This document shows positions 1 through 64,000 of a stretch of DNA of 64,000 nt, piece by piece. The stretch comes from Verrucomicrobiota bacterium (lineage in GTDB: Bacteria > Verrucomicrobiota > Verrucomicrobiia > Opitutales > UBA2995). The notes beneath the pieces were generated by a model that worked only from the letters and a program-made list of their open reading frames with translations, ran no database searches and was not told the DNA's origin. The stretch is taken from the NCBI GenBank assembly GCA_027622555.1, contig JAQBYJ010000002.1, positions 62,001 to 126,000 of the forward strand, given 5' to 3'. How positions within the stretch are numbered: position 1 is the stretch's first letter; each line of letters begins with the position of its first letter. Position numbers and translations under genes: made by a program.

Positions 1-350
1 ACCCTATCGAAATGGTGATCCCGGCTAACGATTTTCATCTTGTGCTGTCGAACCAATGCGGCAATCCAACAATCGTTTGCCGGAATGGGAGTCCCGGCTG
101 TTTTCAGCTCGCGTCGGATATCCGCATAGTGTGGAAGCGTGTCCATTCCAGGAGAAAGCACCTCCACCTTTTCAAGCAACAAGGTTAACCATCGAGTAAG
201 CTCTTTTTGCTTCCTAGAAACGTTTATGCCGTATTGATATTCTCCAAGACTTATCAAAGTAACATACAGACGGGGAGCACTCATAATTTGCTCGATCAAT
301 TGGTCATCTTTCTCAGCAAGCGCTGAAAGTGCATTGGTATCCAGAATCAT
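1..350 (-). CDS. vapC: VapC-type PIN-domain toxin (3' end beyond window)
   Basis: Probable Mg-dependent ribonuclease toxin of a type II toxin-antitoxin pair. The readable 116 residues begin MILDTNALSALAEK and carry the PIN acidic residues: D4 (LDTN), E38 (SLGEY), D93 (PANDCWIAA) and D111 (SRDHHF). The reading frame runs off the left edge at about residue 116, so only the last short stretch of a typical 125-135 residue VapC is missing. The ATG at 350 overlaps the stop of the upstream antitoxin gene by 4 bases (ATGA), the usual translational coupling of vapBC. Family assignment is firm; the RNA target cannot be read from sequence. Confidence 0.88.
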   Translation of the reverse strand, partial: MILDTNALSALAEKDDQLIEQIMSAPRLYVTLISLGEYQYGINVSRKQKELTRWLTLLLEKVEVLSPGMDTLPHYADIRRELKTAGTPIPANDCWIAALVRQHKMKIVSRDHHFDR

Positions 351-601
351 TTCCACATGTCTGGATCGATTGAACGAAAGTCATTGCTCCCAATCACCTT
401 GTTCAAGTCTCTGGATGCCTGCTTGGAAATGCTCGGAAGACTGTCAAGCCAGTCACTCACATTGGAAGAAGAGGCTTCATCCTCTTTCAATGCCCGCTCA
501 AGACTTTCCTCGACATAGCGGCTCAAAGGCTGGCCACGTAACGCTGCTCTGGCCTTCGCTCGACGAACTAATTCATCGCTCATTATTAACGTGGTTTTCA
601 T
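347..601 (-). CDS. vapB: VapB-type antitoxin (ribbon-helix-helix-like)
   Basis: Antitoxin partner of the PIN toxin that follows it. The 84-residue product starts MKTTLIMSDELVRRAKARAA, an N-terminal beta strand followed by a helix as in small ribbon-helix-helix DNA-binding antitoxins. A linker and an acidic C-terminal part (SIDPDMWK) would bind the toxin. A longer in-frame start exists 28 codons upstream, but that extension does not resemble the family, so ATG 601 was chosen. The stop overlaps the toxin start by 4 bases. Such antitoxins normally repress their own promoter; the AT-rich stretch just upstream (602-640) would be the place, though no operator is obvious. Confidence 0.8.
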   Translation of the reverse strand: MKTTLIMSDELVRRAKARAALRGQPLSRYVEESLERALKEDEASSSNVSDWLDSLPSISKQASRDLNKVIGSNDFRSIDPDMWK

Positions 602-942
602 TATTCCGTATTTACGGTTTATCCGTAACAATGTCAAGTTATCAAACGAGCACAAATGCAATTCCTTTTCTCTCACGGAGGTCACGGAGATTTTTTGAAC
701 AGATCCTCTATTTCCTTTTCACGCCTTGGAATGTAGGAAGGTAGCTTGCTGCCGAATCGATCCAATCGAAACTCACCCAATCGGCAGCAAGCTGCCTCCC
801 ACATTAAAAACGAAATCGATCCGTTGAACGTTCCTGACGAAAATCGAGAACATTGCGCCACAAAGTTGGCACTCAAAGTGCACTAAATATCGCATATCTT
901 TTTGACAGGCCTAACTCATCCAACAGCCTTTTATTGCCTCTC
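602..942. other. Intergenic region between vapBC and the TonB receptor
   Basis: Divergent spacer of about 340 bases between the leftward antitoxin gene and the rightward TonB-dependent receptor. It holds the inverted REP pair at 733-802 and should hold the promoters of both units. I see no convincing coding sequence. The open frame across 682-876 on the minus strand reads straight through the REP palindrome and resembles no protein. Confidence 0.6.
733..802. repeat. Inverted REP pair (REPIN-like), copy 1
   Basis: Two 22-23 base palindromic units face each other. The plus unit (733-755) is GTAGGA then AGGTAGCTTGCTGCCGA. The minus unit (781-802) reads GTGGGA then GGCAGCTTGCTGCCGA. Each unit folds on itself (GGCAGC TT GCTGCC) and the two can also pair across the 25-base spacer. 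The frame GTAGGAG..CTTG..CGA is shared with five further loci in this window. It resembles bacterial REP sequences mobilised by RAYT transposases, but no RAYT gene lies in the window. Confidence 0.8.
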
Positions 943-1026
943 ATGAAGTATACCCACTTAGCCATCCTAGGCAAAGCAACCCATCTACTCATTCTGGTTG
1001 TAGTAGTCTCCTATCGTTTCCCCTAG
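943..1026 (+). pseudogene. Detached signal-peptide segment of the TonB receptor gene (frameshift)
   Basis: An ATG at 943 opens a 27-codon frame with a classic signal peptide: MKYTHLAILGKATH, then LLILVVVV, then SYRFP and a TAG stop at 1024. The receptor frame continues immediately downstream, shifted by one base. Adding one C to the run at 1020-1023 would join the two as ..SYRFPLDVIAQ-NDDQEE.., with a natural signal-peptidase site after AQ. This is therefore either a one-base deletion in a homopolymer in the organism or an assembly/sequencing error. The receptor frame as it stands has no export signal. Confidence 0.75.
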
Positions 1027-1028
1027 AT

Positions 1029-4000
1029 GTGATTGCACAAAACGACGACCAAGAGGAACCCTTTGATTTGAGTCCTTTTGAGGTACAGGAATCCGAGGAA
1101 AGTGGATACAAAGTCGTGAACAGCACAGCGGGCATGCGCATCAATACTGAGCTTAAGGACTTCGGTGCCTCCATATCAGTCATCACTCAAGAGTTTATGG
1201 AAGATCTGGGAGCAACCGATGGGCAATCTCTATTGTCCATGGTGGGGATCATGGAAGTAGGTGGCGTTCAAGGTAACATCTCCCAAACGAGTTCTTCAGC
1301 CAGTACCGTAAATGCGCGAAACAACCCCCAGGAAGAACAACGAGTTCGCGGACTGGCCAGCGCCATTCTGACCCGGGATTTATTCCGGACCAACCTGCCA
1401 TTCGACAGTTACAACACCTCGCGAATTACGATTAATCGCGGGCAGAATACCATGCTGTACGGAATTGGCTCACCAGGAGGGGTCATTGAAAGCACGATTG
1501 CCAAGGCGCAAATCGGTTCCAATTTCGGAGAAGTGGCAGTGCGTGTAGATCATCGTGGAAGCCATCGCCAAACCCTGGATCTTAATAAGACCTTGGTCCA
1601 GGATCGCCTGGCCCTAAGATTTTCCCTACTCAACGAATCCACTCAGTTCAAGCAGGACCCAGCCTTTGAAAAAGAGTCACGCTTCTTTACCGCCTGGGAT
1701 GCCGTTCTTCTTACCAACGAGCGATCCTCCGTATTGGGCAAGACGCGGTTTCGCGGAAATTACGAACAGGGCGAGATTACCCGCAATCCACCCGACGTGG
1801 TGCCGCCCCTCGATGGCTTTTCCTCCTGGTTTGAAGGCATAGGAGGCCAGGAAGTTTTGAACGGGATCCTGAGTGTGCCCGGAAGGAGCCTGGAAGATAT
1901 CCCCAACGGCGCTGTAAAAAAGGAATGGGTATTGAGTGCCATTGAAGCAGGCCTCGTGGAAGTCCCGGCAAACATTGCCCCAGAATTCTATGCTGCGATA
2001 GAAGGAACCTTTGTCCCCAAATCCGAATACAACCGCATCACCACAGAAGGTAGGCAAAACTTTCACGGATGGATTCCCTACACCTTGGAATCAGCGGTCA
2101 ATTTCAACGGCTCGGCTGCCGGAACTATAGCGGGATGGCAGAACCCCGACTTGACAGGCGTGCAAGCGATGATGGGCCGCTGGAGACCGGATAATTTTCA
2201 AGAACAGAATCTTCGTTGGTCAAGTCCTGTCCGTGTAGGAGCCGGCTTCAATAATCTGAATGTTCAGGATCGTGCGGTGTTCGACTACCATAATCTTCTG
2301 TGGCAAGGTAACACCAATTGGGGGGAAACGGACTTTGATGCCAAACAATTAATCCTGGAGCAGGACCTCTTCGGAGGAAATGCGGGCATCGAACTGGCCT
2401 ACGATCGTCAGCACAGCAACCAGACGGATTTCAATCCCTTTTCAGGAGGCAATAGCAAAACTATTTTCATCGATGCCACCTCGCAACTCGCGCCAGCCGA
2501 CGGAGATTTTGACGGAAGACCCGACCGTACACCCAATGAAAATGTCGGAAGGCCCGTAACCCTCTCGAGCGGCGCTCCCATTTCGCAGTCCAGCTCGGAT
2601 TGGGAAACCTTTCGAGCCACTGTATTTGGAAAGCTGGATGTGGGAGATTACTGGAACAATACCTGGGGAGAAATAATCGGATCTCATATCCTCACTGGCT
2701 TGTATGAAGACCACACAAAACTGCGTACATCCCGAACCAAAAGTGGAGCTTGGTGGGCAGATCAAGGAGACCAGCCAGCGGAAAATTTTATTTCAGGGGG
2801 TCTAAACGATTCTTTTTCGCGCCAGGTAATAAGCCAGGTGTATCTGGGACCCGATGTTAGAAATCTGGACAGCCCGAAGGATCTTCGGATCACCGGACCA
2901 CTCAACCTGACTCTTCCCCAGCTAGGCGATACCTTTGGCGTCTGGTATTTCGACAATCGACCCGAAGTAGATAAGGGAGCGATCAATGAGTGGCAGGTTA
3001 TCGAGTACCTGAGAAACGCCTATATACAGAAAGAAAACATTGAATCCCGAGCTGCCAGTTTGCAGAGCCACTGGTTGTGGGACTCTATCGTTACGACTTA
3101 TGGGGTGCGCAAGGACCGGGGCAGATTATGGCATCCGATTGATAACGAGGAGTTCACCGGACCAACCGGTTCCCTGGGCTACCGACTGGACGATCCCGGT
3201 ATCAACATCACCGACGGAAACTACAATGAGGCCCGACTGGTATTGGATGAGGTACCGATACAGGACACGACAGGTGAAACAACGACCTGGAGTCTGGTAG
3301 CGCACTACCCGGAGAAATGGCTGGGAAATCTGCCAGCAGGAATAGACTTAAGCGCTCACTACTACGAAGCAGACAGCTTTGAGCCCAATTTTGGAATAGT
3401 TAACATCCTCAATGAATTTATAGATCAGACACGGAGCGATACGCGGGAATGGGGAGTCACCCTCAGCTTGTTCGACAAGCAGCTAACCATTCGATTCAAC
3501 CACTTCGAAACGGTAAGGAATAAGGCCCCTGCTTTCCAGGCTGCTACCTTGGTACCAGGCGAGGTGAATTGGAACATCAACCTCATTGCAGCGGCAGACT
3601 TCAACGGGATCCCTCTTTTTCCCAGTGCGGAAGATCAATTGCTGACACCTGATACCTTTCCCAATAATCGCCAGAGAACCACCGGAACCGATGCCGACTT
3701 GATCGGAGTAAATTCCTATGAGGAATATTATGAACGGATCATCGAAATCTTACCGCCCCGGATTCAGGAAACATACAACCTCCGGATGATAACTCAGGAA
3801 GAATATGAAAACGAGACAGGAGAGGTCGTCATTGGGGGAGGCGTTTTCTGGGCCTGGTATGATTACGACGGACGCCTCTTTGGGACTGAGGACTACGTGG
3901 CCAGGGGCACTGAATTGGAAGTGATCGGGAATATCACGGAAAACTGGAGCCTTTCGCTCAACGTTTCCCAGCAGGAAACGGTGAGATCGAACGTGGGTCC

Positions 4001-4556
4001 CCTGGCCATACCGTTGGCCTTTGAGACGCTCGAAAGGGTCAAATCATTGGGACTTTATGACATTCGTGATGATCCTTACAACCAGGGAGACACAACCATC
4101 GGTTACTGGTTCGAGGAGATCATACGCGAAGTAAGGATCGACAAAGCCCAGGAAGGTATCGCCTCACCAGAGCAACGGGAATGGCGCATCAACCTGCTGA
4201 CCCGCTACGACTTTAAAGGAGGTTTTCTCAAGGGCTTCAGTGCGGGTGGAGCCTTGCGTTACCAGGACAAGGTGTCCGCCGGATACACCGATATCTGGAA
4301 TGAAACCGGCGAAGCGGTGCCAGACGTGGCGAACCCCTTCTATGGCCCCGACGAAATGAACGGCGACCTCTTTCTTCGTTACACACGAAAGATAACAGAG
4401 AAGCTCGAATGGAGCATCCAGTTCAACGCTCGCAACCTGTACCGGAAAAACAGCGACGATGATATTCCGGTAACGATAAATCCGGATGGACGAGTTGCCT
4501 TAATCCGTATCCCCAACGAGCAGCAGTTTTTCCTTACGAATACGTTTAGGTTCTAA
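1029..4556 (+). CDS. TonB-dependent outer-membrane receptor
   Basis: Large (about 1175 residues) TonB-dependent receptor, probably importing an oligosaccharide, siderophore or similar ligand. Near the N-terminus is the opening FDLSPFEVQESEESGYKV, typical of Opitutae receptors. The plug domain follows (about residues 30-160: AGMRINTELKDFGASISVIT, later RVRGL and GSPGGVIE). The rest is a long beta barrel that ends in aromatic FFLTNTFRF, the outer-membrane assembly signal. The frame starts with GTG at 1029, but this is probably not the true start: a signal peptide lies just upstream in another frame (943-1026). No SusD-like partner lies next to it, so the substrate is unknown. Confidence 0.88.
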   Translation: MIAQNDDQEEPFDLSPFEVQESEESGYKVVNSTAGMRINTELKDFGASISVITQEFMEDLGATDGQSLLSMVGIMEVGGVQGNISQTSSSASTVNARNNPQEEQRVRGLASAILTRDLFRTNLPFDSYNTSRITINRGQNTMLYGIGSPGGVIESTIAKAQIGSNFGEVAVRVDHRGSHRQTLDLNKTLVQDRLALRFSLLNESTQFKQDPAFEKESRFFTAWDAVLLTNERSSVLGKTRFRGNYEQGEITRNPPDVVPPLDGFSSWFEGIGGQEVLNGILSVPGRSLEDIPNGAVKKEWVLSAIEAGLVEVPANIAPEFYAAIEGTFVPKSEYNRITTEGRQNFHGWIPYTLESAVNFNGSAAGTIAGWQNPDLTGVQAMMGRWRPDNFQEQNLRWSSPVRVGAGFNNLNVQDRAVFDYHNLLWQGNTNWGETDFDAKQLILEQDLFGGNAGIELAYDRQHSNQTDFNPFSGGNSKTIFIDATSQLAPADGDFDGRPDRTPNENVGRPVTLSSGAPISQSSSDWETFRATVFGKLDVGDYWNNTWGEIIGSHILTGLYEDHTKLRTSRTKSGAWWADQGDQPAENFISGGLNDSFSRQVISQVYLGPDVRNLDSPKDLRITGPLNLTLPQLGDTFGVWYFDNRPEVDKGAINEWQVIEYLRNAYIQKENIESRAASLQSHWLWDSIVTTYGVRKDRGRLWHPIDNEEFTGPTGSLGYRLDDPGINITDGNYNEARLVLDEVPIQDTTGETTTWSLVAHYPEKWLGNLPAGIDLSAHYYEADSFEPNFGIVNILNEFIDQTRSDTREWGVTLSLFDKQLTIRFNHFETVRNKAPAFQAATLVPGEVNWNINLIAAADFNGIPLFPSAEDQLLTPDTFPNNRQRTTGTDADLIGVNSYEEYYERIIEILPPRIQETYNLRMITQEEYENETGEVVIGGGVFWAWYDYDGRLFGTEDYVARGTELEVIGNITENWSLSLNVSQQETVRSNVGPLAIPLAFETLERVKSLGLYDIRDDPYNQGDTTIGYWFEEIIREVRIDKAQEGIASPEQREWRINLLTRYDFKGGFLKGFSAGGALRYQDKVSAGYTDIWNETGEAVPDVANPFYGPDEMNGDLFLRYTRKITEKLEWSIQFNARNLYRKNSDDDIPVTINPDGRVALIRIPNEQQFFLTNTFRF

Positions 4557-4607
4557 GGAAAATATCCACACTAGCTCCTCTTCGATTTTCAGTATAAACT
4601 CAGCAGC

Positions 4608-5705
4608 TCAAGACGAAACCAAATCACTCACTGGCTGCAAAATCAGACTCTTCGATTTCCGGGAAGGCAAGGACGTGAGGATGACACAGGAAGTTCCAGT
4701 CTTCGGATCTGCCCACGCCAATGTTCCTGTGGATCCGCCATGACCAAAGGTGGATTCAGAGCAGTGTTCGCCGAAGCTGTCCGTGCCTAAATCAAATCCC
4801 AGGCCCCTTCGCTTATCCAATCCCCGGTTATGGTCTTGGATCATCCTGTAAGCCGTGGCTTCCTTGAGCACTTTGCCATCCGGATTGATGAAGCTTCCAA
4901 GAAAGCGAGTGATGTCCTGAGCAGTCGAATGGGCCCCACCCCACGGGGCTCCAAGATTTCGCCAATAGGGACTGTTCCAATCCCAGTCTTTGGCTTCGAC
5001 CGACCCGGAACCCGACTCTGGGGCAGCGAATTCGGTTTGGTTGCGAACGGTTTCGGACAATTTAAACGGTCCCAGATCCAGGGCACTTCTATTCATTTCC
5101 AACGGCTCATACACCTCTTTGGACAAAAATGTCGCGAAGGGCTGGTTGGTAATTCGCTGGGCAACTTCGGCCGCCAGGAGAAAACCCATGCTTTGGTATT
5201 TATACGCCGTTCCCGGCTTAAATAACAGAGGCGTCTTTACCACCCGTGAAACAAAATCATTCAAAGGCGCATGCCGCTTACGGAGCTCATCGTTTTCGGG
5301 AAGTTGGTCTGGTAAACCGGAAGTATGTGTCAGCAAATGCTGAATCGTAATGTCTTTTCGATCTCCTTCGGAAAACTCCGGAATAAATGTTACGACCTTA
5401 TCCGACAACTTCAACTCACCGCTATCCACCAATACCATCATCCCGGTCGCCGTCATCGGCTTGGTGATCGATGCGATCAGAAATATGGCATCACCGGACT
5501 GGGCCTTTCCAAATGCGCGCAATTGTGAGTTGCGTCCTCTATTCACATGCAAAACAGCTGATTCGAGTATCCCGACATCTACTTGATTCTGGATGAGCTT
5601 ACACGCTTCAGCGAACGAATCGGTCTTATTGTTCTGAGCTGTCATTCGAGCTGAGCCAACAAGTAATCCAGTAACGGAGGAAAGAAGAAATTCACGACGT
5701 TTCAT
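4608..5705 (-). CDS. Exported serine hydrolase, beta-lactamase class C/PBP-like fold
   Basis: Member of the beta-lactamase/esterase/D-aminopeptidase superfamily (PF00144). The 365-residue protein has an N-terminal export signal with twin arginines (MKRREFLLSS, Tat-like). The catalytic S-x-x-K is S79-ITK82, the Tyr motif is Y170-Q-S172, and an HGG triad (FGHGGSTG) lies near residue 325. The QHLLTHTSGLP block (122-132) is characteristic of the esterase branch. The gene lies 21 bases downstream of the metallohydrolase-like gene at 5727 on the same strand, suggesting one operon. Substrate (ester, peptide or lactam) cannot be decided. Confidence 0.85.
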   Translation of the reverse strand: MKRREFLLSSVTGLLVGSARMTAQNNKTDSFAEACKLIQNQVDVGILESAVLHVNRGRNSQLRAFGKAQSGDAIFLIASITKPMTATGMMVLVDSGELKLSDKVVTFIPEFSEGDRKDITIQHLLTHTSGLPDQLPENDELRKRHAPLNDFVSRVVKTPLLFKPGTAYKYQSMGFLLAAEVAQRITNQPFATFLSKEVYEPLEMNRSALDLGPFKLSETVRNQTEFAAPESGSGSVEAKDWDWNSPYWRNLGAPWGGAHSTAQDITRFLGSFINPDGKVLKEATAYRMIQDHNRGLDKRRGLGFDLGTDSFGEHCSESTFGHGGSTGTLAWADPKTGTSCVILTSLPSRKSKSLILQPVSDLVSS

Positions 5706-5726
5706 TGAGGAATGAGATAAAAATGA

Positions 5727-8225
5727 TCATTGAGATGCAGCCTCATCGGCAATACGTTCATAAACTTTGATCGCCCGATCAAAGGCAGCCCTTGCATCGG
5801 CCTTTTCATGATCGGCAATCTTGTCCGAACGTGCACGCCACAGTTGATGGATGGTCTCGATACACCAGAGCGCGCTATCGCGAGAGGTCCGTATCGGTTT
5901 TCCAGCTACCATTACATTCACCGGATTCGTGTGGAGCTGAGGAAAATGGCGAAGGGCAACCCAGCTGCTTTTTTCAACTTCAACCACAAAACGCAGCCTA
6001 TGGACATTTCCATCGGCAGGCACCTGCCGAGAAGCAACCACCTCGCCATTCACTATAAGTTCCATTTCTCGTGAACCGCCGGATACTGTCTCCGTGGGAA
6101 CAGGTCCATGAAAGGTAACCGTGTCACCGACAAAACGCGGCCCCACGTGTGGGACAATTCCTCCTTGCGCGACCGTTAAAGGAGTTTCGGGTGCAAAAGA
6201 AACGGTTGCCTCTACTTCCACTTGACCCGAACGGGCCAAAGAAACATCTCCAAATCCGGGAGAAATACCATTCACCTTGAATTCCAGGGCATGAGCGAAT
6301 CCATCCGAAACATAGGATCGCCCTTTAGCCATTCCTGCACACCATTCGGCAAAGTCCAGTTCCAACTGTCTCCCGAGCTGAACATACACTCGCCCCTGCC
6401 CCACGCGGCCACCGCTCATGCAGGGAAAATCCGTTTCGCCGCTTACTTTCAACGGAAACCCACAATTGAGAATATGATACCACATATTCCATTCCGGAAT
6501 GCGGGCTGTATCCATGGCCGAGATGAAATCACAGACCCCCTCCGCCGTGCTCACGCAAATCTCCATCGCCCCCACTCCATTCATTTCAGGAATAGCGAGA
6601 TTGGGAAGCTCATCTGCTGATTTATCGATAGCCTCCCTTAATTCAGATTCAGTCAAGGCACGGTCTCGATCCTGATCCATTCTAGCGAAAGTATAAGGAA
6701 GTAAACCTCCGATGGCTTCGTCCTGATCGAGCACTTCATCTCCGTTTGTGTTCAGCTGACTAAACAATCGTTTACCGGCGGACTCAGCGTCGATCTGCAA
6801 GCCGCTTCCTGAATGCGCATACCCGGCATAACCTCCCTGCTCTTTGGTCCAACGCATGACGGGAGTTGTCCAAGTCGGCCAGCCTTTCTCTTTCGTGCCA
6901 TCCGACCCGGGATAGGTCTGGTTCTTTAAATTTAAAAGACACACATGACCAAGAGAGGCCGACCCGAAACCAGATATCTCCAGATCGTATTTCAACAAAG
7001 TCATGGGTTCACTTATCTCCTTAACGATCGGAGAAAAATACTGCCGTTGAAATTCAAAACAGGGACCCCAGGTAAGAATGCATCCTACGTTCAACCCCTC
7101 CCCTTTCACTTGCATAAACATGTCTTCTGGACGAACCCCCAAGGTTGGTGATTCATAGTGAGCACACCCCGCACCATGGATGTGATGATCGCCACCGAAA
7201 AAACCAAACTCGGTCGGATTTATCCATCGCTCGAGTTTGATATCTAGTTCGGCTGTTTCCGCATTAGAAATTTCAATTTCCTTACGTTGAACCACGTACT
7301 CGGGCCCTCGGCTCGATTCCAAAATCAATTTCCCTGGCGGAAGAAAAACGTCCTCTCCATCGTTCCGGTAAATCTGTTCCTGAAAATAAAAATCCGGAGC
7401 AACCCGCTTTGCCTGTGGCGGATACACTTTGCCCGACACATCCTTGAACACCAAACGTGCGGCAGTGGCTTTTCCATCATAATCCCGAATGTTCAATCGC
7501 ACGCGAACAGCCGGATTTATGTCAAACAGGACCGGAAGCTCCGCCCGAAAACCAATGTCCTGAGTCCCCTGCCCCACATCGAACTCCAGGGTCGCTTCCC
7601 GTTTTCCCGCATCGCGACTGTAAATCAGCGCAAGGGCATACTCCACCTCAAGACCACTTAAATTCCTGGTCATAGGTGACTGCTGATACATCTCCAAATC
7701 AAGAAACCTCTTGGGATCGCCCACTTTATCGTCGAGCTCATTCAGTTGAGTTCGCTGCAATCGAGTGGCGCTGAGCGTGGACATCCCACCATAAACCTGC
7801 CCGGCTTGTGGACTTCGGATCCGCAGTTGCTGAGTGGTCGTCCCCTGATTAATGATCTTAACCAGGAAGGGCGTATAACCTCCTTGTTGCAGAATGGACG
7901 GACCTGGGCCCCGATGCACTTTGACCCGCACCTCGGGATTGATATCCACCACAAACAGGACCGCTTTATCCAGGATAGCTTGAATCCCCTTTGTATCTTC
8001 CAAAGTCACTGCTGTTCGGAGGGGAGCCACTATCGAATCTGATAGCGGAGCACCAAGAAAATCCAGAGTCTCGAGCAATCGACTCACGTTCGCCGCCAAT
8101 GGTTGCGCCTCTACAACTACACTTTCAGTTTCTTGAGCGGACAACGAAAACTCCATCGCGATAACGATAAGAACAGCCGCAACCCATGCCTTTAGAATTT
8201 TTCGATCCATAGCCAATGAAATCAT
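5727..8225 (-). CDS. CehA/McbA-like metallohydrolase with EF-hand calcium sites
   Basis: Secreted protein of 832 residues. The N-terminus is a signal peptide (ILKAWVAAVLIVIAMEFSLSAQ). The N-terminal half looks like beta-sandwich domains. The block GGDHHIHGAGCAHY, near residue 350, matches the metal-binding HxH of PHP-type CehA/McbA phosphoesterase relatives. Two EF-hand loops follow (LNTNGDEVLDQDE and MDQDRDRALTESE), then the PHP-like part with ETDFPC, and a C-terminal beta domain. Two candidate ATGs exist, at 8225 and 8210; the first has a purine-rich AGG directly upstream. True substrate unknown; CehA itself is a carbaryl hydrolase, which need not hold here. Confidence 0.72.
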   Translation of the reverse strand: MISLAMDRKILKAWVAAVLIVIAMEFSLSAQETESVVVEAQPLAANVSRLLETLDFLGAPLSDSIVAPLRTAVTLEDTKGIQAILDKAVLFVVDINPEVRVKVHRGPGPSILQQGGYTPFLVKIINQGTTTQQLRIRSPQAGQVYGGMSTLSATRLQRTQLNELDDKVGDPKRFLDLEMYQQSPMTRNLSGLEVEYALALIYSRDAGKREATLEFDVGQGTQDIGFRAELPVLFDINPAVRVRLNIRDYDGKATAARLVFKDVSGKVYPPQAKRVAPDFYFQEQIYRNDGEDVFLPPGKLILESSRGPEYVVQRKEIEISNAETAELDIKLERWINPTEFGFFGGDHHIHGAGCAHYESPTLGVRPEDMFMQVKGEGLNVGCILTWGPCFEFQRQYFSPIVKEISEPMTLLKYDLEISGFGSASLGHVCLLNLKNQTYPGSDGTKEKGWPTWTTPVMRWTKEQGGYAGYAHSGSGLQIDAESAGKRLFSQLNTNGDEVLDQDEAIGGLLPYTFARMDQDRDRALTESELREAIDKSADELPNLAIPEMNGVGAMEICVSTAEGVCDFISAMDTARIPEWNMWYHILNCGFPLKVSGETDFPCMSGGRVGQGRVYVQLGRQLELDFAEWCAGMAKGRSYVSDGFAHALEFKVNGISPGFGDVSLARSGQVEVEATVSFAPETPLTVAQGGIVPHVGPRFVGDTVTFHGPVPTETVSGGSREMELIVNGEVVASRQVPADGNVHRLRFVVEVEKSSWVALRHFPQLHTNPVNVMVAGKPIRTSRDSALWCIETIHQLWRARSDKIADHEKADARAAFDRAIKVYERIADEAASQ

Positions 8226-8366
8226 CCTGACTCAATACTCCCAAAATGAAAATACATTTTCTCCTAATTGAGGAAATTCATTCGTTTATTTGAGAGTAAG
8301 GATTCATGCTCATTCCGTTTTGTTTTCCCTGCGTTCTCGGCACCTCGGTGAGCGTTCATTCAATTA

Positions 8367-8801
8367 TCAACTACTCAACAAAGGGTTGATCCATCGCAGT
8401 CCGGAGAATCTACCAAAATCGCTGTCATTACTATAAACAGTAGCTTGGTTTTCTATCGCCATTGCAGCGATATATGCGTCGGTTGTCAGCTTTCCTCCTA
8501 CGCCTGCTTCCAACAACACTTCCTTATAAAATTCAAAATGGCGCGACCCGGGTGCCAGAAAAGAAATACATTCAGACTCCAGCCAAATGTCCACCATCTC
8601 AAATGCTTCACTCACAGCTAATGGTTCAACCAGAATCTTTGGGTGAGTCATGATCCGGACAAAGCCATTGATGCAGATGTTGGGAAGGAGTATAGTCGTA
8701 TCGCTGTTTAGCGATTCTTCCCACCAGGCGAAAGCAGATGCGTGGAAGCGGGAGGATTTATTGTGGGCATAAACCAGGATATTTACATCCGGGACGATCA
8801 C
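8367..8801 (-). CDS. vapC: VapC-type PIN-domain toxin
   Basis: A 144-residue PIN nuclease of the subfamily that begins PDVNILVYAHN. The acidic residue D5 and the late pair TTDAYIAAMA and YSNDSDFGRF are present. The usual mid-domain Glu is replaced by an N-G-F block (NICINGFVRIMTHP), as in the TA PIN subfamily modelled as TIGR00028. The ATG at 8801 overlaps the antitoxin stop by 4 bases, so the two are coupled. Likely a site-specific RNase; target unknown. Confidence 0.85.
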   Translation of the reverse strand: MIVPDVNILVYAHNKSSRFHASAFAWWEESLNSDTTILLPNICINGFVRIMTHPKILVEPLAVSEAFEMVDIWLESECISFLAPGSRHFEFYKEVLLEAGVGGKLTTDAYIAAMAIENQATVYSNDSDFGRFSGLRWINPLLSS

Positions 8802-9049
8802 GACTTCGCCTGTTCGTCCACATCCAATTCATCCAGCAGGTCCTTAAGGCGCACTTCGTCGACCCCTTTATGGTAACTTAGAGCCTGCGTCTTTAGTTTT
8901 ACTCTTCCTCGATTCGCTTTTTCGGAGGAACTGCCAAGGCCTTTCTTCAAAGTCTGGTTAACCACTTCCTTGAAGCTCTTTTGCTGACGAGATGCCGCCA
9001 ATTTCAATTTATGGGCCAAGTCATCGTCAATAGTTAAGGTGGTCCTCAT
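8798..9049 (-). CDS. vapB: VapB-type antitoxin
   Basis: An 83-residue antitoxin beginning MRTTLTIDDDLAHKLKLAAS, the short strand plus helix of ribbon-helix-helix VapB proteins. KSFKEVVNQTLKKGL forms the second helix. The acidic C-terminus (LLDELDVDEQ) probably covers the toxin's active site. It precedes its toxin and overlaps it by 4 bases, the standard order. The first 60 or so bases upstream (9050-9110) are AT-rich and likely carry the autoregulated promoter. Confidence 0.82.
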   Translation of the reverse strand: MRTTLTIDDDLAHKLKLAASRQQKSFKEVVNQTLKKGLGSSSEKANRGRVKLKTQALSYHKGVDEVRLKDLLDELDVDEQAKS

Positions 9050-9161
9050 GATTAGGCATCATGATGTTTCATTTAGTGATGTCAATGTATCAATTTTCGC
9101 TTTATGATCGCGAAATCCCGACAACGCTTGCACTTTCCCCCACAGGAAACCTTCTTTCTCG

Positions 9162-10892
9162 TCAATCCTCCAAGAGTTTATCAAACCGCGGATTCCCCCT
9201 TAATCGGTCGAACATGAACCAGACGTCGAGCTCGCGGTTGAGGAATATGGGGCCTTCCATCTTGCTGGCGGCTTCCAGGATATCGATGGCTTTGTCGTGG
9301 TCGCCGAGGACGAGGTAAGCGATAGCTATTTGTATCTCGCATTGGACTTGCTGCTTATATTTCCAATTCTCGAGGCTGGTCCGCTCACGAACCTTGGCTA
9401 TGGTTGATTCCATGAGCTCACGCTGTTCCAATGCACTGCGGAATTTTCGTTCCAATATAGCTTTTTTGGCTTGGGCTTCTTCATCGACAAGGACTGCAGC
9501 AAATGCGGTCTTATCTCCCGAATTCAGGTAATTTATTAATGCCTTTGCATAGGTGAATTCGGGATGTTTTTCCAGCAAGGCCAGCGCCTTATCCGGAGTC
9601 CCGGCGAAGTTATAGGTGACGGCTAGTTGGGCGATTGCAGCCCGATGAAAGGGATCAGCACGAAGGACTGCTTCCAAGTGATGTTGCGCCTCAGCAAAAC
9701 GTCCCGATTGAGCATATCTCGCTCCGAGGTTTCGTCGAGCTTCGATAAATCCTGGATCGATAGCCAAGGCCTCGAGGAGATATTCTATGTCTTCCTGATT
9801 ATTATTCCTATGTTCATCCGTGCCGTTAAAAAAAATCTTAGCCCAGGGTATGTCAGGCAATCCTTGTCCGTAGCGTTCAGCCTGATCCAGGGCAAACTTC
9901 GCGCTAGTAAGAAGTTCCTGGTCTGCAGTTCCGTACCAAGCTCTCATTCGGTTGGCGGCTAGTGCAGCCCATGCTTCTGCAAATTGAGGGTCAAGCGCGA
10001 CCGCTTTTTCCAATAGTGGGATGTCATTATCTCTCCCAAATAGTTGGCGGCTTTGTAGAAAGTAATCCCAGGCTTCCTGGTTCTCTGTGGGACGGCGTTC
10101 AATTTTCGCTTTCTCTTCGGGCAGTAATACGGCGTGGAGTTTTTCCGCAATCGTTTGGGCGACTTCGGCCTGGATCGCAAATATGTCCTCAAGACTTCGA
10201 TTATAGTTCTCGGCCCAGACGTGTCCTCTTTTTTGCGAATCAATCAACTGAACCGTGACACGAACCTGATTCCCTTCCCTACGGACCGACCCTTCGAGGA
10301 GGTAGCGCACGTCGAGCTCGGTGCTGATTTGCTTCAGTGTTTTGACCGTGTCCCGGTATTGCAGGGTGGATGTTCGCCCAATGACCAGGAGGTCTCTGAT
10401 TTTAGATAAATTGGTCAGAATATCCTCATGAACCCCGTCGGCGAAAAACGCGTTGTTCGGGTCCGGGCTCATGTTTGCCAAAGGGAGAACGGCGATGGAT
10501 TTGTCGAACTCGATGAGTTCGAGGGACGGGGGACGAGAGGCGAGGGACGAGGGGGAAGAGTCAGAACGGATGTAAAAGAATATGGCTAAGGCACCAAAGA
10601 TCAGCGTTGGAACAGCCGCTGCAAAGAGGATCGAGAACCAGTTACGTTTGCGTTCTTGTTTCTTGGATACAGGTACTTCGCCCTGTTCTTCTCGTGCGGA
10701 CTTGGTGGTTTTGATACCGTCTGGCGACAGCTCAAACGCCCAGGCCAGGATGATGGCAATGGGAAATCCAATCAGCAGGAGCAGCGTTACCAACTTTGCC
10801 GCCCACTCGGGAATGCCTAGCTGTGGAAACACCGTTGCCGAAACCTGAATCATCAACCACGCGACAACCGCATAAACCATGGCCACCCGCAT
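9162..10892 (-). CDS. Membrane-anchored TolB-like/TPR protein, 5' end disturbed
   Basis: A 576-residue protein of a type common in Verrucomicrobia. Two N-terminal membrane segments (about 5-20 and 33-53) come first. A TolB-N/FlgO-like domain starts at SIAVLPLANMSPD (about residue 133) and includes YLLEGSVRREGNQVRVTVQL. The remainder is TPR repeats. Some relatives carry a DNA-binding or adenylate-cyclase domain; none is visible here. The frame upstream of ATG 10892 still encodes ..FCQELKRRKV, the usual family start (ELKRR.V.RV), but has no start codon before an in-frame TAA at 10959-10961. A dispersed repeat sits at 10931-10948. The original start may have been lost. Confidence 0.72.
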   Translation of the reverse strand: MRVAMVYAVVAWLMIQVSATVFPQLGIPEWAAKLVTLLLLIGFPIAIILAWAFELSPDGIKTTKSAREEQGEVPVSKKQERKRNWFSILFAAAVPTLIFGALAIFFYIRSDSSPSSLASRPPSLELIEFDKSIAVLPLANMSPDPNNAFFADGVHEDILTNLSKIRDLLVIGRTSTLQYRDTVKTLKQISTELDVRYLLEGSVRREGNQVRVTVQLIDSQKRGHVWAENYNRSLEDIFAIQAEVAQTIAEKLHAVLLPEEKAKIERRPTENQEAWDYFLQSRQLFGRDNDIPLLEKAVALDPQFAEAWAALAANRMRAWYGTADQELLTSAKFALDQAERYGQGLPDIPWAKIFFNGTDEHRNNNQEDIEYLLEALAIDPGFIEARRNLGARYAQSGRFAEAQHHLEAVLRADPFHRAAIAQLAVTYNFAGTPDKALALLEKHPEFTYAKALINYLNSGDKTAFAAVLVDEEAQAKKAILERKFRSALEQRELMESTIAKVRERTSLENWKYKQQVQCEIQIAIAYLVLGDHDKAIDILEAASKMEGPIFLNRELDVWFMFDRLRGNPRFDKLLED

Positions 10893-10930
10893 GACCTTGC
10901 GGCGCTTCAGCTCCTGGCAGAATGCGCCCA

Positions 10931-10948
10931 GTCCTGAGCTTGTCGAAG
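10931..10948. repeat. Short dispersed repeat CTTCGACAAGCTCAGGAC
   Basis: Read on the minus strand this is CTTCGACAAGCTCAGGAC, a motif that recurs as a dispersed repeat in many unrelated bacterial genomes. Here it abuts the truncated 5' end of the TolB/TPR gene. Only one copy was found in this window, so the repeat call relies on prior knowledge of the motif. Confidence 0.45.
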
Positions 10949-11032
10949 AGGTGAGGCCTTACGGCTTCTTTTCGGGGTTATCTGGGGATTTGTTTTCCAA
11001 AGGGAGAATCAGGTTTATAGTAAAAGTTTGGT

Positions 11033-11407
11033 TTAAGACTTTTTGTAGGGGGAAGCGATATTTTCCAACATCGGATAGTGTTTGAGGTTTAAGGTCCGCA
11101 ATGGAAGATCATGGTGTTTGGCTGTGGCTGCTAACAGGCAGTCGGCCAATCCAATGCCATGGGATTTACGATATTCCCGACACATCAACCCTCCTTCCTT
11201 GGCGATATCTTCCGAAACAGGTACTGTGTTCAGGGCCGAGATCATACTGTCCAGAGCAGAACGTTCTTCCCCCTCTTTAATCCCTTGATAAAGTTCGCCA
11301 ACAGTAATTGAGCTGATGGTCATATCGTCGAGGTTCGATTCTACAAAGGCTTCCGCCTTCGGATTGCCCCGCAGGTAGTCGATGAGAATGTCAGTATCTA
11401 CTAACAT
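11033..11407 (-). CDS. vapC: VapC-type PIN-domain toxin
   Basis: A 124-residue PIN nuclease starting MLVDTDILIDYLRG, with Asp residues at positions 4 and 6, a central E in ITVGELYQG, and D in GIGLADCLLAATA. The terminal block LRTLNLKHYPML matches the usual T-x-N-x-K-H-Y end of VapC. The frame is open for 63 codons further upstream, but that stretch lies inside the antitoxin gene in another frame; ATG 11407 gives the canonical N-terminus. It follows the antitoxin with a 1-base gap. Confidence 0.88.
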   Translation of the reverse strand: MLVDTDILIDYLRGNPKAEAFVESNLDDMTISSITVGELYQGIKEGEERSALDSMISALNTVPVSEDIAKEGGLMCREYRKSHGIGLADCLLAATAKHHDLPLRTLNLKHYPMLENIASPYKKS

Positions 11408-11408
11408 A

Positions 11409-11639
11409 TTAGAAACGATCAAATCCTTCCCGAATAGAGCGCAGGTCAAGATCCTTTCGGTTCTTCCAAATTCCTTTGGCCTTTCGAACCCTTGATAATT
11501 TGTCCTGTGGACCGATCTTTCCCAAAAACTCATCAATCGCTTCACGAATGACCTCGCTTTGCTTTTTGCCAGATGCTTTGGCCAATTGAGTGACACCTTG
11601 GTGCTCGTCTTTGGTGAGGTATATTTGCGTTCTAATCAT
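11409..11639 (-). CDS. CopG/RHH-type antitoxin
   Basis: A 76-residue protein, MIRTQIYLTKDEHQGVTQLA, followed by KKQSEVIREAIDEFL. This is the textbook ribbon-helix-helix pattern, with a DNA-contact strand (RTQIYLT) and two helices. The basic C-terminal tail binds the VapC partner. The toxin starts 1 base after its stop, so the pair is co-transcribed. An imperfect palindrome TACATCACGATGTATAA lies directly upstream at about 11639-11656 and is a good candidate operator. Confidence 0.85.
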   Translation of the reverse strand: MIRTQIYLTKDEHQGVTQLAKASGKKQSEVIREAIDEFLGKIGPQDKLSRVRKAKGIWKNRKDLDLRSIREGFDRF

Positions 11640-11656
11640 ACATCACGATGTATAAT
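11638..11656. promoter_or_regulatory. Candidate antitoxin operator palindrome
   Basis: Immediately upstream of the CopG-type antitoxin start the sequence reads ATACATCACGATGTATAAT. ATACATC and GATGTAT are inverted repeats around a 2-base centre. Ribbon-helix-helix antitoxins bind such short palindromes to repress their own operon. Position and symmetry are visible; binding is inference. Confidence 0.5.
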
Positions 11657-11901
11657 TGTATCAGATCTGTCAATTTCAATTATTTCAGTCATTTGATTAA
11701 TCCTCCAACAGCGCATGAGTAAAATTGGTAGGTGATTCGTTATCCATTAGGGAAGGAGAGAAACGGGTGTAACCTGTTCAATTAGTAGGACAATTCGCCA
11801 AGGACTCAAGTCTGTTAAAATGGAGGGCAGTGGATAACTGTGGTGCTTAACTGAAAAGGCTTCGGCTATGCTCACGCTGCGATGGCATTGAGGGATGACC
11901 C

Positions 11902-12780
11902 TCAGGGTAGGAATTTGGTTTCGAATTCGGACAAGGTTCCGTTGAACAAAATCAGCTTGCCTTGAACCTCTTTGGACGAACCGGGTTGGAGGTCGCCAAA
12001 GAAAGGGTCGCTATGGATGCACATGTTGGGTTCATCGGAGTTTTGAAAAACTTCGCCGGCCGGATCGAACCAGAGAGCGACGAGGTTTTCTTTTGATTCG
12101 GAAAGAGTCAGAATCAGCCCGCTGTCGGCCTGTTCCGGTGAAGGAGCGCCCCAAAAGCGATTGTCCGGATTGTTGAAAAGTTTGATAGCAGGAAATCCAC
12201 TGACGCGATAGTGAGCCCTAATCGGATCCGACCCACGGTTCGTCTCCTGAAGGCTCCGAAATTCACCGTCTAATCTCAGGTAACTGCGCTGAAACGACGG
12301 ATCACGAAAGGGATCGCTTAAATGGCCAAGACAAATGTGGCCTACTATATTGTGAAGCGCTTCCTCTCCTGTGTTTTTAACCGACAAGGTCAGGAGTGCG
12401 CCATAGGGCATGGGATCGATTTGTAGCTGATAGTCGATCGAATGTTTCACAGCACCTGCTGTGTCGTCCTTGTTGTTTCGTTCAAAGAGCCAGACTCCTT
12501 CGCCTGGATTCGACCAGGATACCGGCGTGTGCACCCGCCAGATATCGTGACCCACCAAAACGCCTTCGTCGCAGAAAATTCGTTCCGGGGCTCTAAGGCG
12601 CCACCGGAAAGAGCCATCACGACTCTCGACCATAATTTGGCGTCGCCCTTCCGGTTCGGGAGTGAATCGCAGACCTACGGATCCTTTCTGACTGGTAGTA
12701 TCTCTATCAGCGCCATGTCCGATTATAGCCCCTAAAAAGATTACATAAAACAGAACAGAACGAGAGATAATTGTTTTCAT
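11902..12780 (-). CDS. Exported protein of unknown function, probably beta-sandwich
   Basis: From ATG 12780 the 292-residue product has a signal peptide (MKTIISRSVLFYVIFLGAII, then GHGA). The mature part is rich in beta-forming stretches, such as VGLRFTPEPEGRRQIMVES and ALLTLSVKNTGEEALHNIVG, and ends SEFETKFLP. An 11-codon extension to 12813 lacks family-like features. The fold resembles carbohydrate-binding or mutarotase-like sandwiches in composition only; no catalytic motif is recognised. It stands alone, upstream and divergent from the Tat oxidoreductase gene at 13151. Confidence 0.6.
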   Translation of the reverse strand: MKTIISRSVLFYVIFLGAIIGHGADRDTTSQKGSVGLRFTPEPEGRRQIMVESRDGSFRWRLRAPERIFCDEGVLVGHDIWRVHTPVSWSNPGEGVWLFERNNKDDTAGAVKHSIDYQLQIDPMPYGALLTLSVKNTGEEALHNIVGHICLGHLSDPFRDPSFQRSYLRLDGEFRSLQETNRGSDPIRAHYRVSGFPAIKLFNNPDNRFWGAPSPEQADSGLILTLSESKENLVALWFDPAGEVFQNSDEPNMCIHSDPFFGDLQPGSSKEVQGKLILFNGTLSEFETKFLP

Positions 12781-12813
12781 GATAGCAGGTTGATAGGTCG
12801 TATGCTTGGCCAT

Positions 12814-13150
12814 CGTTTGTCTTAAAAGAAAGAAGTTTACCGGAGGTCCCTAAATAACTAGAGAAATCAGCTTGGGACACAAGTCAGGATGTTTGCTCGG
12901 GACTGAGGAGGGTGCGATATTGAAAGATGTCAAAATCTGAGCTACCGGATCCAACGATTTTCCATTAGCGAGTGGGTGGACTTTTCTAACAGAATTCTTT
13001 GGGCTGATTCACTACTGAAAAAATCCCTCCGCCTTTTGTAAGCAACTTTAGTCGCGACTTGAGGGTTTTCGATGTATGAGTCGCGAATAAATTTGCTCCT
13101 ACATGCAATATCCATGATTAACCTCAACCAGTTCAACTCAGATATATTCA
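12814..13150. other. Divergent intergenic region with a REP pair
   Basis: This spacer separates the leftward exported-protein gene from the rightward oxidoreductase gene. Apart from the degenerate REP pair at 13038-13102 and the presumed promoters of both genes, I see no gene in it. Confidence 0.55.
13038..13102. repeat. Inverted REP pair, copy 2 (degenerate)
   Basis: The minus-strand unit (13081-13102) is GTAGGAGCAAATTTATTCGCGA. The plus-strand partner (13038-13057) is GTAAGCAACTTTAGTCGCGA, with two bases lost in the GTAGGAG head. The outline matches the copies at 733, 18818 and 21443, but the stem has changed from AGCTTGCT to AATTTATT, so the unit keeps its shape, not its sequence. It lies 48 bases before the oxidoreductase start. 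Confidence 0.7.
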
Positions 13151-14590
13151 ATGACCCAAAACATTACCCGCAGACAATTTGCCAAAGGTGCCGCAGCGTC
13201 CTTGGCCGCCCCTTTCATTTTCCCCAAGCTTGGATTTGGTGCTTCACACGCCAGCCAGAAACCTAATTTGGCATGGGTAGGCCTCGGAGGCCAAGGCATA
13301 GGTAACCTATCCAATTTCATTGGCGAATGTAACATAGTCGGGCTCTGCGATGTAGATCTGCGTAATGACCCAAGTCGGACCCCGATAATAATTGATCGTC
13401 AGCCAGTCAATTTTCTCGATGGCTGTAAGCAACTCTACCCGGGAGCCAAAATCTACCAGGACTTCCGTAAGATGTTTTTGGAGATGGGCGACAAGATTGA
13501 TGCAGTCGGCATAGCCACCCACGACAGCTCACACTTCGCCGTTGCACACATGGCGCTGTCGATGGGTAAACATGTATTTATCCAAAAACCCCTCGCTCAC
13601 TCTGTTACCGAGCTGCGCACCCTCCAGAATCTTACCAATCAAAATAACCTGATCACCCAAATGGGCAATCAAGGCCATTCATTTGAAGGAGCACGCCTGG
13701 TCAAAGAATGGTACCAAGCGGGCCTCATAGGCGATGTGGAAGAAGTCATTTGCTGGACCGATCGCCCTGAAAAAGGATTTGGATTTAAAGGACTTACCAG
13801 CACCAGCTTTCCTCCCAAAGTCAAAGTGCCGAAAGGTGTCGATTGGGATGCCTGGAAAGGACCCATCGATAAGGATGTTGGTTACAGCGACGACCTGCAT
13901 CCGTTCACCTGGAGAGCGTGGTGGGACTTTGGTTGCGGCGGCCTTGGAGACATCGGTTGCCATACTATAGACACGCCCTACTGGGCACTCGACCTGGGAT
14001 ATCCTACGCGAGTCGATGTCGATGTGGAACGAGTCGATCCTTTGCTTACACCCAACGGATCCATCGTAACCTACGAATTTCCCAAACGCGGAAGCCAACC
14101 ACCTGTTCAATTGAAATGGTATGAAGGTCCTACTGTTCCGATCAAGCCTCAGATGCTCGGCGAAATGGAAATGCCTATCGATGGAATGATAATGATCGGA
14201 AGCAAAGGCGCCATCTACCACCCAGGCATGCGCCCCAACAGTCCACAACTTCTCCCCGACTCCAAATGGCAGGAGTACCGCTCCAACCCGAGCAAACGTG
14301 TTCCGAAATCCATTCCACGGGTGGAAAGTATTTTCGCCGACTGGCTCAATGGAATCAATACCGGGCAACAACCCTGTTCAAATTTCAATTACGCTGCCCC
14401 ACTAACAGAAGTCATTGTGTTGGGTACTCTGGCTATTCGAACAGGAAAGTCCGTCGTCTGGGATCCAAAGAACATGAAAATAACCAACGACAATTCTGAA
14501 GCGTCCAAGTTGATCGATGTTGCCGCAAGAAAAGGTTGGCGCGCTCAGGACTTGACGGTGGAAACAGCAGGCAAATTTGTGAAATCTTAG
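13151..14590 (+). CDS. Tat-exported Gfo/Idh/MocA family oxidoreductase
   Basis: A 479-residue NAD(P)-dependent sugar or inositol dehydrogenase. The N-terminus is a Tat signal (TRRQFAKGAAAS). The Rossmann fingerprint GLGGQG is at 44-49. The usual EKP motif reads QKPL at 145-148, and the catalytic His lies in GDIGCHTIDTPYW (H271, D274). As in Zymomonas glucose-fructose oxidoreductase, Tat export would carry a tightly bound cofactor out with the folded protein. It is the first gene of the rightward carbohydrate region and is followed by the dehydratase at 14726. A paralogue lies at 20070. Substrate unknown. Confidence 0.88.
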   Translation: MTQNITRRQFAKGAAASLAAPFIFPKLGFGASHASQKPNLAWVGLGGQGIGNLSNFIGECNIVGLCDVDLRNDPSRTPIIIDRQPVNFLDGCKQLYPGAKIYQDFRKMFLEMGDKIDAVGIATHDSSHFAVAHMALSMGKHVFIQKPLAHSVTELRTLQNLTNQNNLITQMGNQGHSFEGARLVKEWYQAGLIGDVEEVICWTDRPEKGFGFKGLTSTSFPPKVKVPKGVDWDAWKGPIDKDVGYSDDLHPFTWRAWWDFGCGGLGDIGCHTIDTPYWALDLGYPTRVDVDVERVDPLLTPNGSIVTYEFPKRGSQPPVQLKWYEGPTVPIKPQMLGEMEMPIDGMIMIGSKGAIYHPGMRPNSPQLLPDSKWQEYRSNPSKRVPKSIPRVESIFADWLNGINTGQQPCSNFNYAAPLTEVIVLGTLAIRTGKSVVWDPKNMKITNDNSEASKLIDVAARKGWRAQDLTVETAGKFVKS

Positions 14591-14725
14591 AGGTGAACAA
14601 TACTCGAAATCGATGACCGACCTCATTTTGACACGGCCTCTTTTGGGCGACCTTTCCCACTAGTTTTTTTTCTAAACGAATAAGTCTGCTCGACCCCATC
14701 AGATTTCTTTTCTAATTTTTTAGGA

Positions 14726-16000
14726 ATGAATCGCAGACACTTTATAAAGACCGCCGGAATGGGAACCGGCGCCCTACTCTACCATCCAACGACTTCACTT
14801 CTGGCTCAATTGAATTTATCGAATTCGGCGCTTTCAGATTTAAAAATCACTGGGATAAAAATTCATAGAATCAGCCAAAAGCTTGCGGAGCCTCTCGGAT
14901 ACGGAGCAGCGCCCGATCCTTTCAGAATTTCTCATATGGGTGCCGGAATCGTGGAGGTTTCGACAAACGCCGGCTTGACCGGTTGGGGAGAAGGCGGATG
15001 GGCAGGTGATATTCTTTCAAAAAAACCGGAGCTGGTCATTGGTCGCTCACCCTTTGAAGTAGAAGCTATCTTCGACGAACTCACGGAGCTCAACGAAATT
15101 CAATACCACAAGATGCCACGCAACGCAGGTTCGCCAGGAGGACTTGATACAGCTCTCTGGGATCTGGTTGGCAAGGCAGTTGGTAAACCAATCAGTCAGC
15201 TTCTCGGCAAACAGTATCGCGATCGAGTCATGCCCTATGCATCGGCGGGATATCAAAAGCCTTCCTGGGAAGGCGAAGTAAAGCGTTGGGCAGATGAGAT
15301 AAGTCACTGCACGAAAGAGCTTGGCTATAAAGCCGCCAAGATAAAAACCGGTTATGGACCTGCTCGAGATGTGGAAATTGTCGCCGCCGTCAGAGAGGCG
15401 ATCGGAGAACAGATTCACCTTGGCATTGATTCGGGAACACCGGGAGCCTACGACGATGGAACGGCCGTTATGTTAGGTCGCCAACTGGAAGCATTTAATT
15501 TGGAGTATTGGGAAGAGCCGATCAACAAGTGGGACATCGAAGGCTACAAACGGCTCAAGGATACGCTTCGCATTCCTCTCGCCAGCGGAGAGTTTCTTCC
15601 GGTCGACTGGACTATAGAAAATTACGTCAACAAGAAGATCGTAGATATCGTACAACCGGATATTGTGGATTGCGGACTGACTGGTGGGAAACGAATCACT
15701 CACGCCTGTACCATCAACCGTGTACGGCTGATTCCACACAGCTGGGGATGCCCCATACGCATCGTTGCAGAAATGCATTGGGCAGCTACCATTCCACAAC
15801 TTTCGATTTCTGAGTTCGCTCCACCGATATTATTTGAGCTTCACCTTCCTGAAGAAAGTGCGATTTGGAGCCTCACCACAGAACCGATTCTGGTGGATAA
15901 AAAGGACGGACAAATAGCCGTTCCTACCGGACCCGGCCTGGGCATTGAAATTGATCGGGACGAGCTCGCTCGCTACCGCACAGAAATAGTGACCATTTAA
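14726..16000 (+). CDS. Tat-exported mandelate racemase/enolase-superfamily dehydratase
   Basis: A 424-residue enolase-superfamily enzyme, probably a sugar-acid dehydratase or epimerase. The N-terminus has a Tat signal (NRRHFIKTAGMG). The barrel shows K205-I-K207 as the base pair. Metal ligands follow at D235 (GIDSGTP), E263 (YWEEP) and E289 (ASGEF). VQPDIVDCGLTGG follows, then H338 in PHSWGCP as the opposite-face acid/base. This is the mandelate racemase subgroup layout. Export of such an enzyme is unusual outside PVC bacteria. It probably acts on an aldonic acid made by the neighbouring dehydrogenase; that link is inference. Confidence 0.85.
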   Translation: MNRRHFIKTAGMGTGALLYHPTTSLLAQLNLSNSALSDLKITGIKIHRISQKLAEPLGYGAAPDPFRISHMGAGIVEVSTNAGLTGWGEGGWAGDILSKKPELVIGRSPFEVEAIFDELTELNEIQYHKMPRNAGSPGGLDTALWDLVGKAVGKPISQLLGKQYRDRVMPYASAGYQKPSWEGEVKRWADEISHCTKELGYKAAKIKTGYGPARDVEIVAAVREAIGEQIHLGIDSGTPGAYDDGTAVMLGRQLEAFNLEYWEEPINKWDIEGYKRLKDTLRIPLASGEFLPVDWTIENYVNKKIVDIVQPDIVDCGLTGGKRITHACTINRVRLIPHSWGCPIRIVAEMHWAATIPQLSISEFAPPILFELHLPEESAIWSLTTEPILVDKKDGQIAVPTGPGLGIEIDRDELARYRTEIVTI

Positions 16001-16053
16001 AACTTTTTTTTCAAAACTGTAGAAAGACTGAAGCCCAGATGGCCTGCTATCTC

Positions 16054-16425
16054 CTACTCTAACTCGTGGACATCATCCAGGACTCCCCGAGGAATACAGA
16101 TAGTTAATACCTTAAGATTTCCGATGGCCTTGTGTTTGACTCCCCGTGGGACATAAACAACCACCCCCTGGTGAACTTCGATCACCTCGTCATCCAGAAC
16201 CATGGTTCCTTCTCCCTCGATGATATAGTAAAATTCATCGGTTTTCTTGTGAAGGTGCAATTTCGCGTCCTGGATTTCCACATGATGGATTTCACCTGCC
16301 GCGCCATCCGCCTCCTCGATCACACAACGAATGGCCCCACAAGTTTCCGCCCAAGGTTCGATTTCAGCAGGATCGCGACGGATAAATTTCACAGGATTCA
16401 TATCAACCTTTTTCAGAGTGTTCAT
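16054..16425 (-). CDS. Small single-domain cupin protein
   Basis: A 123-residue protein with one cupin-2 barrel. Motif 1 is around HLHKKTDEFYYIIEGEG (about residues 77-93), with metal-ligand positions His-His-Glu, and motif 2 is PRGVKHKAIG. Cupins of this size act as sugar isomerases, dioxygenases or ligand sensors; which applies cannot be read. It lies convergent to the dehydratase gene and has no signal peptide, so it is cytoplasmic. Confidence 0.8.
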   Translation of the reverse strand: MNTLKKVDMNPVKFIRRDPAEIEPWAETCGAIRCVIEEADGAAGEIHHVEIQDAKLHLHKKTDEFYYIIEGEGTMVLDDEVIEVHQGVVVYVPRGVKHKAIGNLKVLTICIPRGVLDDVHELE

Positions 16426-16586
16426 TCTGGGAGTATGCTAATTTGAAATGAAAGGTCAATCTCGGTAAAACCAGGACCGGGTCGCGATCAAATAATGGTT
16501 ACAAAGGAAACCCTGCGGCAGAAACCGCAGACAATGTGTGTGGATTCAAGAGTCAAGCAACGGTCCTGTTTGGGTTCCCTGTATGT

Positions 16587-16937
16587 TTATGCAAATTTAC
16601 TGCGAAACATAAAAAATACGGCACCCATAAGACAAATCCCTGCCCATAAATAATCTAACTTTAAAGGCTCTTTGAGATACATAACCGAAAATGGCACAAA
16701 AACAGAAAGCGTTATTACCTCCTGCAAGATTTTCAACTGACCAACACTTAAAACAGTAAAACCAATTCTATTGGCCGGCACTTGAAATAAATATTCAACC
16801 AGTGCAATACCCCAACTTATCAGTGCCGCAATTATCCATGGCTTATCGTTCAACTCTTTGAGGTGCGCATACCATGCAAATGTCATAAATACATTGCTAC
16901 ATAGTAATAATAATATGGAAAATAATACGGTATTCAT
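16587..16937 (-). CDS. DUF486 (DMT-like) small membrane protein
   Basis: From ATG 16937, a 116-residue membrane protein with four hydrophobic segments (MNTVLFSILLLLCSNVFMTF; IIAALISWGIALVEYLF; ILQEVITLSVFVPFSVMYL; LWAGICLMGAVFFMF). The block PANRIGFTVLSVGQLKILQE is the DUF486 signature. The family is distantly related to small multidrug transporters, with no settled function. The first ten codons of the longer frame (to 16967) run into the decayed intron end and were excluded. Confidence 0.82.
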   Translation of the reverse strand: MNTVLFSILLLLCSNVFMTFAWYAHLKELNDKPWIIAALISWGIALVEYLFQVPANRIGFTVLSVGQLKILQEVITLSVFVPFSVMYLKEPLKLDYLWAGICLMGAVFFMFRSKFA

Positions 16938-16961
16938 TCTTAAATTTTTTGCACAATGGAG

Positions 16962-17330
16962 ATACAAGTAGGCCTCACAACCCCGCCCTTCTCAAACCAC
17001 CCGGCATACGGATTAGGTACCAAGGCGGTTCGGTTAAGGGTAGATTCATGGCATCATTCAAGTCTGGGGGTTGAAGTTTAACAATCTCATTTTACGCTAG
17101 AAAATGTTGTTCAGAACCTGGTTCACACCGTGCGTCCGACTCAAGCTCCACGGGCCATGAGGGGCCTTACTGGTTACCCAGGTGATCTTGCGATCCTTAA
17201 CCCGACTTTCGCCAGGATTTCGGACTGACCCGAATTCGAATGTATCAATTATTGGTTACTCCAAGGAACGGACAGTTTCAGGGACGATCCACCCTACTCT
17301 TGCTATGGTTTAACTTCAGCTTGAGATCAA
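16962..17330 (-). mobile_element. Decayed group II intron 3' remnant
   Basis: On the minus strand, bases 17034 down to 16963 read GAACCGCCTTGGTAC, then CGTATGCCGGGTGGTTTGAG, a GC-rich hairpin, and CTACTTGTAT. This follows the order of group II intron domains V and VI, where GAACCGCC pairs with GGTGGT(G) before GAGAGG and the intron ends near CTAYYCGAT. The upstream stretch to about 17330 contains more structured, non-coding sequence that could be older intron domains. No reverse transcriptase frame survives. The 5' limit is a guess; identification rests on recalled consensus, not on a search. Confidence 0.45.
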
Positions 17331-17389
17331 AGGGCTAAGGATATTTCTCAAGGTTGCCAGAAATCCAAAAACCGGCAATCATAGGGTGG

Positions 17390-17435
17390 TCCAATTCTGT
17401 AAGTGTTTTGGCGTTTTTGGGAAACACGAATTGGA
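17390..17435. other. Strong bulged hairpin of unknown role
   Basis: TCCAATTC (17390-17397) pairs with GAATTGGA (17428-17435), and GTGTTT (17403-17408) pairs with AAACAC (17422-17427). A 5-base bulge (TGTAA) and a 13-base T-rich loop complete it. Both arms are perfect, which is unlikely by chance over this length. It lies between the intron remnant and the PepSY gene and does not match the REP families of the window. It could be a terminator-like or mobile-element end structure. Confidence 0.4.
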
Positions 17436-17592
17436 TGGTTGTTGCACATCCAAGGACGGATCTGGACATCGAAAGCATATCCTTCAATCCTCTTGATCTA
17501 TTCCCCAATCTCATCAGAAATCAATGAATGAGACTCCATGATTGTTTCCATCATGTAGAAACGCATCGTTCCTTACTCCAACTAAAAGCCCC

Positions 17593-18714
17593 ATGAATAA
17601 TCCGTCAGGAAATTCCCCTACAGCAGGATCTGAAGCGACAAAACGCACGATCTGGTTTCACCTTCATTTCTGGATCGGCTGGATAGCGGGAGTGCCGATT
17701 GCGTTGGTCTGCCTGACCGGTGGCATTCTGATTTTTGAAGGAGGCATTTTCCAGTGGGAACACCAGGACCTGTATCAACTTGAAGTGACCGAGAATCCGC
17801 TGACCGTCGCAGAAGTTCTTGAAGCCTATCAAACCGCAAACCCACCCCTGCGAGTCAATCACTTGGGCATTCCCAAATCGCCAGAACATGCCTACAGTGC
17901 CTACACAACCAACATTAGCCCGGAAGGCGGCCAAGGGGGACGAGTATTTCTCAATCCTTACACAGGAGAACTTTCCAGACTGTCTGGCGGGTTTTCCATC
18001 AGCCATATTCTCATAGATATTCACCGCCACATGGCCGCTGGCCGAATTGGTCAGCAAATAGCGGCTATCAGCTCCCTCGTGCTGGCCATAACCTGTATCA
18101 TTGGTCTGGTCCTCTGGTGGCCCTTGCGTGAACGGACTTTCGTGCGCGCCTGGAAACGCGGCCAAGCCCTCGATTGGCACAACGCGTTGGGGTTGGTGGC
18201 GATGATCCCGCTCATCATCATGGCCATCACCGGTTTCACCTATACTTGGGGTCGGCACATCTGGCCGCTTCTTGATAACATCCAGGATACTCCATCCGAA
18301 ATACCCCGACCTACTGTGAGCGCTCCGGCTGGAGCTGAGAAGCTGCCCATCGATGCTATGGTTGAAACAGCCCTTTCACTCATGGCAGACGTCCGTTGGA
18401 CAGGCCTGCAACCTTCCAATCATACCACGAGTGCCCATGCGTTTTTCTTCAGCGACGGAAAAAACAACAACATTCAGCTCTATATTAATCCCTATACAGG
18501 AGAAGAACTGGCGCGAAATGATGGTTCTGTGAAATCCAAAGGACTTGTGGCTTTATATCGCAGAAATTTCGGTCGGCTGCATACGTTCGGGGCCTATGGA
18601 AATGTTGCTCAATTCCTCTGGGGGTTATTGTCCCTGGGCGGCACGGTGCTCGTTGTGACAGGACTGTGGGTTTCTGTGAAGCGCTGGCAGCGACAGAGGC
18701 GTAGAGTGGTTTAG
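17593..18714 (+). CDS. PepSY-associated transmembrane protein
   Basis: A 373-residue inner-membrane protein of the PepSY_TM family (PF03929), often linked to iron uptake or siderophore reduction. TM1 is WIAGVPIALVCLTGGILIF. A periplasmic PepSY domain follows, with HRHMAAGRIGQQ leading into TM2 (ISSLVLAITCIIGLVLW). TM3 is DWHNALGLVAMIPLIIMAIT, and the last helix is QFLWGLLSLGGTVLVVTGLW. Conserved His residues (HFWIGW, DIHRHM, DWHN, RLHTFG) suggest heme binding. ATG 17593 was chosen over a TTG at 17542. No siderophore receptor adjoins it. Confidence 0.85.
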   Translation: MNNPSGNSPTAGSEATKRTIWFHLHFWIGWIAGVPIALVCLTGGILIFEGGIFQWEHQDLYQLEVTENPLTVAEVLEAYQTANPPLRVNHLGIPKSPEHAYSAYTTNISPEGGQGGRVFLNPYTGELSRLSGGFSISHILIDIHRHMAAGRIGQQIAAISSLVLAITCIIGLVLWWPLRERTFVRAWKRGQALDWHNALGLVAMIPLIIMAITGFTYTWGRHIWPLLDNIQDTPSEIPRPTVSAPAGAEKLPIDAMVETALSLMADVRWTGLQPSNHTTSAHAFFFSDGKNNNIQLYINPYTGEELARNDGSVKSKGLVALYRRNFGRLHTFGAYGNVAQFLWGLLSLGGTVLVVTGLWVSVKRWQRQRRRVV

Positions 18715-18817
18715 AGATTGGGAACCGTAATGACATTAAGTGCGCGAAGCGTTTAGCAATAATAGAAATGGTCCATGGTGTCACCATCACGGCTACTGTT
18801 TTCAAATCTAAATAATT

Positions 18818-18888
18818 GTAGGAGAGGAGCTTGCTCCCGATTCGTAAATCAAAGGAGGTTCGTTATCGGGAGCAAGCTCCCCTCCTAC
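18818..18888. repeat. Inverted REP pair, copy 3
   Basis: The plus unit at 18818-18840 is GTAGGAGAGG then AGCTTGCTCCCGA. The minus unit at 18866-18888 reads GTAGGAGGGG then AGCTTGCTCCCGA, so 22 of 23 bases agree. The 25-base spacer is not conserved. Each unit can fold (GGAG/CTCC with CTTG loop). Confidence 0.85.
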
Positions 18889-18934
18889 AGTCAACTTATG
18901 TGCCCGTTGAAAATTCGAAAGTTTTGTATAAAGC

Positions 18935-18957
18935 TCGGGGCATAAAGCCCTTCCTAC
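18935..18957 (-). repeat. Single REP unit
   Basis: On the minus strand this is GTAGGAAGGGC then TTTATGCCCCGA. It keeps the GTAGGA head and CGA tail of the window's REP family, while the hairpin arms are now GGGC/GCCC. It lies 46 bases beyond the REP pair at 18818-18888 and has no clear partner of its own. Confidence 0.65.
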
Positions 18958-19053
18958 AAATTAAATTGGCGGAACAAGAGGTTAATTCGGAAATACAACT
19001 TCATGGATTAAGTTCTCTGGACGAACCGTCTTTATGAATCTACTACTAACTGC

Positions 19054-19992
19054 ATGAACCGCCGAAAATTTCTTCAAGCGTCAATTGCCTCTTTACCATT
19101 TGCCGGGGCCGCTTCGCTGGGTCAGGCAGCTTCACATAGATCCGCCCATCGCTCCAACCCCATCGCACTTTCCACCTATTCACTGTGGCGGTTTCGCAAT
19201 GACGAGCTACGCGACCTGCATAAGTGTATCGATCTAGCAGCCGAATATGGATTCGATGGCGTTGAGGTATTGCTTTATCAATTTGAACAAAACGATCTGC
19301 TTTCGAACAGCTATATGCAATCGCTCAAGCGGCATGCATTTCGCCAAGGACTTCCGCTTTGTGCCATGTCTACTCACCAGGGCTTCGTCACACCTGATCG
19401 AGAAAAACGGCAGCGCAATATCGACCTTACTATTGGCCAAATTGAAATCTGCTCTCAGCTCGGCATCCCGGCCATGCGCGTGAACACCGGTCGCTGGGGC
19501 ACGTCGGGAAGTTTTGATGAACTGATGGCCAACAAGGGCATAGAGCCACCCCTACCCGGTTATACTGAAGAGGACGCATTTCCCTGGGTCATTGATGCTT
19601 TTGAAAAGTGCCTTCCTGCGGCGGCCAGGCACGGCGTCGTCATGGGATTGGAAAACCACTGGGGGCTGGGCCTTACCGCAAAAGGCGTGTTACGAATCGT
19701 AGACGCCATCGATTCGCCCTGGCTGCAGGTGGTTCTGGACACCGGAAACTTTTTGGAACGGCGGTACGAGCAACTGGAAGAAATGGCTGCACGCGCTTTT
19801 TTCGTCCAGGCCAAAACCTACTACGGAGGTGGGCAATGGTATGAGCTCGATATTGACTATCCACGGATTGCGAAAATGCTTCACTCACATAATTACCACG
19901 GCTGGATCTCGCTCGAGTTTGAAGGCATGGAAGATTATAGAACTGCCATTCCAAAAAGCCTGAAACTACTACGAGATGCATTCACCTACTAG
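19054..19992 (+). CDS. Tat-exported sugar isomerase/epimerase (AP endonuclease 2-like TIM barrel)
   Basis: A 312-residue TIM-barrel protein of the xylose isomerase-like family (PF01261). Tat signal NRRKFLQASIASLP comes first. The barrel includes LSTYSLW, YGFDGVEVLLYQ, GIPAMRVNTGRWG, HGVVMGLENHWG (metal Glu), LQVVLDTGNF (metal Asp) and ISLEFEG (last metal Glu). Relatives act as keto-sugar isomerases or as beta-eliminating enzymes on 3-keto-glycosides. It precedes the Gfo/Idh/MocA gene at 20070 by 77 bases, which suggests shared transcription and a joint role. Confidence 0.85.
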   Translation: MNRRKFLQASIASLPFAGAASLGQAASHRSAHRSNPIALSTYSLWRFRNDELRDLHKCIDLAAEYGFDGVEVLLYQFEQNDLLSNSYMQSLKRHAFRQGLPLCAMSTHQGFVTPDREKRQRNIDLTIGQIEICSQLGIPAMRVNTGRWGTSGSFDELMANKGIEPPLPGYTEEDAFPWVIDAFEKCLPAAARHGVVMGLENHWGLGLTAKGVLRIVDAIDSPWLQVVLDTGNFLERRYEQLEEMAARAFFVQAKTYYGGGQWYELDIDYPRIAKMLHSHNYHGWISLEFEGMEDYRTAIPKSLKLLRDAFTY

Positions 19993-20069
19993 TTCGAATC
20001 CTCAACCGTTTAGAATCCGACCTAGCCCCCAATCCAATTAACACCAATTACCTTAGAACACCCAAACAT

Positions 20070-21425
20070 ATGAATCCACTCAATCGAAGACACTTCCTAA
20101 AAGGCATTGCTGCTGTAGCCGCTTCAACAACGCTTCCCCTGTTCGCTATTGGACAATCCGGACCTTCAGCCAATAGCAAACTCAATGTCGCCGTAATAGG
20201 TGCCGGTGGACGCGGACGGGCCTCCATCAATGCCTTGGTCGATGAAAATATTGTCGCCTTCTGTGATGTGGACGAGGTGACCGCTACCAGCACGTATAAA
20301 GATTTTCCGGACGTGCCTCGATTCCAGGATTTCCGCGAGATGTTGGACAAAATGGATAAGGAGATTGATGCGGTTGTCATCGCGACTCCTGATCACACGC
20401 ACTTTGTTGCAAGCTACTATGCCATGGCAAAAGGTAAGCACGTGCTGACGGAAAAGCCTCTTGTCCACAACGTCTGGCAAGCACGCACGTTAAGGAAAGC
20501 GGCCAGACACTTCAACGTCATCACTCAAATGGGTAACCAGGGACATGCCACTGAAGGTATTCGCTATGTAAAGGAATGGTATCAAGCCGGTGCCATAGGC
20601 GAAGTAGACGAAGTGATTGCCTATAATCCAGGTCCAAGATTCGGCCCTGATAGAGCCTTCCAACGCCCTTCAACTTTACCGGCTACCTCTCAACCCGTTC
20701 CAAGCCATTTAAACTGGGACCTTTGGAAGGGACCCACAGCACCCGACATTAAATACAATGAAGTTTATTTACCCAAATCATGGCGTGGATTCTTCCAATT
20801 CGGCAATGGGCAGTTGGGTGATTGGGCCTGCCATACATTGGACGCTCCTTTCTGGGCTCTGGAACTGGGAATGCCAAGTTCGGTCAGCGTGAGAGACATT
20901 ACCGAGCCTTGGCCTGGAATCGTGCCACAAACGTCGGTTGTAGAATGGGAATTTCCAAGAGAAGGTAAGAATCCACTAAAACTGAGCTGGCATGAAGGTA
21001 GAAAACCTGAGGTAAACCCAAGCAATGGTGAAGTTGAATGGGGAGATGACTTCAACATGGCCATGATCGGCAGCAAAGGAATTATCACTCACAATGCTCG
21101 TCCGAACAGTCCTCGACTATATCCGGATAATTACTGGCAAGATTTCCGCAAAAACCTGCCCGAAAAGAAATTCGCACGCATAAAAGGCAACCTAGTGGAT
21201 GAGTGGGTTAGAGCGATCAAAGGAGAAGCGCCCACGCCTGGTTCCAATTTTGAATATGCAACTCGCCTGACTGAAATGGCTTTGCTTGGCGTGCTTACTC
21301 AAAAAACCGGTAAAGGGTTCAAGTGGGATACAAAAAACATGAAAACCGACGATGCTGAGCTAAACACCTACATCAAGGAACCCGTTCGCCGGGGTTGGGA
21401 AATGGGAGACGAGCTCTGGAGTTAA
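20070..21425 (+). CDS. Tat-exported Gfo/Idh/MocA family oxidoreductase
   Basis: A 451-residue NAD(P)-dependent dehydrogenase, paralogous to the 13151 product. It has a Tat signal (NRRHFLKGIAAVAAS), a Rossmann GAGGRG at 44-49, the canonical EKPL at 128-131 and the catalytic block GDWACHTLDAPFW with H255 and D258. The two paralogues share blocks such as ITQMGNQGH and VKEWYQAG. Its intact EKP contrasts with QKP in the sister protein. It follows the exported epimerase. A REP pair directly after the stop (21443-21510) may end or stabilise this transcript. Confidence 0.9.
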   Translation: MNPLNRRHFLKGIAAVAASTTLPLFAIGQSGPSANSKLNVAVIGAGGRGRASINALVDENIVAFCDVDEVTATSTYKDFPDVPRFQDFREMLDKMDKEIDAVVIATPDHTHFVASYYAMAKGKHVLTEKPLVHNVWQARTLRKAARHFNVITQMGNQGHATEGIRYVKEWYQAGAIGEVDEVIAYNPGPRFGPDRAFQRPSTLPATSQPVPSHLNWDLWKGPTAPDIKYNEVYLPKSWRGFFQFGNGQLGDWACHTLDAPFWALELGMPSSVSVRDITEPWPGIVPQTSVVEWEFPREGKNPLKLSWHEGRKPEVNPSNGEVEWGDDFNMAMIGSKGIITHNARPNSPRLYPDNYWQDFRKNLPEKKFARIKGNLVDEWVRAIKGEAPTPGSNFEYATRLTEMALLGVLTQKTGKGFKWDTKNMKTDDAELNTYIKEPVRRGWEMGDELWS

Positions 21426-21442
21426 ACTTCTTTCGAAGAAAT

Positions 21443-21510
21443 GTAGGAGCCAGCTTGCTGGCGAAGCAGAAATTCTTTATATTTTATATCGCCAGCAAGC
21501 TGGCTCCTAC
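21443..21510. repeat. Inverted REP pair, copy 4 (perfect arms)
   Basis: A 22-base unit, GTAGGAGCCAGC then TTGCTGGCGA, at 21443-21464 is repeated exactly in reverse complement at 21489-21510, with a 24-base AT-rich spacer. The identical unit recurs at 28708-28729. As RNA the pair would form a 22-bp hairpin between two genes in the same direction, so it could also limit readthrough or protect the upstream mRNA from 3' decay. Confidence 0.88.
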
Positions 21511-21626
21511 AAAACTAATATCGAAAGTCACCTTATATTTTACACAAACAGTTAAGTAGCTGCAATTTGCATATCCGTTAAAAATCCTCTTCCCCTGAAC
21601 GAACTCTTTAAATACATCTGACACCT

Positions 21627-24600
21627 ATGAAGCTTAAAAGTCTTTTACTCATTCCCCTAATTGCGCTGACATGCCTTGCGACTTATGCAGACACGCTCCC
21701 CGTTTCTTTTAAGAAAGGTGAACATATTGCCCTGATAGGCAACGGCATGGGGGAACGTATCATTCATTACCCTTACTTTGAAACTGATTTGCAGCGGCGT
21801 TTCCCCAAGGAAAACCTGATCGTTCGCAATCTTTGCTTTCCAGGTGACACTCCTGGATTCCGTGCCCACTCGTCCCGCAAGTCACAATGGGCATTTCCTG
21901 GCGCTGAACAATTCCACCCGGACAAACTATTTCATGACGGTGTTGGCTTCTACCCTACGCCCGATGAATGGCTGACCACCGTTCAGGCGGACACGATTCT
22001 GGCGTTCTTTGGTTATAATGAATCCTTCGACGGGTTCGAAGGCCTGAATAATTTCTACGCCGAACTGGATGCGTTTATTAGCTATACCGCTTCACAACAG
22101 TATAATGGCAAATCGGCGCCACGCCTGATCCTCGTATCGCCCATCGCTTTCGAAAATCGCTCTGCTGACTACGATCTTCCCGACGGCAAGGCGGAAAACC
22201 GCAGACTCGCCGCTTATGCAGAAACCATGCGTCAAGTGGCGTTGGATCGCGGGATTGGTTTTATCGATGTGTTCAGTCCCTCACAGGAGTGGTATCGTTA
22301 TTCGAAAGAACCTCTCACTATCAATGGCTTTTTATTAAACGACCGCGGAAACCAACTCCTGGCCGAAGAATTGATCGCCGCACTGCTTGGCGAACGCGAT
22401 TCCAAGACTCTCAGTAAAACATCCCGCGAAAAAGTGTATGAATCGGTTGTGGCCAAAAACTGGTACTGGTACAATGACTACAGAATGCTGAATGACGTGC
22501 ACGTGCATGGCCGTCGTCACAAGCCTTACGGCAATGTCAATTATCCGGAAGAAATAAAAAAACTTCGCGAGATGACCGCGCTGCGGGATACACGCATCCA
22601 CGCTCTTGTTCAAGGTAGAGAAAGCGACCTGATCATAGACGATCGAAAAACACGCGATCTGGTCGAAGTTGAAACCAACTACACCTTGCCGATTGAATTC
22701 CTCGACGATGTCGCGGTTATGGATCAGTTCACCATAGCCGAAGGTTATCAGATATCCCAATTCGCCTCCGAGTCCAGTTTCCCGGATCTCAAGAATCCTG
22801 TTCAGATGGCCTTTGATAATAAGGGCCGCCTATGGGTATCCGTCATGCCATCCTACCCTCACTGGAAGCCAGGGGATCCACTGCCGAATGATAAGATTCT
22901 CATCTTTGAAGATACGAACAAGGATGGCGTGGCTGACAAGCAAACCATCTTTGCCGATGGACTGCATCTACCCATGGGTTTTGAAATCGCGGCTGAAGGT
23001 GTTTATGTAACTCAAGAACCGAATCTTGTGCTTTTGGTAGATGATGATGGCGATGATCGCGCAGACCGAACAGAAATCCTGGTTGCCGGGTTCGATTCCG
23101 CCGATACTCACCACGCCATTTCCGCCTACACAGCTGACCCATCCGGGGCCATTTACATGTGCGAAGGCCGCTTTCTCCACTCACAGGTTGAAACCCCGTA
23201 TGGCCCGGAACGCATGACTGACGGTGGTGCCTGGCGTTTTCACCCACACTCATGGAAATTGGAGCGCTTCATGCAAACCGACGTAAACAATCCTTGGGGA
23301 ATCGCTTACGATGAATGGGGACAGAACTTCCTCGCAGATGCTTCTGGTGGTCAAAACTGGTGGTCTCTCCCTTTGTCAGCCAAAGTCCCACACGGTTACG
23401 AAATCGATAAAGTGGATGAGTTTACGACTCACCGGGTTCGTCCCACTTCCGGAGCAGAATTCATTTACTCACGTCACTTTCCTGAAGAACACCAGGGAGA
23501 CTTTCTCATCAACAACACTATTGGCTTTTTAGGAACCAAACAGCACAAGATTTGGGAAGACGAGGAGGGAGGATTTACGGGAGAAATCAGACACGACCTG
23601 GCTTACTCCAAAGATCCGAACTTCCGTCCCGTCGATCTGGAATTTGCTCCGGATGGTTCTCTCTACATGGTGGACTGGCACAATCCATTGATTGGTCATA
23701 TGCAGCATTCAGCTCGCGACCCCAACCGCGACCATGATCACGGCCGGATTTATCGGATCACCTACCCATCTCGTCCATTAGTTACACCCGTTCCAGTAAC
23801 AGGTGCAAAAATTACAAGACTCCTGGAAAACTTGAAGGAGCACGAATACCGGACCCGTTACCGGACACAACGCGAACTTCAGGGCAGGCCTTCAGAGGAT
23901 GTAATACCGGCCGTTCGAGAATGGGCCGCTTCGTTGGATCGCAATGACCCCAACTACGAGCGTAATTTACTGGAAGCCCTGTGGGTAACCTGGGGACATC
24001 ACCAAGCAGATGAAGCCCTGCTTCGCCAGTGTTTGAATGAAAGGAAACATCAAACCAGGGCGGCCGCTGTTCGCGTGCTACGTTATGTTTACCCCAAGAT
24101 CGAGGGCTTTCAGGAATTGTTTCTTAAGGCGGTCAACGACTCCCACCCGCGGGTTCGCCTGGAAGCCGTTGTGGCTGCATCCTGGATGAATAATAACGAT
24201 GGCGCACGCATCGTCCTGGAAGGTATGAAAAATCCCATCACGAAATGGATGGGCCATGCCATGGAAGCCATCCTCGTAACCTTGGGCGACGAAATAACCA
24301 CGCTCTACCAAACCAAAAAAGTCGATTTGTCGGATAACCCAGCCGGACTGGCTTTTGTGGATGGCACCTACGTTCCATACGTATACAAGGAAAAATATGA
24401 GCGCCCACCCCAATTAAATATGCCGGCAGCCGCTCTCAAGGTTTTCGAAGTTGGACGAGAAGTATATTCACGGGATGCTCATTGTACCACCTGTCACGGT
24501 GAAGACGGTAAGGGCGCTATCGCCGGCATCTATCCTCCACTCAACAATAATGCATGGGTGAACGGAGATGATGAACGGCTGATAAAAATTATTCTCAAAG

Positions 24601-24878
24601 GAATCTGGGGACCGATTGAGGTGGGCAATAAAACCTACGATCCGTCGACCGGTGTGCCGCCCATGACCGGTTTTGAACACATGCTGACCGACGCGGAGAT
24701 AGCTGCCGTCATTTTTTACGTGAAGCAGAATTTCGCAGCCATAAAAGGCCGTCCTGCAACGCTCATCGATCAGGATTTGGTGACCAAAATTCGTCGTGAT
24801 GTGAAAGACCGCGAAGGTTTCTACATGGTGGAAGAACTTCTGAAGATGCACCCCATGGGTGAATGGAAAGTAGAATAG
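21627..24878 (+). CDS. PVC-type SGNH/propeller/cytochrome c protein
   Basis: A 1083-residue exported multi-domain protein of the 'PVC-type heme-binding CxxCH' class. After the signal peptide (MKLKSLLLIPLIALTCLATYA) comes an SGNH-hydrolase-like domain (about 25-270; GNGMGERI, LAFFGYNESF). A glucose/sorbosone dehydrogenase-like propeller with EF-type loops (DTNKDGVADK, DDDGDDRAD) covers about 360-710. HEAT-like repeats come next (about 740-890), then cytochrome c with C953-TTCH957 and a Met ligand in PPMTG. It probably oxidises a sugar or passes on electrons in the periplasm. It lies downstream of the exported dehydrogenases, suggesting it belongs to the same pathway. Confidence 0.88.
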   Translation: MKLKSLLLIPLIALTCLATYADTLPVSFKKGEHIALIGNGMGERIIHYPYFETDLQRRFPKENLIVRNLCFPGDTPGFRAHSSRKSQWAFPGAEQFHPDKLFHDGVGFYPTPDEWLTTVQADTILAFFGYNESFDGFEGLNNFYAELDAFISYTASQQYNGKSAPRLILVSPIAFENRSADYDLPDGKAENRRLAAYAETMRQVALDRGIGFIDVFSPSQEWYRYSKEPLTINGFLLNDRGNQLLAEELIAALLGERDSKTLSKTSREKVYESVVAKNWYWYNDYRMLNDVHVHGRRHKPYGNVNYPEEIKKLREMTALRDTRIHALVQGRESDLIIDDRKTRDLVEVETNYTLPIEFLDDVAVMDQFTIAEGYQISQFASESSFPDLKNPVQMAFDNKGRLWVSVMPSYPHWKPGDPLPNDKILIFEDTNKDGVADKQTIFADGLHLPMGFEIAAEGVYVTQEPNLVLLVDDDGDDRADRTEILVAGFDSADTHHAISAYTADPSGAIYMCEGRFLHSQVETPYGPERMTDGGAWRFHPHSWKLERFMQTDVNNPWGIAYDEWGQNFLADASGGQNWWSLPLSAKVPHGYEIDKVDEFTTHRVRPTSGAEFIYSRHFPEEHQGDFLINNTIGFLGTKQHKIWEDEEGGFTGEIRHDLAYSKDPNFRPVDLEFAPDGSLYMVDWHNPLIGHMQHSARDPNRDHDHGRIYRITYPSRPLVTPVPVTGAKITRLLENLKEHEYRTRYRTQRELQGRPSEDVIPAVREWAASLDRNDPNYERNLLEALWVTWGHHQADEALLRQCLNERKHQTRAAAVRVLRYVYPKIEGFQELFLKAVNDSHPRVRLEAVVAASWMNNNDGARIVLEGMKNPITKWMGHAMEAILVTLGDEITTLYQTKKVDLSDNPAGLAFVDGTYVPYVYKEKYERPPQLNMPAAALKVFEVGREVYSRDAHCTTCHGEDGKGAIAGIYPPLNNNAWVNGDDERLIKIILKGIWGPIEVGNKTYDPSTGVPPMTGFEHMLTDAEIAAVIFYVKQNFAAIKGRPATLIDQDLVTKIRRDVKDREGFYMVEELLKMHPMGEWKVE

Positions 24879-24914
24879 ATTCGGTTGACGTACCTGAAGG
24901 CGAACCAGACTGCT

Positions 24915-25889
24915 ATGATCATCAAACAAACCATCTACGCAATTGGCACTGTTCTGATTCTCATGCAAACCGGATGCTCTAAAGTTCAACCATCCAATAC
25001 CACCAAGCCAGTGGTTGTTTCCACTTGGAAATTCGGTATCGAAGCCAACGCCGAAGCCTGGAAAGTCCTGGACTCCGGTGGCAGGGCCCTGGACGCTGTT
25101 GAAAACGGTGTCCGCGTTACCGAGGCAGACGAAAACAACGGGTCCGTTGGCATTGGCGGAACTCCCGACGTGGATGGAAACGTTACGCTCGATGCCTGCA
25201 TCATGGATGAAAACGGAGACTGTGGATCGGTAGCATTTCTGCAAAACATCCTCCACCCTATTTCGGTTGCCCGCAAGGTCATGGAGGAAACCCGCCACGT
25301 GATGCTGGTTGGAAAAGGAGCCGAGGAATTCGCCTACAAACATGGATTTGAAAAAATCAATCTACTGACACCTAAAGCAGAAGCACGTTGGAAAGAATGG
25401 TTGGCAAAAAACGAAGAGGCTGCAAAACAGGAAATCAACGCCGAGAATCACGATACGATCGGCATGATTGCATTGGATAAAGATGGAAACCTTTCAGGTG
25501 CCTGCACAACCAGTGGAGCGGGTTTTAAATTGCACGGACGCGTAGGTGACTCACCCATCATTGGAGCAGGCATGTTTGTGGACAACGAGGTGGGAGGAGC
25601 CGTCGCAACCGGTTGGGGAGAAGCGGTCATTCGGATCAGTGGAAGCCACCTGGTTGTGGAACTGATGCGGCAAGGTCACTCACCCGAAGAAGCCTGCCGA
25701 CTCGCAGTCGAAAGGCTCATCTCAAAGAACCCCGATTGGAAAGATATCCAGGTTGGGTTTCTGGCCTTGAACAAGAAGGGCGAATACGGTGCCTATTGCA
25801 TTCAGCCGGGGTTTCAATATGCCGCTTATGATCCGGAGAACGGGAATCAACTAATTGACGGTAAAAGCAAGCTACCCAAGCAGAACTAA
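24915..25889 (+). CDS. Lipoprotein N4-(beta-N-acetylglucosaminyl)-L-asparaginase
   Basis: A 324-residue Ntn-hydrolase that cleaves the GlcNAc-Asn bond of glycoasparagines. The signature HDTIGMIALD marks the self-cleavage site and nucleophile Thr (T181 counted from ATG 24915). It is followed by the substrate-binding block GRVGDSPIIGAGMF, both closely matching human aspartylglucosaminidase. The N-terminus is a lipoprotein signal ending LILMQTGC, so it is membrane-anchored outside the cytoplasm. A TTG 10 codons upstream would lengthen the signal and is less likely. It starts 36 bases after the cytochrome gene. Presence here suggests growth on N-linked glycan remnants. Confidence 0.9.
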   Translation: MIIKQTIYAIGTVLILMQTGCSKVQPSNTTKPVVVSTWKFGIEANAEAWKVLDSGGRALDAVENGVRVTEADENNGSVGIGGTPDVDGNVTLDACIMDENGDCGSVAFLQNILHPISVARKVMEETRHVMLVGKGAEEFAYKHGFEKINLLTPKAEARWKEWLAKNEEAAKQEINAENHDTIGMIALDKDGNLSGACTTSGAGFKLHGRVGDSPIIGAGMFVDNEVGGAVATGWGEAVIRISGSHLVVELMRQGHSPEEACRLAVERLISKNPDWKDIQVGFLALNKKGEYGAYCIQPGFQYAAYDPENGNQLIDGKSKLPKQN

Positions 25890-25891
25890 CA

Positions 25892-25933
25892 TTGAAACTC
25901 ACCGACGCAAGCATCGGGAGATAACAAGTTTAA
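25892..25933. repeat. Dispersed repeat, 'ATAACAAGTTTAA' family
   Basis: Directly after the asparaginase stop the sequence reads TTGAAACTCACCGACGCAAG, CATCGGGAG, then ATAACAAGTTTAA. CCGACGC/GCATCGG forms a short hairpin. Related copies are at 28565-28599, 28741-28798 and 59241-59296. Confidence 0.7.
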
Positions 25934-25941
25934 ATATTTAA

Positions 25942-26031
25942 GTAGAAGCTGTTGTAGCTGTGATAATGAACTTAAGATGCCAAGCTGAGGCTTGGCGTTC
26001 CCAGGGAAATCGCAGCTAAAGCAGCTCCAAC
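25942..26031. repeat. Inverted REP pair, copy 5, with a nested palindrome
   Basis: The plus unit at 25942-25963 is GTAGAAGCTG then TTGTAGCTGTGA. The minus unit at 26010-26031 is GTTGGAGCTG then CTTTAGCTGCGA. Between them lies another palindrome, GCCAAGC..GCTTGGC (25979-25996), in the context GATGCCAAGCTGAGGCTTGG. The element ends 20 bases before the ThuA start codon, so it sits in that gene's leader. Confidence 0.7.
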
Positions 26032-26051
26032 ACTTGCCAAGTAAAATTGCA

Positions 26052-26867
26052 ATGAACACTTCCATAAAAAGTACCATCCTGGCTTTTTCTTTGATCCTGA
26101 TTCAGGGATCCCTGCTTTCCGCATCCATTCGGATCCATCGTACCGACAAGCTGGGAGAGAATTCAACCACCTCACCCATATTCGATCATACCGAAGCGAG
26201 AGCGGAGGCAAAGATTGTATTTGCCGAATTAGCCGAAAAACATGGTTGGGAATTCACCCAATCCAGCGATAGCGAGATTTTCACTGATGAGGGTCTAAAA
26301 GAAATTGATGTCATCATCCTGGATAACAACACCGGTATTCTCTTTAACGAATCTGAACGAAGGGCCTTCGAGAATTGGGTGAAAAACGGCGGTGGCGTTG
26401 TCGGCATCCATGGTGCGACGCATGCCCATAAAGGCGTCAATGAAAACAACGAGGCCGAATGGCCCTTTTGGTATGGTCTCTGGGGCGTGCTACACAAAAC
26501 CGGTCCCAAAGAAGGTCCACAAGGCCGACGAGGCTATCCCGATCAAATCTACCTAATCAATGCCTCAGAGCCGTGGTGCAAAAACCTCCCCAAGCAATGG
26601 GTGTTCGAAAAGGTGGAATGGTATTTCTGGAACTACCACAAAAACTTCAGTGACAAAGAAATCATTGCCATCGCCACGGTGAAGGCAAACCAGCCCGATC
26701 TACCTGAATACTACCCCGTTACCTGGTGCCAACGGTATGAAGGCGGGAAAGTTTGGTACACGAACATGGGACACTACGCGGAGAATTTCCGCCAGGAGGC
26801 ATTTATTCAACACTTGCTCGACGGCATCAATTGGGCAGCCAATAAAAATAACAAAGAACAACCATGA
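26052..26867 (+). CDS. Exported ThuA-like domain protein
   Basis: From ATG 26052 the 271-residue product has a signal peptide (TILAFSLILIQGSLLSASI) and a ThuA-like glutamine-amidotransferase-fold domain (PF06283). It shows VIILDNNTGILFNESERRAF, the GGGVVGIHGATHA nucleophile-elbow region and a late GGKVWYTNMGHYAENF block. ThuA-family proteins help process 3-keto-disaccharides such as 3-ketotrehalose in other bacteria; that activity is inferred here. A REP pair occupies the leader. Its stop overlaps the cutC start by 4 bases (ATGA), so the two are translationally coupled. Confidence 0.85.
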   Translation: MNTSIKSTILAFSLILIQGSLLSASIRIHRTDKLGENSTTSPIFDHTEARAEAKIVFAELAEKHGWEFTQSSDSEIFTDEGLKEIDVIILDNNTGILFNESERRAFENWVKNGGGVVGIHGATHAHKGVNENNEAEWPFWYGLWGVLHKTGPKEGPQGRRGYPDQIYLINASEPWCKNLPKQWVFEKVEWYFWNYHKNFSDKEIIAIATVKANQPDLPEYYPVTWCQRYEGGKVWYTNMGHYAENFRQEAFIQHLLDGINWAANKNNKEQP

Positions 26868-27604
26868 TTCTAGAAGTTTGTATCGAATCGGCCGAGTCAG
26901 CCATTGCCTCCGAAGAAGGAGGAGCCAATCGCGTTGAGCTCTGCGACAATTTAATGGAAGGAGGTACCACGCCCAGTTCGGGCATGGTGACCCTTACGCT
27001 GGAACGCGTGTCCATTCCAGTCATGATGATGATTCGTCCTCGTGGAGGCGATTTCTTGTACACGGACCTTGAATACGAAATCATGCTGCGCGACATCGAG
27101 GAGGCAAAGCGACTAGGAGTTCACGGCGTGGTATTCGGATTACTCACTCCGAATGGGCGGATTGACAAAGCACGTACCGCGACACTCATCGAGGCCTCTC
27201 GTCCCCTAAGCGTCACCGTTCACAGAGCCTTCGACATGACCGTGGATCCCTTTGAAGCTTTAGAGGATCTCATCGACCTCGGCGTCGACCGTATCCTTAC
27301 CTCCGGTCAGGAACCCTCCACAGATAAAGGAATCGACCTGATAACCGAGATGGTCAAACGCGCAGACGACCGGATCATTATTCTGCCAGGCTGCGGCATA
27401 AATGAGGACAACATTGCCGAGCTGGTTTCCAAAACCGGAGTCAAAGAATGTCACGTCACGGGTAAATACCAAATTCCCAGCAAGATGACTTATACAAATC
27501 CCCGGGTCTTCATGGGAGTCCCTGGAGCACCGGAATATGAGAAGACGGTGGTCGATCCTCAAAGAATTCGAGCCCTTCGCTCAGCGGTGGAAGGAACTAG
27601 TTGA
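26864..27604 (+). CDS. cutC: CutC family protein
   Basis: A 246-residue cytoplasmic TIM-barrel protein of the CutC family: EVCIESAESAIASEEGGANR, VELCDNLMEGGTTPS, RPRGGDFLYTDLE, HRAFD, RILTSGQ. CutC was first named for copper tolerance, but its enzymatic role is unsettled and some data point to carbohydrate substrates. It overlaps the ThuA gene by 4 bases and sits in a sugar-processing cluster, which favours a metabolic role here (inference). Confidence 0.92.
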   Translation: MILEVCIESAESAIASEEGGANRVELCDNLMEGGTTPSSGMVTLTLERVSIPVMMMIRPRGGDFLYTDLEYEIMLRDIEEAKRLGVHGVVFGLLTPNGRIDKARTATLIEASRPLSVTVHRAFDMTVDPFEALEDLIDLGVDRILTSGQEPSTDKGIDLITEMVKRADDRIIILPGCGINEDNIAELVSKTGVKECHVTGKYQIPSKMTYTNPRVFMGVPGAPEYEKTVVDPQRIRALRSAVEGTS

Positions 27605-27719
27605 AGCCTTGGCAGGAATTGGAAAGCTTCAGGAATCACTGGTAAGGAGGACCAAGTAGATTTTCTTTGGCATAACTGTCAAAACAGGCGAGTTTGATTA
27701 ATAGAAATAGATCTCTATC

Positions 27720-28445
27720 ATGTTTTGCATTTCAATGAACAAGTTTATGAAAAGTAACTTATATCTCAGTATTCTGGCTTATATCTCAATTCAATCCTGG
27801 CTTACGGCGGAGGAACTGGTCTGGAAAGATCTACTCAACGGCAGAGACCTAACCGGATGGCTGGACGTTAATACCAGCCCGGAGACCTGGTATTTTGAAG
27901 ATGGATTACTAAAATGCAAAGGTATGCCCATTGGTGTCATGCGATCCGAGAAGCAGTATGAAAACTTCATTCTGGAAATTGAGTGGCGTCATATGGAGGA
28001 CGGAGGAAACTCCGGGATTTTCTTATGGAGCGAAGGAACACCTGCTCCAGGTAAAGATCTACCGAAGGGCATGGAAACCCAAATGCTGGAACTTTCCTAT
28101 TCGAAAATGCATGACAGGCATCCGGGCTATGTAAGTGGAGAATTGTTCGGCGCAAATGGCCTGACCGTCATTCCAGATAATCCGCGCGGGCCACGCAGTA
28201 TGTCTGTTGAATACCGATGCAAACCTAAGGGTGAGTGGAATAGCTATGTGGTCGTAGCCGTGGACGGTGTGGTCAAACTCTCAATCAATGGAAAGTTTGT
28301 GAACGGTATTCGAGAGGCTTCCGTTAAAAAGGGCTATTTGTGTCTTGAATCCGAAGGCGCAGAAATTCATTTCCGCAACATGAGAATCATGGAGCTTCCA
28401 GCCGGAATGACGACGCCTGAGCAGACGGCGCCTTTGGTGGAATAA
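27720..28445 (+). CDS. Exported DUF1080 (3-keto-disaccharide hydrolase-like) protein
   Basis: A 241-residue exported protein with a single DUF1080 domain (PF06439): [51 protein letters not shown] and [11 protein letters not shown]. Members studied in Bacteroides hydrolyse 3-keto-glycosides. The jelly roll follows a signal peptide ([20 protein letters not shown]). Three closely spaced ATGs (27720, 27735, 27747) could be the start; the last gives the most typical signal. It completes the set of dehydrogenase, epimerase, ThuA and DUF1080 genes in this region. Confidence 0.87.
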
Positions 28446-28471
28446 GGGAGTTGGTTTAGACAAATAAAGAA

Positions 28472-28542
28472 GCCGCATTGCGAGGACGCAATGGCTCTAC
28501 CTTTTTAACTTGAATCGGACGGCTCGGCGATCCGTCCCTACC
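28472..28542. repeat. Two short palindromic repeats of different families
   Basis: The first has a perfect stem ATTGCG-AGGA-CGCAAT (28477-28492) ending in GGCTCTAC. The second has GGACGG (28517-28522) and CCGTCC (28532-28537) around CTCGGCGAT, ending in CTACC. Both end in a GTAG-type head when read on the minus strand, like the main REP family, but their stems differ. Confidence 0.6.
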
Positions 28543-28564
28543 CTATAATAGTTCCGGAAGAAAA

Positions 28565-28599
28565 TGAAACTCCCCGACGCAAGCATCTGGGTATCTGAA
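28565..28599. repeat. Dispersed repeat fragment, related to 25892 copy
   Basis: TGAAACTCCCCGACGCAAGC then ATCTGGGTATC matches the copy at 25892-25933 through GAAACTC-CCGACGCAAGCATC and then diverges before the ATAACAAG tail. Confidence 0.55.
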
Positions 28600-28663
28600 A
28601 TAGAAGAACAAGCTCTTTTCACTTTTGCTCGCAAGAATCCAGCAGACATGTTTGGTATTCGAT

Positions 28664-28729
28664 TGGCGACCAAGGTCACTCCTACAGATACTTTCGCGTG
28701 TCAAAATGTAGGAGCCAGCTTGCTGGCGA
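28664..28729. repeat. Inverted REP pair, copy 6, with unlike arms
   Basis: The minus unit at 28664-28685 is GTAGGAGTGACC then TTGGTCGCCA. The plus unit at 28708-28729 is GTAGGAGCCAGC then TTGCTGGCGA. The plus unit is identical to both arms at 21443-21510. In this pair the outward-facing units have different stems, unlike copies 3 and 4, so it may be assembled from two separate REPs. Confidence 0.75.
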
Positions 28730-28740
28730 TCTCCGCGATT

Positions 28741-28798
28741 TCAAACTTTCCCATCAGTCACCGACCCCGCGGCAAGACCACGGGGGATAACAAGTTAA
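28741..28798. repeat. Dispersed repeat, 'ATAACAAGTTTAA' family (long form)
   Basis: Begins TCAAACTTTCCCATCAGTCA, passes through CCGACCCCGCGGCAAG and ends GGGGGATAACAAGTT. Over the first 35 bases it agrees with the copy at 59241 at 31 positions, and both continue into ATAACAAGTT. CCCCG/CGGGG can pair as a hairpin. Confidence 0.75.
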
Positions 28799-28817
28799 AA
28801 CAGTTTGGAAATGCTCT

Positions 28818-30440
28818 TTAACTTGGGGGTGGTTGCCAGTTATGAGAATCCGTAAAAGGTGGATGTTCAAACCGAACCGGATCTTCGATGACTCGAGGAT
28901 CCTTCTCAGAAATCAAGGTGTTCATGAGTTCCCTACTTAGCTTAAGCTTGATAGCCTGGTAATTCGCTTCTTCGGCAACATTGTTCATGTAGTCCGGATC
29001 TGTTCGAAGATCGAACAGCTCCTCCGCGGGACGTTTGGCAAAAGCATAGTCGTAATAGATTCGATTTTCAGGTTCGTTTCGATGCTCGATCACCCAAGCT
29101 TTTGTCGGACTGGCATCCAGGTCACCGAAAGTGATAAAAGTATTACCTGCCAATGCATCCCATTCCGGGGTACTTGTATCAGTCACTTCACCGGGCGAAC
29201 CCATGGGCCAGCGGTCCGGTTCAAAATTACGAATGTAGAGAAAATCTTTGGTGCGAATGGCCCGCTGCGGATAAGGCAAAAGCCCTTCGCGCGCAGCAGC
29301 GACATGACGTTCCCGTCCCACCACGACTGAATCGCGTTGGTCGTCAATCTGCCCTGATTCCTTCGAAAGAAATAAGGGCATAAGATCGCGTTCAGACATT
29401 CCTTCAGGAACGGCCGTTTGTCCGGCCTTCAAGAATGTCGGAGCCAGCTCTAACAAGTTTACGAAGTCGTCAATAATTCGCCCTGCTTTTATCTTAGCTG
29501 GCCAACGAGCAGCCAAAGTAACTTCAGTTCCCAAGTCGTAGAGATTACATTTCCCTCGAGGGATTCCGGGAATGCCGTGATCGCCGCTTATGACAACCAG
29601 CGTATTGTCCAATTCACCCATATCCTCCAGTTTCTTTAATAGGATCCCGATTCCCGCATCCACCGCCAGACACTCACCCAGGTAATCATTTACATCTTCA
29701 CGAACTTCATGGGTATCGGGTAAAAACGGCGGCAAGCGGCCTTTCAATTTGTCGGGATCCAAGCCCCAAATGTCTTTGCCTGAACCCTTGATCCATTTGC
29801 GGTGAGTATTGGTCGGACCCCACCAATAACAAAAGGGCTGGCCTTCCTCACGGTCTCCAATGAATGCGTCGAAATTCTTCCGGACTTCCTCGTAAAGTTC
29901 TTCTTTGGCCTTCTCAACACCGACCTGAGGTGCCTTGGCCGAAGTATATTGGGAAAAGCGGTTAAAATTCGTACCACCTTGATGGTAAGCCGTTCGCCCG
30001 GCTCCATAAGGGGCGTTTGTCGGCGTACCGGGTGTCCATACCTTATAAGCATAGCCGATATGATATCCGGTTTTTTCCAGCTCTAAAGGATAAGACGGAA
30101 TCTCAGGATCCCATACAGCTCCCTGAAGAATGGCTGCTCGCCCAGTATTCCAAAAATAACGGCCCGATAGGAGTGAACTTCGACAGGGAGTACAACTTGG
30201 AGCAGGAACAAAGGCATTACTAAATAAGGCCCCTTCATTGGCCACTCGGTCAAAGTTCGGTGTATTGATCAAGGCATTGATCGATTGAGGACCTTCGACC
30301 TTCTCATAAGCACTTGCATAACGACCCCAATCATCGGCAAACAAAAATACTATATTGGGACGATCATCCCCAGAAAGAAAACCGGATGCAGTGACCATAA
30401 ATAAAAAAAGAATACGGGGTATTTTCATTGGTATGGGCAC
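28818..30440 (-). CDS. Exported type I sulfatase
   Basis: A 540-residue arylsulfatase-family protein that removes sulfate esters, probably from polysaccharide. Signal peptide MKIPRILFLFMVTASGFLSG precedes RPNIVFLFADDWGR, whose D36-D37 bind calcium. The formylglycine motif is C83-T-P-C-R87 followed by SSLLSGRY. HGIP and KCNLYDLGTEV supply further active-site residues. The second Cys inside the motif is tolerated in the C-x-P-x-R consensus. Either of two ATGs (30440, 30428) could be used. Maturation needs a formylglycine-generating enzyme encoded elsewhere. The adjacent leftward gene at 30454 lies 13 bases upstream. Confidence 0.92.
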   Translation of the reverse strand: MPIPMKIPRILFLFMVTASGFLSGDDRPNIVFLFADDWGRYASAYEKVEGPQSINALINTPNFDRVANEGALFSNAFVPAPSCTPCRSSLLSGRYFWNTGRAAILQGAVWDPEIPSYPLELEKTGYHIGYAYKVWTPGTPTNAPYGAGRTAYHQGGTNFNRFSQYTSAKAPQVGVEKAKEELYEEVRKNFDAFIGDREEGQPFCYWWGPTNTHRKWIKGSGKDIWGLDPDKLKGRLPPFLPDTHEVREDVNDYLGECLAVDAGIGILLKKLEDMGELDNTLVVISGDHGIPGIPRGKCNLYDLGTEVTLAARWPAKIKAGRIIDDFVNLLELAPTFLKAGQTAVPEGMSERDLMPLFLSKESGQIDDQRDSVVVGRERHVAAAREGLLPYPQRAIRTKDFLYIRNFEPDRWPMGSPGEVTDTSTPEWDALAGNTFITFGDLDASPTKAWVIEHRNEPENRIYYDYAFAKRPAEELFDLRTDPDYMNNVAEEANYQAIKLKLSRELMNTLISEKDPRVIEDPVRFEHPPFTDSHNWQPPPS

Positions 30441-30453
30441 TAACTTACAACAA

Positions 30454-31326
30454 TCACTCTTCGTGCCAAGCCATTTGAAGCAGCTCCTTCAATCGATCAA
30501 TTTCGGTAGCTGAAGATTTTGCAACGAATCCTTTTTTATGAGCGAAATGCACATCGGCTTCGGCTTCTATTTTAGTAAATTCGAGACTGGGATGATCCTT
30601 GTACCGAGATAACCCATACCCCTGCCCCCGACGGTCGGGATATACCAAGCCAACAACTTCTTTATCAAGACCCTGCTCTTCGGTATATCGAATGATACCC
30701 ATGGATGGTTCCTCCGGCAAGGGTTCTGTCCGCGGCAGGAATACCACTTTGAAGTTTCCGTTCGCATGATCGATCTCCCACAACTCCGCATGCTCTCCGA
30801 CAAATTCGATTCTCGAGCGAAGTGTTTTGAGAAAGTCGACCATATCACTTCCGACCAGTTTCATCATTTCCCAAAGTGGCTGGCCAGGCTCAATGCGTTG
30901 ATTGAGTGCAAATCGACGAATGAGTGTGCCGTCGATTGGCGAATTCAATTTGTTGATGATATCCCTTTCAACGCCGAGAAATTTCGCTGTGTCATTAGCT
31001 CCTCTGCAATCAAACCATTCAGCTGGCTCTAACCAATCGTAGAATTCTTGAGCATCTTCATAGAGTTCCAGGTATTGAAAGACAAGTGACAGCGCGCACG
31101 TGGGTACATGATCTCTGGGAAACTGATGATGATCAAAATTCCGCTTTTCGGGATCGTGCTCGTGACCTACATCTACGACACAAACAGCTGGATCTGCCAA
31201 TTCAGCTTCAGTGGGATCGCGCCGCTCAATCGGCACACCGTAGGTGGCCGCCAGAACACTGCATGCAAGAAAATCATCTTTGTGAGCACCACCAGGGTGA
31301 GTAACAATAAGCTTAACGGAATTCAT
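30454..31326 (-). CDS. MYG1-family DHH-like hydrolase
   Basis: From ATG 31326 a 290-residue cytoplasmic protein of the MYG1/UPF0160 family. IVTHPGGAHKDDFLACSVL is the N-terminal metal-binding block, with NFDHHQF the DHH-like motif and DCRGANDTAKF further on. Eukaryotic MYG1 is a 3'-5' RNA exonuclease; bacterial members are poorly studied. The gene lies between two sulfatase genes on the same strand and is 13 bases before the exported one, a placement with no obvious functional sense. A 13-codon upstream extension lacks family similarity. Confidence 0.8.
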   Translation of the reverse strand: MNSVKLIVTHPGGAHKDDFLACSVLAATYGVPIERRDPTEAELADPAVCVVDVGHEHDPEKRNFDHHQFPRDHVPTCALSLVFQYLELYEDAQEFYDWLEPAEWFDCRGANDTAKFLGVERDIINKLNSPIDGTLIRRFALNQRIEPGQPLWEMMKLVGSDMVDFLKTLRSRIEFVGEHAELWEIDHANGNFKVVFLPRTEPLPEEPSMGIIRYTEEQGLDKEVVGLVYPDRRGQGYGLSRYKDHPSLEFTKIEAEADVHFAHKKGFVAKSSATEIDRLKELLQMAWHEE

Positions 31327-31421
31327 AAAATCCGAGGACGTTAGGCCCACCTTACCAAAGGGCAAGCGGGATCATTAGAAAGCTAACATTACTGGAAACC
31401 AATGACAGAGAAACCAAGTTC

Positions 31422-32891
31422 CTAGCGGTGTTCCGCCCAGAGATTTTGCGTTTCAACACCACTGCGGATCCGCCAATTGAGTAACTTCATCAGGAGTTCA
31501 TTTTTAACCGAAGCATGCTCCGGCTCGTCCCAAAGGTTATTAAATTCGTTGGGATCGTTTTCAAGATCGATAAGCATACCGTAGGTTTCATCGACAAAGT
31601 GAACAAGTTTCCAACGGTCATTACGTATCATAGTCTGAAACAAATTCCCGGTAAAGATTCCGTCTTTCACTTGTTCACAAAAAACGTATTCGCGCGGTTC
31701 CCAATCTTTATTCTGTACTGCGGGCAATAAACTTTTCGCCTCCATGTCGGCGGGTTTTTCAACCCCTGCAAGATCCAGAATCAAGGGACCCAAATCCATC
31801 AGTTGGCAAAGCCCATCGACCTTCCGGCCATTTCCTTCAATTAGCCTGGCAGCAGAAGAACCGGGTTTCGCCCATACGATAGTTGGCACTTTTGTTATTT
31901 GCTCATACATGGTCCATTTCTGGATATGCCCATGATCGGACATACAATCTCCATGGTCGGATGTAAAAATAACGATGGTATTATCGAGATACCCTTCAAC
32001 CTCAAGTGAGTTGAGAATTTCTCCCACCTTTTCATCGATCATGGTCACGTTACCGTGATAATAGGCGCGCTGCCTATGACGTTGCTCCTCGCTCGGATTC
32101 AAATCCCATTTCACCGAGTCGTGGTCCACATCGACATTGTGCTGACGCAACTCTTTGTAAGCCTCAGGCTGACCTTCCAAATCGCTGTCTTTCAGTTCCT
32201 GAATCTGAAGGTCTTTTTCCAAATATTTATCCGCATAACCAGGGACTGGATCGTAGGGCGGGTGTGGTCCCGGAAAACCAATTTGCAGGAATAGTGGTTC
32301 GCGGGTAGGATAAGCGTTTAGCCACCAGGTTGCCGTATCACCGACAAAATTATCGGAATGCGTATCCTCAGGAAGTTCCCATTCAAAGGCACCCAGGCGT
32401 TCACCGTAATCTGCTCGTTTGCGGTATTGTTCACGCTGCTGCTTGACCAATCCACGGAAGCGCAACGCCTTATCCCATTCATCGAAATAGTAACGCTCCT
32501 CCAGGAAACGATCCTTGTTTTCTACCACGTAACGCTCGTGAAATCCGTTAGACGTATGGTACGGATAAGTGTGCATTTTACCAATATTCACACAACGGTA
32601 ACCCGACTCGGCCAAATCCTCGATCCAGCTATGGCGCCATAAATCCGCATTTTTTAAGACGCCGTAGGTGTGAGGATAATAACCGGTAAAAAGGCTCGCA
32701 CGTGACGGCGCACAACTGGCCGCAGTAATATGGCAATTTGTAAAAGTGACCCCTTCATTAACCAAACGGTCAAGATTTGGCGTCTCCATGTAATCATACC
32801 CTAGCGCTTTGATGGTATCCATCCGCTGTTGGTCAGTGATAATGAAAACGATATTCGGGCGTTTGGTTTCGGCGTCTGTAGAATTGGGCAT
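31422..32891 (-). CDS. Cytoplasmic-type sulfatase
   Basis: A 489-residue type I sulfatase. KRPNIVFIITDQQRMDT starts the domain almost at the N-terminus, the formylglycine motif is C60-A-P-S-R64, and the late metal site is TSDHGDCMSDHG. No signal peptide precedes the domain, so unlike its neighbour at 28818 it probably works on imported sulfated mono- or oligosaccharides, or on small sulfate esters or phosphonates. The DQQ in place of DD is common in one branch of the family. First gene of the leftward group 32891-28818. Confidence 0.9.
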   Translation of the reverse strand: MPNSTDAETKRPNIVFIITDQQRMDTIKALGYDYMETPNLDRLVNEGVTFTNCHITAASCAPSRASLFTGYYPHTYGVLKNADLWRHSWIEDLAESGYRCVNIGKMHTYPYHTSNGFHERYVVENKDRFLEERYYFDEWDKALRFRGLVKQQREQYRKRADYGERLGAFEWELPEDTHSDNFVGDTATWWLNAYPTREPLFLQIGFPGPHPPYDPVPGYADKYLEKDLQIQELKDSDLEGQPEAYKELRQHNVDVDHDSVKWDLNPSEEQRHRQRAYYHGNVTMIDEKVGEILNSLEVEGYLDNTIVIFTSDHGDCMSDHGHIQKWTMYEQITKVPTIVWAKPGSSAARLIEGNGRKVDGLCQLMDLGPLILDLAGVEKPADMEAKSLLPAVQNKDWEPREYVFCEQVKDGIFTGNLFQTMIRNDRWKLVHFVDETYGMLIDLENDPNEFNNLWDEPEHASVKNELLMKLLNWRIRSGVETQNLWAEHR

Positions 32892-32930
32892 TATTTGTAA
32901 GGTAAGTCTTTTGTCTTTAGAAATTCAACG

Positions 32931-35786
32931 TTAGAGTAAGCTCTCGGTTGCGCCTTCAACAATCAGGCGAATCGAATCAAGCCTCAGGCGTGCATGAGCT
33001 ATGGCATTCAAGGTTTTTTTCAATTGTTTCCTTGCATGGTCGATCTCGTCCAAACGGACGTGATCGTTGATCTTTCGTAAATCAACCAGACGTCTATAGG
33101 CAGCGCTGAGCATGGCGTGGGCTGTTGTTCCCGCTTTTGCTTTGAGTGCTTCGGCTTCTGCTTCCGCCAATTCGGTTGCACCCTCAATCATGGCCTTGAG
33201 TAAACCTTCGTTGAAACCCGGCATCTCCAGAAAACGATAAATATTTCCATCTTCCGCTTCAGCCGTAATAGCTTCATGCGTACGATCATCACTTAGATCA
33301 TTACCCCGAATATCCACCAGCATGCGGATGGGAGTCGGGGCAAGGTATTGCTCCACGTGCCACTTCGAATCAGCCACCGCTTCACATACAAAAATTGCCT
33401 CCAATAAAATATTGGAAGTATTGGCTTCAATCAGACCTAGCGCGGTAGTACCTGCCTTGGAATTCACGAGAAGATCCATAGAGTCCCAATAAATGGGGTG
33501 GTCTGGTGAGATAAAGGCCATGTCTTCCCGGGTTATCGCTCTCGCCCGATCAAAAGTCGCCATCATACCTTCCTGGGGAATAGAGGGATAAGCTTCGATA
33601 TAGGCGTGAGAAGGATCTAAAAAGATATCGCCCTCATCGTGCTCATGCAACCGCACTCCGTAGTGATCAAAAATATCACACAATCCTTCTCTAAAACTGG
33701 AATCCGAGTCCACTTCCCGGATACGCTCTATAATCTTACCAGCAACATTCTTATCGAAGGAGTTCAATTCCAACAACCGGTCCCTGCCTTTGCGTAGTTT
33801 TTCCTGAAGTTGTTCACGAAAAACAATCGTTTCCTCAACGAGTTTATCCCATGGATTTCCAGGGACAACCATACTGGCTGCATCATATTCCAGAGCCATC
33901 TCCAAAACCCTCTTCCTGAAGCGATCCTGAAACTCGGTTCCACCATGCAAAGAGGTTTCGATTGAGTTGAGGCCACGGTGATACCAGTCAGCGAGGAACT
34001 CCTGACAGCTACCTTTCACAAATGGCACATGAACCTGAATCGTCTCGGTTTGTCCTATTCGGTCCAGTCGACCAATTCGTTGTTCAAGCAATCCCGGATT
34101 GAGCGGCAGATCAAACAAGACGAGATGGTGGGCAAACTGAAAATTTCTACCCTCACTCCCAATTTCCGAACAAATGAGCAATTGGGCACCATCTTCTTCC
34201 GCGAACCAGGCAGCATTCCTATCTCGTTTAACCAGGGCAAGGCCTTCATGAAACAGTCCCACTTTCGCGCTGATCTTTTCCTGAAGGGCAGCTTCCAATG
34301 CCAAGACCTTTCGCTGCGACTTACAGATGAGAAGCAGTTTCTGGTCCCGGTTTGATTTCAAAAAATCTGCCAACCAATCGATACGTGGATCTTCTTTAAA
34401 CGAATAACGAATATCATCCTCGTGATCATTTTCCTCGGCTTCGAGCTCACGACGAATCCGATTCAGCAAGGTCTTGTTATCCTCATCGATCAATTCCGGA
34501 ATGAATTTTCTCTTAGGGAAGCCAGTCATATTGGAACGAGTATTGCGAAACATTACCCGGCCAGTGCCGTGTTGATCGAGCAAGGCGGTTAATAATTCAT
34601 CCTTTGCGCCTGCATCCTTCGAAGCCAAAGCAAGTAAATGGCCTTCCAATCCCTCAGTATCCTTATCGAAAATTCGCTTCAGGTGTTTCTGATCCGTTTT
34701 ATTCAGGACTTTGTCATCAATGATTTTTCCAGCGATTTCGGCAATCACACCAAAATCTTCAGCTTCCTTGAGAAAACTGTCGAAATCGTCATAACGAGCG
34801 GGGTCAAGCAGACGCAATCGGGCAAAGTGCCCCGGCAAACCTAGTTGAGTTGGTGTTGCGGTAAGGAGCAAAAGTCCCGGTGAACGAAGGGCCAGTTCAT
34901 CAACCAAAACGTAGTCATCGCTCACCTTATCGGGTGCCCATTCAAGGTGATGCGCTTCATCGACGACCACCATGTCCCATTCGCCCTCAATAGCTTGCTT
35001 CTGACGGATTTCACTTCCGGTTAAAAAGGAAACACTGCAAAGCACCAACTGTTCATCGAGAAATGGATTTGCACCGGGATCCCCGTGCTCCACTGACTGG
35101 CAGCGTTCCTCATCGAAGATACTGAACCACAAATTAAATCGACGTAAGAGTTCTACAAACCACTGGTGGACCAAGGATTCCGGCACTAAAATAATGGCGC
35201 GGCTCACTTTTCCTACGGCAAGAAGGCGCTGAAGTATAAGACATGCTTCGATTGTCTTCCCAAGTCCTACTTCGTCAGCGAGTAGTACACGGGGGATTTG
35301 GCGAGTGGCCACTTCGTTTAAAATATAAATCTGATGAGGAATAAGGTCTACACGACCTCCAAGGTAGCCCCGGACGGATGATTGCCTGGAATTTACCTGA
35401 GCCTGGAGCGTTTTGAAGCGTAGCTCGAATACTTCACCAGAATCCACCTTACCCTTCATCAGGCGCTCATGAGGCAAGCTAAAGTTCGTGATGTCTGAAA
35501 TCTCGTCTTCACTCACTCGAAATCCACCACCCACATAGATAAGCAAGCCATCCGCTTCAACTACTTCTTCGATAGTCAACTTCTCCTCGTCTTTCGTAAG
35601 CACAGTCTCGCCAACGCGAAACTTGACGCGTTTCAAAACAGACGCGCCGGTAGCATAAATACGTTTTTCACCACTGGTTGGGAAATCCACCCCCACCTGA
35701 TAGCGATCAACACTCGTAATAATCCCCAAACCCAGTTCGGGTTCCGGCTCACTCAAGCATCTCTGACCAACTACAAATAAATCCAT
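32931..35786 (-). CDS. rapA: RapA-like SNF2-family ATPase
   Basis: A 951-residue Swi2/Snf2 translocase resembling RapA, which recycles RNA polymerase during transcription. N-terminal beta-rich segments (1-110) resemble the RapA NTD. The ATPase core shows Walker A DEVGLGKT at 171-178, DEAH at 276-279, LLLLTATPTQLG, and the helicase C block SEIGSEGRNFQFAHHLVLFD with QRIGRLDRIGQ. The C-terminal third is alpha-helical and matches the RapA layout. Length and domain order fit Escherichia coli RapA (968 residues). It is transcribed away from the amidohydrolase gene at 35952. Confidence 0.9.
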   Translation of the reverse strand: MDLFVVGQRCLSEPEPELGLGIITSVDRYQVGVDFPTSGEKRIYATGASVLKRVKFRVGETVLTKDEEKLTIEEVVEADGLLIYVGGGFRVSEDEISDITNFSLPHERLMKGKVDSGEVFELRFKTLQAQVNSRQSSVRGYLGGRVDLIPHQIYILNEVATRQIPRVLLADEVGLGKTIEACLILQRLLAVGKVSRAIILVPESLVHQWFVELLRRFNLWFSIFDEERCQSVEHGDPGANPFLDEQLVLCSVSFLTGSEIRQKQAIEGEWDMVVVDEAHHLEWAPDKVSDDYVLVDELALRSPGLLLLTATPTQLGLPGHFARLRLLDPARYDDFDSFLKEAEDFGVIAEIAGKIIDDKVLNKTDQKHLKRIFDKDTEGLEGHLLALASKDAGAKDELLTALLDQHGTGRVMFRNTRSNMTGFPKRKFIPELIDEDNKTLLNRIRRELEAEENDHEDDIRYSFKEDPRIDWLADFLKSNRDQKLLLICKSQRKVLALEAALQEKISAKVGLFHEGLALVKRDRNAAWFAEEDGAQLLICSEIGSEGRNFQFAHHLVLFDLPLNPGLLEQRIGRLDRIGQTETIQVHVPFVKGSCQEFLADWYHRGLNSIETSLHGGTEFQDRFRKRVLEMALEYDAASMVVPGNPWDKLVEETIVFREQLQEKLRKGRDRLLELNSFDKNVAGKIIERIREVDSDSSFREGLCDIFDHYGVRLHEHDEGDIFLDPSHAYIEAYPSIPQEGMMATFDRARAITREDMAFISPDHPIYWDSMDLLVNSKAGTTALGLIEANTSNILLEAIFVCEAVADSKWHVEQYLAPTPIRMLVDIRGNDLSDDRTHEAITAEAEDGNIYRFLEMPGFNEGLLKAMIEGATELAEAEAEALKAKAGTTAHAMLSAAYRRLVDLRKINDHVRLDEIDHARKQLKKTLNAIAHARLRLDSIRLIVEGATESLL

Positions 35787-35951
35787 CTCGGATGGTGTGA
35801 CACTTTTCTAGCTCAGCTCAAAACAAAATTCGGATTTTTAGTATTCCATTTAGAACGGCTCAATAATGGGACCTTTTCACCGGGTGAAAAACAGGGGCCT
35901 GCATATTCTGTGTCCCACCTTCTGTGGAATTGAAAATGTTTGGTTGGCAAA

Positions 35952-37121
35952 ATGAAGATTTTTAAGGACATTTCCTTTATGTCCAATTTACCCCATCTGC
36001 CTCTGATTTCGTGGATTTTCCTTCTGTTGACCACCCTTGGATTCACTCCCAGCTCATCCATCATGGCCGCATCCAATCTCGATTACCTATCTTCGATCAA
36101 GAAATTTGATGTGCACACACACGAGCGCGTCGATGAGCTTTTTATCCGGGAGATACTGGATGAAGACAATTGGAAGTACATTAACGTCTGTGTTGCCAGT
36201 CGAGGTTCGGAAAGCACCAAAAGCCAACGTGAAAATGCACGAGTGCTGCTGGAAAAGTATCCGAGGTATTTTGCCTGGACTACAACCTTCGACGTGGAAG
36301 GCATGTTCGAGCCGAGTTGGGTGGATTCCGTTTTGAAAGGCTTAAAAGAAGATTTTGATCACGGCGCAATCGGTGTTAAAGTATGGAAGAATATCGGCAT
36401 GGAAATCAGAAAGCCGAATGGAGATTATATTCAACTGGATGATCCCCTGTTTAAACCGATCTGGGAACTGATTGCCAGAGAAGGTAAAACCCTGATGGCT
36501 CATATGGGTGAACCGCTTCACGCCTGGATGCCCACCTTTACTACAGAAGATGGATTCACCAGAAATTATTGGGCGACGCACCCCGAATACAGTTTTTATG
36601 ACAAACCCGAAAAACCATCCTACAGCGACATCATCTCGGCAGCGGATACTGTAATCCGTGAAAATCCGGATATGCGCTATGTCGGCGCACACTTGGCCAG
36701 CCTGGAGTTTGATGTGGCCGAGCTCGCAATGCGCATGGATATGTACCCCAACTTTGCAGTAGAGATTGGAGGCCGCACCCGTTATCTTATGTGGCAGGCG
36801 CACGGGAAAGTGAGGGCTTTCTTTATTAAATACCAGGACCGGATCATGTACGGAACCGATATGGGAGCGTCGGCAGGTTTAAGCGATCGGCAACGCAGAG
36901 AAAGGAAAGCACAGATCAAGGAACGCAACCGTCAGTTTGCTCGTTACTATGCTACCGACGATGAGATTCCCTTTGGAGATTTACTTTCCTCAGATAAGCC
37001 AGTTCGAGAACCAGAGTATTACGTGACAGGATTGGCATTGCCCCAAAAGGTCCTGAAAAAAGTATACTATGATAACGTATTGAAGTGGTTTCCTGGCGTT
37101 GAACAAGAATACCGTGATTGA
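35952..37121 (+). CDS. Exported amidohydrolase-family TIM-barrel protein
   Basis: A 389-residue protein of the amidohydrolase 2 family (PF04909: decarboxylases and lactonases). N-terminal hydrophobic signal (LISWIFLLLTTLGF). The barrel begins KKFDVHTHERVDE (metal H-x-H). It continues with GAIGVKVWKN, LMAHMGEPL (metal His), VGAHLASLEF and the last metal Asp in RIMYGTDMGAS. Reactions in the family include decarboxylation and hydrolysis of sugar lactones, which would fit a carbohydrate region. A TTG four codons upstream also reads in frame; ATG 35952 was chosen. Confidence 0.82.
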   Translation: MKIFKDISFMSNLPHLPLISWIFLLLTTLGFTPSSSIMAASNLDYLSSIKKFDVHTHERVDELFIREILDEDNWKYINVCVASRGSESTKSQRENARVLLEKYPRYFAWTTTFDVEGMFEPSWVDSVLKGLKEDFDHGAIGVKVWKNIGMEIRKPNGDYIQLDDPLFKPIWELIAREGKTLMAHMGEPLHAWMPTFTTEDGFTRNYWATHPEYSFYDKPEKPSYSDIISAADTVIRENPDMRYVGAHLASLEFDVAELAMRMDMYPNFAVEIGGRTRYLMWQAHGKVRAFFIKYQDRIMYGTDMGASAGLSDRQRRERKAQIKERNRQFARYYATDDEIPFGDLLSSDKPVREPEYYVTGLALPQKVLKKVYYDNVLKWFPGVEQEYRD

Positions 37122-37214
37122 GGCAGGTGAGACCAAGTCAGCCGACGGAATTAGGATAGCAATTGAAAAAAGTCATTGAAAGGCCGTTTCCTCAATTAAC
37201 TTCACGAATACTCC

Positions 37215-38264
37215 TTAACGGTCGAACATTTCCAACTGACGGTCGTCCATCCTGGAAGGTTCTTCAAATTTCACTCCAACTCCCAGAAGTCGAACAGGCT
37301 CTGAGCTCCTTCCAAAAGCTTCTTCCAATAGCGGGATGTAGGTCTGCAAAGAAACGTCGCTTCCGATTCGTTCTTTGGTCGTGGTTGTAAAATCTCCAAA
37401 TTTCAATTTCAGAAACACTTTATAGACTCGATCCTTCATACTGGCTTTGTCCAGGTCTCCCTTCAGTTCATCGACCAATTCGGGCAATTCGTCGAGACAT
37501 GCCTGTAGCGAATCGAGATCATCCGAAAAGGTTGTTTCATTACTCATAGATTTTCGTAAGCGTGTCGCTTCGACAGGACGATCATCCTGACCGCGGCACA
37601 GCTTATACATTTCCGTTCCCCAGGTGGGACCGAAATGACGCAGAAGCTCGCCCAAAGGAGCTTCTCTTAATTGACCACAAGTTTCAAATCCGAGGGAATG
37701 TAGGCGAGCTGCTGATTTCGGACCCACGCCATGTAACTTCCGTACAGGAAGGTCAGTCATGAAAGCTTCGATCTCTTCAGGTAACACGGCAAACTGTCCG
37801 TTTGGTTTTTTCCAATCACTTGCGATTTTCGCCAGCATTTTGTTGCACGAAATACCTGCACTGGCCGTGAGCTGTGTCTCATCCCAAATCTTCTTTCTAA
37901 TTTCTTTGGCAATTTGCCAGGCATACTCCTCACGATGCGTAACATCCAAATAAGCTTCATCCAACGACAGCGGTTCGATGAGCGCCGTGTAGCGTTTGAA
38001 TATCGAACGAATTTTGGCTGACTCTGCTCGATAAGCAGAAAAACGAATGGGTTTGATGATAAGGTGAGGACAAAGTTTCATGGCCGTATAGACGGGCATG
38101 GCGGAACGACAACCAAACTTACGCGCTTCGTAATTGCAGGTCGTCAGAACACTCCGCCCACCAGCACCCCCAACTCCAACCGGTTTATCAGCTACAGAAG
38201 GATCATCGCGACATTCCACCGCAGCGTAAAAACAATCCATATCAATATGGATAATCTTCCGCAT
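37215..38264 (-). CDS. dinB: DNA polymerase IV (Y-family)
   Basis: Translesion DNA polymerase of 349 residues, matching the usual DinB length. The N-terminus is MRKIIHIDMDCFYAAVE, with the first catalytic Asp residues, and SLDEAYLDVT holds the second acidic pair. LTASAGISCNKMLAKIASDWKKPNGQ is the family signature, with a helix-hairpin-helix at VRKLHGVGPKSAARLHSLG and the little-finger domain at the end. The C-terminus ERQLEMFDR-like (DDRQLEMFDR) resembles a sliding-clamp-binding tail. The frame is open 29 codons further upstream, but ATG 38264 gives the canonical start. Typically SOS-controlled; no LexA box identified. Confidence 0.93.
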   Translation of the reverse strand: MRKIIHIDMDCFYAAVECRDDPSVADKPVGVGGAGGRSVLTTCNYEARKFGCRSAMPVYTAMKLCPHLIIKPIRFSAYRAESAKIRSIFKRYTALIEPLSLDEAYLDVTHREEYAWQIAKEIRKKIWDETQLTASAGISCNKMLAKIASDWKKPNGQFAVLPEEIEAFMTDLPVRKLHGVGPKSAARLHSLGFETCGQLREAPLGELLRHFGPTWGTEMYKLCRGQDDRPVEATRLRKSMSNETTFSDDLDSLQACLDELPELVDELKGDLDKASMKDRVYKVFLKLKFGDFTTTTKERIGSDVSLQTYIPLLEEAFGRSSEPVRLLGVGVKFEEPSRMDDRQLEMFDR

Positions 38265-38376
38265 GGGGTGAATGGTTTCGTTTGCAGTTTCCTCTTTCAA
38301 CTCGGTCTTGATCTTTAAGGTCAAGCCTGTCAGCCATCCTAAACGGCACAAGTTATTCCTAGTTCCGAATTATCCT

Positions 38377-39036
38377 ATGTTCTACCGACCCAACAAAGCA
38401 TTCAAAATCAGCAACTCTCTGCTCATACTTCTCACAATCCAATTGGCGCTTCTCAGCGGTTGCGGCAAGAGTGAATCGAAAAATCCGCAGATGGAGAATG
38501 TTGAAACCAAGACTCTGGTAAAAAAGCCGCCAGTACAAACTTCCAACAAAATTGCCATCCCATTCGATATCGCGGTTCAAGCGGCGCTCGAAGGTCATAC
38601 GGCAACGGTTCAACAAGCACTCGATACCGGTACGAATCCGAATCAATTGGATGAAAATGGTCGAAACATGCTCATGGTCGCCTCGTTCAACGGGCATAAA
38701 GACATCATGGAAATGTTAATTAAAGCTGGCACCACGATCGACACCCAGGACGTGGCTGGCAGAACCGCACTGATGTTTGCCTCAACCGGCAAGGACATGG
38801 ACACGATCAGTTTACTCCTGAAACACGGTGCCAAGGTCAACCTGGTTGATAGAGAAGAGCACTGGTCCCCTCTGATGTTTGCCGCAGCTGAAGGAAATAT
38901 AGAGGTTGTCCAACTTCTTTTGGATAATGGTGCCGATATCACACACGTCGATATCGACGGTGAATCTTCCGAATTGTTTGCCAGAAACAATGGTCATACA
39001 GATGTGGCAGATTTATTGAAGAATTTGATAAAATAG
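38377..39036 (+). CDS. Ankyrin-repeat lipoprotein
   Basis: A 219-residue lipoprotein, with signal LLILLTIQLALLSGC (Cys at about residue 29 from ATG 38377), then a short charged linker and four to five ankyrin repeats. Repeats read, for example, NGRNMLMVASFNGHKDIMEM, AGRTALMFASTGKDMDTISL and HWSPLMFAAAEGNIEVVQLL. Such lipoproteins mediate protein contacts at the inner or outer membrane; no partner is evident. The longer frame from 38272 overlaps the dinB leader and lacks a signal, so it was rejected. Confidence 0.8.
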   Translation: MFYRPNKAFKISNSLLILLTIQLALLSGCGKSESKNPQMENVETKTLVKKPPVQTSNKIAIPFDIAVQAALEGHTATVQQALDTGTNPNQLDENGRNMLMVASFNGHKDIMEMLIKAGTTIDTQDVAGRTALMFASTGKDMDTISLLLKHGAKVNLVDREEHWSPLMFAAAEGNIEVVQLLLDNGADITHVDIDGESSELFARNNGHTDVADLLKNLIK

Positions 39037-39124
39037 CCCGATCGGTAAAGAAATACCTAGGGTGAAGAACTCAGGGGGGTAACGTAATCGGATTCGCTGA
39101 TTTTATTATCCTACCTGATCTCAA

Positions 39125-42100
39125 ATGCCTTGGACGTGTACCAAACCAAACTTCTTTTCTACCAGACTTGCTGGTTCCATTCTTGTTTGGCTGTGCGTTT
39201 CCGTGCCACTACTGGCTGCCGAAACCAGCAAAGTCTACTTTCTCGGAAATTCATTTACCTGGGATACACAGCCCAACAATATTTCGACCGCCACAACCCT
39301 ACCGGATGGTATTGAGCAGGAAATCGGCTGGGGCATCTACAGTGGTAAGTCGCTTACTTACATTGTAGAGAATCCTGAGGAATCAGTCAAAGAAGTCGGA
39401 TTGGTCGCCTATGATTATTACCCTGACCCAAACCACTCAGGCAATTTTGAAACAGATCTACCTAATAATCATTGGGACATGATCAGTATGCAACCGCACA
39501 CCTATGGAGGTGGCTTGTTTATCGAAACAGAAATCGCAGCCGCAAAAACGGTGATTGATACCGCCAGGCAAAACCCAGCCAACACATGCACAACTTTTTT
39601 CATTTTGGGTCCATGGGCATTTAAGGAAAGCCCAGACAAAAGTGGTGCGCGGACTTACTCAGGCAACTGGCTGAGTGGCTATTCCCAGAATAGACTAGAT
39701 GAGGGTAGACTTCCAAATGTTCGCCAAGCCTTTCGCGGTCTCTTCCTGGATCGAATAAAAGCTGAGAACCCGGAAGCCACCGTGAATTGGATTCCAATTG
39801 GCGAGGTTCTATATCGTCTCGATCAAGAGTTACAGGCAGGTAAATTTGAAGGCCTATCGGGATCCTGGGATCTATTCGACCCAGCCGGAGTCCACTTGGC
39901 CGATACCAATGATGACGGCATTGCTGGCCGCTATATTGCACATATTACAACTTTAAGCACCCTTTGGTCAAAAAATCCTACAAGCATTATTACAAAGTAT
40001 GAAGGGGTGATTGACCCAGGGTTTAAGGCTTTGGTCGATGAAGTCGTTTGGAGCACCGTTCAGGAGTTTCTGCCGACCTATGCCGTGTGTGAAAGCGCTG
40101 GAAATCCAAATTTGATTCCCCACCCTGGATTACCTGGTGCATTGCTTAAAAGCCCGTTGTATAAGGTCGGCGTGAAACTCTCCGATTCGGAAGAATTTCT
40201 GGAATCCGAAACCATGGAGTACGCAACCAACTTCGGAGATGATCCAATTATCAATGATCCCTATAACATTGATGACCTGGACGATCGTGAAGCACTGGCA
40301 GACGCATCGCATTGGACAAGCATAAGCTACGGCAACAATGGATATGTGGTAGATTTTGAAATTTCTTTTTTAACCGAATATCCCATTGAAACAATTGAAG
40401 TATTTCCCGGTAGATATGAAATTCAACCATCCATTAAAGACGGGAAAGCTTACTTCAGTCTACAAGCTGCCAGCAGGTACCTGTATTTGGTAATTAATGA
40501 CAATAAAGAGCAGCCCCTTTTTTTATTTGTCGACCCGCTTGAAACGAATCCACCAAAAGATGGTGACGAAGGTGTGCTCTTTTACGGACCAGGCATTCAT
40601 GACATTGGAATAAACTTCGCGATACCAGAAAGCATCAACACAGTTTATATCGATTTAGGAGCTTATGTCCGTGGCTCTTTTTACGCGAATGGACGGTCAA
40701 ATATTACCGTGCGGGGCCGAGGCACTTTATCCGGGGAAACCCACGGCTTTGACTCGGAGGTGAACGCAGCCATTTTTTTTGATGGGAATGGCACCAATCA
40801 GCAGATTGAAGGCATCACTTCGATTCGGCCAATAAAAAGTCATATTATTTCCAAGGGGACACTTCACACCAGAAACGTGAAATGCTTTTCTTACAATTTA
40901 GGAAGCGATGGAATTGAAGCTGGGATAAATTCGGTAACCGAAGATTGTTTTTTTAAAGTGAACGGTGACATCGTCAAACTGTACAACGACAATCAGGTGG
41001 TTCGCGACCTTGTCGTCTATCACCAAACCAACGGTCCCGTTTTCCAATTTGGTCGATCCAATCAAAGCTCACAAAATAGTTTGATCGAGAGAATTGATGT
41101 CGTCGAAGACAATGCGTTTGGCACAAGCGTAAATGGACACGCAATTTTAGAGTGGTCCCACAACAACCATTCCGGTGGAGAACAAAGAGGACACATTTTC
41201 GAAGACTTCAGATTTGAGAATGGGATAAATCAATTGATTCACATCAACATCGATGAAGCGGCGGGATCGCTCGATATCATTTGCCGAAACTGGTCGATCA
41301 AGGAAGTAGAAGATTCCAGCGATTTATTGGCGCTCTCTCCAGGAAGTATAAAAATCGAATTTGAGAACGTGGTCGTTGGCGAGCAGCACATCGAAAATAA
41401 CGACTTCGAAAACTCAGGCTCAAGTGATTTACAATTAAGCTTTCAGCCATTGCTACAAGGCGACGAACCGGAAATAACCTTACAGCCTTCGGGACTTTTG
41501 GTTGAGCCGGAACAAGACCTGACCTTAAATGCCGAAGCCACAGGAGCGGGAGCTCTCAACTTTCAATGGTTTAAGGACGGCATCCCATTGCCTTCAGCTA
41601 CATCAGCTTTTTTTGAATTCCGAAATATAGCTTCCTCCGCCGAGGGGGAGTACTCAGTAGAAGTAAGCAATAAATTTGGAACAAGCGTCAGCAAAGCAGC
41701 GGTTGTTTCATTTAGCCAATTAAGTCAAAACCTCACATTCGACGCATTGCCTAACATTTCTCCGTACGGTGAATCAGTAGTGGAACTCGCAGCAGAATCC
41801 TCGTCAGGACTAGAGCCTACCTACGAAGTTATCGAAGGACCGGCAACCATTGACGGAAAGGTTGTTACATTAACTGGTTATGGTCTGATCACCATCCGAG
41901 TGTCGCAATCAGGAAACGATCTTTACGCAGAAGCATCCAACCAAGAACGATCCTTCAATGCACTTTCACCTTTTAATTGGTGGCGAATCCAGCAGCTTGG
42001 ACCCGATACTGATATCGAATATTCGGCAGGCATGGAGGACCCAGACAAAGATGCACTCTCGAATATCTTCGAATATTTCCTGGGCACCTCCCCGACCGTA

Positions 42101-42352
42101 TACGATAACACCTCCATCTTTCAGCCGCTGGACGACTCAGTTGATTTCGATATCCAAACCATTCAAAGAGTCACCTCAATCGATGGTTTAAATGTTAAGA
42201 TTGAAGCTTCCAACAATATGGTCAGTTGGTTTCCAATCGACAAAGATTGGCTTGATATTTCTGAAACTCCGGAAGGTAATTTAGTCTACAAGCTAAAAAC
42301 CAAAAGCCTTCCTCCTACAACATTTGTCAGGCTTCGCCTGGAATCCATTTAA
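39125..42352 (+). CDS. Giant secreted SGNH + beta-helix glycosidase-like + Ig protein
   Basis: A 1075-residue secreted protein. Signal peptide (LAGSILVWLCVSVPLLAA), then an SGNH-like domain (about 35-330) with GNSFTWD and a late DPAGVH. Next is a right-handed beta-helix (about 460-760), starting with FYGPGIHDIG and YIDLGAYVRGSFY as in GH49-like dextranase/isopullulanase relatives. An Ig-like domain follows (FQWFKDGIPLPSA, EGEYSVEVSN), then a second sandwich. The C-terminal domain (DPDKDALSNIFEYFLGTSP) is typical of large secreted verrucomicrobial proteins. Probably a polysaccharide-active enzyme with an attached esterase; substrate unknown. It stands alone in its own transcription unit. Confidence 0.75.
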   Translation: MPWTCTKPNFFSTRLAGSILVWLCVSVPLLAAETSKVYFLGNSFTWDTQPNNISTATTLPDGIEQEIGWGIYSGKSLTYIVENPEESVKEVGLVAYDYYPDPNHSGNFETDLPNNHWDMISMQPHTYGGGLFIETEIAAAKTVIDTARQNPANTCTTFFILGPWAFKESPDKSGARTYSGNWLSGYSQNRLDEGRLPNVRQAFRGLFLDRIKAENPEATVNWIPIGEVLYRLDQELQAGKFEGLSGSWDLFDPAGVHLADTNDDGIAGRYIAHITTLSTLWSKNPTSIITKYEGVIDPGFKALVDEVVWSTVQEFLPTYAVCESAGNPNLIPHPGLPGALLKSPLYKVGVKLSDSEEFLESETMEYATNFGDDPIINDPYNIDDLDDREALADASHWTSISYGNNGYVVDFEISFLTEYPIETIEVFPGRYEIQPSIKDGKAYFSLQAASRYLYLVINDNKEQPLFLFVDPLETNPPKDGDEGVLFYGPGIHDIGINFAIPESINTVYIDLGAYVRGSFYANGRSNITVRGRGTLSGETHGFDSEVNAAIFFDGNGTNQQIEGITSIRPIKSHIISKGTLHTRNVKCFSYNLGSDGIEAGINSVTEDCFFKVNGDIVKLYNDNQVVRDLVVYHQTNGPVFQFGRSNQSSQNSLIERIDVVEDNAFGTSVNGHAILEWSHNNHSGGEQRGHIFEDFRFENGINQLIHINIDEAAGSLDIICRNWSIKEVEDSSDLLALSPGSIKIEFENVVVGEQHIENNDFENSGSSDLQLSFQPLLQGDEPEITLQPSGLLVEPEQDLTLNAEATGAGALNFQWFKDGIPLPSATSAFFEFRNIASSAEGEYSVEVSNKFGTSVSKAAVVSFSQLSQNLTFDALPNISPYGESVVELAAESSSGLEPTYEVIEGPATIDGKVVTLTGYGLITIRVSQSGNDLYAEASNQERSFNALSPFNWWRIQQLGPDTDIEYSAGMEDPDKDALSNIFEYFLGTSPTVYDNTSIFQPLDDSVDFDIQTIQRVTSIDGLNVKIEASNNMVSWFPIDKDWLDISETPEGNLVYKLKTKSLPPTTFVRLRLESI

Positions 42353-42563
42353 AAAACGGACCGTAGTTATAGGACAATGAGCTTTGACCAACGCAATCCA
42401 GGTTAAGGTTTCGACAATAAAGGCTTAATAAATCCCTGGCTTGTCATAAGCGAAACCTCACGGATTCAGGAGATCGATTAAAAATTGGAACGGTACCAAA
42501 AAATTCATTTCAACAAATACTTTTTGCTTAACAGTCAGGTTAATCGGACTAGGTTCCTCATCT

Positions 42564-43256
42564 ATGAAGTGGAGAAGCATAATTGGAATTATACTGATTG
42601 GAACCCTGAGCATCCCAGCCTTCGCGCAAAAAGAAAGCGTGAATCCTGGGATAAATGCCTCCTACTTGAAGGAAGGCCTAATCATCGAGGAGTGGATTGA
42701 ACGATTGGAAGCCGAAGGCCGGGAAGTATTCGATAACCGCGAGGCGATTGTGAATGCTCTGGGACTAAAACCCGGCATGAGCATGGTCGATGTGGGAACA
42801 GGTACGGGCGCACACCTCCCCTACCTCTCAGCCAAAGTCCAATCCAGCGGCACGGTTTACGCCGTCGATATTGTTCCAGAATTCCTGGAACATATTGACA
42901 AACAAATCGAGGCCAACGGCTGGAAGAACATCGAAACAGTCCAATGCACCGAGCGCTCAATTGAGGTGCCGGATAATTCAGTCGATCTCGCTTTAATCTG
43001 CAATGTGTACCACCACTTTGAGTACCCAAGTGACTCATTGGCATCCATTCACAAGGCACTTCGAAAGGGAGGCAGAATTGCGCTGATCGATTTTAAACGT
43101 ATTCCGGGAGTGAGCACGGATTGGATACTAAGTCACATGCGGGCCGGGCAAGAGGTGTTTGAAAACGAAATAAAGGAAGCGGGTTTCAAAAAGACAGGTG
43201 AAGTGGATTATTTCTTGACCGACAACTATATGGTCATTTTCGAAAAGATTGAGTAG
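42564..43256 (+). CDS. SAM methyltransferase-like protein with a signal peptide
   Basis: A 230-residue class I methyltransferase fold: motif I VDVGTGTGAHLPYL (about 75-88), acidic AVDIVPEF, VDLALICNVYHHFEYP and KALRKGGRIALIDF. The N-terminus is a clear signal peptide (MKWRSIIGIILIGTLSIPAFAQ). S-adenosylmethionine is not normally available outside the cytoplasm, so either the protein uses another ligand or it is retained. Substrate unknown. Its last 8 bases overlap the start of the flavoprotein gene at 43249. Confidence 0.8.
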   Translation: MKWRSIIGIILIGTLSIPAFAQKESVNPGINASYLKEGLIIEEWIERLEAEGREVFDNREAIVNALGLKPGMSMVDVGTGTGAHLPYLSAKVQSSGTVYAVDIVPEFLEHIDKQIEANGWKNIETVQCTERSIEVPDNSVDLALICNVYHHFEYPSDSLASIHKALRKGGRIALIDFKRIPGVSTDWILSHMRAGQEVFENEIKEAGFKKTGEVDYFLTDNYMVIFEKIE

Positions 43257-44508
43257 CTTGACCCAGAAGACAGAAAAGCTTTGGGACTTGGTCGTCATAG
43301 GTGGAGGGGCCGCTGGTTTCTTTGGTGCTCTTGCCGCGGCTGAATCTGCGGATAAACCGATGAAGGTGCTCATCCTTGAAAAGTCCCCTAACCTTCTGGG
43401 GAAAGTGCGAATTTCGGGAGGCGGACGATGCAATCTAACGCATGCCTGCTTTGAACCCAGAACATTTGCGACGCATTTCCCCCGAGGCGAAAAAGCACTC
43501 ATCGGTCCTTTAAACCGTTGGAGCGCTCAAGATACGATCGACTGGTTTGAAAATCATGGCGTCCAATTGAAAAGAGAAGCCGACGGCAGGATGTTTCCCA
43601 CTTCAGACAAATCCCAAACAATTATCGACTGCCTTATGGATGCGGCCCAAGCTGCTGGCGTAACCATCTGGACTAAGGCACAAGCAACATCCATCACGCA
43701 CGAATCCCAACCAAGCGACCTATTCAGCCTCCAACTGGCTGGCGGGACAACCGTCCTCACCAAACAGCTACTCATGGCCACAGGAGGAACGAGATCTGCC
43801 GATACCAAAAAATTAATTCATAGCCTGGGGCACACGACTCAGCCAGCAGTTCCTTCGCTATTCACTTTCAACATTCCCGGACAGGCATTGAAGGAGCTGG
43901 CCGGATTGTCGGTGGCAAAAGCAGTTCTGAGGGTTCCGGATCTCGAATTGAATTCCACGGGACCATTACTGGTCACTCATTGGGGTCTGAGCGGTCCGGC
44001 TGTTTTAAAATTATCCGCATGGGGAGCCCGGGCACTCCATGGCGTCGACTATCAATTTACCCTACACGTAAACTGGCTTCCCGAACCCAATATTCAAAAC
44101 ACTTTTGACCAATTACGTGCTTCTCATGGCAAACGCCTGATCTGCTCTCGCTCGCCATTTACTGAAATTCCCCGTCGACTCTGGGAACGACTCGTAAACT
44201 TGAGCGAAATTCCTGACACCGTTGGCTGGGCTCAGCTTTCCAAACCTCTAGAACGAGTTCTGTTGGAAATCCTCCAAAATTCAACTTTTGAGGTTCGTGG
44301 CAAAAGTTTAAACAAGGAGGAATTTGTAACCTGCGGCGGTGTAAACCTTGATGAAGTGAATCTGCGGACAATGGAAAGTCGCAAGATTCCTGGATTATTT
44401 TTCGCTGGGGAAGTGCTGGATGTGGATGGAATAACAGGTGGATTTAACTTTCAAAACGCCTGGACCACCGGTTACCTGGCCGGAACAGCAATTTCGATGG
44501 GTAAATGA
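43249..44508 (+). CDS. BaiN/HI0933-family FAD-dependent oxidoreductase
   Basis: A 419-residue flavoprotein with the N-terminal dinucleotide site LVVIGGGAAGFFGALAAAE, the signature GKVRISGGGRCNLTH and the C-terminal FAD block GLFFAGEVLDVDGITGGFNF then QNAWTTG. The family includes BaiN (bile-acid dehydrogenation) and uncharacterised HI0933 proteins, and its usual function is unknown. The start is TTG (43249 or 43258); no ATG lies before the flavin site. It overlaps the methyltransferase gene by 8 bases, so expression is likely coupled. Confidence 0.87.
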   Translation: MSSLTQKTEKLWDLVVIGGGAAGFFGALAAAESADKPMKVLILEKSPNLLGKVRISGGGRCNLTHACFEPRTFATHFPRGEKALIGPLNRWSAQDTIDWFENHGVQLKREADGRMFPTSDKSQTIIDCLMDAAQAAGVTIWTKAQATSITHESQPSDLFSLQLAGGTTVLTKQLLMATGGTRSADTKKLIHSLGHTTQPAVPSLFTFNIPGQALKELAGLSVAKAVLRVPDLELNSTGPLLVTHWGLSGPAVLKLSAWGARALHGVDYQFTLHVNWLPEPNIQNTFDQLRASHGKRLICSRSPFTEIPRRLWERLVNLSEIPDTVGWAQLSKPLERVLLEILQNSTFEVRGKSLNKEEFVTCGGVNLDEVNLRTMESRKIPGLFFAGEVLDVDGITGGFNFQNAWTTGYLAGTAISMGK

Positions 44509-44584
44509 TTGTTTTTGTTTGATGGTTACCGGTCTTGTCCAATAGGTATTAAATGGTTCCCTAAACCTATCCTTATATTTAACG

Positions 44585-47089
44585 GTGAAACGTTTTTCCC
44601 TAATCAGTTATTTTCTGTTCGGCAGCAGTTTTTTCTTTGCTGGTCTATCTCTCACAGCAAACGAAGAAACCTTTAATTCCTTCCTTAAAAAGGCTGAGCC
44701 TATTCTGGACAACTATTGCTACGATTGCCATGGACTTGGGGTCAGCGAGGGGGATGTCACTTTGGATGAGTTTAATCCTGAGACAATAAGTGACACGGAT
44801 CTCTGGCTACGGGTTTTGAAAAACAGCCGGGCTCACATAATGCCACCACATGAAGAAGCTCAACCGACCGAGGAGGAACGAAATATTTTGGCTGACTGGA
44901 TCAAATCAGGGCCTTTCGGAATTGATTCTAAAAACCCGGATCCGGGAAGAATGACGGTCCAGCGTCTAAATCGTATAGAGTATCAAAATACGATAAACGA
45001 TCTTTTTGGGATCGAATTTAACACGCTCGACATTTTTCCCGCCGATGATTCAGGCGAAGGTTTCGATAATATTGGAGACGTCTTAACAATCTCTCCAATG
45101 CTATTGGAAAAATACCTGGATGCTGCCAATGCGATCGTGGCAAAAGCGGTTCCAATCCAGTCCCTGGTAATGCCTGAGAGAAAATGGACCAAAAAGTCTT
45201 TGGTAAACCTGTTTTCGCCTGCTCCTCCAATCGACAAGGACGAGGAAAACCTGCAGTTGTCTTTTTACGAACCATCCACTAGAACAGCCAATTTCCAGTT
45301 GGAGGTTGCCGGAAATTATCAATTCGTTGTTAGAATAAAACCAAAGAGTTTTTCATCCTTCAACGGATTTGATTACAACGAATGCCGTTTCACTTTCCAA
45401 GCAGATGGGAACACTCTGATTAATCAAACATTCGCTTATACTTCAGGAAAGATTCACGAATTTGTTTTTGATACTAACTGGGGCGTGGGTACGCATTCTC
45501 TTTCTGCTTCTGTTGAACCGCTGACAGACCTGGAAAAAGTTAAAAAGCTGAAAATGGAAATCGAAGAAATAATAATTCGAGGACCTGACAGCCCTAAACA
45601 CTGGTCGGCACCCGATAACTACGAAGCCTATTTCCCCGAAGGAATCCCTGCGGGTAAGTCAAAACGGAAAAGCTACACTCACCAGCTCTTATCCAGGTTC
45701 GCGACAAAAGCTTACCGACGTCCAGTAGACAATACCACCATCAACAAACTAGTCTCATTGGCCGAATCCATCTCAGCGCAGAAAGGCAAGACTTACGAAG
45801 AAGGTATTGCCCAGGCAATGGTAGCCATACTGGCATCGCCACGTTTCATATTTCGAGAGGAAGACCTGAATAAAAAATCAAGAGATGAAACACACGCCTT
45901 CATTGATGAGTACGCCCTGGCCTCGAGGCTCTCTTACTTTCTCTGGTCAACCATGCCGGACGATGAGTTGTTTGAATTAGCAGAACAAGGTAACCTACGG
46001 GAAAACCTGGAATCACAAATTGAACGCATGATGACCGATAAGCGGTTTGATAGATTCATCGAAAATTTCGGAGGCCAGTGGCTTCACTCCCGGGACATCC
46101 AAGGTGTCAATATAAGCGATTACGACGTCTGGCTCCGGGATAATCCGAATCCGGTATTACGGGAAGCAAGAGCCGAATATCAGATCGTTCGTGAGATTCC
46201 CGAATTTACAAGAACTCCAGAGCAACAGGAAACCTACCGGCGAACGCGTGAGCTCGTAACAGCCAGCTACGATCTCGAACGTCCCGATTGGAGCGGTCCA
46301 TTAAGAAGGGCCATGCAACTGGAGACAGAAGAATATTTCAAATACATCATTAAGGAGGACAGAAACGTGTTAGAATTGCTCGATAGCGATTACACCTTTC
46401 TCAACGAGCTTCTTGCCAAGCATTATGGAATAGAAGGCGTGGAAGGTTCAAAGACCAGAAAAGTTCAATTAGCATCCGATAGCCCAAGGGGCGGAATTCT
46501 GACACAAGGCACCATCCTGGCGTTTACTTCGAACCCAACCCGAACATCTCCGGTTAAACGCGGTGTATTTATACTGGAAAACATTCTTGGGACACCTCCT
46601 GCTCCGCCTCCTCCCGATATTCCTGCTCTTGAAGATGTGGCGAGTAAGGAAAAAATTTCCGCCATGAGCCTGCGTGAAATACTGGCCCTACACAGGGAAG
46701 AACCATTGTGTAGCTCCTGTCATAATCGTATGGACCCTCTCGGATTAGCACTGGAAAATTTCAATGCCATGGGCATGTGGCGCGATCAAGAACTCGAAAT
46801 ACCCATAGATAGCGAAGGAATTCTCATTACTGGCGAGAGATTTTCAAGCATTCAGGAAATGAAACACATCCTTGCCAACGACCGAAAACGTGATTTTTAT
46901 TACTGCATGAGTGAAAAACTGCTTACCTATGCCTTAGGTCGCGGCACTGAATATTACGATACAATAACCATCGATTATCTGGTAAACGAATTAGAAAAAA
47001 ATGATGGCCGTCCATCTGCATTATTGATGGCGGTTATAAAATCTGTTCCATTTCAAAAACGAAGACACCCTGATTTTAGCCCCAACTAA
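44585..47089 (+). CDS. PSCyt1/DUF1587/DUF1592/DUF1588/DUF1585 protein
   Basis: An 834-residue exported protein of the large PVC family containing a planctomycete-type cytochrome c domain (C45-YDC48-H49 in NYCYDCHG). It continues with DUF1587 (RLNRIEYQNTINDLFGI), DUF1595, DUF1592 (YALASRLSYFLWSTMPDDEL), DUF1588 (PTRTSPVKRGVFILENILG) and DUF1585 (LTYALGRGTEYYD). Its function is unproven; the family is often linked to oxidation or degradation of complex glycans. Start is GTG 44585 with a signal peptide. It lies 3 bases from the DUF1552 gene, a pairing conserved in PVC bacteria. Confidence 0.92.
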   Translation: MKRFSLISYFLFGSSFFFAGLSLTANEETFNSFLKKAEPILDNYCYDCHGLGVSEGDVTLDEFNPETISDTDLWLRVLKNSRAHIMPPHEEAQPTEEERNILADWIKSGPFGIDSKNPDPGRMTVQRLNRIEYQNTINDLFGIEFNTLDIFPADDSGEGFDNIGDVLTISPMLLEKYLDAANAIVAKAVPIQSLVMPERKWTKKSLVNLFSPAPPIDKDEENLQLSFYEPSTRTANFQLEVAGNYQFVVRIKPKSFSSFNGFDYNECRFTFQADGNTLINQTFAYTSGKIHEFVFDTNWGVGTHSLSASVEPLTDLEKVKKLKMEIEEIIIRGPDSPKHWSAPDNYEAYFPEGIPAGKSKRKSYTHQLLSRFATKAYRRPVDNTTINKLVSLAESISAQKGKTYEEGIAQAMVAILASPRFIFREEDLNKKSRDETHAFIDEYALASRLSYFLWSTMPDDELFELAEQGNLRENLESQIERMMTDKRFDRFIENFGGQWLHSRDIQGVNISDYDVWLRDNPNPVLREARAEYQIVREIPEFTRTPEQQETYRRTRELVTASYDLERPDWSGPLRRAMQLETEEYFKYIIKEDRNVLELLDSDYTFLNELLAKHYGIEGVEGSKTRKVQLASDSPRGGILTQGTILAFTSNPTRTSPVKRGVFILENILGTPPAPPPPDIPALEDVASKEKISAMSLREILALHREEPLCSSCHNRMDPLGLALENFNAMGMWRDQELEIPIDSEGILITGERFSSIQEMKHILANDRKRDFYYCMSEKLLTYALGRGTEYYDTITIDYLVNELEKNDGRPSALLMAVIKSVPFQKRRHPDFSPN

Positions 47090-47092
47090 ATT

Positions 47093-48469
47093 ATGTCACG
47101 CTCACTTACTTCAAATAACGCCCTAAGCCGGAGGCACTTCCTAAAGGGCCTCGGAGCTGCAATTGCGGTACCGTCCTTTCATTCACTTCTTCCGGGAAAT
47201 TTATTGGCAAATGAATCACTGCGCCATGGAGCGACGACCGCAACTGGTGCACCGTTGAGAACAGCCTTTGTCACATTTCCAAACGGCTCAATTCCGGCCA
47301 CATGGTGGCCGGAGGGTTCAACAACAGACTTCAGGTTTGGCCAAACACTACAACCATTAGAGACCCTGAAACATTCCCTCCAAGTCATACAGGGGCTTGA
47401 CCATCAGCATGCGACAGGTGCCAAAGACGGTGCCGGAGATCACGCTCGTGGTAATAGTGTATTCCTTACAGGAGTGCGTTTGAAAAAGAGCGCAACAGAC
47501 ATTCGGGCTGGAGTTTCAATTGATCAGGCAATTGCGAGAGAGGTGGGGATCGAAACCCGCTTTCCTTCCATGGAGCTCTCCTGTGACGCGGCACGTGCTT
47601 CCGGCAGTTGTGATTCGGGTTACTCCTGTGCTTATCAATACAACGTGTCCTGGAAGACCCCGACTACTCCTATGGCGCCAGAGTCAAATCCCAGAAAAGT
47701 GTTTGAGCGACTATTCGGGGAAGGATCCCATGGTGAACGAGCGGCCAACGCTCAACGACGGATGATCAATCGTCGATCCATTCTCGATTTCGTTATCGAT
47801 GATGCAGAACGCATGCAAAAACGTCTTGGCGTTAACGATAAAGACAAGCTCGACCAGTATTTGACGGGTGTTCGTGAGGTGGAAACCAGAATCGAACAAA
47901 TGGAAAAATTGGGACCTAATTTCGATCCTAATATTCCAACACCGGATGGTATTCCATACAGCCATGGAGAACACATCGCCATCATGTACGAAATGATGTT
48001 GCTCGCTTTCCAAACTGATTCCACACGCATCGCTACTCTGATCCTTGCCCATGATGGGGATAACCGTTCACACGAAGAAATTGGAATCACCGAAGGCCAT
48101 CACGAGTTAACTCATCACCGGGATAAACAAGATCGCATCGACAAGGTAGCCCTCATCGATCGTTGGTATGTCGAACAATTTGCCCAATTTTTAAGCCGAC
48201 TGGATGAAGTCCAGGATGTGGACGGAAATACCATACTTCACAATTCAATGATCGTTTACGGAAGTGGGAATGCTGATGGCAATAGACATACGCACCACAA
48301 CCTCCCCATCCTATTGGCAGGTCACGGAGGAGGAGAATTAAACCCAGGACGTTTTGTTCAAAATGGTTCTAAGCCGGCAACCAATCTATTCCTCAGCCTT
48401 GCGGATAAAATGGGGGTCAAAAACTTGCCAAGTTTCGGAGATTCTACTGGACGTCTTACCAGCATCTAG
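47093..48469 (+). CDS. Tat-exported DUF1552 protein
   Basis: A 458-residue DUF1552 protein (PF07586). Tat signal SRRHFLKGLGAAIAVPS comes first. A metal-rich hydrolase-like core follows (GLDHQHATGAKDGAGDHARG; LAHDGDNRSHEEIGITEGHH; GNADGNRHTHHNLPILLAGH). It is the constant partner of DUF1592 proteins and starts 3 bases after one, so the two almost certainly act together in the periplasm. Biochemical function unknown. The prxQ-like gene follows after 17 bases. Confidence 0.92.
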   Translation: MSRSLTSNNALSRRHFLKGLGAAIAVPSFHSLLPGNLLANESLRHGATTATGAPLRTAFVTFPNGSIPATWWPEGSTTDFRFGQTLQPLETLKHSLQVIQGLDHQHATGAKDGAGDHARGNSVFLTGVRLKKSATDIRAGVSIDQAIAREVGIETRFPSMELSCDAARASGSCDSGYSCAYQYNVSWKTPTTPMAPESNPRKVFERLFGEGSHGERAANAQRRMINRRSILDFVIDDAERMQKRLGVNDKDKLDQYLTGVREVETRIEQMEKLGPNFDPNIPTPDGIPYSHGEHIAIMYEMMLLAFQTDSTRIATLILAHDGDNRSHEEIGITEGHHELTHHRDKQDRIDKVALIDRWYVEQFAQFLSRLDEVQDVDGNTILHNSMIVYGSGNADGNRHTHHNLPILLAGHGGGELNPGRFVQNGSKPATNLFLSLADKMGVKNLPSFGDSTGRLTSI

Positions 48470-48486
48470 AGAAGTTTGACTGTCTT

Positions 48487-48960
48487 ATGGCAGTACTCGA
48501 ATTAACACTCAAAGAGGGCGACAAAGCCCCTTCCTTTACCGCAACAACCAACGGCGGAAATACTGTTTCCCTCCAGGATTATGCTGGAAAACATGTGGTT
48601 CTTTATTTCTACCCCAAAGATGATACCCCAGGTTGTACGGTAGAGGCCTGCGGATTTCGCGATGCATGGAAGAAGTATGAGGACAAAGGAGCAGTCGTTC
48701 TTGGAGTGAGTGTAGACTCGGTAAAGAAGCACGACAAGTTTATCGAAAAGTTCTCCCTGCCCTTCATCTTGATTGCAGACGAAGATAAAAAAATAGTCGA
48801 AGACTACGGTGTGTGGGGATTGAAACAATTTATGGGTCGTGAATACATGGGCATTCACCGCGTCACCTTCCTCATCGGTCCCGATGGAACGATCACGCAT
48901 ATTTGGTCTAAAGTGAACCCCGAGGTCCACGCAGAAGAGGTTTTGGCAGCGATCATGTAG
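48487..48960 (+). CDS. bcp: Peroxiredoxin of the BCP/PrxQ type
   Basis: A 157-residue thiol peroxidase that reduces hydrogen peroxide and organic hydroperoxides with thioredoxin. The peroxidatic Cys is C50 in YPKDDTPGCTVEACGFRD, and C55, five residues on, is the resolving Cys of the PrxQ intramolecular disulfide type. Length fits the family. No signal peptide. It follows the DUF1552 gene closely, possibly in the same operon, which may relate to peroxide from periplasmic oxidation (inference). Confidence 0.93.
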   Translation: MAVLELTLKEGDKAPSFTATTNGGNTVSLQDYAGKHVVLYFYPKDDTPGCTVEACGFRDAWKKYEDKGAVVLGVSVDSVKKHDKFIEKFSLPFILIADEDKKIVEDYGVWGLKQFMGREYMGIHRVTFLIGPDGTITHIWSKVNPEVHAEEVLAAIM

Positions 48961-49103
48961 TGTCAATCACACGTAATTCGCTTCCTTTGTTAAAAGCGGG
49001 TTAATCACTCAAAGCACCACCGGTAAAGTATTTAAGGAATAGGACGGCACTTCCACGGTTTGAGGACAATATCACTCCATAACTCAAACATCCTTAAAAT
49101 ACC

Positions 49104-50933
49104 TTGAAACTTGAAGTTCAATGGCTCGCGTACTTGGCCAATGAAGCTGGCATCCTTGACTCAGCAAAATGCCTCGTACTTAAACATGCGCTTGGGCCTG
49201 AAGCTGAGCTGTTGGCGTTTGGAGAAAAACTGATTGATCGAGGTTATTGCACCGACGTTGACACACTACAAAATCTTATCGAAGAGGCCCATGCTAAAGG
49301 AGAAGCAGGAGCCCAAGTTCCGAACGATCCATTCGAAATTCTTCAGTCAACTTCAAAACGCACTTTCGGCAGGAGAAGTCCGGATGCGGATGCACCAAGT
49401 CCATTACGCCTTTCTTCAACCAGTTCATCAACCATACAAGACTCCCCGCTTACAACGAGTATACCGAGCCAGGGTTCTCCCAAGCCATGGAAACCTTCAG
49501 ACGGACGACGCACCCTAACAACAGACAACCCGTTTGGCAGGACTGGAACTAATTCTCACACTGAAATCCGCGAAGCCAAACTGGCGCCAATTTCTTTTCC
49601 GAATCCGGAGGCGCAACCTGCACATATCCCGTCACTCAGATCCAATTCAGGCCGGGTCCAGGATGAACCCGACGCCCTCCCAACAATCCAAGCACAACCA
49701 GCGCCACAAGCATCGGTAGTTGCTGCGTCCACCCCGGTTCGGTCAGAACACGCACCCAATCTTACGAAAGAACGCCCCGAAGTATCCTTGGAAGTTGAAG
49801 ATGAGTGGCCAGGTTTCGAAAAGATTGCGTCATTTTCTGAACAAGAAGCCCGTCAATGCATGGTCCAGCTTCTGCTAAAAAGCCAATGCGAAGGAGCAAG
49901 TGACCTTCACTTATGCGCTGACGCTTGTCCCTTTATCCGACACAATCGGGAAGTCGTTTATCTCGGTGACCACGTATTGAGTGCCGAAGAAGCCAAAAAA
50001 CTTAACCTGGCACTCCTATCAGAATTTCAACTGGACTTTTTCAATAAGAATCACGACCTGGATTACGCTTTATCGTTCAATACCCACCTGCGTTACCGGG
50101 TTAACTTGATGCTTCATAAAGATGGTTTGTCAGGTACCTACCGTCTCGTTCCCAACCAAATTCGAAGCTTGGAAGAATTGGGATTTCATGAAGCAGACAA
50201 TATCCGGAAACTGCTTACCTACCACAATGGTTTGATTATGGTCACTGGCCCTATGGGTTCCGGTAAAACGGCAACGCTTGCAGCTTTGATCGATGAAATT
50301 AACAGAACGCGTCAAGACCATCTAATCACCGTCGAATCGCCTATCGAAATAGTGCAGCACTCTGATCAATGCCAAATCACCCAACGTGAGGTAGGCAGCC
50401 ATACCAATACCTTTCACAGTGCATTGAAGGGTGCGCTTCGGCAAGATCCGGATATCATTGTTATCGGAGAAATGCGCGATCTTGAAACGGTTGAAATGGC
50501 GATCAGCGCTTCAGAAACAGGTCACCTTGTAATCGGCACCATGCATACCAGTGATGCTGCCAACACGCTAAATCGTTTGCTCGATGTATTTCCAGCAGCC
50601 CAACAAACACAAATCAGATCGATGGTAGCGGAAAGTTTGAAAGGTATCATTTGCCAAAGACTCCTACCCGCTGCCGATGGAGGTGTCGAAATGGCTTATG
50701 AGCTTTTGCTTAATTGCGCGGCGGTTGGAAACCTCATTCGAACCAACAAAGCAGACGGACTTTCCAACGTTATAGAAACGGGCCGCAAACAAGGGATGAT
50801 CCTTATGGACAAATCAATTTTTGCTCTCTGGGAAGCCAAACGCATTTCCGATGAAGTCGCTTTGGCCAACCTTGTTAGCAGGCCTATGAAACAACATATT
50901 CTCTCCGGCGGACAAGTGGAGGTCGAAGTATAA
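49104..50933 (+). CDS. PilT-like ATPase with long N-terminal extension
   Basis: A 609-residue type IV pilus ATPase family protein. Residues 1-260 include a short N-terminal helical part and a long low-complexity linker rich in Ser, Pro and Ala. The PilT-like core follows: SDLHLCADACPFIRHN, Walker A GPMGSGKT (about 382-389), Walker B IIVIGEMRDLET and His box GHLVIGTMHT. The Asp box reads TVESPIEIV where PilT has IEDPIEF, an acidic-to-Ser change that may affect catalysis. Start is TTG 49104. The second pilT-like gene begins 2 bases later. Likely role: pilus retraction or its control. Confidence 0.85.
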   Translation: MKLEVQWLAYLANEAGILDSAKCLVLKHALGPEAELLAFGEKLIDRGYCTDVDTLQNLIEEAHAKGEAGAQVPNDPFEILQSTSKRTFGRRSPDADAPSPLRLSSTSSSTIQDSPLTTSIPSQGSPKPWKPSDGRRTLTTDNPFGRTGTNSHTEIREAKLAPISFPNPEAQPAHIPSLRSNSGRVQDEPDALPTIQAQPAPQASVVAASTPVRSEHAPNLTKERPEVSLEVEDEWPGFEKIASFSEQEARQCMVQLLLKSQCEGASDLHLCADACPFIRHNREVVYLGDHVLSAEEAKKLNLALLSEFQLDFFNKNHDLDYALSFNTHLRYRVNLMLHKDGLSGTYRLVPNQIRSLEELGFHEADNIRKLLTYHNGLIMVTGPMGSGKTATLAALIDEINRTRQDHLITVESPIEIVQHSDQCQITQREVGSHTNTFHSALKGALRQDPDIIVIGEMRDLETVEMAISASETGHLVIGTMHTSDAANTLNRLLDVFPAAQQTQIRSMVAESLKGIICQRLLPAADGGVEMAYELLLNCAAVGNLIRTNKADGLSNVIETGRKQGMILMDKSIFALWEAKRISDEVALANLVSRPMKQHILSGGQVEVEV

Positions 50934-50935
50934 TC

Positions 50936-51994
50936 ATGCCTATTCTCGATAGATATTTGACGAAGATGTTAGACATGGATGGGTCTGACTTGCACCTGGC
51001 CGTAGGATTGCCACCAAGAATCAGGGCATCCGGTTCTATCATGGATATGGAGGATGAGCCAGAACTCGATCAAGAATCTTTGGAAGAAATGCTTCAGGAA
51101 ATTTGTAACGAAACTCGCTGGAATCATTTTCAGGAAAATCGTGATCTCGATTTGGCTCACGAAATTCCAGGCCTTGCTCGTTTTCGTGGAAGTTTTTTAT
51201 ACAATCAATGGGGACCAGGTGCCGTTTTCCGGCAGATCCCTGCTGAGATTCTATCTTTTGATAAACTCAACCTTCCAGTCGTGTTAAAGGAGGTCTGCGC
51301 CTACCAGGAAGGTCTGGTCTTGGTTACTGGACCAACCGGTAGTGGTAAATCGACGACGATGGCAGCGATGCTGGACTATATAAATGATAATTTCCAGAAG
51401 CACATTATCACCATCGAAGATCCTATAGAATTTGTTCATCCCAAGAAAAACTGTGTGATAGTTCACCGGGAAGTGGGAGAACACAGCCACTCGTTTGCCA
51501 ACGCACTCAAGAGCTCCATGCGGGGCGATCCGGATATCATTTTATTAGGGGAAATGAGGGAACTCGAAACCATTCAACTGGCGCTGAGTTGTGCATCGAT
51601 GGGCATGCTTGTTTTTGGAACTCTCCATACCAACAATGCTCCGAAAACAGTCGATCGAATTATTGATGCTTTCCCGGCGGAAGAACAAAATCAAATCCGC
51701 ACCATGCTGGCCAGTTGCTTGCGGGGAGTGGTCTCCCAATTACTCTGCAAAAAGATTGGAGGAGGACGAGTCGCGGTTAATGAAATACTTCTGAAACACG
51801 ATGCATTGCCTAATTGCATCCGAAGTGGAAAGATCAGCAACATCCGTGGAATTATCGAGAGCAGTATGGCTGAGGGCATGACCACCATGGATGCATCCTT
51901 GATGGCTCAACTGAAAAAAGGGGCTATCTCGGGTCACGAGGCTTACATGAAAGCGGCCGATAAGAATCAATTCGAAGCATACAAAAATACCTAG
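50936..51994 (+). CDS. PilT/PilU-type retraction ATPase
   Basis: A 352-residue PilT/PilU protein of standard length. SDLHLAVGLPPRIR opens the PAS-like N-domain. Walker A GPTGSGKST is at 132-140, the Asp box is ITIEDPIEFVH, Walker B is IILLGEMRELET and the His box is GMLVFGTLHTNN. All catalytic boxes are intact, unlike in the sister gene just upstream, with which it forms a 2-base-spaced pair. No pilin or PilB genes lie nearby. Confidence 0.92.
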   Translation: MPILDRYLTKMLDMDGSDLHLAVGLPPRIRASGSIMDMEDEPELDQESLEEMLQEICNETRWNHFQENRDLDLAHEIPGLARFRGSFLYNQWGPGAVFRQIPAEILSFDKLNLPVVLKEVCAYQEGLVLVTGPTGSGKSTTMAAMLDYINDNFQKHIITIEDPIEFVHPKKNCVIVHREVGEHSHSFANALKSSMRGDPDIILLGEMRELETIQLALSCASMGMLVFGTLHTNNAPKTVDRIIDAFPAEEQNQIRTMLASCLRGVVSQLLCKKIGGGRVAVNEILLKHDALPNCIRSGKISNIRGIIESSMAEGMTTMDASLMAQLKKGAISGHEAYMKAADKNQFEAYKNT

Positions 51995-52031
51995 GATTGT
52001 ATCCGCTCAGGAAACTGCTAAAGTTCCCCGC

Positions 52032-53624
52032 ATGCTCCAATCACCTTCCTGGCAAAACCCGACAACACCCCACCCTGATCTGGTTTATGGAAACAACGTA
52101 ATTGCGACCTCGGAACCCCATGCCACTGATGCCGCAATCGATGTATTTCGCAAAGGAGGTAACGCAGTTGATGCAGCTCTGGCCGCAGCGATAACCCTGA
52201 CGGTTACCGAACCGTGCTCGAATGGTATCGGTGGAGACGGATTTGCGATTGTGGCTCAAGGCGGAAAACTCTTCGGATTGAATGCCTGTGGAAAATCTCC
52301 ACTTTCCTGGAAAAGAGACTATTTTAATCAATTCGATTCGATGCCCGAACGAGGCTGGGACTCGGTTACAACTCCCGGAGCTGTCAGTCAATGGGTTGCC
52401 TTACATGATCGCTTTGGAAAGCTTCCCTTTAAAAAACTGTTTCAGGCCGCCATATATCATGCACGAAACGGATTCTCATTAGGAGCTCAAGTAGCCAACG
52501 GGTTCAAAGCAGCCAGGGAAACCTTTACTGATTATCCTGATTTTGTGAAAACATGGTTGCCCGAGGGATTTGAACCCATTCAAGACGCTGTATTTAAAAA
52601 TCCGGCACAAGCCGATACGCTGGAAGAAATTGCAGCTACAAAGGGAGCATCTTTTTACCAGGGCGAAATCGCCAACAAAATAGTGGCGCACGCTCAATCA
52701 ACCGGGGGTTGGTTGAGCACTGAGGACCTTGCAACTCATCAAGCAGTTTGGGTGGACCCCATTTCCACAAGGTATCGATCCTGCGATGTACACGAAATCC
52801 CTCCCAATGGACAAGGCCTGGTTGCGTTGATCGCTTTGGGAATACTCGATCAATTTCCTCTCGACAAATGGGATCCCGATTCCGCCGACTCCATCCATGT
52901 AAAGATTGAGGCGATCAAGGTGGGTTTTGCCGAAGCATCTCAACACATCTGCGACCCGGATCATTGGAATAACGCAACCTACGGGGTGTTGGAAAAAAGC
53001 TACCTGGAAGAGCGCGCCAGAAACATGGATATGAACCATGCGGTCATACCGGAAGCCACCACGTTCCACGATCATGGCACTGTCTATCTTTCTGCGGCCG
53101 ATGATTCGGGTACGATGGTTTCGTTAATTCAATCCAACTTCATGGGATTCGGTTCAGGAATCGTCATTCCCAAAACCGGCATCTCAATGCAGAACCGAGG
53201 ACATGGATTTTCGCTGGCTTCGGGACACCCGAACGAAGTTGCTCCAGGAAAACGTCCCTTCCATACCATTATTCCTGCCATGGTTACGAAATCCGGAAAT
53301 CCCTTATTTTCGTTTGGTGTAATGGGCGGTCACATGCAACCGCAGGGCCACGTGCAAGTTCTCACCCGGATCCTCGACAATCATTGGAATCCCCAAAGCT
53401 CTTCAAACGCACCCCGTTGGTTTGTCACCCCTGACTTTGAATTGATCTTCGAACCGGGTTTCGACAGCAAAACCATTGATGAAATGCGCCACCGCGGACA
53501 TAGGGTTGTCGCAAACCACATTACTGGCTTATTCGGCGGATATCAAGGGATTTTCAAGTTAGACCAAGGCTACTGCGCCAGCAGTGACAAGCGAAAGGAC
53601 GGTCATGCAGCCGCCTTTGATTAA
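52032..53624 (+). CDS. Gamma-glutamyltransferase
   Basis: A 530-residue Ntn-hydrolase that cleaves gamma-glutamyl bonds such as in glutathione. The N-terminal block is ATSEPHATDAAIDVFRKGGN then AVDAALAAAI. The maturation and nucleophile site is Thr350 in HDHGTVYLSAADDSGTMVSL, followed by NFMGFGSG in the small subunit. It lacks an evident signal peptide, whereas many GGTs are periplasmic, so it may belong to a cytoplasmic branch. The downstream transporter at 53719 may serve amino-acid or peptide products; that is inference. Confidence 0.9.
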   Translation: MLQSPSWQNPTTPHPDLVYGNNVIATSEPHATDAAIDVFRKGGNAVDAALAAAITLTVTEPCSNGIGGDGFAIVAQGGKLFGLNACGKSPLSWKRDYFNQFDSMPERGWDSVTTPGAVSQWVALHDRFGKLPFKKLFQAAIYHARNGFSLGAQVANGFKAARETFTDYPDFVKTWLPEGFEPIQDAVFKNPAQADTLEEIAATKGASFYQGEIANKIVAHAQSTGGWLSTEDLATHQAVWVDPISTRYRSCDVHEIPPNGQGLVALIALGILDQFPLDKWDPDSADSIHVKIEAIKVGFAEASQHICDPDHWNNATYGVLEKSYLEERARNMDMNHAVIPEATTFHDHGTVYLSAADDSGTMVSLIQSNFMGFGSGIVIPKTGISMQNRGHGFSLASGHPNEVAPGKRPFHTIIPAMVTKSGNPLFSFGVMGGHMQPQGHVQVLTRILDNHWNPQSSSNAPRWFVTPDFELIFEPGFDSKTIDEMRHRGHRVVANHITGLFGGYQGIFKLDQGYCASSDKRKDGHAAAFD

Positions 53625-53718
53625 ATGAAAACTTGTCGATCCACGAGACTTTCAGATAAGGCCTTTTACTGAGCTGAAATTTCTGCTCTCATTGTCAATC
53701 TACTCCAACCCAAACCAT

Positions 53719-55137
53719 ATGACCCAACAATCTGACTCTCTAGTTATTCGAACCAAACTCGCAACGATGATGTTTCTCCAGTTTTTTATCTGGGGAGCAT
53801 GGTATGTCACTGCCCCAAATTACTTGGGCAAGATAGGGTTTACAGGGAACGACTTTGGTTGGACTTATTCGGTCGGCCCAATCGCTGGGATGATTTCTCC
53901 GTTTTTTGTCGGGATGATCGCCGACCGATTCTTTTCAGCACAGAAAGTCATGGGCGTTCTCCATTTGCTGGGAGGAGGAATCATGTATTACGCAGCAACC
54001 CAAATGGCCTCGGGCAGTACACCGGGAACGATTAACATACTCATTGCCGGTCACATGCTGACTTATTATCCAACGATCGCGTTGAGCAATACGATCGCGA
54101 TGAAAACTATGGCAAACCCTGAAAAGGAATTTCCAATAATCCGCGTATTTGGAACCATAGGTTGGATTGCTGCTGCATTTGTTTTATCCATAATGGGATG
54201 GGGAACTACGGTCAGTATGTTTCACTTGACCGCCACAGCTGCCCTTGTTCTTGGAGTTATAAGTTTTATTCTTCCAAATACTCCTCCTTCAACAAACAAG
54301 GAAATATCGATTAAGGAAGTCATTGGATGGGATGCACTAGTTTTGCTCAAAGACCGATCTTACTTAATCTTCATAGTTTGCTCTATGCTAATATGCATTC
54401 CTCTTGCCTTCTATTACCAAATAGCAAGTCGAGTTATTGAAATGTCTGATTTTGGAGGTTTTGGATTCATTCAAACATTAAAGGAATTACTGAGAATGGG
54501 GGATGTCATTGGTGCCACAATGGCATTAGGCCAAGTCTCCGAAATACTATTTATGCTACTAATGCCATTTGCATTTAAACGCTTTGGATTAAAATGGATG
54601 CTTCTTATCGGAATGTCGGCTTGGGTGTTGCGGTATGCATTATTTGCTTTCGGTGCTCCAGATCAAATCAGATGGATGATACTCGCCGGAGTTATTCTGC
54701 ATGGAGTGTGTTATGATTTCTTTTTTGTCACTGGTCAAATCTACACTAACCGCGTCGCTAACCCTCGAATACGGGCACAAGCTCAAGGACTCCTGGTTTT
54801 CTTCACCCTTGGATTGGGATTATTTATCGGCGCAAAGGTAGCAGGAGCAATTGAAACAAAATACACGCCCGCCGCAAGTTTGGAGGCTGCTTCTCAGGTT
54901 CAATTAATAGAGAGTCAAACTAGTGAATTGAAGGAGCAAATTGCCAGTTCTAGCTCAGATGCATTAATTTCTCAGCTTGAAGTCTTGGAAACGAGAAAGG
55001 CTGAATACCGCCAAACTCAACTTGCCACCATGAATTGGAAAATGATCTGGGGTATCCCAGCTATCATGGCCCTGGCTGTAATGGTGTTCTTCGGTTTAAT
55101 TTTCAAAGAGCCTAAAGACGCCGAACAGGAAGCCTGA
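53719..55137 (+). CDS. MFS transporter, nucleoside:H+ symporter-like
   Basis: A 472-residue, 12-helix major-facilitator protein. The N-terminal block LATMMFLQFFIWGAWYVTAP and repeated hydrophobic segments resemble the NupG/XapB nucleoside symporters. A soluble insert of about 50 residues (ASLEAASQVQLIESQT, then ELKEQIASSSSDALISQLEV) before the last helix is predicted coiled coil and is unusual in the family. ATG 53719 was preferred to an upstream TTG. Substrate uncertain: nucleosides or sugars. Confidence 0.8.
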   Translation: MTQQSDSLVIRTKLATMMFLQFFIWGAWYVTAPNYLGKIGFTGNDFGWTYSVGPIAGMISPFFVGMIADRFFSAQKVMGVLHLLGGGIMYYAATQMASGSTPGTINILIAGHMLTYYPTIALSNTIAMKTMANPEKEFPIIRVFGTIGWIAAAFVLSIMGWGTTVSMFHLTATAALVLGVISFILPNTPPSTNKEISIKEVIGWDALVLLKDRSYLIFIVCSMLICIPLAFYYQIASRVIEMSDFGGFGFIQTLKELLRMGDVIGATMALGQVSEILFMLLMPFAFKRFGLKWMLLIGMSAWVLRYALFAFGAPDQIRWMILAGVILHGVCYDFFFVTGQIYTNRVANPRIRAQAQGLLVFFTLGLGLFIGAKVAGAIETKYTPAASLEAASQVQLIESQTSELKEQIASSSSDALISQLEVLETRKAEYRQTQLATMNWKMIWGIPAIMALAVMVFFGLIFKEPKDAEQEA

Positions 55138-55336
55138 GACTTCGATTCGTTTCACGAATTTAAGCTCATACTTGAAAGGGACGAGAGCATTTCGAGAATT
55201 TCGAGTGTGTAGTCGGCTTGCGAGCGGACAACAGCTTCTGCGTACGAAACAGGTTGTTCAGAAAATTAGCAAAAAACTAAGAAAACAGGGGCACTTTTCG
55301 ATTTAAAACCTACTCTGAGTAGAGAGATTATTTATC

Positions 55337-58300
55337 ATGGCATCCATAAAAAAACTATTTTTCGCGAACCGGATTCGCACGAGTTTAACCATCATAACCT
55401 TTCTGGTGGGTCTGTATGCGCTGGCTGGTTTCATAATTGTTCCGTGGTTGGCTAGACCAAAAATCGAGGAGGCAGTGACCGAGCTGACAAATCGTGAAAC
55501 GTCCCTGGAGAAGCTGCAGCTCAACCCATTCACTTTCTCGGGGACATTAAGCCATTTTACTATTACGGACACAGATAGCGAAACATTGCTTTCATTCGAC
55601 CGAGCTTATGGAAACCTACAGCTTCTGTCGTTCCTGTTTCGTGGAGAAATTCATTTCAAGGAGTTGGATCTCACAAAACCATACTTTCGCTTACAGGTTG
55701 AGGCGAATGGTTCGCTTAATATTGCCGATATTATCAATCAGATAACTGCTTTGGATACAGCTGAGGCAGATCCTGAAGCGAAATCCAAAGCGGTTAAGGT
55801 TAACCTCCTCAAGGTAAACGAGGGCTCCATTTCAGTCACGGATCTTTCATTGTCGGTTCCGTTTAGTTCAATCATTTCGCCAATCAATTTCGACATCACT
55901 GGATTTCACACTTCGGGAGAGTCAGACGCCCCCTATGCATTCTCTGCGACCTCCGAATCGGGCGAGTCATTTTCCTGGAAAGGCTTCGTGGCCCTTGAAC
56001 CTGTCCGATCAAAAGGCTCCTTTGAGGTTAAGGGATTTTCGATGCCCAAATACGAACCTTTTTACGATATCGTGCTCCAGACTGACATTATTGATGGCAC
56101 GATCGGCGTGACTGGAAGTTATGAATATCGCTCCGGCCAAAACAGTATCATGCAGCTTATAAACGCAGGCGTGACTATTGAAAACGTAGAGGTCGCAAAA
56201 GGAAGTGACCAAAGCCCAGTCATGTCACTGCAAAGTGGATTAATCTCAGGTGTCAACATGGACTACATGACTCAGGCATTGAGCGTCGAATCGGTTGAGT
56301 TCATAGGTGGAACACTTTTTGCCAAGCGTCTGGAAGATGGCGAAATTGATTTACTGGCACTGTTAAAAGAAAGCCCTGCCTCCACCTCACCAACGGATTC
56401 CGAAACACCATCCACAGCAGAAGCGTTACCTGCGCCGAATTATCAAATTAAAAAATTAAGTCTGGAAGGGTTTTCAATTAACATAACCGACGAAGCGGTA
56501 CCAGGCACTGCCAGCTTCGCCTTGGACGATGCGAAAATTCTCGCAACGGATATCAGCAGTGAAGCGGGATCTCAACTAGGGTTAAACCTGGGAGCAACAG
56601 TCCGTTCAGGTGGAATTATTGGAGTCAAAGGTTCGATCGGACTGCAACCAATGGGTGGAAACTTTGAAATAGCACTGACCGAACTAGCCCTTGAAGTCGG
56701 AAATCCCTACATCGCAGAGTTTGCTGAGATTCAACTCGCAAGTGGCTATTTGAGCGTTCTGGGAAATTCCGAAATCAACCTGGTAGACGACAAGCCTAAA
56801 GGGGGTTTCCAAGGTAAAGTGGAACTCGCTGACTTGAAGGTCATTGAAAAAGAGTTCGGGCAGGATTTGGCATCATTGACCGGGCTAATTATTGAAGGCA
56901 TCGAGGCAGAGCTAGACCCCATGTCGGTCAAAATTGAAGGGATCACTTTGAGGGATCTTCGCGCGACGATACAAATTAATGAGGATGGGAGCATCAATCT
57001 GATGCAGGCTTTGGGTATCGGGAGCGAAGTGGCTGAAAATGCGGTTAATCCCGAAGAAGCCAAAGAACCTGATCCCGCTGAAGAGATCATCCCCTTCCCC
57101 ATTTCAATCGGCTCGATTACCCTGGAAAACATGGGCGCGATTTTGACCGACAGATCCATTTCACCAACTGTGAGCTTAAGCTTGGAAACCTTATCCGGAA
57201 CAATATCCGGACTATCATCGGAAGAACTTGCCCGGGCGGATCTCGATCTTATTGGCACGCTAACGGGCGGTACCCAATTGGCTGTGACCGGTAAAATTAA
57301 TCCATTGATTGAAGATCGTTACAGCGATGTGGAAATGTCCTTCAAGGATTTTAACCTGACAGCGGTCAGCCCTTATTCTGGTAAATATGCGGGCTACGCG
57401 CTGAACAAAGGAAAACTTTCATTCGATCTGAAATACAAAATTTCGCAGTCCGAACTTACCGGTGAAAATGTGATGATCATTGATCAACTCACCCTCGGCG
57501 ATAAAGTTGAAAGCGAAGACGCCCTCAAACTTCCTATCCCTCTGGCAATTTCATTGATGAAGGATCGCAACGGTGTCATCGAAATCGATGTTCCCGTGTC
57601 CGGTAACCTCAATGACCCGGAGTTTGGATTCGGTCGAGTAATTAGCCGAGCCATTGTTAACATCATAACAAAACTTATAACCTCCCCCTTTTCTATGCTG
57701 GGTGGCCTCATTCCCGGAGGCAAGGATGTCGATTTGAGCATGGTAAGCTTTAATCCGGCTGCCACCGAGTTTGATGACGATAGCATTAAAAAGCTCGGGA
57801 TGTTGGCAGACGCATTGAAAGAACGGCCCAATCTAAGTCTAGAAATTGCAGGAGGCGCAGGTGGATCGGCAGAAGTGAACCGTTTAATGTCGGAACAACT
57901 CACTGGGAAATTGAAGAGCTTGCGGTGGCGTGAATTAAAAGAAGCCGGGAATTCATCGGTTACGCTCGAGGAAGTTGCCTTAACTCAAGGAGATCACGAC
58001 CGGCTGATTGGCCTTTCATTCAATCTCTTGTTTCCAGAAGAAGCGGTTGATTTGACTTCTGAGGCACCGACAAAAAAAACGATTAGCAAACCTGTAAAAC
58101 CAATACCCGTAGCAACCACAGAAACCAAACCAAAAGAAGAAGAAGAAACTGGAGGAATTGCTGGATTCTTTCGTAAAATATTTTCGACCCAACCAACGAG
58201 CTCTCCAAAAGAAGTGGCGACAAGTGAACCCGAGTCAATCGCCTCCCAGGCTGAAGCTACTACCATTGTGGAAGCGGCGGAGGTAGAAAAACCGATGCTC

Positions 58301-58516
58301 ACAGTAGCTCAAATGGAGGCGAGAATACTTGATACAATCGAAGTGAGTGAAGAAGACCTTAACAAGCTGGCTGATGCCCGTGCTGAAAGCGTACGTGCCT
58401 TCCTTGAAACAACCGGTGAGATTTCCACAAATCGATTATTCATAGTTGAGCCAGAGGACCCGACATCCGTTAACGCTCAATCAGGAGAACCCAAAGTCAT
58501 CTTCAATTTGGAGTAA
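55337..58516 (+). CDS. DUF748/AsmA-like inner-membrane protein
   Basis: A 1059-residue protein anchored by one N-terminal helix (SLTIITFLVGLYALAGFIIV). Long repeats of beta-strand segments of the AsmA/DUF748 type follow (LQLNPFTFSGTLSHFTITD; LITSPFSMLGGLIPG near residue 780), then a basic and Glu-rich C-terminal tail. Such proteins span the periplasm and may help move lipids to the outer membrane. A Ser/Thr/Glu-rich linker at about 905-985 looks disordered. No neighbouring gene gives a further hint. Confidence 0.82.
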   Translation: MASIKKLFFANRIRTSLTIITFLVGLYALAGFIIVPWLARPKIEEAVTELTNRETSLEKLQLNPFTFSGTLSHFTITDTDSETLLSFDRAYGNLQLLSFLFRGEIHFKELDLTKPYFRLQVEANGSLNIADIINQITALDTAEADPEAKSKAVKVNLLKVNEGSISVTDLSLSVPFSSIISPINFDITGFHTSGESDAPYAFSATSESGESFSWKGFVALEPVRSKGSFEVKGFSMPKYEPFYDIVLQTDIIDGTIGVTGSYEYRSGQNSIMQLINAGVTIENVEVAKGSDQSPVMSLQSGLISGVNMDYMTQALSVESVEFIGGTLFAKRLEDGEIDLLALLKESPASTSPTDSETPSTAEALPAPNYQIKKLSLEGFSINITDEAVPGTASFALDDAKILATDISSEAGSQLGLNLGATVRSGGIIGVKGSIGLQPMGGNFEIALTELALEVGNPYIAEFAEIQLASGYLSVLGNSEINLVDDKPKGGFQGKVELADLKVIEKEFGQDLASLTGLIIEGIEAELDPMSVKIEGITLRDLRATIQINEDGSINLMQALGIGSEVAENAVNPEEAKEPDPAEEIIPFPISIGSITLENMGAILTDRSISPTVSLSLETLSGTISGLSSEELARADLDLIGTLTGGTQLAVTGKINPLIEDRYSDVEMSFKDFNLTAVSPYSGKYAGYALNKGKLSFDLKYKISQSELTGENVMIIDQLTLGDKVESEDALKLPIPLAISLMKDRNGVIEIDVPVSGNLNDPEFGFGRVISRAIVNIITKLITSPFSMLGGLIPGGKDVDLSMVSFNPAATEFDDDSIKKLGMLADALKERPNLSLEIAGGAGGSAEVNRLMSEQLTGKLKSLRWRELKEAGNSSVTLEEVALTQGDHDRLIGLSFNLLFPEEAVDLTSEAPTKKTISKPVKPIPVATTETKPKEEEETGGIAGFFRKIFSTQPTSSPKEVATSEPESIASQAEATTIVEAAEVEKPMLTVAQMEARILDTIEVSEEDLNKLADARAESVRAFLETTGEISTNRLFIVEPEDPTSVNAQSGEPKVIFNLE

Positions 58517-58666
58517 GGATCTAATCACCCAAAAACTTATAATCCTTTGATATCCTGATCTAATAAAGAAAAGGAAGTATTCGAAGCCGACTTAAGAAAT
58601 GCGGACAAGCCACATTCCTAGTCGCGAAGAGCCTCGCCGTAAGAAAAATAAAATTGACCTCGAAAT

Positions 58667-58687
58667 AAGTATCACTAAAGTATCACT
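58667..58687 (+). promoter_or_regulatory. Direct-repeat operator before the antitoxin gene
   Basis: AAGTATCACT occurs twice, at 58667-58676 and 58678-58687. Spacing is 11 bases, about one DNA turn, and it ends 1 base before the antitoxin ATG. A TTGACC at 58654-58659 with TAAAGT at 58676-58681 could be its promoter, in which case the transcript would be nearly leaderless. Antitoxins of the Phd class bind such repeats to repress the operon. Confidence 0.55.
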
Positions 58688-58688
58688 T

Positions 58689-58946
58689 ATGAAAGTCGAA
58701 CTTGTCACTAGCCTCAAACGCCGTGCTACCCAAATCATCAAGGAATTGAAGAAGGACAACGAACCGATCCTGATCACGGAACACGGCAAGCCGGCAGCTT
58801 ACCTGGTCGATGTGGATTCCTTTGAGGCTATCTCGAAGCGTACCCAATTACTTGAAGGATTGGCTCGGGGGGAGGCTGCGATTCAAGATGGAAGAGTAGT
58901 TCCTCACAGTGAAGCAAAAATAAGGATGAGTCGATGGCTCAAGTAG
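58689..58946 (+). CDS. Phd/YefM-type antitoxin
   Basis: From ATG 58689, an 85-residue antitoxin: VTSLKRRATQIIKELKKDNE, then PILITEHGKPAAYLVDVDSF, the Phd/YefM dimer fold, and then a C-terminal toxin-binding tail (VVPHSEAKIRMSRWLK). A longer frame from 58599 adds a basic stretch that does not resemble the family. The stop overlaps the toxin start by 13 bases. Confidence 0.88.
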   Translation: MKVELVTSLKRRATQIIKELKKDNEPILITEHGKPAAYLVDVDSFEAISKRTQLLEGLARGEAAIQDGRVVPHSEAKIRMSRWLK

Positions 58947-59383
58947 TTTGGGCTGAGCCAGCACTTCAGGACTTGGATGCTATTGCAGATTACATTGCAC
59001 TGGATGATCCAACCGCAGCGACAGGCCTGGTAAGAAAAGTATTTGAGAGAGTCGACCAACTTGTCAGTTTTCCGGAAACGGGAACTCATCCGAGAGAGCT
59101 GAAAGGAACTCCGTATAGAAAGCTGACGGTGAGACCCGTTCTGATCTACTACAGGCTCGAAAATCAAAAAGTAATAATCGTCCATGTCGTAAGGGGAGAA
59201 CGTAAATTCAGCCTAAACCGTTTTGAAGACCCTGCGGTTTTCAAACTTTCCCTTCAGTCATCGATCCCGTGGCAAACACAGGAAATAACAAGTTTAATCT
59301 TCTCTTGGCCACCAAAGTGCGCCTTCGGCGAGTGGCCGAACGATTTGGGCTGCTATGCGCATTGGCCCACGAGGCAGCTCTAG
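58934..59383 (+). CDS. parE: ParE-type toxin with read-through C-terminal tail
   Basis: RelE/ParE superfamily toxin, probably acting on gyrase or the ribosome. The core of about 95 residues is normal: VVWAEPALQDLDAIADYIAL, LVSFPETGTHPRELKG, YRKLTVRPVLIYYRLENQKV and VIIVHVVRGER. The family usually ends near residue 98, but here the frame continues for about 50 residues. The extra part is encoded by the dispersed repeat at 59241-59296 and then by the antisense of the IlvD/Edd gene end, so the tail is almost certainly not ancestral. Confidence 0.8.
   Translation: MAQVVWAEPALQDLDAIADYIALDDPTAATGLVRKVFERVDQLVSFPETGTHPRELKGTPYRKLTVRPVLIYYRLENQKVIIVHVVRGERKFSLNRFEDPAVFKLSLQSSIPWQTQEITSLIFSWPPKCAFGEWPNDLGCYAHWPTRQL
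59241..59296. repeat. Dispersed repeat, 'ATAACAAGTTTAA' family, inside the parE frame
   Basis: TCAAACTTTCCCTTCAGTCA, TCGATCCCGTGGCAAACAC, then ATAACAAGTTTAA. It matches the 28741 copy at 31 of its first 35 bases. Its end supplies the TAA stop (minus strand, 59294-59296) of the IlvD/Edd gene, and its body fills the 3' extension of parE. Insertion exactly at the junction of two convergent genes is typical of intergenic repeats. Confidence 0.75.
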
Positions 59384-61090
59384 TTTGGGGCGTTTCCATT
59401 GCTCCGAGCGGCGTTGCATTTCATCGGGGCTGACATGAACCAATAGGGTTTCTTTATCTCCATCCAAACTTACCATATCCCCGTTTTCAATGAGCGCAAT
59501 GGGGCCGCCGATCCAGGCTTCTGGTTCCACATGAACAACCAGGGTACCGCGCGAAACTCCTGATAGGCGTCCATCGGTTACTACCGCGATAGTCGAGTCA
59601 TTTCCCATTCCGGATAATGAAGCGGTGAGGCGTAGCAATTCCGGACAGCCCACTGAAACTCCCTGATAACGTAAAACGATTACATCACCAGTTACAATTT
59701 TCTTATCCAGCACCGCTGAGACCGCTTCACCTTCATGATCGAAGACACGGGCAGGACCTTGCATGCTCCGCGTCTTGGCATTGAGTTTAAAGACACAACC
59801 CAGGGTAGCGATGCTTGATGTGGTATCAGTCGATTTATCGCCGGCTACAATACAAAGAGAAGACTTTGGTTTCAGGGGTGTTTCCACGGAGCGAATAACT
59901 TCGTTGTCGGGATCTTTGAACTCCGGTAACGGCGTATCGGCCAGAAGCTCATTTAACGAATATCCATAAATAGTTCCGGCAGTTTCATCTATTAGGCCTA
60001 CCTCCGTCATGTAACGGGCAAGGGGTGCGAATCCTCCTTCTTTTTCGAAGAGGTCCACCATAACATATTTCCCGGACGGCATGAGATTCAATAGCACCGG
60101 CGTATCAGAGGTGGATCGAATATCTTCCAAATTGAACGGCACTCCAAAGCCTTCTGCGATAGCGGGTAAATGAATCACGGCGTTGGTGCTCCCTCCAATG
60201 GCATGAAGCATTATAGCAGCGTTTTTAAACGACCTGGCATCGACCGCATCGCCCACTACCCTGCCCTCATCGATCATTGTCATCAAACAATCGGCGGCTT
60301 CACGCGCTTCAACCAATTTCTGGGGACAAATAGTCTTATGATCGGTATCCATCGCCGGGGTACTAGCACTTGAGAAAATAGAAATACCGAGTGTACTTCC
60401 CAGGCAGGCCATGGTGTTGGATGTGGCCATGATACCGCAACCTCCGGGGGAAGGTAAGGAGCGAAATAAAATGTCGTCGTGCTCAGCCTGATCGATCTTG
60501 CCAGCCGCCATCATTCCGGCCGCTTCATTGGCCGTTTCAATGTGAGCCGATCGGCCACTCAAGGTACAACCGGCACGTATGGTTCCCCCGTGAATTAAAA
60601 CAACCGGGAGCTCTTTCAACCATGAAGCGGCCAATAGGCCTCCGGCTACGGTTTTATCGCATCCGGTAACAATGATCACTGCATCGGCACAGTTTATTTC
60701 AGTCTGCTGAACAATCGACGATGCAAATATCTCTCTTGAAAATAACGAGTAGCCCATTGCACCGAGCCGGGGCTCTTCCTTGTATTCATGTCCCATGCAA
60801 ATCGCATCGGTCACTGCAGCAACCGGTTCAATAGCAGCTAGCACCTTGCGACTTTTCCAGAGATGTGAGGCCATCTCCTCAGCCAACTGGCGATGATGCA
60901 GGTTGCACAGATTCGTTTCGCCACCACCATAAGTAATCAGAACAGTGGGACCAGTGTAATCGGGAGTGTATTCACTTTCCTGACCACCACGGAAATCCGT
61001 TTTTATGGCTTGGCGCATCCAACCATGCCACATGGCGGCTGGACACCCACCGATATCACGAAAAAAATCGCTGCGCTGTTTCTTGCTCAT
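59294..61090 (-). CDS. IlvD/Edd-family sugar-acid dehydratase
   Basis: A 598-residue cytoplasmic dehydratase with an iron-sulfur cluster. Cluster Cys residues lie in NLCNLHH, VTGCDKT and PSPGGCGIMATSNTM, and RDIGG and GDAVDARSF are further family blocks. Edges such as GPTVLITYGGGETNLC suggest the sugar-acid branch (arabinonate/xylonate/galactonate dehydratases) over IlvD proper, but this is not certain. It could take up the aldonic acids expected from the exported dehydrogenases. The stop falls inside a dispersed repeat at 59241-59296 and overlaps parE on the other strand. Confidence 0.87.
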   Translation of the reverse strand: MSKKQRSDFFRDIGGCPAAMWHGWMRQAIKTDFRGGQESEYTPDYTGPTVLITYGGGETNLCNLHHRQLAEEMASHLWKSRKVLAAIEPVAAVTDAICMGHEYKEEPRLGAMGYSLFSREIFASSIVQQTEINCADAVIIVTGCDKTVAGGLLAASWLKELPVVLIHGGTIRAGCTLSGRSAHIETANEAAGMMAAGKIDQAEHDDILFRSLPSPGGCGIMATSNTMACLGSTLGISIFSSASTPAMDTDHKTICPQKLVEAREAADCLMTMIDEGRVVGDAVDARSFKNAAIMLHAIGGSTNAVIHLPAIAEGFGVPFNLEDIRSTSDTPVLLNLMPSGKYVMVDLFEKEGGFAPLARYMTEVGLIDETAGTIYGYSLNELLADTPLPEFKDPDNEVIRSVETPLKPKSSLCIVAGDKSTDTTSSIATLGCVFKLNAKTRSMQGPARVFDHEGEAVSAVLDKKIVTGDVIVLRYQGVSVGCPELLRLTASLSGMGNDSTIAVVTDGRLSGVSRGTLVVHVEPEAWIGGPIALIENGDMVSLDGDKETLLVHVSPDEMQRRSEQWKRPKLELPRGPMRIAAQIVRPLAEGALWWPRED

Positions 61091-61147
61091 AATTTGAAAA
61101 ACGTTGGGGTAATAAATGGGGTAAAAAACCAGGAAGGTCAGGCGTTC

Positions 61148-61582
61148 CTAATCGATACGTCCTTCATCATACTCGATCATATCGGCAAAGGATTTGATAT
61201 CCATTCTTTCGGAGACGCCCATAAGATCGCGAGATTTCTGAAGCGCAATTTGTCCTTCCTTACTCATACCCATTTGAACCACTTTCCGGTTCCAAATATG
61301 AGGCTGAGTATCCTGAGGAAGAATCGCTTTGAGCCGAGTGGTAATCTCTTTGTCAGAGGCTGATGTTTTGACAATTTTAACCACCTCATTCGGATCCACC
61401 CCCAGGTGCAAACAAAGAAAACCGTCGAACCCGCGTTTAAAGTTTCGTTGATAACCTGGAGGAAGCTCGTCTTTAAGGTGCAGACGAATCTTCGCGATAA
61501 AACGCGGCAGGTGTAGAAGGCCGAATGCCGGGTGCGGATAGTAAGGCGAAGGAAGATCGGCGGTATCGTCTGGATCTCTCAT
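61148..61582 (-). CDS. DUF5069 protein
   Basis: A 144-residue protein that matches DUF5069 in its layout: start MRDPDDTADL, then GLLHLPRFIAKIRLHLKDEL, GFDGFLCLHLGVDP and a C-terminal stretch rich in charged helices. Function unknown. The frame stays open for a further 169 codons upstream to 62089, but that part is antisense-like to the ABC permease gene; ATG 61582 gives the family start. It lies 32 bases downstream of the permease gene. Confidence 0.75.
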   Translation of the reverse strand: MRDPDDTADLPSPYYPHPAFGLLHLPRFIAKIRLHLKDELPPGYQRNFKRGFDGFLCLHLGVDPNEVVKIVKTSASDKEITTRLKAILPQDTQPHIWNRKVVQMGMSKEGQIALQKSRDLMGVSERMDIKSFADMIEYDEGRID

Positions 61583-61614
61583 AAACGAGTTATTAAGCAG
61601 TCTTAAAAAGCAGG

Positions 61615-62808
61615 TTAGGAACGAAAGAGAATGCTTTCCCGCCCAGCCAGCTTGGTGCAAGCCACAAATCCAATCGAAGCAAAGGCAATAAGAGAAATAT
61701 ACACCACCAGCACAGGTCCCCAAGGTATGTTGCCTGAGAAAATTGCCTTGGAAGCCAATGAGATATTCAGGATGGGAACCATCGCCGTAACATAGGTCAG
61801 CTTCATCCAGGGCATCATACCAAACAGCAATGGAAATACGATCACCGCCACCATGGGAGAAACAATGCTCTGAGCTTCTTTGAAGCTCTTGGCAAAGAAA
61901 GAAAGGGTCAAAAGGAAGGATGCAAAGAAAACGGTGAGAGGCAGGAGCAAAGAGAAAAAGAGCAGAATATTCAGTGGATTGAGCATCGGTCCAATTGAGG
62001 AGGAAATTTTCCCCAACATCGGACCCATGGACACCAAGGCAATGGCCATACTCGTAACCGATAAACTTGCAGCAAATAATCCCGAGCACACGATGAGCAT
62101 TAGCTTACCCATAATTATTTGTACTAAAGGTGCGGATGCGGTAAGCAGGGTTTCCAACGTACCTCGTTCTTTTTCGCCGGCTCCCAAATCGATGGCCGGG
62201 TACATAGCACCTGTAAAACAGAGCATAATAAATATGTATGGAATTAACCCGCCGATGGCCTCACCGACCTGCTCCTGCTCCGTAGCCGTGTCCTTGAACT
62301 CGATATTGACAGGATTAATAAAGTCCAAGGTGTAACCAAGCTCCTGCACCCTCGCCTCCCTGACTTCGTCACGATAATCATTTACGAGACTATTGATTCG
62401 CCCGCGCATAATCCCACCATTTCCGGTAGATCGGTAGTGAAGCGTCATTTTGCCAGCGCTCTTGCTCGAAATATTTTCGTCGAACGCGGAATCAAAGACG
62501 ATAATCGCGTCGGTCTTGGTAGTTTCGATCAAGTCAAAGGGGTCTATCCCCTCCTCCAGCTCAGTGACCGTGAAGCCTTCTTTCTCCTTCAAAGCGGTGA
62601 CCAGAGAATTATCAGGAACGGGCTGCACCAGGCCAATATGCACCTGTTTCTCTTGAGCCTTTTTAGTTTCTTTGATCGCAAAAAAACCAATACCTCCGAA
62701 CAGGACCGGGAAAATTACCATGGGAATAACAATCATGGCGATGATGGATCTCCGATCGCGAATCGTATCCAATCCTTCCTTTTTGAAAACTGCCCAGATT
62801 ATTTTCAT
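61615..62808 (-). CDS. natB: ABC-2-type transporter permease, NatB-like
   Basis: A 397-residue permease with one N-terminal helix (IIAMIVIPMVIFPVLFGGIG), a long extracytoplasmic domain and five or more C-terminal helices. The signature DLGAGEKERGTLETLLTAS is shared by NatB-like and ABC-2 permeases. With the ATPase gene that overlaps it by 4 bases upstream, it would form an efflux system for sodium, lipid or antibiotic; the NatAB assignment is by similarity and substrate is open. Confidence 0.87.
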   Translation of the reverse strand: MKIIWAVFKKEGLDTIRDRRSIIAMIVIPMVIFPVLFGGIGFFAIKETKKAQEKQVHIGLVQPVPDNSLVTALKEKEGFTVTELEEGIDPFDLIETTKTDAIIVFDSAFDENISSKSAGKMTLHYRSTGNGGIMRGRINSLVNDYRDEVREARVQELGYTLDFINPVNIEFKDTATEQEQVGEAIGGLIPYIFIMLCFTGAMYPAIDLGAGEKERGTLETLLTASAPLVQIIMGKLMLIVCSGLFAASLSVTSMAIALVSMGPMLGKISSSIGPMLNPLNILLFFSLLLPLTVFFASFLLTLSFFAKSFKEAQSIVSPMVAVIVFPLLFGMMPWMKLTYVTAMVPILNISLASKAIFSGNIPWGPVLVVYISLIAFASIGFVACTKLAGRESILFRS

Positions 62809-63575
62809 GGTGCGTCCTCCAGGATTGATATGAAGGCGTCTTCCAAGGTGTGCTGCCCGAACCGGGATTTGAAATTTTCAAAGGAATCGTTGTAGCACAG
62901 CTTACCATTGTGGATGACTCCCAAGTCGTCGCTGAGCAGACTCACTTCTCCCATAATATGAGTTGAGAAAATAACGGTTTTTCCCGCGGTCCGACATTCC
63001 CGGATCCACTCGATGATGGTGCGGGAGGTTAGCACATCCAAGCCATTGGTTGGCTCGTCAAAAATAATTACCTCCGGATCGTGCATGAGCGTGCGGGCAA
63101 TCGAAACACGCTGTTTCTGTCCCATGGACAACTTGCCAACGCGACGATCGGCAAATTCGCCGATATTGAGACGTTCGATTAATTCATCCACACGACTGCG
63201 AATCGTGGAGGACTCCACCTGATGGAGTTCGCCAAAATACTTCAATGTTTCCCGTGGCGTCAAACGATCATAGAGTCCGGTGGAACCGGTAAGAAACCCT
63301 AGTTTTGACCGAGCTTTACGAGGATCCTTGGTGATATCGATTCCCGCAACGATAACCGTACCTTCAGACGGCTTGAGCATGCTCGCTATTATCCGTAGGA
63401 CCGTTGTTTTACCTGCACCATTGGGGCCAAGCAAAGTGTAGACCCGTCCTGGTTGGCAGGTAAAACTTACTCGATCGAGCGCATGAAACGTCGTCTTGGG
63501 AGCTGTCCGATAAATTTTTTGTTTCTTAGTGTCGGACTTCTTGAAAATCTTGGAAATACCTTCTACTTGGATCAT
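62805..63575 (-). CDS. natA: ABC transporter ATPase, NatA-like
   Basis: A 256-residue ATP-binding protein with Walker A GPNGAGKTT (about 53-61), Q-loop GFLTGSTGLYD, signature LSMGQKQR, Walker B VIIFDEPTNGLD and the switch His in VIFSTHIM. The stop overlaps the permease start by 4 bases. A basic N-terminal extension (KSDTKKQKIYRTAPK) is unusual but does not disturb the core. Confidence 0.93.
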   Translation of the reverse strand: MIQVEGISKIFKKSDTKKQKIYRTAPKTTFHALDRVSFTCQPGRVYTLLGPNGAGKTTVLRIIASMLKPSEGTVIVAGIDITKDPRKARSKLGFLTGSTGLYDRLTPRETLKYFGELHQVESSTIRSRVDELIERLNIGEFADRRVGKLSMGQKQRVSIARTLMHDPEVIIFDEPTNGLDVLTSRTIIEWIRECRTAGKTVIFSTHIMGEVSLLSDDLGVIHNGKLCYNDSFENFKSRFGQHTLEDAFISILEDAP

Positions 63576-63708
63576 GTGGGAGGAAGGGACTGAGGTTTGG
63601 TGTTAAAGATCAAAATGCAACGGAGAAATTATTGCTAAATTGCGGAGAGTGAATGCAGCCTTTTGGTTTTGACTGGATAAGCCATGAAGGCTTCGTCTAG
63701 ATAAAACC

Positions 63709-64000
63709 ATGACCTGTCACCGAGTATTCACAGCTTCTGCATTTATTTTAATTTGTTTTAACCTTTTTGTGGGCTGCGGCTCCAAGCAAACCGATGTCCA
63801 GCGGGCCAATGAAGCAGGGGTTTTGCTGTTTGGAAATCTCTCGGACCCCGCCACTCTCGATCCGCAAATCGCCACCGGCGTGCCAGAGAATCACATTATC
63901 TCGTCGCTGATGGAAGGACTAGTCGCCTATCATCCATCGGACGATATGGCCATTGAACCTGGTATGGCCGAACGAATCGAAACCAACGAAGCTGGAGATG
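63709..64000 (+). CDS. Peptide/nickel-type ABC substrate-binding lipoprotein (partial)
   Basis: The first 97 residues of a solute-binding protein of the SBP_bac_5 (OppA/DppA) family. Lipoprotein signal SAFILICFNLFVGC (Cys at about 24) precedes LLFGNLSDPATLDPQIATGV then PENHIISSLMEGLVAY. This match to the family N-terminus is very clear. The rest lies beyond the right edge of the window. No permease genes can be seen. Confidence 0.88.
   Translation, partial: MTCHRVFTASAFILICFNLFVGCGSKQTDVQRANEAGVLLFGNLSDPATLDPQIATGVPENHIISSLMEGLVAYHPSDDMAIEPGMAERIETNEAGD

Follow-up and report, generated by a model that had tools for sequence, protein, structure and literature searches.

The window analysed here, a stretch of 64,000 nucleotides from a Verrucomicrobiota bacterium, contains at 28446–28817 a spacer flanked by two convergent genes: one for a protein with a 3-keto-disaccharide hydrolase domain (27720–28445, + strand) and one for a sulfatase (28818–30440, − strand). 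A search of the whole genome (6.0 Mb in 238 contigs) splits this spacer into three units, namely a REP of class B, a REP of class C and an element of about 240 bp with a left end (LE), a right end (RE) and a pair of REPs in between (Table 1). An earlier note on this DNA had listed five motifs in the spacer and sorted them into kinds of short repeat. All five were located in the sequence, but the sorting has to be revised: genome matches and alignment make GACGCAAGC, the REP pair and ATAACAAG parts of one element, and the two palindromes listed first belong to two classes of REP, giving three units instead of five. The stack looks like three separate insertions of small mobile DNA. A search of the window with Rfam gave no family above its gathering score.

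Table 1. Features of the spacer at 28446–28817 (window coordinates) and of the autonomous IS on contig C67 (contig coordinates)
Feature	Position	Strand	Remarks
ATTGCG-AGGA-CGCAAT palindrome	28477–28492		Within the class B REP
GGACGG...CCGTCC palindrome	28517–28537		Within the class C REP
GACGCAAGC	28576–28584		Within the RE of the 240-bp element
Outward REP pair, unlike arms	28664–28686 and 28707–28729		Middle of the 240-bp element
ATAACAAG	28787–28794		Within the LE of the 240-bp element
Class B GTAG REP (GTAGAGCCATTGCGTCCTCGCAATGC...)	28472–28500	−	GTAGGGCNNNNGCGTCCNCGC pattern with one mismatch; holds the ATTGCG palindrome
Class C GTAG REP (GTAGGGACGGATCGCCGAGCCGTCC)	28517–28541	−	Exact pattern match; is the GGACGG palindrome
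IS200-derived non-autonomous element (MITE/PATE-like), about 240 bp	28562–28801	− (transposase-sense)	Terminal bases approximate
RE: hairpin (28572–28591), then GTTTCAT (28564–28570)	28564–28591	−	Holds GACGCAAGC; from alignment and hairpin tables
Internal REP 1 (GTAGGAGTGACCTTGGTCGC)	28664–28686	−	Counterpart in 15 of 15 aligned copies
Internal REP 2, class A (GTAGGAGCCAGCTTGCTGGCGA)	28707–28729	+	One of 74 class A pattern matches genome-wide
LE: hairpin CCCCGTGGTCTTGCCGCGGGG (28765–28785), with TTTAACTTGTTATC 5' of the hairpin (28786–28799)	28765–28799	−	Holds ATAACAAG; one of 25 LE flanks compared
Autonomous IS, LE match	C67:10922–10982
Autonomous IS, transposase domain	C67:11051–11413
Autonomous IS, RE match	C67:11462–11504

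The 240-bp stretch has 15 long matches in the genome, the window copy included; ten of these run end to end, two nearly so (L007 and L009), and three are without the LE side (L011–L013). The other 14 copies are 78–95% identical to that in the window. In an alignment of all 15, the two ends appear as ATGAAAC-hairpin-TATCTGAAAT and hairpin-AATAACAAGTTNAA, beyond which the flanks cannot be aligned. Because these 15 best matches cover it and their flanks fail to align, 28562–28801 constitutes one dispersed element. Some variation is apparent in the loop of internal REP 2, where four of the long copies (L010, L012, L014 and L015) have about 24 extra bases (GTATTCCTTGAGCTTGTCGAAGTG). A second subfamily is represented in the same genome by 13 copies or parts, with different hairpin letters and a REP pair whose arms are nearly alike; the window copy is mixed, combining a first-type RE hairpin with an LE hairpin of the second type. 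Both subfamilies contain a REP pair. Two further traces of the family were observed in the window: an isolated LE-like end from this IS200 family (ACCGACGCAAGCATCGGGAGATAACAAGTT) at 25900–25934, just before a ThuA-domain gene, and a match to the LE part of the element only at 59239–59297, in a spacer called convergent by our script.

There is no transposase gene inside the element. The only open frame of at least 80 residues within it (85 residues, 28564–28821) was rejected as a gene: it has no Pfam match and is built from the element, although gene callers may list it as a hypothetical protein. On contig C67, the same two ends bound an intact gene for a TnpA of 147 residues, which scores 120.6 bits with the NCBIfam IS200/IS605 transposase model (cut-off 55) and 109 bits with PF01797. 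This protein is of the single-domain HUH Y1 type with an HVH motif, and it matches solved transposases including ISHp608. Five further contigs start or stop inside an IS of the C67 type, with 67–69 bases identical to its ends (three at the LE and two at the RE), and these breaks suggest that the genome carries several near-identical autonomous copies. Since both of its ends are common to an intact IS200/IS605 transposase element, 28562–28801 is, as judged from its sequence, an IS200-derived non-autonomous element (MITE/PATE).

Both ends of the element present subterminal hairpins of the CCCCG...CGGGG type on the same strand, and terminal inverted repeats are absent. Across 25 LE flanks, comprising 19 distinct hairpins, Watson–Crick pairs occupy 162 of 200 stem cells, a count that is partly imposed, because the outer bases and AAC were preset in the search pattern and the script picked the best-pairing foot. 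Stem position 6 is TG, AT, TA or CG in 21 of the 25, and position 7 is GC, TG or GT in 19; the copies are related by descent, such that these changes are not independent. The G–T wobbles are distributed very unequally, with 22 on the TnpA-sense strand versus 4 on the other strand at the LE (18 versus 4 over the 19 distinct hairpins) and 8 versus 1 in 11 RE flanks; the counts were repeated with a scoring that ignores wobbles. It is thus chiefly in the transposase-sense strand that pairing has been preserved, which is what a single-strand mechanism of the IS200/IS605 kind would require. The recognition of subterminal secondary structures is described in the excerpt of PMC6006769.

Not all of the hairpins are perfect. 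In the autonomous IS copies, T–T mismatches occur at stem positions 6 and 7 of the LE hairpin, and the RE hairpin of the window copy has one stem mismatch. When single-strand folding was compared with shuffles, the RE of the window copy was no better (z −0.14) and its LE slightly better (z −1.29); given that its ends fold little or no better than shuffled sequence, this copy may have decayed. Adjacent to the LE hairpin, TTNAAC is found in 22 of the 25 flanks, the TT lying three bases before an AAC that was itself fixed by the search pattern.

The remaining components of the spacer belong to a different kind of repeat. Classes A, B and C all show a GTAG tag beside an imperfect palindrome in many copies, as expected of REPs: with one mismatch allowed, their patterns match 74, 86 and 102 times genome-wide, respectively, and the backwards patterns not at all. 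The second REP of the pair has four matches in the window at up to three mismatches, itself included, versus none in 100 shuffles. The GACGCAAGC motif alone is at chance level in the window, with two matches to its 13-base form for 1.4 expected. Elsewhere in the window, at 21442–21511, there is a class A pair in the reverse arrangement, with the GTAG ends outside and identical arms.

Genes of the RAYT type are also encoded in this genome. The RAYT-like protein at L042 (169 residues) scores 78.7 bits, just below the NCBIfam RAYT cut-off of 80, and its relative at L037 (55% identity) scores 98.8 bits against the same cut-off. On each side of L042 is an outward AGCTTGCT/ACCTTGGT REP pair, of the same type and in the same order as that in the MITE, with one arm of these flanking pairs bearing GTGG in place of GTAG. 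Class C REPs lie on both flanks of a RAYT-like gene fragment in L049; for class B, there were zero matches in the fetched flanks of 21 Y1_Tnp loci. Palindrome pairs on both sides of the RAYT gene at L037 (1180–2080) resemble, by eye, a further REP class. Additionally, a set of Y1_Tnp proteins of about 270–340 residues from the same genome (L032–L036, L038, L040 and L041) have no GTAG REPs in their fetched flanks.

REP pairs are found mostly apart from the MITE. Seven outward class A pairs outside recognized MITEs were fetched, and in six of these the match to the MITE, spacer length included, is confined to the REPs themselves plus a few bases at most. The other, L229 (G000:C95:6680–7080), continues on a single side for 31 bases into sequence like that of the MITE. 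The notion that stand-alone class A pairs are unrelated to the MITE interior was dropped, as L229 matches 31 bases beyond the REPs, and a shared origin of the two is possible.

Three congeners (G001, G003 and G005) retain the gene pair, in convergent orientation and with proteins 76–83% identical, around spacers of about 150–470 bases without the element. An exact empty site was sought in the spacers of these congeners and was not found; the spacers are unalignable. That the same gap is free of the large element in three congeners bears out the suggestion of the earlier note that non-autonomous elements have come to lie between the two stop codons. In G005, a class B palindrome is seen in the same spacer, with a further change in its tag; it may be shared by descent or may have arrived twice. 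A search of 53 genomes detected related sequence in the genome of origin, in the congeners G002 and G005 (one weak match), and in G014 and G037, which represent other families of the same order. Both subfamilies have relatives in G002 that enclose REP pairs; one of these relatives has an interrupted LE hairpin and no recognized RE.

We consider it highly probable that the spacer has gathered HUH/Y1-dependent elements, that is, two single REPs of different classes plus an IS200-derived MITE of about 240 bp around a REP pair, the latter moved in trans, and that these were kept by tolerance. The MITE retains both hairpin ends of an intact IS200-type element found in this genome and lacks the transposase gene, and it was most likely moved in trans by TnpA. 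The transposase would fold the hairpins on the transposase-sense strand and cut beside them, and the single strand would then be pasted beside a short target, presumably the TT-rich site on the LE side. In the order of events that we infer, the MITE captured a REPIN or was built around one, because its inner REP pair is laid out like the pairs on either side of a RAYT-like gene in the same genome. Retention of the copy would be explained if the gap between two stop codons tolerates insertions. Directly observed are the structure and copy number of the unit, the ends it shares with the IS, the conservation of pairing and its absence from the congeners; trans mobilization, choice of strand, order of events and tolerance are deduced. 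It is conceivable, if doubtful, that the MITE is in addition a nested, doubly mobile element, excised by TnpA via its outer hairpins and carrying a REPIN that is copied by a RAYT; two related single-strand transposases would then provide two routes for one sequence, and the MITE would seed new REPs. The L229 pair resembles what such a MITE would release or leave over.

The gene context of the elements was assessed against a background of 864 kb of the 6.0 Mb, made up of the window, which lies on C2, and forty 20-kb stretches taken from 20 contigs (bases 20001–60000 of C1, C3–C20 and C22, without C21). This background contains 279 spacers of 100 bases or longer. Genes were the longest open frames chosen by a script and not taken from annotation, and a repeat was counted only if it had a second copy in the same 864 kb, such that repeat content is underestimated for all spacers. 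The spacer at 28446–28817 ranks 6th of the 279 by repeat bases and 13th by fraction, and the claim that it is richer in repeats than other spacers thus narrowly survives. Its repeat fraction is matched or exceeded in seven of the 37 convergent spacers, this one among them, and its load is therefore high but not unique.

The most durable of the competing explanations is a true hotspot, in which elements would seek convergent gene ends, for example via exposed single strands or hairpins, as opposed to merely surviving there; nevertheless, we regard it as unlikely. It derives its appeal from the 25 copies of the element family that entered the context test, of which 12 lie between convergent genes, 11 between tandem genes and 2 between divergent genes, compared with 37, 164 and 78, respectively, of the 279 background spacers, where the convergent share is 13%. 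This gives P = 2.8 × 10−5, a value that mixes thresholds (80 residues for the copies and 100 for the background); with equal gene thresholds of 80, 100 and 120 residues, P is 8.7 × 10−6, 1.7 × 10−5 and 4.6 × 10−4, respectively. Moreover, if the spacer at 28446–28817 is excluded, 7 of 36 convergent spacers are at least half repeat versus 17 of the other 242 (P = 0.023), but the frequency of any repeat is no higher in convergent spacers (10/36 versus 57/242; P = 0.68). The excess also shrinks if copies are assumed simply to follow gene 3' ends, with P values of 0.017, 0.019 and 0.083 at 80, 100 and 120 residues, and of 0.06 for the 15 long copies only. The test covered 25 of 30 loci, leaving out L022, L025, L028 and L029 (contig ends) and L030 (the autonomous IS), and there was no callable gene on one side for one of the 25 copies at 100 residues and for three at 120. 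Three of the 25 have a frame of at least 100 residues across the insertion site when the flanks are joined, and may represent insertions into a gene. The class A pattern gave 12 matches in the gene-context test, eight tandem and four convergent, with two of the latter in the spacer at 28446–28817. Much of the convergent pattern would arise if the copies simply avoided genes and promoters. A convergent trend is already known for REPs, which, according to the excerpt of PMC3733652, are located mainly between tandem and convergent genes. The data do not demonstrate targeting to a preferred landing site of the kind proposed in the earlier note.

Somewhat less likely again is the possibility that the hairpins serve the two convergent genes as a bidirectional transcript end, a role also raised there, or as an mRNA 3' stabilizer, and were kept for that purpose. 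Several palindromes do lie between the stop codons. The fold of the class B REP is better than that of 200 of 200 shuffles, a T-rich stretch follows this REP on the − strand, and a palindrome of its class recurs in the spacer of one congener. However, a search for intrinsic terminators (a GC-rich hairpin directly followed by a T run) found a single site for 0.6 expected, which is chance level, and the congeners retain the gene pair with other spacer contents and without the element. It is very improbable that a RAYT moves the 240-bp unit through the REP pair with the IS200-like ends as passengers, for although the pair occurs in both subfamilies, RAYT-like genes with flanking REPs are present and L229, otherwise a stand-alone pair, is adjoined on one side by 31 MITE-like bases, the repeat boundaries coincide with the IS200 ends and not with the REPs, and six of seven stand-alone outward pairs stop matching the MITE at or close to the REPs.

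Taken with the preferred reading, that of HUH/Y1-dependent elements accumulated in a tolerant gap, the spacer is an unusual combination of known parts and not a new system, and the finding is mostly ordinary. What may be new is the nesting, with IS200 ends around a REP pair of RAYT type, in two subfamilies and with relatives in another species; no IS200-derived MITE enclosing a REP pair was found in the titles and opening lines of abstracts that the literature search covered, which is weak evidence of novelty. One small DNA unit here joins two halves of the Y1 HUH world, the mobile IS200 elements and the RAYT/REP systems. If TnpA moves a unit that carries REPs, then REPs could spread without a RAYT of their own, and their dissemination is called poorly understood in the excerpt of PMC8266576.

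The closest known counterparts of the outer part of the element are the PATEs, ends-only derivatives of IS200/IS605 (PMC7290912, in excerpt), with which it shares palindromic ends, the absence of an intact transposase gene and autonomous relatives in the genome; the PATE-like sequence described in that excerpt has a tnpB remnant between its ends, whereas the element described here has a RAYT-type GTAG REP pair in that position. The inner part corresponds to the GTAG REPs, REP dimers or REPINs and their RAYTs, as they are presented in the excerpts of PMC3733652 and PMC2817692 (see also PMC3116915), in its tag, its imperfect palindromes and its pairs in opposite orientation, as well as in the RAYT-like gene flanked by REPs and the location mainly between tandem and convergent genes. 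It differs from these systems, so far as the excerpts describe them, in that the REP pair is inside an IS200-derived unit that is itself repeated. Opitutus terrae, from the same phylum, is described as highly enriched in GTAG repeats in the excerpt of PMC3733652. Finally, an IS and REPs are also found together in the case of ISPpu9 (PMC8450116, in excerpt), but in the converse arrangement: there, the IS is inserted within a REP, whereas here the REPs are within an IS-derived element.

Follow-up and report, generated by a model that had tools for sequence, protein, structure and literature searches.

A ParE toxin reading frame that runs on into the decayed left end of an IS200/IS605-family element

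The toxin gene of a Phd-ParE toxin-antitoxin (TA) module in the window, by which we mean the whole 64,000-nucleotide stretch of Verrucomicrobiota DNA analysed here, is fused to what is left of an IS200/IS605-family element, its decayed left end. The module lies beside this end, in the gap that separates a dehydratase gene from a gene upstream. As an account of the whole locus we consider it highly probable that a deletion or end-joining event fused parE to the decayed IS end, leaving an accidental tail on an intact toxin core. The module itself consists of the following features:

58689 to 58946, plus strand: Phd/YefM-family antitoxin gene (PF02604, 1.6e-13; TIGR01552, 5.6e-11, above cut-off)
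58934 to 59383, plus strand: parE ORF, 149 aa, open until its stop TAG at 59381-59383
58934 to 59230, plus strand: parE core, codons 1-99 (PF05016 at aa 4-91, 5.4e-18)

The ParE_toxin domain (PF05016) is complete at aa 4-91 and scores 65.8 bits against a Pfam gathering score of 23; the RelE_StbE model also matches the product, with a score under the cut-off of that model. The cognate antitoxin of a ParE/RelE-family toxin is present as the upstream Phd/YefM gene, whose start was set at 58689 in an ORF that opens at 58599, and which overlaps the start of parE by 13 nt. The closest homologues come from the same family, in genomes G006 and G007. Their homology spans both genes of the module, and over aa 1-99 the ParE core is 72-73% identical to them.

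After approximately residue 99, the 149-aa ParE diverges from every homologue. The two closest ones measure 103 aa (G006) and 108 aa (G007), within the usual ParE length of about 95-111 aa that the window protein exceeds. In a survey of the class, with lengths read from the position homologous to the parE start of the window, 34 of 35 loci gave 95-109 aa, the remaining locus being a partial match only. A scan of named genomes, which shares part of its homologues with the class survey, returned 79 homologue ORFs of 95-111 aa except for two (114 and 125 aa), and a search for the ParE tail in these 79 gave no match. The comparison with homologues that the earlier note had set beforehand thus found a tail that is not conserved, neither among the 34 class homologues nor among the 79. 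The fusion is present in one genome only, a draft assembly. The excess length is a peculiarity of this one member, and length is no defining feature of the ParE fold.

The extra residues are encoded by two different stretches of DNA:

59224 to 59297, plus strand: dispersed repeat, a decayed IS200/IS605-family left end (the element itself points along the minus strand)
59231 to 59296, plus strand: repeat-encoded part of the tail, codons 100-121, translated as PAVFKLSLQSSIPWQTQEITSL
59297 to 59383, plus strand: rest of the tail, codons 122-149, lying antisense to the dehydratase, with the stop TAG (59381-59383)

Around codon 100, just where the homologous core ends, the frame crosses into the repeat. 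Of its 50 extra codons, 22 are encoded by the repeat and 28 lie antisense to the dehydratase gene, which bears out the proposal that the frame continues for some 50 codons past the toxin core, first through a dispersed repeat and then antisense to the last codons of the dehydratase. Such a long open frame is in itself unremarkable: 50 open codons were obtained by chance in 13% of shuffles of the tail composition, from the junction onwards 50 codons or more can be read without a stop in two of the three frames, and the repeat is likewise open in two frames out of three. Short IS-end repeats, their frames mostly open, can lengthen genes through one join. For annotation the case carries a warning, as the final third of the 149-aa ParE is not toxin sequence.

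The junction could be placed by comparison with both of its presumed parents. Homologous toxin DNA extends to TTGAAGACC. The G006 toxin ends in ATTGAAGACCAAGATCCCTCCTGA, including its stop, the repeat of the sister species G002 reads ATGAAGAACCTGCGG, and the window junction, TTTGAAGACCCTGCGG, is a hybrid of the two. It falls within TGAAGA, which is common to the toxin end and the repeat. A break inside such a shared motif is the pattern left by an end-joining deletion, and this microhomology suggests that the fusion arose by deletion. The native end of parE, approximately 4-9 codons and the stop, has been lost. The fusion point also coincides with a hairpin:

59222 to 59245, plus strand: hairpin TTTGAAGACC-CTGC-GGTTTTCAAA, with a 10-bp stem, at the fusion junction (RNA MFE -9.7 kcal/mol, z -4.25)

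This hairpin was also flagged as terminator-like, a class that shows no excess over shuffles in the region.

The structure of the full-length protein, which the earlier note had asked to be predicted, was modelled by AlphaFold2 with 29 aligned sequences. The core (aa 1-90) reached a pLDDT of 91-98, whereas values beyond the core were around 45-60, and the tail had no secondary structure past a segment, H100-103; a shallower alignment led to the same outcome. The protein is thus predicted to have a confident core and an unstructured tail. Foldseek retrieved the ParE toxins 6x0a, 5cw7 and 5ceg, followed by PfiT (9w3a), and the TM-score by target of 6x0a and 5cw7 against the predicted fold was 0.86-0.88. 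With its core intact, the toxin most likely remains able to fold and to bind the antitoxin.

What the tail does to activity is less straightforward. In Mycobacterium tuberculosis ParE2 the last 10 residues are required for toxicity (PMC4906023), and the C-terminal extension of PfiT sets the size and stoichiometry of its complex (PMC13048266), so the C-terminus of a ParE-family protein can matter. The toxicity of the 149-aa ParE may be unchanged or lowered. One possibility, to which we give a substantial chance but one clearly short of even, is that the locus is a product of decay, with parE becoming a pseudogene and the tail inactivating the toxin or marking it for degradation. ParE2 is non-toxic without its last residues, and here the native last residues have been replaced; moreover, the stable junction hairpin could impair expression, as was proposed for Coxiella enhC (PMC5896051). 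Against decay, neither the core frame nor the antitoxin gene is damaged, the overlap between the two genes has been kept, and the native last ~10 residues show no conservation among the homologues of this ParE subgroup. The opposite suggestion, that the IS-derived C-terminus or the junction hairpin alters TA assembly or expression, so that the IS end now serves the toxin as a functioning regulatory component, seems to us very improbable. A role for the tail is disfavoured by its predicted lack of structure, by the antisense origin of over half its length and by its presence in a single genome.

The repeat itself is larger than it had appeared. It had been described as a 13-mer at 59285-59297 (ATAACAAGTTTAA), which turned out to comprise only the last bases of a unit of approximately 70 bp starting at 59224-59231. 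Copies occur at about 40 places in this genome (G000) and at 42 in the sister species, and the window holds two of them besides the one at parE:

28739 to 28799, plus strand: further copy of the repeat
25902 to 25933, plus strand: partial copy of the repeat

By its sequence the repeat comes from an insertion sequence of the IS200/IS605 family, of which it forms the left end. Contig C67 of the same genome holds an intact element, about 0.6 kb long, composed of a left-end hairpin, a second hairpin, a Y1 transposase gene and a right-end hairpin (CCCCGATGCTTGCTTCGGGG), and its left end is 88% identical to the window repeat. Two features by which membership of the IS200/IS605 family is judged were found in this element: subterminal hairpins at its two ends, and the Y1 transposase. 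The latter is a 147-aa protein that matches PF01797 (1.8e-31) and NF033573, the IS200/IS605 family model, with 120.6 bits against a cut-off of 55. The sister species carries near-identical transposase fragments. The window copy is a solo end without transposase, and its terminal hairpin is degraded. Many other left-end copies adjoin REP-like hairpins of the GTAGGAG type, so this end is in circulation apart from its transposase as well. In both G000 and G002, left ends adjoin several differing GTAGGAG-type hairpin pairs, as if both repeats move or are amplified together.

Two other identities for the repeat were considered and rejected. A RAYT/REP transposase (TnpA-REP) as its source did not hold, with 23.3 bits against the NF047646 cut-off of 80, and the ends of the repeat, compared by eye, misfit the core-site motifs of integron attC sites. 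The repeat also does not habitually extend genes. Among 40 distinct copies checked, six ORFs of at least 120 aa, at five of the copies, overlap the repeat by at least 45 nt, and among these only the window ParE has a Pfam domain. In the assembly of G000, contigs C23, C71 and C189 break within 70 bp of identical left-end copies, and the assembly therefore probably hides more full IS copies.

On its far side the repeat meets the convergent dehydratase gene:

59294 to 61090, minus strand: IlvD/Edd-family dehydratase, convergent to parE (PF00920 and PF24877)
59292 to 59297, minus strand: TTAAAC, an instance of TTNAAC, the motif that borders the IS left end on its outer side, holding the dehydratase TAA (59294-59296)

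Orthologues of the dehydratase in four genomes of the genus are 77-88% identical to it. The protein scores under the cut-off of every NCBIfam IlvD/Edd model that it matched. TTNAAC, read in the element's own orientation, was found at 22 of 24 collected borders with A, G or T as the variable base (C in a few copies), and the DNA outside it is unconserved. IS200/IS605 elements insert beside a conserved target sequence at their left end (PMC6006769), and TTNAAC may for this reason be target DNA. The dehydratase C-terminus lies at the same position in the window and in G002 (PRED versus PRDK, each followed by the stop). Together with the variable base of TTNAAC and the location of the stop inside the motif, this suggests that the dehydratase stop may be pre-existing target DNA, older than the repeat. 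The earlier note had it that the repeat supplies the stop of the convergent gene. This is literally so, in that the TAA lies inside the outer motif of the repeat; its reading as a contribution of the repeat is weakened, as the motif may reflect the target site of the IS.

The locus of the sister species is the closest view we have of the interval without the fusion. There, the dehydratase orthologue (78% identity) is followed approximately 435 bp downstream by the repeat and then by a homologue of the upstream gene of the window (55337-58516), so that the repeat has the same two neighbour genes and the same orientation as in the window. No TA module is present at this syntenic locus. Over 59224-59274 the window repeat is 90% identical to the repeat of G002, and the two may be orthologous. 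As the G002 repeat is spaced from the dehydratase by some 435 bp and does not adjoin it, they may also be independent insertions. We regard the G002 locus as a likely before-state of the fusion. The proposal that parE lost its native stop to the repeat and took a new C-terminus from it is thereby backed from three sides: the lengths of the homologues, the homologues without the tail, and the toxin-free G002 locus. The homologue of gene 55337-58516 in G002 (L099, contig C769, 4070-4781) seems to be missing a large middle part, as it passes from aa 12-150 directly to aa 485-580.

From these comparisons we infer the following course of events. A deletion or end joining inside TGAAGA would have joined parE codon 99 to the repeat, at the cost of a few final native codons with their stop and of the outer portion of the repeat unit. 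Translation would then continue through 22 repeat codons and another 28 antisense to the dehydratase until a stop was met, and the resulting tail would be an accident with no fold of its own. A different order of events is conceivable, in which the IS, or a repeat derived from it, inserted directly in the 3' end of parE, using a TTNAAC target next to the stop of the dehydratase gene, and lost its transposase part later. The extension would in that case stem from an insertion followed by an internal deletion, not from the joining of a separate repeat. This would agree with the outer border of the repeat, which coincides with TTNAAC like that of other left ends, and with the dehydratase stop being positioned as in G002. 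We nevertheless give it clearly less than an even chance, given that the sister locus has the repeat in the gap without a toxin and that the microhomology on the parE side points to end joining there. That the long frame is an artefact of a draft assembly in which three contigs break exactly at the repeat is barely credible, as the window copy is diverged (88%), unlike the identical copies at the contig breaks, lies inside a 141-kb contig, and has a counterpart between the same genes in the sister species.

Fusion of parE with the decayed IS end belongs to a kind of event already known from other bacteria. In Coxiella burnetii Dugway, EnhC gained 33 C-terminal aa from QMITE2 (PMC5896051). There too, a protein received a new C-terminus from a miniature mobile element located at the 3' end of its gene, in EnhC after a small indel. 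Here, by contrast, the element is an IS200 left end, the host gene encodes an antitoxin-paired toxin, and the frame goes on to cross a neighbouring gene in antisense. The palindromic elements of Rickettsia, which host proteins carry in translated form (Ogata et al., reviewed in PMC10969869), are similar in that repetitive mobile DNA becomes part of a host protein; their insertion into ORFs keeps the reading frame and adds a conserved peptide, whereas the window shows a terminal fusion in which the stop of one gene was removed. In keeping with IS200/IS605 elements and their REP-like derivatives (PMC6006769, PMC8266576), the repeat is a left end often joined, in this genome, to GTAG-type REP-like hairpins. 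Unlike the intact elements, the copy in the window stands alone as a decayed end with no transposase. PfiT of phage Pf4 (PMC13048266, PDB 9w3a) likewise has a ParE fold with residues past the usual end, but there the extra residues form a short structured helix whose role has been demonstrated, while the tail in the window is long and predicted to be unstructured. The toxin host and the IS200 left-end source make this a new case, and a clean one, in which the end of a mobile element has rewritten a host protein's C-terminus and a sister species offers a likely picture of the locus beforehand.

A further ORF of the same genome ends within an element of this family. On contig C67 (L031, G000:C67, 1-1545 and ~1500-2080), a 514-aa ORF with no Pfam match ends in the intact IS200-like element, and its last ~13 residues (LNLLFPVACFGVGD) are derived from the left end.
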